A DNA stretch of 20,470 nt from a virus. The position numbers were made by a program, and so were the translations under genes. Location: IMG/VR virus record IMGVR_UViG_3300037963_000711, positions 1 to 20,470 of that record; one strand, 5' to 3'. Shown in pieces: positions 1 through 20,470 of the stretch. A model generated the notes under the pieces. That model saw only the letters and a program-made list of their open reading frames with translations. It was not told the DNA's origin and did not search any database. The first letter of the stretch is position 1. Each line of letters starts with the position of its first letter.

Positions 1-30
1 TTTCCTACAAAACCAAATTTTATAAAATAA
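1..30 (+). CDS. possible 3' end of an upstream gene (partial)
   Basis: The first frame reads nine codons (FPTKPNFIK) and a TAA at 28-30, followed immediately by the Shine-Dalgarno of the next gene. The tight stop-then-RBS arrangement matches the rest of the operon, so this is plausibly the C-terminus of the preceding virion gene. Only ten codons are visible, so the reading frame is a guess and no function can be given. Confidence 0.35.
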   Translation, partial: FPTKPNFIK

Positions 31-36
31 GGAGGG
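31..36 (+). promoter_or_regulatory. Shine-Dalgarno GGAGGG of the 56-aa gene
   Basis: GGAGGG lies 3 bases upstream of the ATG at 40 (core GGAG about 5 bases away). It is the evidence for calling the short gene, which has no other support than hydrophobicity and tight spacing. Confidence 0.6.
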
Positions 37-39
37 CAC

Positions 40-210
40 ATGCCAACGAAACCGACAGTAGCTTCTGTAAATCAGAAAATCGAATCACACGTAGACGCAT
101 GTGCTGACAGGTACCTCTTGATAGAAAAACGACTATCTAGGATAGAAACAATCATAATAGTAGCATCCGCAAGTAGTATAGGATTATTATTAAAATTAGT
201 CATAGGATAA
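40..210 (+). CDS. small membrane protein, 56 aa, coiled-coil plus one TM helix
   Basis: An ATG at 40 is preceded by a strong Shine-Dalgarno (GGAGGG, 31-36) and opens a 56-codon frame ending TAA at 208-210, three bases before the next start. Residues about 10-35 are charged and look helical (IESHVDAC...LLIEKRLSRIE). Residues about 37-55 (TIIIVASASSIGLLLKLVI) form one hydrophobic segment that could span the inner membrane, ending in a short tail. Small N-out/C-in or N-in proteins of this kind in phage late operons are often holins, pinholins or spanin-like accessories, but nothing in the sequence proves a lysis role. It is the mirror image in topology of the 81-aa protein at 13830-14075, which has its TM helix first and the coil second. 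The real gene lies opposite a meaningless reverse-strand frame. Confidence 0.75.
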   Translation: MPTKPTVASVNQKIESHVDACADRYLLIEKRLSRIETIIIVASASSIGLLLKLVIG

Positions 211-213
211 AAA

Positions 214-3200
214 ATGGCAAAACAGACAGATATAGAACAACGATTACAGGCTTTAGAGGCTAGGCAAAACATGTTTTACGGAGGTCCAATAAATTTACCT
301 ACAAGTTACATTGATCCTAATACAGGCAAAACTATGCCTATGCCTACTTTAAATCCTTATACACTTAATACAAATAGTATGACTAGAGAGCAGGTAGATG
401 CTGCAGATGCTGCTGTAAGTGATCCTTTTGGTAGTATGGCTAAAAGTGCTTTAATGCAAGATGTAGGTACTGGAACTAATGTATTTAATCCTCAAGGTTC
501 TGGTGATCTTTTTAGTAGTTCTGTATTAGCTAATAATCCACAATTAGCAGAAGCTCTAAAAACTGCAGGAGCTGAAGGAACTGATACTTCCGATAAAGTT
601 GAAAATATTGCAAAAAGCGTTACAGCAGGTGACACACAAACTGGTGGAGCAGGTGACACACAAACTGGCGGTGCCAGTGACACACAAACTGGTGGAGCAG
701 GTGACACACAAACTGGTGGTGCTGGAGATACACAGACTGGTGGTGCTGGTGTAGGTCCTTCAGGTTTAATAGAAGGAGATGCTGCTACTTCTTTAGTAAC
801 ACAATTAGGTACTTTAGATTCTACTGCAAGTGGTACTGACGTTTATTCTCAGTTTGCAGATAAAGGATATAGTGATGAGCAAATATATGATTTATTATAT
901 CAAGCTGTAGAGAATAATCCAAATTCTTCTTTTGCTGCAGGTGCAAAAAGTCTTATGAGTACGATGAAATTTAATCCTGAAACAGGCAAAAACGAATTTT
1001 TTCAAACTACTGATAATAATAATCAAAAAACTGATGAAAAAGATAAAACTAAACAAAAAACAATAGTAAGTGTAACGCCTAATGGTGATGGTACTTCTAC
1101 TGTTACCTATAGTGATGGCACTACATCTATAGTTGGAACAAAAACAAAGACAGTTGTAAACACTATAGATAATGGGGATGGAACTGTTACTATACTTTAT
1201 AGTGATGGCACTACAGAAATAGTTGGAACAAAGAGAGACACTGGTGGAGGTACAGGCGGTGGCACTGGTGGGGGAACTGGAGGTACTGGTGGTGGAACTG
1301 GCGGACCAACTAACTATGGAGATGTACAAGCTCAATTTGATCAGATGGCAGGTTTAACAGGATTAAACCCTGCACTACCTCCTGGTGCTAACGTTGCTCC
1401 TGCTATGGACATACAACCACAGCCTAGTGAATTTGAAACTACTGCAGGTATTCAATTAGGTACAGCTCCTTTAGCAGGAACACAGGTAGTAAGTGATGAA
1501 CAAATAGCTGCTTTAAATGCTGCTGGTTATACTATATCCCCTATAGCTAAACAACAAGATGTTGCAAAAACTCAAACAGATATACAAAATTTATCGTTAA
1601 CAGCTCAGGCTGCAAATGCTTTGACAAGAGAAGTTAGTGCACAAGAAGATTCACCAGTTTCAGGAGAATCTATTATAGCAACTGCACCGCAAGTAGATAG
1701 TATAGATGTTAAAAAAGCAGATGCCCCTAGCACTAACGATGTAGCAGAAGTATCTAGAAGAGATACACCTTCTGTAGATGATTTTGTAGGTACCTATAGT
1801 GATAAAATATCTGCTGCTAAAAGATCAATGGAGGTAGGCGATACTGTTCCTGAACTAGACCCACAAACAGCAAACCAAGCCGCTAACCAAATACAATATG
1901 AAAAAACTGCAGAAGCTACAATGCAAGCTGCACAAGCAACAGCAGACGAAAGAACTAGAACTATGGCTGAAGCTGTTGAACAGCAGATGTCTCAAGTTCC
2001 TGTAGAAGCTACTGTTCAAGGACAACTAGAAAATCTTATGGCACAATTTGCAGATGGTAAAACTCCTGCATATGCTGCTGGAGCTATTCGTAATGCTCAG
2101 GCTATGATGGCTCAACGAGGTTTATCTGCAAGCTCTATGGCAGGTGCTGCTATCATGCAAGCTGCTATGGAGTCTTCCCTACCTATAGCTGCACAAGATG
2201 CTCAAGTATTTAGAGAAATAAATCTTAGTAATATAAATAATAAACAGAAAGTAGCTTTAGCAAACCAAGCTGCTGCTTTAAATTTATCTTTAGCTGATTT
2301 AAATAATAGACAACAAACTGCATTGCAAAATTCTACTAATGGATTTAAATTACAATCACAAAGTTTATCTAATATGCAGCAAACTGCTCTTGCTAATGCA
2401 CAATTAAGAGCTGCTTTACAAGATAGAGAGTTGGCTTTTGATCAACAAAGAGCAATTACAAATGCTGCAAAATATACAGAAATAGAAAATATAAATCTTA
2501 GCAACGAACAACAAGGTGTAATGCAAGATTCTGTAAACAACATAAATTTTGCTATGTCTAACTTGTCTTTCCAACAGCAAAGAAGACTTGCTAAAGCTCA
2601 AGTAGATGCTGCATTAACAGGACAAGAATTAACTAATGATCAACAAAGAGCTGTTATAAATGCTGCTAGATTAGCAGAAGTAAATAATCTTAAATTTACT
2701 GAAGAGCAGACACGTAATTTAAATGATGCTCAAATTATGCAAAATTTAACATTGGCAGAATTAGATGCAGAAATGAAAACTGCTCTTTCTAATGCTGCTA
2801 CTTATGCTAATATGGATTTAACTAATTTAAACAACAGGCAACAAGCTCAAGTCTTAAATGCTCAAGCTTTTTTAAATTTAGATATGGCTAATTTAAGTAA
2901 TAAACAACAGGGCGAAGTATTAAAGTATCAAGCAAGAACACAAGCTCTATTTACAGATGCTGCTGCTGACAATGCTAAAAAACAATTTAATGCACAATCT
3001 GAAAATCAAGTTAATCAATTTTTTGCACAACTAGGTGCTCAGGTATCTCAACAAAATGCACAAAGAGTAGCTGCTATGAAACAGTTTAATGTAGATCAAG
3101 TTAATTCACATGCTAGATTTAATAGTTCACTTACAGATAACAGAGAAAAATTTAATAGCACTATGCAAGCTCAAATTAATCAATCTAATGCACAATGGCG

Positions 3201-3492
3201 TAGGCAAACAAATACTGTAAACACAGCAACACAAAATGAAGCTAACAGAATAGACGCTTTAAATTTATTAAACATGAATCAAAATTCATTAAATAATTTA
3301 TGGCAAGCATATAGAGATGAGGCATCATGGTTGTTTACTGAAGGAATGACAAATAAACAATATGCACATGAAATAGCAAAAATGAATTTAAATGCACAAC
3401 AACAAAGAGCTTTGTATAACTTACAAGTAAAAGGAGATACTATAGAATCTATAGGAACTGTAGTTGTTGATGCTATTGTAGAAGGAATATAA
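214..3492 (+). CDS. large repeat-rich helical virion protein, 1092 aa
   Basis: The start is ATG 214 with an AGGA 5-10 bases upstream, three bases after the previous stop. Order of segments: an Asn/Thr/Ser-rich N-terminus (1-138); five copies of an 8-residue GDTQTGGA unit (139-178); two 28-residue beta-like repeats with NGDGT and SDGTT cores (283-310 and 313-340); a Gly/Thr linker (about 344-365); an Ala/Gln-rich helical half; and eleven exact 22-residue repeats (674-915), followed by more Gln/Asn-rich helix to the end. There is no signal peptide and no obvious enzyme motif. From memory, similar Ala/Gln/Asn-rich helical proteins sit beside the internal virion proteins of marine podovirus-like phages, so a structural or DNA-ejection role is inferred from composition and from the following operon. 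A tail-fibre-like or scaffold-like role cannot be excluded. The start of a chain of overlapping genes follows one base after its stop. Confidence 0.8.
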   Translation: MAKQTDIEQRLQALEARQNMFYGGPINLPTSYIDPNTGKTMPMPTLNPYTLNTNSMTREQVDAADAAVSDPFGSMAKSALMQDVGTGTNVFNPQGSGDLFSSSVLANNPQLAEALKTAGAEGTDTSDKVENIAKSVTAGDTQTGGAGDTQTGGASDTQTGGAGDTQTGGAGDTQTGGAGVGPSGLIEGDAATSLVTQLGTLDSTASGTDVYSQFADKGYSDEQIYDLLYQAVENNPNSSFAAGAKSLMSTMKFNPETGKNEFFQTTDNNNQKTDEKDKTKQKTIVSVTPNGDGTSTVTYSDGTTSIVGTKTKTVVNTIDNGDGTVTILYSDGTTEIVGTKRDTGGGTGGGTGGGTGGTGGGTGGPTNYGDVQAQFDQMAGLTGLNPALPPGANVAPAMDIQPQPSEFETTAGIQLGTAPLAGTQVVSDEQIAALNAAGYTISPIAKQQDVAKTQTDIQNLSLTAQAANALTREVSAQEDSPVSGESIIATAPQVDSIDVKKADAPSTNDVAEVSRRDTPSVDDFVGTYSDKISAAKRSMEVGDTVPELDPQTANQAANQIQYEKTAEATMQAAQATADERTRTMAEAVEQQMSQVPVEATVQGQLENLMAQFADGKTPAYAAGAIRNAQAMMAQRGLSASSMAGAAIMQAAMESSLPIAAQDAQVFREINLSNINNKQKVALANQAAALNLSLADLNNRQQTALQNSTNGFKLQSQSLSNMQQTALANAQLRAALQDRELAFDQQRAITNAAKYTEIENINLSNEQQGVMQDSVNNINFAMSNLSFQQQRRLAKAQVDAALTGQELTNDQQRAVINAARLAEVNNLKFTEEQTRNLNDAQIMQNLTLAELDAEMKTALSNAATYANMDLTNLNNRQQAQVLNAQAFLNLDMANLSNKQQGEVLKYQARTQALFTDAAADNAKKQFNAQSENQVNQFFAQLGAQVSQQNAQRVAAMKQFNVDQVNSHARFNSSLTDNREKFNSTMQAQINQSNAQWRRQTNTVNTATQNEANRIDALNLLNMNQNSLNNLWQAYRDEASWLFTEGMTNKQYAHEIAKMNLNAQQQRALYNLQVKGDTIESIGTVVVDAIVEGI
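628..747 (+). repeat. five tandem 24-bp units coding GDTQTGGA
   Basis: Five in-frame 24-base units encode GDTQTGGA (third copy SDTQTGGA). The first four share GACACACAAACTGG almost letter for letter and the fifth differs at synonymous positions, so the first copies look recently duplicated. It is a flexible Gly/Thr linker within the 1092-aa protein and a likely site of copy-number change. Confidence 0.9.
1060..1233 (+). repeat. two 28-residue beta-like repeats (NGDGT / SDGTT)
   Basis: Residues 283-310 and 313-340 of the 1092-aa protein align without gaps: both run T-[IV]-V, then NGDGT, then YSDGTT, then IVGTK. The turn-rich, alternating pattern suggests paired beta hairpins. DNA identity is high in the SDGTT part (AGTGATGGCACTACA in both). 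A Gly/Thr linker follows directly. Confidence 0.85.
2233..2958 (+). repeat. eleven tandem 22-residue helical repeats
   Basis: Residues 674-915 divide into eleven consecutive units of exactly 22 residues with no insertion. The typical pattern is L-[ST]-N-x-Q-Q-x-x-[VL] at the start, then N-A near position 11-12, for example LTNDQQRAVINAARLAEVNN followed by two more residues. A degenerate twelfth unit precedes them. Repeats are diverged at the DNA level, so the spacing is kept by selection and not by recent copying. Twenty-two residues equal two 11-residue helical repeats, compatible with a long hendecad coiled coil or a surface-lying amphipathic helix. Confidence 0.9.
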
Positions 3493-3493
3493 T

Positions 3494-4042
3494 ATGGCAG
3501 GAATACCAGGTTTAAGGGATATATGGGGAGCAATCGGAGATGGTCTTGATTGGATAGGCGATACTGCAGAAGACGCTTTAACTTTTATAGCTTCTCCTTT
3601 CGTAGACGAAGAAGGAGAACTGTTTGGATTTATATCTACAGATGATTTAGCAACGTCATACAAAAAACAACGTGAAGGACAAAAAACAAGCAGACAACCT
3701 ACAGGAAGTAAGCAATATGCACAACAAGGTGTAGAAGCTTTAAGTACACAAGCTGTAAGTGAAGCTAAAAGTTCTGCTGTAGAACAATTAAGAAATCAAG
3801 AACCTTACGCAGCATATAACCAACAAGTAGACAGCATAGAATCTTTGCCTAAGATAGTTGATCAGATTTTAAAAGCAGGTAAATTTGAATCTAAAACACT
3901 TACTCCAGAACAAAAATTAACTATGGGTCCAAATATATTATTAAAAGATAATCAATTAAATGTAGGTCCATCGGATAAAATAGATTTAAGTGCCTATAGA
4001 CGAAGCGTTAAAAACCAACAGAGAAAAAATAGAGAAGACTAA
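3494..4042 (+). CDS. unidentified virion-operon protein, 182 aa
   Basis: ATG 3494 lies one base after the previous stop, with AGGA in the end of the upstream gene as ribosome site. The N-terminus (MAGIPGLRDIWGAIGDGLDW) and the following 25 residues are hydrophobic/amphipathic and Gly-rich without a cleavable signal. The middle is Gln-, Ser- and Lys-rich and probably disordered or helical (KKQREGQKTSRQPTGSKQ). The C-terminus ends in a basic stretch (RRSVKNQQRKN). I do not recognise the family. Its place between two virion-type proteins, with the stop overlapping the next start (TAATG), suggests a small virion or assembly component made in step with its neighbours. Confidence 0.75.
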   Translation: MAGIPGLRDIWGAIGDGLDWIGDTAEDALTFIASPFVDEEGELFGFISTDDLATSYKKQREGQKTSRQPTGSKQYAQQGVEALSTQAVSEAKSSAVEQLRNQEPYAAYNQQVDSIESLPKIVDQILKAGKFESKTLTPEQKLTMGPNILLKDNQLNVGPSDKIDLSAYRRSVKNQQRKNRED

Positions 4043-4659
4043 TGCAAGTAAGACCAGAAACACCAGATCAAAATATGAATGACAGAGGCGATCCTTTTAA
4101 TATGCCTGTTGCAGGAGAATCTTTAACTAGAGAAGCAGGACAAAACCCTATGGAAAGTCCTCCTAAACATACAGACCCTGACATTGTATATTCTAGGTTA
4201 GCAGATAAATTTTCTAAACCAGAAATAAAAGAAAGAATTTTAGAATTATTTGCTGCTGGTATACCTATAGAAGTAATTATAAATGTTTTGACTAAACATA
4301 TAGCATATCAAGGAGTAGTAAATCCAGATTTAGCAGAACTAATAAAACCTTCTCTTACTGTATTTTTTGTACAGATGGCACAAGAAGCTGATATACCTTT
4401 TGAAATATTTCTTGAAGATGAAGAGGCTGATCAACAAGCTCTTGAGGGTAGAGAAACTATGCTTATGGAAACTATGGCTGAACAAAGACCTGAACTAACT
4501 AAAGAAATAAAAGGAACTAAATTTAGAGAAGATTTAACAGCACGTGCTTTAGAAGCTCAAAAGTCTGTAGCTGCACGTAGGGAAATAGATAAACGTATAG
4601 AAGATTCCCCTGTAGAAAGCGATGGTAGCTTCTTAGAAATAGGAGAAGGCAATGAGTAA
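4042..4659 (+). CDS. conserved marine-phage virion-operon protein, 205 aa
   Basis: The start ATG at 4042 shares one base with the previous TAA, so translation is coupled. Residues 23-47 contain a Pro/Gly-rich motif (PVAGESLTREAGQNPMESPP) followed by a helical acidic domain with IKERILELFAAGIPIEVIIN and, near 110-120, LTVFFVQMAQEADIPFEIFL. From memory, a P-[IV]-x-G-[EQ]-S-[LW]-T...PG..P.E.PP signature recurs in structural operons of many marine tailed phages, always without an assigned function. It is predicted to be cytoplasmic, with no signal peptide or TM helix. The C-terminal third is charged and Glu-rich. A neck, core or scaffold-like job is possible but not shown by the sequence. Confidence 0.75.
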   Translation: MQVRPETPDQNMNDRGDPFNMPVAGESLTREAGQNPMESPPKHTDPDIVYSRLADKFSKPEIKERILELFAAGIPIEVIINVLTKHIAYQGVVNPDLAELIKPSLTVFFVQMAQEADIPFEIFLEDEEADQQALEGRETMLMETMAEQRPELTKEIKGTKFREDLTARALEAQKSVAARREIDKRIEDSPVESDGSFLEIGEGNE

Positions 4660-6550
4660 TTTTTTAAGATTTGTAGGCGGTGTAGCTAAAGGTGCTCAGA
4701 AACGTATTGATGAAAGACGAGAAGAAGAAAAGCTTCAAAGGGGTATAGAAAGAAAAGCATTTTGGGATAATTATTATGATAATTATTTTGATGGTTCAGC
4801 TAGTTCTACTTTTACTATAGGAGGAAACAATCCTGGTACAACAGTATCTCCAACAAGTGCACAATCTGGAAATGTTATACGTTTTAATCCTGTTATGGGT
4901 ACTGGTATAACAGCACAAAATTCTTACGATCTATCTAAAAATAATTTTATAATGTTAGCTGAAGTGGCTAAAAAAGACCCAAAAGCTTTAGCAGATTTTT
5001 ATAACTCAGAAGAAGGTAGATTAGCCATTAACAGATATGTAACAAACTCTATAGTGCAAGCAAAATCTGAATACGATGTACAAAAGTATGAGGCTGGTAG
5101 AGTTCCTGGTTTTCAAGATATAGATAGGTTAGTAGAAGGTATAAACGATCCTACTATAAATGCCATATTAGGTGATATGAAAAAATCAGCAGGACAAGAT
5201 ACTTTTATTGAAAATCCTACTATGAAAGAGATTTATGGAGATGATTGGAATGAAGGCGATGGAACAGGTGGTTATTTTGAAGAAAGTGCTGGGTTTTCAA
5301 ATACAGGGTATGATCAAAAAGAAAAAGCTAGTTTAGAACAATCTATAGTTAATTTCTTTAGAGGAGAAGACAATCCAGTCAACAGATTGGCTTTAGGTAG
5401 GGCTGCGTTTACTTCAGACTATGGGCTTCAAAACAAAGGACTAGTATATGACGCTTTAAACAGACAGATGAGAACAAAAGATGAAGAGGGCTCTACAGTT
5501 TTGTTACCAAGAAAATCAAAAGATGAAAAAAAAGAACAACTTGCAATAGATGCAAGGGATGCTCACGATAAATCTTTTAGGTTATTAAACGAAATAGGAA
5601 TACGAATGTTTGGTAGTTCTCAATTTGATTCAAAAGGTAATAGAGTAGAGGGAACATACACTAGAGGTGAATTAGTAACAGGTAAGGCTTTTGCTTTAAG
5701 GAGAACTCTTGCTGGTGTGTTTGGTAAAACTGGTCAATTTTCTCAGCTACGTGCAGAAATAAAATCATTTGGAAATAAATATGGAAGCACTTTAAAAGAA
5801 ACTAATGCATTTCTTAAAGAGGCTACAGGTATGGATATAAATCAACATATACAATCTTTAGATGATATATCTCAAATGGACCTTGAATTAACAGAAGATG
5901 GTTTATACAGAGTTTCTGAAGGTCAAAAAATAGCATTAGCTGCAGAAGATCAAACAGCAGCTTTAGAATCATTACAGATAGCTTTGGCATTTACAATAGC
6001 TATTGCTAACCAAAATTATGAAGGTGGTAAAGCTGTGTCTGATGCTGACTTCCAAAGAGCTTACGAACAAGTTACAGGCGAAAGAAGAAAAGGTGGTTTA
6101 TTTTCTGAAGGTACAAGTTTAGAACAGGTAGCTAATATTCACGCTGTTCTGTATGACGATATGGCAGCTAAAGCTTTTAATGCTGATATATTTTTAGGAG
6201 CTGCACCAGGATATGAAGAAAAAGCTATAACAACAATGAATGGTGCAGTAAATGCATTATCAGGACCACAAAAATTTAATTTCTATGATAGGATGTCAAA
6301 TACAGCTAACTCTTATAAATTAAGGTGGGTATTTGGCGATTCATTTGAAAAAATAGATGGTAACTATGTAAAACCTGATTACACTAGAGGTTTACAAGAA
6401 TTAAGAGGTCAATCTTTAGAAGATGATATAGGTACAGGTTTATATGGTATTGCTGAAAGAAGAATTGGTGCAAATCCATTTAGACTTATTGCTTCTCCTG
6501 GACAAGATGCATATCAGGACTATATCGATACTGTTCAAGGAGATAACTAG
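4652..6550 (+). CDS. probable internal virion protein, 632 aa
   Basis: The ATG at 4652 overlaps the previous gene by 8 bases (ATGAGTAA), with GGAG just upstream. The N-terminus (FVGGVAKGAQKRIDERREEE) is a short hydrophobic piece followed by a strongly charged helix. The rest is a soluble, helix-rich protein with mixed Asn/Gly loops and no recognisable catalytic motif. No signal peptide or clear TM segment. Length, position before a still larger helical protein, and 1-base coupling to it resemble the internal core/ejection protein genes of podoviruses (compare the gp15/gp16 pair of T7 in position only). The function is therefore inferred from context. Its N-terminal GxxKG...Q+RI-E pattern recurs in the next protein. 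Confidence 0.7.
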   Translation: MSNFLRFVGGVAKGAQKRIDERREEEKLQRGIERKAFWDNYYDNYFDGSASSTFTIGGNNPGTTVSPTSAQSGNVIRFNPVMGTGITAQNSYDLSKNNFIMLAEVAKKDPKALADFYNSEEGRLAINRYVTNSIVQAKSEYDVQKYEAGRVPGFQDIDRLVEGINDPTINAILGDMKKSAGQDTFIENPTMKEIYGDDWNEGDGTGGYFEESAGFSNTGYDQKEKASLEQSIVNFFRGEDNPVNRLALGRAAFTSDYGLQNKGLVYDALNRQMRTKDEEGSTVLLPRKSKDEKKEQLAIDARDAHDKSFRLLNEIGIRMFGSSQFDSKGNRVEGTYTRGELVTGKAFALRRTLAGVFGKTGQFSQLRAEIKSFGNKYGSTLKETNAFLKEATGMDINQHIQSLDDISQMDLELTEDGLYRVSEGQKIALAAEDQTAALESLQIALAFTIAIANQNYEGGKAVSDADFQRAYEQVTGERRKGGLFSEGTSLEQVANIHAVLYDDMAAKAFNADIFLGAAPGYEEKAITTMNGAVNALSGPQKFNFYDRMSNTANSYKLRWVFGDSFEKIDGNYVKPDYTRGLQELRGQSLEDDIGTGLYGIAERRIGANPFRLIASPGQDAYQDYIDTVQGDN

Positions 6551-9500
6551 TGGCTACTGAAGAAGAAATGAAAGAATTAGGAATTGTTGACAGAACACTT
6601 AAATCCGTTGACAAAGCACTTAAACCTGTAGATGATTTTTTTCAAGCAGGACTTAAAGGATTTGTAGCAAGCGGTCAAAGAAGAATTGAAGAACAAAAAA
6701 CTTTAACAGACTCAGGTGTTATGTTTAACTACTTTCCTAAAGAAATACTTAACACAGACCCTCATGCAGGCGTTTTAGATTCACATTTAAAAAATATATA
6801 TACTTTAGACGCAGCTAATAATTTAACAGACGAAGATAAAATATTAAATGCCTACTATCTACAGGATGGTATAAGAAGAGTATCTGGTGATAATCTTAGT
6901 GAAGATCAAAAAAATTATAGTTCAAGAAAAGCTATAGCTGCAATACATGCAGATATGGAATCAAGAAATTTAAGTGAAGATCAAATACAAGAAATTACAG
7001 ACAGAGCTACTGAAAGATATAAAAATGATGAAATACCTAATGATCCTGGTGCTGACATGGAAAAGTTACAAAAAACTTGGAGCCGTTTAGGTGCAGAATA
7101 TTGGACTAAACAAAAAAAAGTTCACAACATATACGCAGATAGGCTTGTAGAAAATACAAAAGATTTATTTAAGTTTCCTGCAAGATCAGTTTTACTTAAC
7201 ATAGCTTTACCTAAAGAAGCTGTATTTGATTTGCCTAGTATGTTTATGAGCCAAGAAAGAGCTGCAGGATATGAACGAAGGTTACAAAATCCTTTTAGTG
7301 ATGAGGCTTTTCAATATGATGAAGACAGTGGGCTTACAGGAATACTTGGTAAATTTGATCCTGGGCGTAACTTATACAGAACTGTACAAAGCGGTATGTA
7401 TCATTTTGGAAAAATATTTCAAGATGTTGTAGAAGATGCACTTCCTTATGGTGGTGATTTAAAATACAATAAAAGCAAAGCAGATAAAATAGATGTAGCA
7501 GGACAAATAGCTACTGGAGGCGGTGCTGAGTTTTTATATAAAACATCTGGAAGAATGATAAAATATTTAAAAGATGATGCAGCAAGGGAAAGTTTAACAG
7601 ACGTTCTTGAGTCTGATTTAAAAGGAATATTTGGAGGAAATACATCTAATAGAACTAGTGGTTTTATAGATAGGCAAACAGCAAAACTAGCAACAAAAAG
7701 AAAATACGGAATAACAAAAGAAGGTGCACGAAGTAAACTTCTTAGAATGAACGAATTAGATGACTTAGGAGTAGATGCCTACAAAATGAATGTTGCTAAA
7801 GACATAGCTCTAATAAGTACAGGAATGGCTGGAACATATGCTGCTTTAGAAACGGCTGGTGAAAACTGGGCATTGAATGATAGTATGGTATATCAGTTTC
7901 TTAAATTTCCTCTTTTAGCTCTTGGGGGTGTAGGTTTTCAAAAAATAGCTCCTTCAGCAGTAAGTTTTATAGAACCATACCAAGGTGCTACTGGTAATCT
8001 TATTCATAAAATGGCTATGACTGTTAGTGGCGAAGATATGACTCCTAAGAATGTTTTAGTTAAAGCTTTAGGCTATGACGAAGATCATATAAAAAATTTA
8101 GACGATATAACTGCAGAAGAATTATTAGATGTATCTCAACAAGATAACAGTTCTGTTATTAAATTTAGTGCAACTTTAAAAAAATTAGAAAATTCTGTAA
8201 ATGCAGAAGATAGATTAGCAGCAAAATCTGTTATAGATTCTTATAACTATACATTAAATTTAAGAAACGATATTTTAGATATTGTTGCTAGAAGAAATAA
8301 TTTTTCAAGCGTAGATGATTTATTTAAAAATGCTCCTCAGATAGCTGGTAAAGCAGACATGACTTTAGATCAAATATTAACTTCTGATATTCTTAGAGCT
8401 ATTAGATTAGAAGCTAAACAAGAAGTAGATATAGGATTAAAACAAGGATTAGATTTATTAGAAACTGAAGCAAACACAAGTTTAAGATTTATGGAACGAG
8501 AAAAAAATCAAAGAGAACTTATAACAGGATTGTTTAATGATATTTTAGGAGACCCATCAGATCAAAAAGCTTTAGAAGGTGCTGAAGACATTCTAAGCAC
8601 TATACGTAAAAGAAATGACGACCTACTTCAAAAAACAAACAAAGAAATTGAAGCGTTTGAAGATTCTATGAGAACTGCAGGTATAGATATGGAAGCTGCT
8701 GCTAAAACTGATTTTGATAGTTTAGAAACATTAAACATGGATGAAAGCCTACTTCTTAGAAATATACCTACTGAAGAAATAGTGTATCGTAAACGAGATA
8801 CAATTAACACTATAGATAATACATACGTTCCTGAAAAACAAAAAACAGTAGATCAGTTAGATGAGTTTGGGGATAGGCAAAAAACCTACATAAGTAATGC
8901 TAGAAAAACTGCAAGAGATAGAAAAGATAAAGCATATGAAGCTGCGTTTCAAGATGTAGGACAAGAAAAATTACAAGGAACAGATTTTAAAACTTATGCA
9001 GAAAGTTTAGAAGACACTAAAGTAAAAAAAGATTTTGTAGAATTTTTTGATTATGTTTCTGAAAGTAGTTTTGGTAGAGATAGAGCAGGTGCTGTAAAAG
9101 GTATGGCAGGTACTCCTGATATGGGGTACGCTATTAATAGATACGTAAAACAAGTGCAATTAGATTTTGTCAATGCTCAAGGACAAAAACAAGAAACTTT
9201 ATTAAATAATTTAAAAAGAATGACGCAAGGTGCAAATGATCCAGATGCATTAAACGAAAAACTTTTAGAAAATATAAACAACAATAGGCAAAGCAAAGAA
9301 CCCCCTCTTAATACTATAGAATCTTTAGAACAAGCTACCATGACTGAAATAAAGTCTGTAAGTAATAGTTTAATAAATAGAGCAGAACAGTTCGGTATAG
9401 CTGAAGGAGAAAGTTTAATACGTTTAGACGATCTTCATTTTATGAAAAAAGGTATAGATAAAAGATTAAGAGCTATAGGTGAAGGCGGTGGTGATATGGC

Positions 9501-10848
9501 TTTTGATTTAGCTCAAACATCTGACAGACTAAAAGAACTATTAGATATGGGTTCAGAAATGGTGGCTATGAAAAATCCAAATATAGTCATAAAAACATAC
9601 AAAGATGCGTCTAATGTATACCATAATACTTATATAAAACCTTATCGTAGAGGTGAAGGATTTAAACCTTTTAAAAAGAACGTTGAGGGCGATGTAGTTC
9701 AGCCTGAAGCAGATATATTTAGAGATTTTTTAACTAGTGCAGACGATAAAAAAGCTATGGCACAGTTAGATCAAATACTAAAAGATGGCGGTGAAGATGG
9801 TGCTTTACTTATAAGGCAAAGCATAGCTGAAGCTGTTGATAAAGATATGACTATAAATCCTAAAATACTAAGACGTTTGGAAGATGCAAAAATAATAGAC
9901 AAAAGAACTTCTTCTAAAGTTGCAGAATATTATGATCAACCTTTTAGTAAAAATTTAGCTGATGAAATAAGTATAGCACAAACGAGAGTTAATAATGCTT
10001 TTAAACAAGTAAGAGAAAAAGCACAAAAAGAAGACAGATTATTTAATCTTTTAGGAAATCAACCAACGGATGATTATAGTCAATTATTTAAAACTTTAAA
10101 TAGTTTTGCTAGAGGAAAAGATGGCGGTGTTCAAAAATTAGACGCTACAATGAAAGACATTGCAAAATATTATGATGGAGCAAATCCTGCAGAACAATTA
10201 GCAAATGTTAAAAGAGATTTTAAAGCTATATCTACACAACAATTATATGATGATGCTGCTAGAAAAGTTAACGAAATTGTTAAAACAGACTATAATGATT
10301 GGTTAGGCAGAAATAAAAATATGCTTGGCGGTATGTCTAAAGCAGATAGAAAAATTGCATTTCAAGAAGAGATAGATGCTATAGCTTTCAGTGAAGCATA
10401 TAAAAAAAATAAAAGCCTATATGAATATTTAGATAAAGAACATGCAGATGATTTAGGTGTTCTTTTAGATTTTACAACTGTAGTAGGCAGAGACGCTTCA
10501 TCAATACCTGTAAGAGGAGTATCAAGAGCTATGTCTCTAGAGTCAGGTATGTCTAGGGTATATGGTATTGCTAGAGGAGTTGTTAGTTTACGTTATGTAG
10601 CAAGTGAATTAACTATACAAGCGTTTAGAAGAAAACGATTAGCTTTATTACAAGAAGTTATAAACAATCCTAGATCAGCAGATGTATTAGCAAGGGCTAT
10701 GCAAAAAGATGCATGGAAAAGTGTAAGATATAGAAACAAATGGATTTCAATAATAAGAGGTGCATTTGCAATATTTCCTGCCGATGCAAGCGATGAAGAA
10801 ATATTAGCACAAGCATCAAAACAATATGGCTTTACTATAAGTGCATAA
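6550..10848 (+). CDS. very large probable internal/ejection virion protein, 1432 aa
   Basis: The start is GTG at 6550, overlapping the preceding TAG by one base (TAGTG), so it is read by coupled reinitiation. N-terminus: amphipathic helices with a Gly/Ala/Phe core and then GQRRIEEQK. Residues about 415-437 and 450-473 (for example ALISTGMAGTYAALETAG and FLKFPLLALGGVGF) are the most hydrophobic stretches and could enter a membrane. Residues about 500-1300 are highly charged helix. The last 130 residues (GVSRAMSLESGMSRVYGIAR onward) look like a conserved C-terminal domain seen, from memory, in the largest structural protein of other marine phages. No lysozyme or transglycosylase motif (no clear E...T/D active-site pattern) was found. 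Role inferred: core protein ejected into the host with DNA. Confidence 0.72.
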   Translation: MATEEEMKELGIVDRTLKSVDKALKPVDDFFQAGLKGFVASGQRRIEEQKTLTDSGVMFNYFPKEILNTDPHAGVLDSHLKNIYTLDAANNLTDEDKILNAYYLQDGIRRVSGDNLSEDQKNYSSRKAIAAIHADMESRNLSEDQIQEITDRATERYKNDEIPNDPGADMEKLQKTWSRLGAEYWTKQKKVHNIYADRLVENTKDLFKFPARSVLLNIALPKEAVFDLPSMFMSQERAAGYERRLQNPFSDEAFQYDEDSGLTGILGKFDPGRNLYRTVQSGMYHFGKIFQDVVEDALPYGGDLKYNKSKADKIDVAGQIATGGGAEFLYKTSGRMIKYLKDDAARESLTDVLESDLKGIFGGNTSNRTSGFIDRQTAKLATKRKYGITKEGARSKLLRMNELDDLGVDAYKMNVAKDIALISTGMAGTYAALETAGENWALNDSMVYQFLKFPLLALGGVGFQKIAPSAVSFIEPYQGATGNLIHKMAMTVSGEDMTPKNVLVKALGYDEDHIKNLDDITAEELLDVSQQDNSSVIKFSATLKKLENSVNAEDRLAAKSVIDSYNYTLNLRNDILDIVARRNNFSSVDDLFKNAPQIAGKADMTLDQILTSDILRAIRLEAKQEVDIGLKQGLDLLETEANTSLRFMEREKNQRELITGLFNDILGDPSDQKALEGAEDILSTIRKRNDDLLQKTNKEIEAFEDSMRTAGIDMEAAAKTDFDSLETLNMDESLLLRNIPTEEIVYRKRDTINTIDNTYVPEKQKTVDQLDEFGDRQKTYISNARKTARDRKDKAYEAAFQDVGQEKLQGTDFKTYAESLEDTKVKKDFVEFFDYVSESSFGRDRAGAVKGMAGTPDMGYAINRYVKQVQLDFVNAQGQKQETLLNNLKRMTQGANDPDALNEKLLENINNNRQSKEPPLNTIESLEQATMTEIKSVSNSLINRAEQFGIAEGESLIRLDDLHFMKKGIDKRLRAIGEGGGDMAFDLAQTSDRLKELLDMGSEMVAMKNPNIVIKTYKDASNVYHNTYIKPYRRGEGFKPFKKNVEGDVVQPEADIFRDFLTSADDKKAMAQLDQILKDGGEDGALLIRQSIAEAVDKDMTINPKILRRLEDAKIIDKRTSSKVAEYYDQPFSKNLADEISIAQTRVNNAFKQVREKAQKEDRLFNLLGNQPTDDYSQLFKTLNSFARGKDGGVQKLDATMKDIAKYYDGANPAEQLANVKRDFKAISTQQLYDDAARKVNEIVKTDYNDWLGRNKNMLGGMSKADRKIAFQEEIDAIAFSEAYKKNKSLYEYLDKEHADDLGVLLDFTTVVGRDASSIPVRGVSRAMSLESGMSRVYGIARGVVSLRYVASELTIQAFRRKRLALLQEVINNPRSADVLARAMQKDAWKSVRYRNKWISIIRGAFAIFPADASDEEILAQASKQYGFTISA

Positions 10849-10873
10849 AAAAAAATCACAATAGGAGATTGAT

Positions 10874-11809
10874 GTGATACAGAGATTACGAGAGTATGCC
10901 ATAATAGGTATAGCTTTAGGTATAGTTACAAGTGTGGCATTTGGTGAGGATTCCAACATAACCAATACCACTACGACTACATCTACTGTAACTTCTAACA
11001 ACACCAATACAAATAATAATAATAATGTAAGTCAAAGCACCAGCACCAATACCAACTGGAATACAAACTCTAATACCAATAACACAACCATAAATTCTAC
11101 TGCAACAAATACCAATACTAATACATCTACTAGCAATGTAACATCAAACATAACTCAAACACAAAATGTTACTAACACAAATACTAGCACTGTAGATTCT
11201 ACTACCAACAATACAAATTTATCTACAAATAATAATACCAACGTAAACACATCTACAAGTTCAAGCACTGTGAATACGCAAAACATTAACACCAATAACA
11301 ACACAAACACTTCACAAAATGTGAATACTAACAATTCTACCAGCACATCATCTGCTACACAGAAAGTTACACAAAGAATTAAGACCGCCCCTCCATCCGC
11401 AGTGAGCCCATCCATCATGTCCTATTCTCAAGACCTCTGCACTACAGGAGCTTCAGGGGCTGTTCAAACACAAATCTTTGGTGTATCAGCAGGTAAGTCT
11501 ATACGAGACGAAAACTGTGAACGTTTAAAAAATTCCAAAGCTCTATATGACATGGGGATGAAGGTAGCGGCTGTAGCCCTACTTTGCCAAGACGAAAAAG
11601 TTTTCAGGGCGATGGAACAAAGCGGCAGTCCTTGTCCGTATAAAGGTAAGATAGGTGCTGAAGCCCAGAAAGCATGGGATGAAAATCCAGAAGACAGACC
11701 TGACTGGCATCTTATAAAAGCAGATATGAAAGGGTATGAATTTAGAGCTTACAAGAAAAAAGACTTTTGTAAGAGATACCCAACACAAAAGATATGCTTA
11801 AAACCCTAA
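10874..11809 (+). CDS. secreted Asn/Thr-rich protein with conserved Cys domain, 311 aa
   Basis: The start is GTG 10874; the ATG at 10872 runs straight into TGA. AGGAG at 10863-10867 is 6 bases upstream. Residues 1-24 form a signal peptide (basic MIQRLREY, hydrophobic AIIGIALGIVTSVAFG, predicted cut after AFG). Residues about 27-162 are almost only Asn, Thr and Ser, with runs such as TNTNTSTSNV. Residues about 165-311 form a separate domain with at least six Cys (SYSQDLCTTGASGAVQTQ, ENCERLK, ALLCQDEK, SGSPCPYKGKIG, DFCKRYPTQKIC), probably disulphide-bonded after export. From memory, this C-terminal domain occurs in other marine phages as an unnamed protein. It is expected in the periplasm or at the surface. 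The coding GC is visibly higher in the C-terminal domain than in the gene before it. Confidence 0.8.
   Translation: MIQRLREYAIIGIALGIVTSVAFGEDSNITNTTTTTSTVTSNNTNTNNNNNVSQSTSTNTNWNTNSNTNNTTINSTATNTNTNTSTSNVTSNITQTQNVTNTNTSTVDSTTNNTNLSTNNNTNVNTSTSSSTVNTQNINTNNNTNTSQNVNTNNSTSTSSATQKVTQRIKTAPPSAVSPSIMSYSQDLCTTGASGAVQTQIFGVSAGKSIRDENCERLKNSKALYDMGMKVAAVALLCQDEKVFRAMEQSGSPCPYKGKIGAEAQKAWDENPEDRPDWHLIKADMKGYEFRAYKKKDFCKRYPTQKICLKP
10945..11360 (+). repeat. Asn/Thr/Ser low-complexity tract
   Basis: About 140 codons of AAT/AAC, ACT/ACA and TCT/AGC in irregular order, giving frequent N-T-N-T alternation but no fixed repeat length. The DNA strand is therefore strongly purine/pyrimidine mixed A/C-rich. 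A single W (about residue 57) breaks the tract. Confidence 0.85.
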
Positions 11810-12483
11810 TATCATTAATCCTACTTAGTAGTTTTGCCTACGCTAGTGCACCCACCTTCACTGTAGGTACTGACCCCCTCATAGATATAACTTCTACAGG
11901 TACTGGATTAAGCTTAGGCGATGATCAAATGTCTGGTATGAAGAATATAGGATTTGACTTTACTTTCTACGACCAGACTTTCTCTCAAGTAAACATATCG
12001 ATGAACGGATTCTTTACGTTCCAGTCAAATTTTTCTGTACCTAGAAGTAGGAATTACTTATCCGAAACGCTTCCTGCCACTTCATTTAACTACTCTGTCT
12101 TTCCTGCATGGTCTGATTATATTAGAAGATCGTCTGGTAATAAATCTCCCTACATACAAACATTTGGACAAACATCTGATACAGATCAATACTTTGTTAT
12201 TATGTGGGATAATGTTTCTGAGTATAGCAATGGATTAAAAAGTACTTTCCAAGCTATATTATATGAAACGACTAATGAAATTTCTTTTAGGTATGACGAG
12301 CTACGCATACAGAATCACGACATAACTATAGGCTTGCAAGGTAATAATGAAGCTGTGACGTATTTGAGATATGAAGACAATAATAGCACCACCTATGTTG
12401 TCACTGATGATTTTAGTTTAACTACAGCAGAAGTTATAGATGAATCTTTTAGTAATCTTTCTTCTGAATGTTTACGAAGATGA
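11794..12483 (+). CDS. secreted beta-sandwich (NIDO-like) protein, N-terminal half, 229 aa
   Basis: The ATG at 11794 lies inside the end of the upstream gene (16-base overlap). Residues 1-18 (MLKTLISLILLSSFAYASA) are a signal peptide with predicted cut after A-S-A or Y-A-S-A. The mature part matches the pattern of nidogen-like/NIDO-type beta domains: IGFDFTFYDQTFSQVNISMN, GFFTF, LPATSFNYSVFPAWSDYIRR, then a YFVIMWDNVSEYSN core and NEISFRYDELRI and HDITIGLQGNNEA. The frame ends TGA at 12481 shortly after NLSSEC. In related marine-phage proteins, as I recall them, this domain continues into Cys-rich and acidic segments like those encoded in the next frame, so this gene probably lost its continuation to a +1 frame difference. 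Location inferred: periplasm or outer surface. Confidence 0.75.
   Translation: MLKTLISLILLSSFAYASAPTFTVGTDPLIDITSTGTGLSLGDDQMSGMKNIGFDFTFYDQTFSQVNISMNGFFTFQSNFSVPRSRNYLSETLPATSFNYSVFPAWSDYIRRSSGNKSPYIQTFGQTSDTDQYFVIMWDNVSEYSNGLKSTFQAILYETTNEISFRYDELRIQNHDITIGLQGNNEAVTYLRYEDNNSTTYVVTDDFSLTTAEVIDESFSNLSSECLRR
12440..12483 (+). other. apparent +1 frame break in secreted protein gene
   Basis: Both frames are open only over these 44 bases, so any shift must occur here. Removing one T from GTTTAC (about 12469-12474) would give NLSSEC-YEDETNLYG, which reads smoothly. No standard +1 motif of the CTT-TGA or CCC-TGA type is present: the codons before the stop are CGA-AGA-TGA. An indel or assembly error is therefore at least as likely as recoding. 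Confidence 0.55.
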
Positions 12484-13576
12484 AACAAACTTATATGGAA
12501 CATCGTTGGTTTTTGAAGATGTTAGCTTTGGGCACACTGGGAGTGACGACTATGATGTTATTGCTATCACTACTGATAGCTTTTTTATTGAGGAATATGA
12601 TTTAGAAGAAGAATCACATTTTGATATTGAATTTGAATTTACTGAAGATTCTTTTGTTCCTGATGTAGAAGAAATAGATTTTATACCTATAGAAGATATA
12701 ACAGACACAGAAGTAATAGATATATTTGAAATACATACAGAAGAAGACTTTCTTATGTTTGTAGAAGAAGAACTTACAGAAGAAGAATTTGTTGAGGTTG
12801 TAGAAGAACTATTTAATGAAGAAGAGGCAATAGAAGAAGAAGAGCAAGAACTAGACGAAGAAGTAGAAGAAATAACACCTGATCAAGTAGAAGAAGAACA
12901 AGGCGATGAACAAGAAAAGAAAAGAAAAGTTAACAGTATAATAGCATCTACTAATTCCCTACTCGAAAGAATAAACCCCAACATAACTGGTGGCACTTCT
13001 CAAACTAGCACTACAGTTTCTGTATCTAGCAATACATCAGGAGGATCATCATCTATGTCTATATCTAGCTCACCTAGTATTTCAGATCAAATAGCCTCAT
13101 CTCAAGCACAAACCAACACTGTTTTACAATCTATCAATCTTGTACCTATGCCTGCAATAGGCAATACACCTTCTACAATGATGGCTGAGGTCCAAGTAAC
13201 CACTATGGAAAATCAGATAGAAAGTATGACTAGCACTATGGTAACAGCATCTGAAGCTGACCAGATAGCAGAACAGATAGTAGCTAGTAACATAAGAGCA
13301 CAGCAAGAACAATCACAACAACAAGAACAAGAGTCTGGTAGATATGATACACAAGGACAAGCAAACTTACTTGCCTACATGAATTATCTGCCAGGTTTTG
13401 ATACCTACCAAGATATGAGCATACCACAGCCTACAGAATGGTATGAGCCTAGAGCTATCTATACAGATGTTACTATCGATGACAATTATGTTGGGTATGG
13501 AATTATGATAGGCAATAATATAAACACACTATCAGGTATGGTATCTGAACAGTCAGAAGATTTATTTGGAGGATAA
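12440..13576 (+). CDS. acidic C-terminal half of the same secreted protein (frame +1)
   Basis: This 378-codon frame opens at ATG 12440, directly after an in-frame TAG, and overlaps the previous frame by 44 bases. Its apparent N-terminus (MNLLVIFLLN) has no good Shine-Dalgarno and is probably an artefact; coding sense seems to begin near 12475 with YEDETNLYGTSLVFEDVSFG. A long Glu/Asp stretch (about residues 36-155, for example EEAIEEEEQELDEEVEEI), a short KKRKV basic patch, a Ser/Thr-rich linker, a Gln-rich helix and a conserved-looking end (YMNYLPGFDTYQDMSIPQPT, then WYEPRAIYTDVT) follow. Joined to the upstream frame by removal of one base, it makes about 593 aa. Either a true split, a programmed shift or a sequence error; the join is inferred from domain order. 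Confidence 0.65.
   Translation: MNLLVIFLLNVYEDETNLYGTSLVFEDVSFGHTGSDDYDVIAITTDSFFIEEYDLEEESHFDIEFEFTEDSFVPDVEEIDFIPIEDITDTEVIDIFEIHTEEDFLMFVEEELTEEEFVEVVEELFNEEEAIEEEEQELDEEVEEITPDQVEEEQGDEQEKKRKVNSIIASTNSLLERINPNITGGTSQTSTTVSVSSNTSGGSSSMSISSSPSISDQIASSQAQTNTVLQSINLVPMPAIGNTPSTMMAEVQVTTMENQIESMTSTMVTASEADQIAEQIVASNIRAQQEQSQQQEQESGRYDTQGQANLLAYMNYLPGFDTYQDMSIPQPTEWYEPRAIYTDVTIDDNYVGYGIMIGNNINTLSGMVSEQSEDLFGG
13568..13573 (+). promoter_or_regulatory. Shine-Dalgarno GGAGGA fixing the start at 13578
   Basis: GGAGGA is 4 bases from ATG 13578. A frame extended to TTG 13566 would place its start upstream of this site, so the ATG is preferred. Confidence 0.75.
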
Positions 13577-13577
13577 T

Positions 13578-13820
13578 ATGGCAGAAGAAGAAATTAAAGT
13601 CGTAGAAGTAGAAAGACGATCTTGGTATAACAACCCTGAAGGTTTTGACAAGTGGAGAATCTTTCCAAGAATACTTATCACTTTATATGGTGTTATGTTT
13701 TACAAGACATGCGACTGGTTTATGACATTACCTGATCCAACCAATTCACAATCAGCATTTGTATCTGTAATCGTAGGTGCAGGAGCTGCTTGGTTTGGTT
13801 TGTATTTAGGCAAAAAATAG
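13578..13820 (+). CDS. small two-helix membrane protein, 80 aa (holin-like candidate)
   Basis: The start is ATG 13578, chosen over TTG 13566 because of the Shine-Dalgarno just before it. After a charged N-terminus come W16-Y17 and the motif NNPEGFDKWRIFPR, then a hydrophobic helix (about 31-49), a polar turn with LPDPTNSQ (51-58), and a second helix rich in small residues (about 59-78, SAFVSVIVGAGAAWFGLYLG), ending in KK. From memory, this WYxNPEGFDKWRIFPR...PDPTxxQxAFVS...GAGAAWFGLY family is found in many marine phages. The two-helix hairpin layout fits a class II holin, but no endolysin is visible in the window, so lysis is an inference only. Its neighbour 9 bases downstream is another small membrane protein. 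Confidence 0.78.
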   Translation: MAEEEIKVVEVERRSWYNNPEGFDKWRIFPRILITLYGVMFYKTCDWFMTLPDPTNSQSAFVSVIVGAGAAWFGLYLGKK

Positions 13821-13829
13821 GAGGACAAT

Positions 13830-14075
13830 ATGAAAAACTTATTACCTAAACTTCAACAGTACATCACTATAATAGGTGTGATCACTGCAATAGGCGGAGG
13901 TTTTTACACATGGGGTCAATTTAATTTACGTCTTGATAATATTGAAAAAAGAAAATTTAAGACTGTAGATATTGCACCATTAGAAACTAAAGTTGATGGC
14001 ATTGAAAAAAGATTAGACAGGCTTGAAGGTAGAATGGATAAGCTAGGTAACAACGATAATCCCCTAGCTCAATAA
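13830..14075 (+). CDS. small membrane-anchored coiled-coil protein, 81 aa
   Basis: ATG 13830 is preceded by AGGAGG (13819-13824) overlapping the previous stop. Residues about 10-28 (QYITIIGVITAIGGGFYTWG) form one N-terminal TM helix without a cleavage site. Residues about 30-75 are a charged helix with heptad-like spacing (LRLDNIEKRKFK..., LETKVDGIEKRLDRLEGRMD), and the end is Asn/Pro-rich. This N-anchored coil resembles phage spanin or Rz-like layout, and also small phage tail or host-takeover proteins. It closes the rightward operon; only a Glu/Lys coiled-coil role at the membrane can be stated. Together with the 80-aa protein it could make a lysis pair. Confidence 0.75.
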   Translation: MKNLLPKLQQYITIIGVITAIGGGFYTWGQFNLRLDNIEKRKFKTVDIAPLETKVDGIEKRLDRLEGRMDKLGNNDNPLAQ

Positions 14076-14111
14076 TTCACAACATAAATACTTAACATTT
14101 AAACTATTGAT

Positions 14112-14140
14112 TGGACAAAGGTTGTTTTCCTGTGTATACT
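14112..14140 (+). promoter_or_regulatory. sigma70-like promoter TGGACA-17-TATACT
   Basis: A -35 box TGGACA (14112-14117, five of six consensus bases) and a -10 box TATACT (14135-14140, five of six) are separated by exactly 17 bases. Transcription would start near 14147, eight bases before an AGGAG ribosome site. It points right, towards the 3' ends of the opposing leftward genes. Confidence 0.6.
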
Positions 14141-14167
14141 ACAATTAGTAACATAGGAGAATTATCA

Positions 14168-14236
14168 GTGGAAAGCATAATTTTACATCTAGCATCTGGT
14201 TTAGTGATGCTTTTGTGTTTTTTACAAGTGTTCTGA
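14168..14236 (+). CDS. hydrophobic 22-codon mini-ORF after the convergent promoter
   Basis: GTG 14168 is 8 bases after AGGAG (14155-14159) and opens 22 codons ending in TGA 14234-14236. The product (MESIILHLASGLVMLLCFLQ plus VF) is one hydrophobic helix with a short charged start. Promoter, ribosome site and frame are arranged as in a real gene, but the frame is short enough to occur by chance, and it may be a leader peptide or a tiny membrane toxin-like or lysis-accessory peptide. No family is recognised. Confidence 0.45.
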   Translation: MESIILHLASGLVMLLCFLQVF

Positions 14237-14256
14237 AAAAAATTAATCGTTTAAAT

Positions 14257-14326
14257 GCTCATACAGAGCCTTTTAGCATGTTTCAGGTGCTTTAGTATCA
14301 AAAATAGACAATTTTGTTGTATGAGC
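14257..14326. repeat. 9-bp perfect inverted repeat, 70 nt element
   Basis: GCTCATACA (14257-14265) pairs with TGTATGAGC (14318-14326). The 52-base interior can form AGCA/TGCT and CAAAA/TTTTG small stems, giving a branched fold. It lies downstream of the rightward promoter and just past the leftward operon's end, so it could be an RNA stabiliser, sRNA body, bidirectional termination/processing site or protein-binding site. Checked against tRNA geometry on both strands: no T-arm or anticodon arm fits. Confidence 0.5.
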
Positions 14327-14349
14327 TTCTATTCCCTTTAGACAGGGTT

Positions 14350-14583
14350 TTACATAAATTTGTATGATTTTTCTACTAATTCTTCAAACTCTCGCTTAAA
14401 TTCTCGTAGAAGGTTGGTCAAGGACAGTGTACCTTCATAATCTTGATTCCATTCATCCATCGTCTTTCTAAAAATCTCAGGATTAACTGACTTATTTTCA
14501 AGGTACACTTTCCCATCTTGCGAAAGCTCAACAGTAAATTGAGCTAGAAGTGCTCTAGTCGGTTTTTTCTTCGGCTGGTTCAT
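14350..14583 (-). CDS. hypothetical protein, 77 aa
   Basis: Last gene of the leftward operon. Its ATG (14581-14583) is 29 bases inside the end of the gene before it, without a clear Shine-Dalgarno, so translation is likely coupled. The product is a small charged, soluble protein: a basic start (MNQPKKKPTRALLAQF), a strand-like LSQDGKVYLENKSVNPEIF piece, and an amphipathic C-terminal helix rich in Glu, Lys and Phe (LLREFKREFEELVEKSYKFM). No domain is recognised. Confidence 0.65.
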   Translation of the reverse strand: MNQPKKKPTRALLAQFTVELSQDGKVYLENKSVNPEIFRKTMDEWNQDYEGTLSLTNLLREFKREFEELVEKSYKFM

Positions 14584-14833
14584 TTGTATTGCCTATCACT
14601 TTATTAGTTGTGGGATCGACCATAACATGCCCCATAGCTCTGAAAGCTGTTAACATATCACTAACTTCAGCATATGGTAGTCCTGCTAGTTTTTGTAAGA
14701 TAGTGTTTGCTAGATTTTCCTGCATAAGATAAAACTTTACAGGTTGGTATGCCTCATTGACATCTGGCGTAGCAGGATCATCTGCTTTAAATTTGCCGTC
14801 TTCATCATGAGCTCTTTTCTTTTCGGTTGCCAT
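14555..14833 (-). CDS. hypothetical protein, 92 aa
   Basis: The ATG (14831-14833) is preceded by a perfect AGGAGG and overlaps the previous stop by one base. The charged, disordered start (MATEKKRAHDEDGKFKADDP) is followed by a helical core (PVKFYLMQENLANTILQKLA, then LPYAEVSDMLTAFRAMGHV) and an acidic end. No enzyme motif, signal peptide or TM helix. Its position after the DUF3310-like gene suggests an early/middle phage accessory protein; function unknown. Confidence 0.7.
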   Translation of the reverse strand: MATEKKRAHDEDGKFKADDPATPDVNEAYQPVKFYLMQENLANTILQKLAGLPYAEVSDMLTAFRAMGHVMVDPTTNKVIGNTNEPAEEKTD

Positions 14834-15138
14834 TAGACCTCCTTATCTTCTATAAATAATGCTATTATAGCATAGTGAATTATTTTTAACAAGTCCTTTC
14901 TCCGATCTTTTTTTGCACCTTTCTTTCCATATCTCTGTGCATACTTCATAATATTTCCTATACAGAAACCAGTACCATGACCAGCATCTATAATAAATTC
15001 TGTTGCCTGATAATTGTTTTTTGAATAGTGTTCTTTGTATGTATCTTGTATGTAGGCATATACACCATTCAATATATTCTGTTCATCATATTTATATTTA
15101 ATTGATGTCTTTTTTATTGGGCTTGAACGCAACGACAT
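14833..15138 (-). CDS. DUF3310 / T7 gp1.7-like protein, 101 aa
   Basis: The ATG at 15138 has GAGGGGAG just upstream. The core GTGFCIGNIMKYAQRYGKKG, followed by KDRRKDLLKIIHYAI, matches the DUF3310 pattern (GNxxKYxxRxxKKG...DLxKxxHYA). T7 gp1.7, a nucleotide kinase that phosphorylates dTMP/dGMP, carries a DUF3310-type domain, so a nucleotide-related role is possible. The protein here is shorter than gp1.7 and lacks a Walker A loop, so the kinase activity cannot be assumed. The first 40 residues are basic and then helical, with YIQDTYKEHYSKNNYQATEF. It overlaps the upstream gene by 41 bases. Confidence 0.8.
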   Translation of the reverse strand: MSLRSSPIKKTSIKYKYDEQNILNGVYAYIQDTYKEHYSKNNYQATEFIIDAGHGTGFCIGNIMKYAQRYGKKGAKKDRRKDLLKIIHYAIIALFIEDKEV

Positions 15139-15454
15139 TATCTCCCCTCTCCTCTATCTCTCTTTCTCGTTTTCTTTCTAATTCATCCATTATCATCTTA
15201 TTGCCTTTTTCCATAACAGTCAACTGTTCCGTTGTAGCCATGTGCATAAGACCAGCAAACAGAATATACATCTGTGTTCCTGTGTATGTGTCTAAATCGG
15301 CAGGTAACAAATCTGCACCTACTATTTCAAAACCCTCGTCTTCAGGCTTTAATACTATATACATATTACCTTCTTTCAAATCAAGCTCCTTTAAAAATTT
15401 ATCTACTTTTTCATTTCTTGCAAACTCTATCTTGTAAAAATCATCTTTACTCAT
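15098..15454 (-). CDS. hypothetical protein, 118 aa
   Basis: The ATG at 15454 overlaps the endonuclease I stop by 8 bases (ATGAGTAA), with GGAG upstream. N-terminal half: alpha/beta-looking (FARNEKVDKFLKELDLKEGN, MYIVLKPEDEGFEIVGADLL). C-terminal half: a helix with MHMATTEQLTVMEKGNKMIM and then an Arg/Glu-rich segment (DELERKREREIEERGD) that looks like a long charged helix. No known family was recognised. It is made with the nucleases and the DUF3310-like protein, so an early/middle regulatory or accessory function is likely. Confidence 0.7.
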   Translation of the reverse strand: MSKDDFYKIEFARNEKVDKFLKELDLKEGNMYIVLKPEDEGFEIVGADLLPADLDTYTGTQMYILFAGLMHMATTEQLTVMEKGNKMIMDELERKREREIEERGDNVVAFKPNKKDIN

Positions 15455-15821
15455 TTAACCACTCCATAGGTACTAAGCTTTCAGCCCATAAAAATTTATG
15501 CCTATCGCACCAATTTGCGTATGTAGTTTTAGATGTTCTTGAAATCTTATTATTAGCATTAACAAAAACAAATCTTATATCAAGATCAGGATATTGTTCT
15601 TTTATAAGAAGATGTTTAACTCTATCATTTGTTGTTAGTCTTCCTTTTGTTTCTATGTATATTTTAGATTCTGGTAGGTAGAAGTCTGGAGTATAATTCC
15701 TTATCTTAGGAACATAATCAAAACTTACTTTCTCATATTGAAAGTCTATCTTGCGTTTGCCTAAGTCTGCGGCTACTCTTACCTCAAACTTTGATCTGTA
15801 TGGTAATCTATATCCTGACAT
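15447..15821 (-). CDS. T7 gp3-like endonuclease I (Holliday junction resolvase), 124 aa
   Basis: Collinear with T7 endonuclease I over its catalytic core: E13 (FEVRVAADL), D46 (YTPDFYLP), E57 and K59 (IYIETKG) correspond to T7 E20, D55, E65 and K67, and the motifs RVKHLLIKEQYPDLDIRFVF and the C-terminal VPMEWLNE agree with the T7 RxKHLLIREQxPELDIRIVF and IPAEWIKE. The enzyme is a PD-(D/E)XK homodimer that cuts branched DNA (four-way junctions, mismatches); in T7 it resolves replication/packaging intermediates and helps break down host DNA. The N-terminus is about 8-10 residues shorter than T7's, at the swapped-domain strand. ATG 15821 overlaps the upstream gene by 14 bases. All four catalytic residues are present, so it should be active. 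Confidence 0.93.
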   Translation of the reverse strand: MSGYRLPYRSKFEVRVAADLGKRKIDFQYEKVSFDYVPKIRNYTPDFYLPESKIYIETKGRLTTNDRVKHLLIKEQYPDLDIRFVFVNANNKISRTSKTTYANWCDRHKFLWAESLVPMEWLNE

Positions 15822-16188
15822 CTTTTGGTTTTTCTCTTTCTAATAACAAATGTAATTCATCTATTATTGATCTTTGGTATTCTTCTGCATTATCATAATC
15901 TATAGCATCGTAAAATCTATTCATTAAAACAAACATAATAGCTTTGTTACCTAGTAGATACTTTATCTTTTCCATAGCTTCATCTAACATAGCCATACCT
16001 CTTTCATATATAAATGGCTGAGTCTTTGACAGCTTAGTATATACAGGAACAGTATAATCGCTATGTCGTAGTTCTTTTACAATACTGTCTCCGCCTATCA
16101 TAGAATAGTTATCAGGATAAACATAAAAAACATTTTTGTTTTCTTTAAAGTCTGCCATAGTAAGATTATGCATTTTAAGTATGGGCAT
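15808..16188 (-). CDS. hypothetical protein, 126 aa, between the two nucleases
   Basis: The ATG at 16188 overlaps the end of the PD-(D/E)XK gene by 14 bases and itself overlaps endonuclease I by 14. Composition is ordinary, soluble and helix-rich (PFIYERGMAMLDEAMEKIKY, FYDAIDYDNAEEYQRSIIDE, LHLLLEREKPKDVRI). An N-terminal alpha/beta piece reads MHNLTMADFKENKNVFYVYP. No catalytic motif was recognised. The conserved-looking position between exonuclease and resolvase genes suggests a part of the DNA-processing group, but there is no direct evidence. Confidence 0.7.
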   Translation of the reverse strand: MPILKMHNLTMADFKENKNVFYVYPDNYSMIGGDSIVKELRHSDYTVPVYTKLSKTQPFIYERGMAMLDEAMEKIKYLLGNKAIMFVLMNRFYDAIDYDNAEEYQRSIIDELHLLLEREKPKDVRI

Positions 16189-17044
16189 TTTTTACTACCT
16201 TAGTATACCACACATAAGGTGGGTTCTTTGCTCTTGATGTATGTTTAGGCAAATACTTAGCGTTTTTCCAACAGTGATGCCTAAATCCACAAAAGCCACA
16301 TTCCTTAGGTAAAAGTTTATTACCAGTTGGTTCACCCTTTTCTATTTCATCTGTAGCTTTAAATTGTTTTTCTACTCTCTTCGTCTTTTTTAATTTACGA
16401 ACATTTACAGTAGCGGCTTCTAGTGCCTCTTTCTTTTCTTGTGCTTGTGTTGAAGGAGCTTCACACACTGTAATTTCTCCAGAAGATTTATCCATTACTA
16501 TCCATCCACCAAAAGGCATGTTCTCACCTTCTGCGTAGGAAAAACCTTGTACGACATACCCAAAGGGATCATCGTCTTTTACTTTTTGATATCCACCAAA
16601 CTCACCAAATTTATTTTGGAAAGCATAAGGACTAGCAGATTTAATATCAAATACTTTCTTATCTATGATAACATCTAGTGTTCCAGTAACTTCTGTATCA
16701 TCTAAAGTTATTGCTGTAGGTTTTTGTTCAGCTTCTACATTAACACCAGACGCTTTCATAACAGCTATTAAAGCAGCTTCTACTAAATCACCTAACAGAA
16801 ACCGCATTATAGCATTATAACTAAATGACTGTTCAATACCTAGTTGCTCACACTGTTGTTGACATAGGGGCTTACCTATACCAGATAAGCGTAGGCGAAA
16901 CTCTCTCGGCTCTCTAGAAAATTGTTTTTCTAAAGCTTGACCGCAAGCTTCCTTGAACTCATCAATTAAAGAAGGAGGCATTTCAGCCTCCCCCTTCGTA
17001 GCTCTACTCAAGAAATCTTGTATGAAAACTTGAATATCACTCAT
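16175..17044 (-). CDS. Cas4/RecB-type PD-(D/E)XK exonuclease with Fe-S Cys set, 289 aa
   Basis: Residues 54-89 (LSGIGKP..., C61/C65, then RFLLGDLVEAAL with E89) fit the N-terminal helix and glutamate of RecB-family nucleases. The catalytic strand is D124 (GTLDVII), then D133-x-K135 (VFDIKSAS), and a following Gln-rich helix (YVVQGFSYAEG) fits the family's QxxxY motif IV. Near the end C249, C252 and C258 (CGFCGFRHHCW) give the CxxCxxxxxC of Cas4/AddB iron-sulphur nucleases, pairing with C61 or C65. Hence it probably binds a 4Fe-4S cluster and digests DNA ends. In this operon it takes the place that gp6 exonuclease has in T7: removal of RNA primers, host DNA turnover and end-joining recombination. 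It is not a CRISPR gene here: no cas neighbours and no repeats. The ATG overlaps the upstream TAA by one base. Confidence 0.88.
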   Translation of the reverse strand: MSDIQVFIQDFLSRATKGEAEMPPSLIDEFKEACGQALEKQFSREPREFRLRLSGIGKPLCQQQCEQLGIEQSFSYNAIMRFLLGDLVEAALIAVMKASGVNVEAEQKPTAITLDDTEVTGTLDVIIDKKVFDIKSASPYAFQNKFGEFGGYQKVKDDDPFGYVVQGFSYAEGENMPFGGWIVMDKSSGEITVCEAPSTQAQEKKEALEAATVNVRKLKKTKRVEKQFKATDEIEKGEPTGNKLLPKECGFCGFRHHCWKNAKYLPKHTSRAKNPPYVWYTKVVKNAHT

Positions 17045-17892
17045 TATGCTTCGACAGCAGCAAGGTCGATAGCATCCACGCCTTCGCCATTATTCGCTTG
17101 GGCATGCTCATCTGACACTCGGAGATTGTAGGAATTTATCCTGTCTGCGAAAGCTACAAGTAACTCTCTATCGTCTTTGGATAAATCTACAGTATCAGAA
17201 ATAGTTAAATTAGTTGAATAGTAAATGGTTGCTCCATTCTTATGTTTTATAGAATGAGCCTTAGCTACTACATTAGGAGAAAGTAAATTCTTCTTATCAA
17301 CATCTCTAAAATACTGAGCTATTGCATTGTAGCTTGAGCCTTTTCCATAAAATACAACAGGAACATTTTCTACTGGACTATCTTCACCAGTAGCAGTTTT
17401 GCCATCTGCTATTGTTACTAAACCATACAGAACTTGATTACATTTAACAAGTGCTGAAGCAGCAGCTTCTGGGCTGTCTAGACCGATTTCCTCAATCTGT
17501 GCTCTGGTTAGCTTACCACATTTAAAGCCACCTTCGCTGTCTGGAAATTGATCATTGAGCTTGGCTTGTTGCGTAGTGCGAACTGAGTATGCACCTTGCT
17601 CATTATCCCATAAGCTATACATAAACCTTCTGATAAAAATTCTAAAAGTCACATCTTTACCAAATACTTTCTCCTTTGTTTCAGGATTGTATAAAGCAAA
17701 CTGACCTCTAGGTAGGGTATTACCCTCATCATCTTCAGGTGCATGATTGATAGATAGTCTAGCTAAAGAATCTCCGCCTTCAGGCTTATCTTCTCTTTGA
17801 CCTATCAATTCTGCTAGTTGGTCTGCAGACACTTTATCCAGATTTTCTGGAATTACGAGGTCTACACTTTCGTTTGTCGCTAATTGTGTCAT
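17044..17892 (-). CDS. putative ssDNA-binding-like phage protein, 282 aa
   Basis: The start is ATG 17890-17892, preceded by AAGGAG (17900-17905) with 7-base spacing; a TTG 30 bases upstream that extends the frame by 10 residues has no such site and lies in the promoter, so it is rejected. From memory, the family is a conserved protein of marine T7-like/HMO-2011-like phages, found between polymerase and exonuclease genes. Motifs include LARLSINHAPEDDEGNTLPR, then FGKDVTFRIFIRRFMYSLWDNE, FKCGKL, and VYGL-like KCNQVLYGLVTIADGK. The C-terminus is acidic (GVDAIDLAAVEA), as in many ssDNA-binding proteins that recruit helicase and polymerase by their tail. No OB-fold motif could be confirmed by eye, so ssDNA binding is inferred from position, size and the acidic tail. 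Confidence 0.72.
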   Translation of the reverse strand: MTQLATNESVDLVIPENLDKVSADQLAELIGQREDKPEGGDSLARLSINHAPEDDEGNTLPRGQFALYNPETKEKVFGKDVTFRIFIRRFMYSLWDNEQGAYSVRTTQQAKLNDQFPDSEGGFKCGKLTRAQIEEIGLDSPEAAASALVKCNQVLYGLVTIADGKTATGEDSPVENVPVVFYGKGSSYNAIAQYFRDVDKKNLLSPNVVAKAHSIKHKNGATIYYSTNLTISDTVDLSKDDRELLVAFADRINSYNLRVSDEHAQANNGEGVDAIDLAAVEA

Positions 17893-17923
17893 ATTATTAC
17901 TCCTTATGAGTTGACTTAACACT

Positions 17924-17952
17924 ATTATAAACTAGATATTGAAGTAATGCAA
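17924..17952 (-). promoter_or_regulatory. internal promoter TTGCAT-17-TATAAT before the ssDNA-binding-like gene
   Basis: On the minus strand the -10 is a perfect TATAAT (17924-17929 in + coordinates) and the -35 is TTGCAT (17947-17952), 17 bases apart. The -35 starts four bases after the polymerase stop. It sits in a 63-base gap, the only real gap within the leftward operon, so the ssDNA-binding-like gene and those after it can be made at higher level than polymerase. Confidence 0.6.
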
Positions 17953-17955
17953 GCA

Positions 17956-19527
17956 TTAATTTGAAAAAATTTCTTCAGTATCTAACCAGTTGCTTCCAAT
18001 TTTGATTTCAATGCCTACTGGCATATCATACTCTATTCCCCATCTTCTCTTGGCTTGCTGGGGTATGGAAAGCATACACTCTTTGACAACATCAATCACT
18101 TGATCTTGTTCATCAGGATGTACATCCACTACTATACTATCATGTACTGTATTACAAAGTAGGGATTTAAAGTTGTTTTTCTTAAATGCCCTAAAGGTTT
18201 CTACAAGTGCAGACGGAAGTAAATCTGCTGTAGCAAAACCCTGTACAGGATAATTCTTTACACTCGTTCCATGAGTAATTCCTCTGGCTGTTCTTCTTAC
18301 ATAGGGAAATCTGTATTCCCTACCTGACGGAAGAGCCACCACTTTATATTTCAATGCTTGTTTAGCTAAATCCAAATGCCATTCTCCTATCTGAGGATAT
18401 ATCTCTGTAAACTCAGAATAGTATCTATGTATATGCTCAGGTAAACCCATTCCTGTAGCACCATACAAAGGAGCAAAGGTGTGTGCTTTTGCGTTTTGCC
18501 TTTCCTCTTTTGTTATCTCATCTTTTTCTTTACCAGTTATTATTGTAGCTGTCAAGTTGTGAACATCTACCCCACCCTTGACATTTGCGTAAACATGCTT
18601 ATCTTGACTAAGATAACCTGCTACTCTGTATTCTAGTTGAGCATAATCGCCCTCTAGGATATGACCCCCTTCAAATCTAGAAACCACAGCTCTACGAACT
18701 GGAAATGTTTTGCCTCTAGGCATGTTTTGGAAGTTAGGACTCCTAGATGACAGACGACCAGTGCTTGTTACACACTGCATAAACTGAGGATGTATGCGAT
18801 CATTGTAATCTAAATTCTTCTCTATACCTTCTACAAAAGTTTTAAGGTAAGTTTTTATTGCGTTATATCTTAGGTAGCGTTCTATAAAAGTAAATGCTTG
18901 TTCGTTACCTCTTTCCCTATATAGCGATAATGCATCTGCATCTGTTTTAAAACCTTGCGTACTGCAAGACATAATACTTATAGGAGATAATTTAAATCCT
19001 GCTACTTGATTAGTAGGCATATACTTTATACCTACACCTTCACAAGATTTACATATATATCTAGCCTTACCCCATGTGCCATCTTTTCTTTTCTTAGACA
19101 CTCTTCCATAACCGCTACAGACATTACATCTAGTAGCTTCTGTTCTGTACTGTATTATAGTGTTATTAGCTACTGCTCTTTTAAACTGAGCATCTGACAT
19201 AGGAGTTCTACGCTTAGGCTTTCTTGCGTTACCTCTAACCTCATACCCAAGATTAAATGTTTGTGCCCAAGTCTTTTTGTTCTTAACACCTCTACTAAAT
19301 AATAATTTTGATCTATCTTCTGGACTAGCAAGATTAATAGGTGTATCACCCATAACTCTCTTAATCTCTTCGTTAAGATATTTCTCTAGCTCATTAGCTT
19401 CTAAAGTATACTCATGCTTAACTTTGTTTAAGGCTTGGCGATCTATCTTGATACCATCCTTTTCCATCTCTGCTAAGACTCTCGTTACCTCAAAAGACAG
19501 GCACAGTGTAGGCTGCAATTTGCTCAA
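17956..19527 (-). CDS. family A DNA polymerase, polymerase domain with DnaJ-like zinc motif, 523 aa
   Basis: Motifs in order: EMEKDGIKID (20-29), the usual join between exonuclease and polymerase domains; C134, C137, C159, C162 as two CxxCxGxG units (CNVCSGYG and CKSCEGVG), of the type in the DnaJ central domain; TGRLSSRSPNFQNMPRG (256-272); motif A with D294 (EGDYAQLEY); motif B R343, K347, F351, Y355 (RQNAKAHTFAPLYGATG); motif C H462-D463-S464. All catalytic residues are present. F351 corresponds to E. coli Pol I position 762; a Phe there has been linked to virulent phages. The apparent start is TTG 19525-19527, 8 bases after AGAGGG (19536-19541). It overlaps the exonuclease frame by 38 bases and may be expressed by that start or by a +1 shift. 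It extends fork synthesis with the helicase encoded upstream. Confidence 0.93.
   Translation of the reverse strand: MSKLQPTLCLSFEVTRVLAEMEKDGIKIDRQALNKVKHEYTLEANELEKYLNEEIKRVMGDTPINLASPEDRSKLLFSRGVKNKKTWAQTFNLGYEVRGNARKPKRRTPMSDAQFKRAVANNTIIQYRTEATRCNVCSGYGRVSKKRKDGTWGKARYICKSCEGVGIKYMPTNQVAGFKLSPISIMSCSTQGFKTDADALSLYRERGNEQAFTFIERYLRYNAIKTYLKTFVEGIEKNLDYNDRIHPQFMQCVTSTGRLSSRSPNFQNMPRGKTFPVRRAVVSRFEGGHILEGDYAQLEYRVAGYLSQDKHVYANVKGGVDVHNLTATIITGKEKDEITKEERQNAKAHTFAPLYGATGMGLPEHIHRYYSEFTEIYPQIGEWHLDLAKQALKYKVVALPSGREYRFPYVRRTARGITHGTSVKNYPVQGFATADLLPSALVETFRAFKKNNFKSLLCNTVHDSIVVDVHPDEQDQVIDVVKECMLSIPQQAKRRWGIEYDMPVGIEIKIGSNWLDTEEIFSN
19030..19128 (-). other. DnaJ-type zinc motif (two CxxCxGxG) inserted in polymerase
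   Basis: Cys134, 137, 159 and 162 of the polymerase part lie in two CxxCxGxG units 20 residues apart, with many Lys/Arg between and around. DnaJ has four such units for two zinc ions; only two are here, enough for one zinc. It lies between the exonuclease/polymerase join and the TGRLSS motif, that is, in the region of the thumb. Confidence 0.88.
19490..19498 (-). other. candidate +1 recoding site GTC-TTT-TGA at exonuclease/polymerase join
   Basis: The last exonuclease codons are GTC TTT TGA G. A tRNA-Phe on TTT can move one base forward and still read TTT, after which GAG continues the polymerase frame as PVF-EVTRVLAEMEKDG. A slowly read UGA behind a slippery TTT is the same type of site as in bacterial prfB (CTT TGA). 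No Shine-Dalgarno stimulator just before it, unlike prfB. Confidence 0.5.
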
Positions 19528-20053
19528 TGCTTTTACCCTCTTGTTTTGACTGACTTAAAGCTACCTCGTAAGTAGACTGCACATCAGCTATTCCATATTC
19601 TTCTACTATTTCATGTGGTATTATATCAAAACCCATACCATCTTGCAAGTACTTTTCCAATATACCTTTTTTCTTTTTTGTAGGAGTCTGATGTCTACGA
19701 CAACATTCATCAAGACTTAAAGGCACCTTGACTCCTCTTGCCCAGACATAATCAAAAACCATAGTATCATAAACTGCACCACTGTATTTAAAACCAGTAG
19801 CAAACAGCCACTGTAAATCAAACTTAATATTATGACCTAGCAAAACATCTGTTCTATCTAATGCGTCTTGCACTATCTGCATATTGTTTTCTGTAGGCGG
19901 TCTATCTGCATGGTAAAACCATACATACTCAACAGGCTTATCGTCTTCTTTAAATCCTACTGACACTAGCTGATTACCCTCAGCGTAAGGAGAAGGATCA
20001 GAACCTTTGTCTGTTTTTATAAAGGTAGTTTCTACATCTAATGTTAAAATCAT
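19490..20053 (-). CDS. 3'-5' exonuclease domain of family A DNA polymerase, 187 aa
   Basis: DnaQ-like fold with all motifs: D6 and E8 (LDVETT), N75 and D79 (LLGHNIKFDLQWL), Y153...D157 (EYGIADVQS). It removes mismatched 3' ends and is the N-terminal domain of T7-like and Pol I-like enzymes. In a normal polymerase this segment is followed directly by the polymerase domain; here the frame closes with TGA while the polymerase domain continues one base forward. The ATG (20051-20053) overlaps the helicase stop (ATGA) and has GGGAGG 8 bases upstream. If not recoded, it would be a free-standing proofreading subunit, as some phages with split polymerases have. Confidence 0.92.
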   Translation of the reverse strand: MILTLDVETTFIKTDKGSDPSPYAEGNQLVSVGFKEDDKPVEYVWFYHADRPPTENNMQIVQDALDRTDVLLGHNIKFDLQWLFATGFKYSGAVYDTMVFDYVWARGVKVPLSLDECCRRHQTPTKKKKGILEKYLQDGMGFDIIPHEIVEEYGIADVQSTYEVALSQSKQEGKSIEQIAAYTVPVF

Positions 20054-20470
20054 TCGTAGTACCTCCCTGTTAATTTATCTATCTCACAGACAACATGACC
20101 ATGCCAACCTGATATCTTATTCTTAGATACATTTAAAAATCTAGTATCATCATCTTCGCCAGGATTTTTGCCTATACCTATAATAATATCTGCTTCACCA
20201 GCTTTCCCTGTCTTAGAGCCATCAAGCATAGCAAAGTCTAGTAATTGCCTACCATGAGCATCATAACTAGCTTGAGATACAGCCCACACCATGCAGAAAT
20301 TTCTTTTGGCTATCTCTCTGGCGTTTACATACAGCTCTTTCAATCTCTCATCACCTCTGCTAAATTCACCACCTATCTTAACTTTGTCTAGCTGATCAAC
20401 AAACAGTATATCAATTTTATTTAATTTTGCAAACTGATCTATCTCTGCTATGTCTGAGCCTACAGAATCA
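20050..20470 (-). CDS. SF4 (DnaB/gp4-like) replicative helicase, C-terminal part (partial)
   Basis: The frame continues to the window edge, so the start is missing; the apparent start at 20343 is a TTG with no ribosome site inside an open frame. Visible: a hydrophobic strand with ILFVDQLDKV as Walker B type, an alpha-helix with RLKELYVNAREIAKRN, the strand MVWAVSQASYDA followed by a loop rich in Gly/Asp (GRQLLDFAMLDGSKTGKAGE), the strand ADIIIGIGKN, and FLNVSKNKISGWHGHVVCEI with Lys/Asn as in the KNR motif of SF4 helicases. It is the RecA-like ATPase of the phage fork helicase. The Walker A and any primase/zinc domain lie outside. It overlaps the exonuclease start by four bases (ATGA). Confidence 0.82.
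   Translation of the reverse strand, partial: DSVGSDIAEIDQFAKLNKIDILFVDQLDKVKIGGEFSRGDERLKELYVNAREIAKRNFCMVWAVSQASYDAHGRQLLDFAMLDGSKTGKAGEADIIIGIGKNPGEDDDTRFLNVSKNKISGWHGHVVCEIDKLTGRYYE

Follow-up and report, generated by a model that had tools for sequence, protein, structure and literature searches.

A probable two-gene family A DNA polymerase, divided between its exonuclease and polymerase domains, in an uncultured marine phage of the HMO-2011 type

Described polymerases and the window locus

The closest described relatives are the HMO-2011-type phages (HMO-2011, CRP-1/2/3 and HTVC033P; PMC9038755, PMC6918029), which have the same family A DNA polymerase with a DnaJ CXXCXGXG insert, 39-44% identical to the one presented here. 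PMC9038755 states that in every reported member a single protein holds exonuclease and polymerase with the DnaJ domain between them, and the cultured members found in this study likewise have exonuclease and polymerase in one ORF, whereas the DNA analysed here (the window, a stretch of 20,470 nucleotides) has them as two genes. Phage replicases made as two polypeptides have been described before. PMC2988022 (citing Petrov et al. 2010) describes a split gene 43 in T4-related Aeromonas phages, whose products 43A and 43B co-purify and show polymerase activity, with a homing endonuclease near the split in some phages; this is a family B polymerase, not homologous to the family A polymerase of the window. 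The OM43 phages MEP401 and MEP402 (PMC10580990) have a marine family A polymerase in two ORFs, 25-31% identical to the HMO-2011-type ones, but their split is inside the polymerase domain, with the exonuclease and the N-terminal part together, a small ORF in between and no DnaJ insert. A search of the literature readable without subscription gave no described exonuclease/polymerase split of family A phage polymerases.

In the window, both genes are on the minus strand, and the following features were assigned.

19490..20053, minus strand: gene for a 3'-5' (proofreading) exonuclease of 187 aa, from ATG at 20053 to TGA at 19492-19490 (PF01612, E=3e-6)
17956..19527, minus strand: gene for a family A DNA polymerase of 523 aa without exonuclease domain, with a TTG start (PF00476, E=1e-59)
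19490..19527, minus strand: overlap of 38 bases, read in two frames as exonuclease tail and polymerase N-terminus (from the sequence)
19489..19495, minus strand: TTT-TGA-G, which holds the exonuclease stop and was proposed as a +1 slip site; judged to be no functional frameshift signal
19525..19527, minus strand: polymerase start codon TTG, present in 54/54 close sequences, at which the selected frame switches
19536..19541, minus strand: Shine-Dalgarno (SD)-like AGAGGG, ending 8 nt upstream of the TTG (from the sequence)
19027..19143, minus strand: DnaJ-like zinc insert with two CXXCXGXG-type motifs, polymerase residues 129-167, a hallmark of HMO-2011-type polymerases (PF00684, E=0.003, below the gathering score)

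The coordinates, the exact 38-base overlap, the TTT-TGA-G site and the spacing of AGAGGG had been given by an earlier reading of the sequence alone, and all were correct on re-reading. The same sequence-only reading held that the catalytic residues are intact and that two whole products without decay are encoded, which is borne out: both ORFs are whole, the catalytic D, E, D, Y, D of the proofreading exonuclease of family A polymerases are present as D6, E8, D79, Y153 and D157 and are invariant in the 33 split exonucleases compared, and alignment with the polymerase domain of Klenow recovers motif A (DYAQLEYR), motif C (VHDS) and the R/K/F/Y of the O-helix. The zinc motifs of the insert read CNVCSGYG and CKSCEGVG. 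Elsewhere in the window (10874-11806, plus strand), an Asn/Thr-rich low-complexity protein matches PHROG 20531, which is of unknown function.

In L040, a close split relative of 48 kb and the contig tested for terminase and capsid, the terminase large subunit (55%) and the coat protein (two segments, 57% and 53%) are HMO-2011-like; an HMO-2011 hypothetical protein of 1128 aa had no match in the window. The window and its split relatives are HMO-2011-type marine phages with a split polymerase. With a probability of about 0.88, this uncultured marine phage of the HMO-2011 type has a genuine DNA polymerase encoded by two genes, in which the fused family A form was split at the exonuclease/polymerase linker and the polymerase is started separately at TTG.

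Polymerase start and selected reading frame

A scan of viral contigs gave about 50 close relatives with 80-100% amino-acid identity. The TTG together with TCTTTTGAGGT was found in 54/54 sequences (the window and 53 junction-spanning contigs, with 19 junction haplotypes), and the frame break lies at the same codon in all of them, which is the conservation that the sequence-only reading had suggested looking for in related phages.

To see which frame is under selection, changes around the junction were assigned to the branches of a tree built from the rest of the polymerase gene. Among the changes in the 60 bases upstream of TTG, 51/60 were silent in the exonuclease and 5/60 in the polymerase, whereas between TTG and the exonuclease stop 8/12 were polymerase-silent and 3/12 exonuclease-silent (Fisher P = 4e-5 for polymerase-silent and 8e-5 for exonuclease-silent changes, upstream versus overlap); the P values are indicative, as changes on the same tree are partly dependent and the overlap comprises 12 inferred changes at 6 sites. 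Exonuclease third positions accounted for 17/21 variable sites upstream of TTG versus 2/6 in the overlap. The break and the start are both conserved, and by these substitutions the selected frame changes at the TTG, in a clear direction. The polymerase-frame silence between TTG and the exonuclease stop indicates that translation in the polymerase frame is already under way before the proposed slip site.

The independent TTG start with an SD-like sequence, already suggested in the sequence-only reading, is supported by the conserved TTG and by this frame-specific selection. The weakest element of the observation is the window's own SD, which is only moderate (pairing energy -6.3 kcal/mol, a level that about 10% of coding 17-mers attain); TTG, too, is a weak start. 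At the same place, some close relatives (L016, L018 and L044 subclades) have AGGAGGG (-10.8 kcal/mol, 0.5% of coding 17-mers), and the start region has less structure than 185/200 shuffles. Strong SDs were also found in other split lineages (AGAGGTGG in L059, -10.3 kcal/mol; L073, -13.8 kcal/mol; L164, -9.3 kcal/mol); most of the other split lineages have ATG at the homologous place, and in L318 the only candidates are TTG or GTG. At the N-terminus of the split polymerases, a short leader precedes PTLxLSxE or a variant (M...PTLxLSxE type). The N-terminal PTLCLSFE of the window polymerase is homologous to these starts and to the linker of the fused relatives, whose proteins have a PTLxLSxE-type motif at the same place (e.g. 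KATLELSNEM).

In the proposed mechanism, which is the ordinary one for overlapping genes, the ribosome would bind GAGGG/AGGAGG and initiate at TTG within the last part of the exonuclease gene, while the exonuclease would terminate at its own TGA and the polymerase would be started separately. Initiation at TTG would give the N-terminal tryptic peptide LQPTLCLSFEVTR.

Split and fused relatives

The wider set consisted of further relatives and the loci of 11 cultured HMO-2011-type phages found by protein search, each locus being classed as fused or split. Clusters at 93% identity (n=80) were counted instead of loci because different scans partly repeat contigs. Forty-three clusters were fused and 37 split; 36 of the latter are split at the exonuclease/polymerase linker and thus, like the window, lack the HMO-2011-type arrangement, in which one protein contains exonuclease, DnaJ insert and polymerase; the 37th (L254) is broken inside the exonuclease and is no linker split. 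The cultured HMO-2011-type phages found were all fused (11/11). The sequence-only reading had counted relatives with an uninterrupted frame and no TTT-TGA as evidence against itself; such relatives exist among the more distant fused phages, but none lies inside the clade. As a separate observation, L254, L045 and L049 are single contigs whose exonuclease or polymerase is broken at other places; they may be decaying copies or products of faulty assembly.

Junction length, with the motif III Asp of the exonuclease and a fixed Gly of the polymerase as anchors, was 129, 123 or 117 nt in fused loci and 127, 137, 142-148, 282-336 or 577-583 nt in split loci. In L052-L058, a PDDEXK_14 nuclease gene (PF24579, E=2e-37; L052 1626-2063) occupies exactly the place between the exonuclease and polymerase genes; scanning for the PDDEXK nuclease detected it in five of the L052-L058 contigs only, and the gene may be a trace of the origin of the split or of its exploitation. 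In L075-L079, differing short ORFs of about 50-70 aa, two of which were run against Pfam and had no match, lie between the two genes, where close relatives have only 10-13 nt. The linker site is a hot spot for small insertions, and with a whole gene between the two parts in L052-L058 and short ORFs in L075-L079, no frameshift can join them there.

In the unrooted polymerase tree, a fused subclade was placed among split lineages, and a single split clade was not rejected by AU tests (p = 0.149 for the polymerase, 0.42 for exonuclease plus polymerase). A single fission, a fission with re-fusion, and several fissions are all compatible with these tests. In most split lineages the polymerase is in +1 relative to the exonuclease, and this common relative frame favours one fission event. 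One small indel in the linker (129 to 127 nt) would break the ancestral fused gene, after which the junction would have diversified; the fused subclade with 117 nt may have arisen by re-fusion.

The survey in PMC9038755 kept matches at >=80% alignment length and polymerases >540 aa for its tree, and from these stated thresholds split polymerases of about 505-523 aa would have been excluded, so a sizeable part of an abundant marine phage group may have been missed by it. In this clade nature has tested whether the covalent link between a replicase and its proofreading domain can be lost, and perhaps regained, and fidelity and assembly can be compared between fused and split relatives. A bolder idea, which we regard as tentative and somewhat doubtful, is that the family A replicase of a large clade of marine phages is a stable two-subunit enzyme. 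Proofreading would be the task of a separate protein, dosed through a translation start of its own, and polymerase could coexist in forms with and without it; the split at one linker would have let other genes insert and perhaps been re-fused in one subclade.

Joint action of the two proteins and other readings

The model of the exonuclease alone had a pLDDT of 91.7, with low confidence at residues 184-187, inside the overlap. The joined chain, read through the break, had a pLDDT of 87 and a pTM of 0.79, and residues 1-697 of its model align with Pol I large fragments and with Pol theta (Z up to 29.7, rmsd 3.5, 527 aligned). According to these predictions both parts fit the usual arrangement of a Pol I large fragment, in a joined model that forces the domains together. 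Each of the 13 long contigs searched (12 split, one fused; up to 55 kb) contained a single polymerase and a single exonuclease. We infer that the two proteins would bind each other and act as one proofreading polymerase, because each is the sole copy in the long contigs searched and both have all catalytic residues. The exonuclease could instead have turned into a nuclease acting on its own and no longer together with the polymerase, as a separate gene with its own short added tail helix in the predicted model and Foldseek matches to free-standing DnaQ-like nucleases (e.g. ExoX, NrnC) might suggest, but it stays adjacent to the polymerase across the split set and the best PDB match of its model is the exonuclease domain of E. 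coli Pol I, which makes its independence unlikely.

In the +1 frameshift of E. coli prfB, a slippery codon is followed by UGA. The window has the same combination at the frame junction, and the sequence-only reading had proposed it as a second expression route beside the TTG start, in which some +1 slippage at TTT-TGA would add a fused proofreading enzyme to the separate polymerase, at a ratio set by UGA decoding. The P-site UUU re-pairs perfectly in +1, TTTTGAG is invariant in the 54 sequences, the slip product would have 42 codons between anchors, near the 43 of most fused relatives, and the joined chain is predicted to fold well; the peptide diagnostic of this product would be SIEQIAAYTVPVFEVTR. 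Of the two routes, the TTG start stands and the slip was not upheld, as the polymerase frame is already under protein-level selection upstream of the site, so that it is not reached only through a slip, and no stimulator was found. Inspection of the sequence revealed no SD directly upstream of TTT-TGA, unlike prfB, and the region downstream folds no better than shuffles (z = -0.05).

The invariance of TTTTGAG is otherwise explained, being expected from two-frame coding and a roughly 10% chance for the GAG GTA after it; conserved Glu codons are invariant in 5/16 cases and conserved Val codons in 7/21 across the clade, making GAG GTA unremarkable. Against the slip there are also the exonuclease tail residues preceding the site, which vary (Y/H, T/I/N/A, V/I), and the other split lineages, whose different junctions or inserted genes make a slip impossible at this site. 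Such dual expression is thus quite improbable; an independent start and a two-gene replicase are favoured over it, and the slip is not needed. Synonymous-site conservation at the slip site was also considered as a signal and rejected, since its 5-codon invariant run is exceeded by two 6-codon runs and the overlap explains it. These 6-codon runs, nucleotide-invariant across the clade despite divergence elsewhere in the gene, are at polymerase codons 401-406 and 422-427 (TTG = codon 0).

That a fused polymerase is decaying into a pseudogene while the phage relies on another enzyme would agree with the frame break in itself, but is very improbable with both ORFs intact and conserved across the clade, mostly silent changes (51/60) in the exonuclease just upstream of the overlap, invariant catalytic residues and a single polymerase per long contig. 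The plain alternative in the sequence-only reading, an ordinary fused gene whose four-T run was misread in sequencing or assembly, is refuted even though homopolymer indels are common and fused relatives exist, because the selection pattern is that of two genes and 53 other contigs from many samples carry the identical junction.
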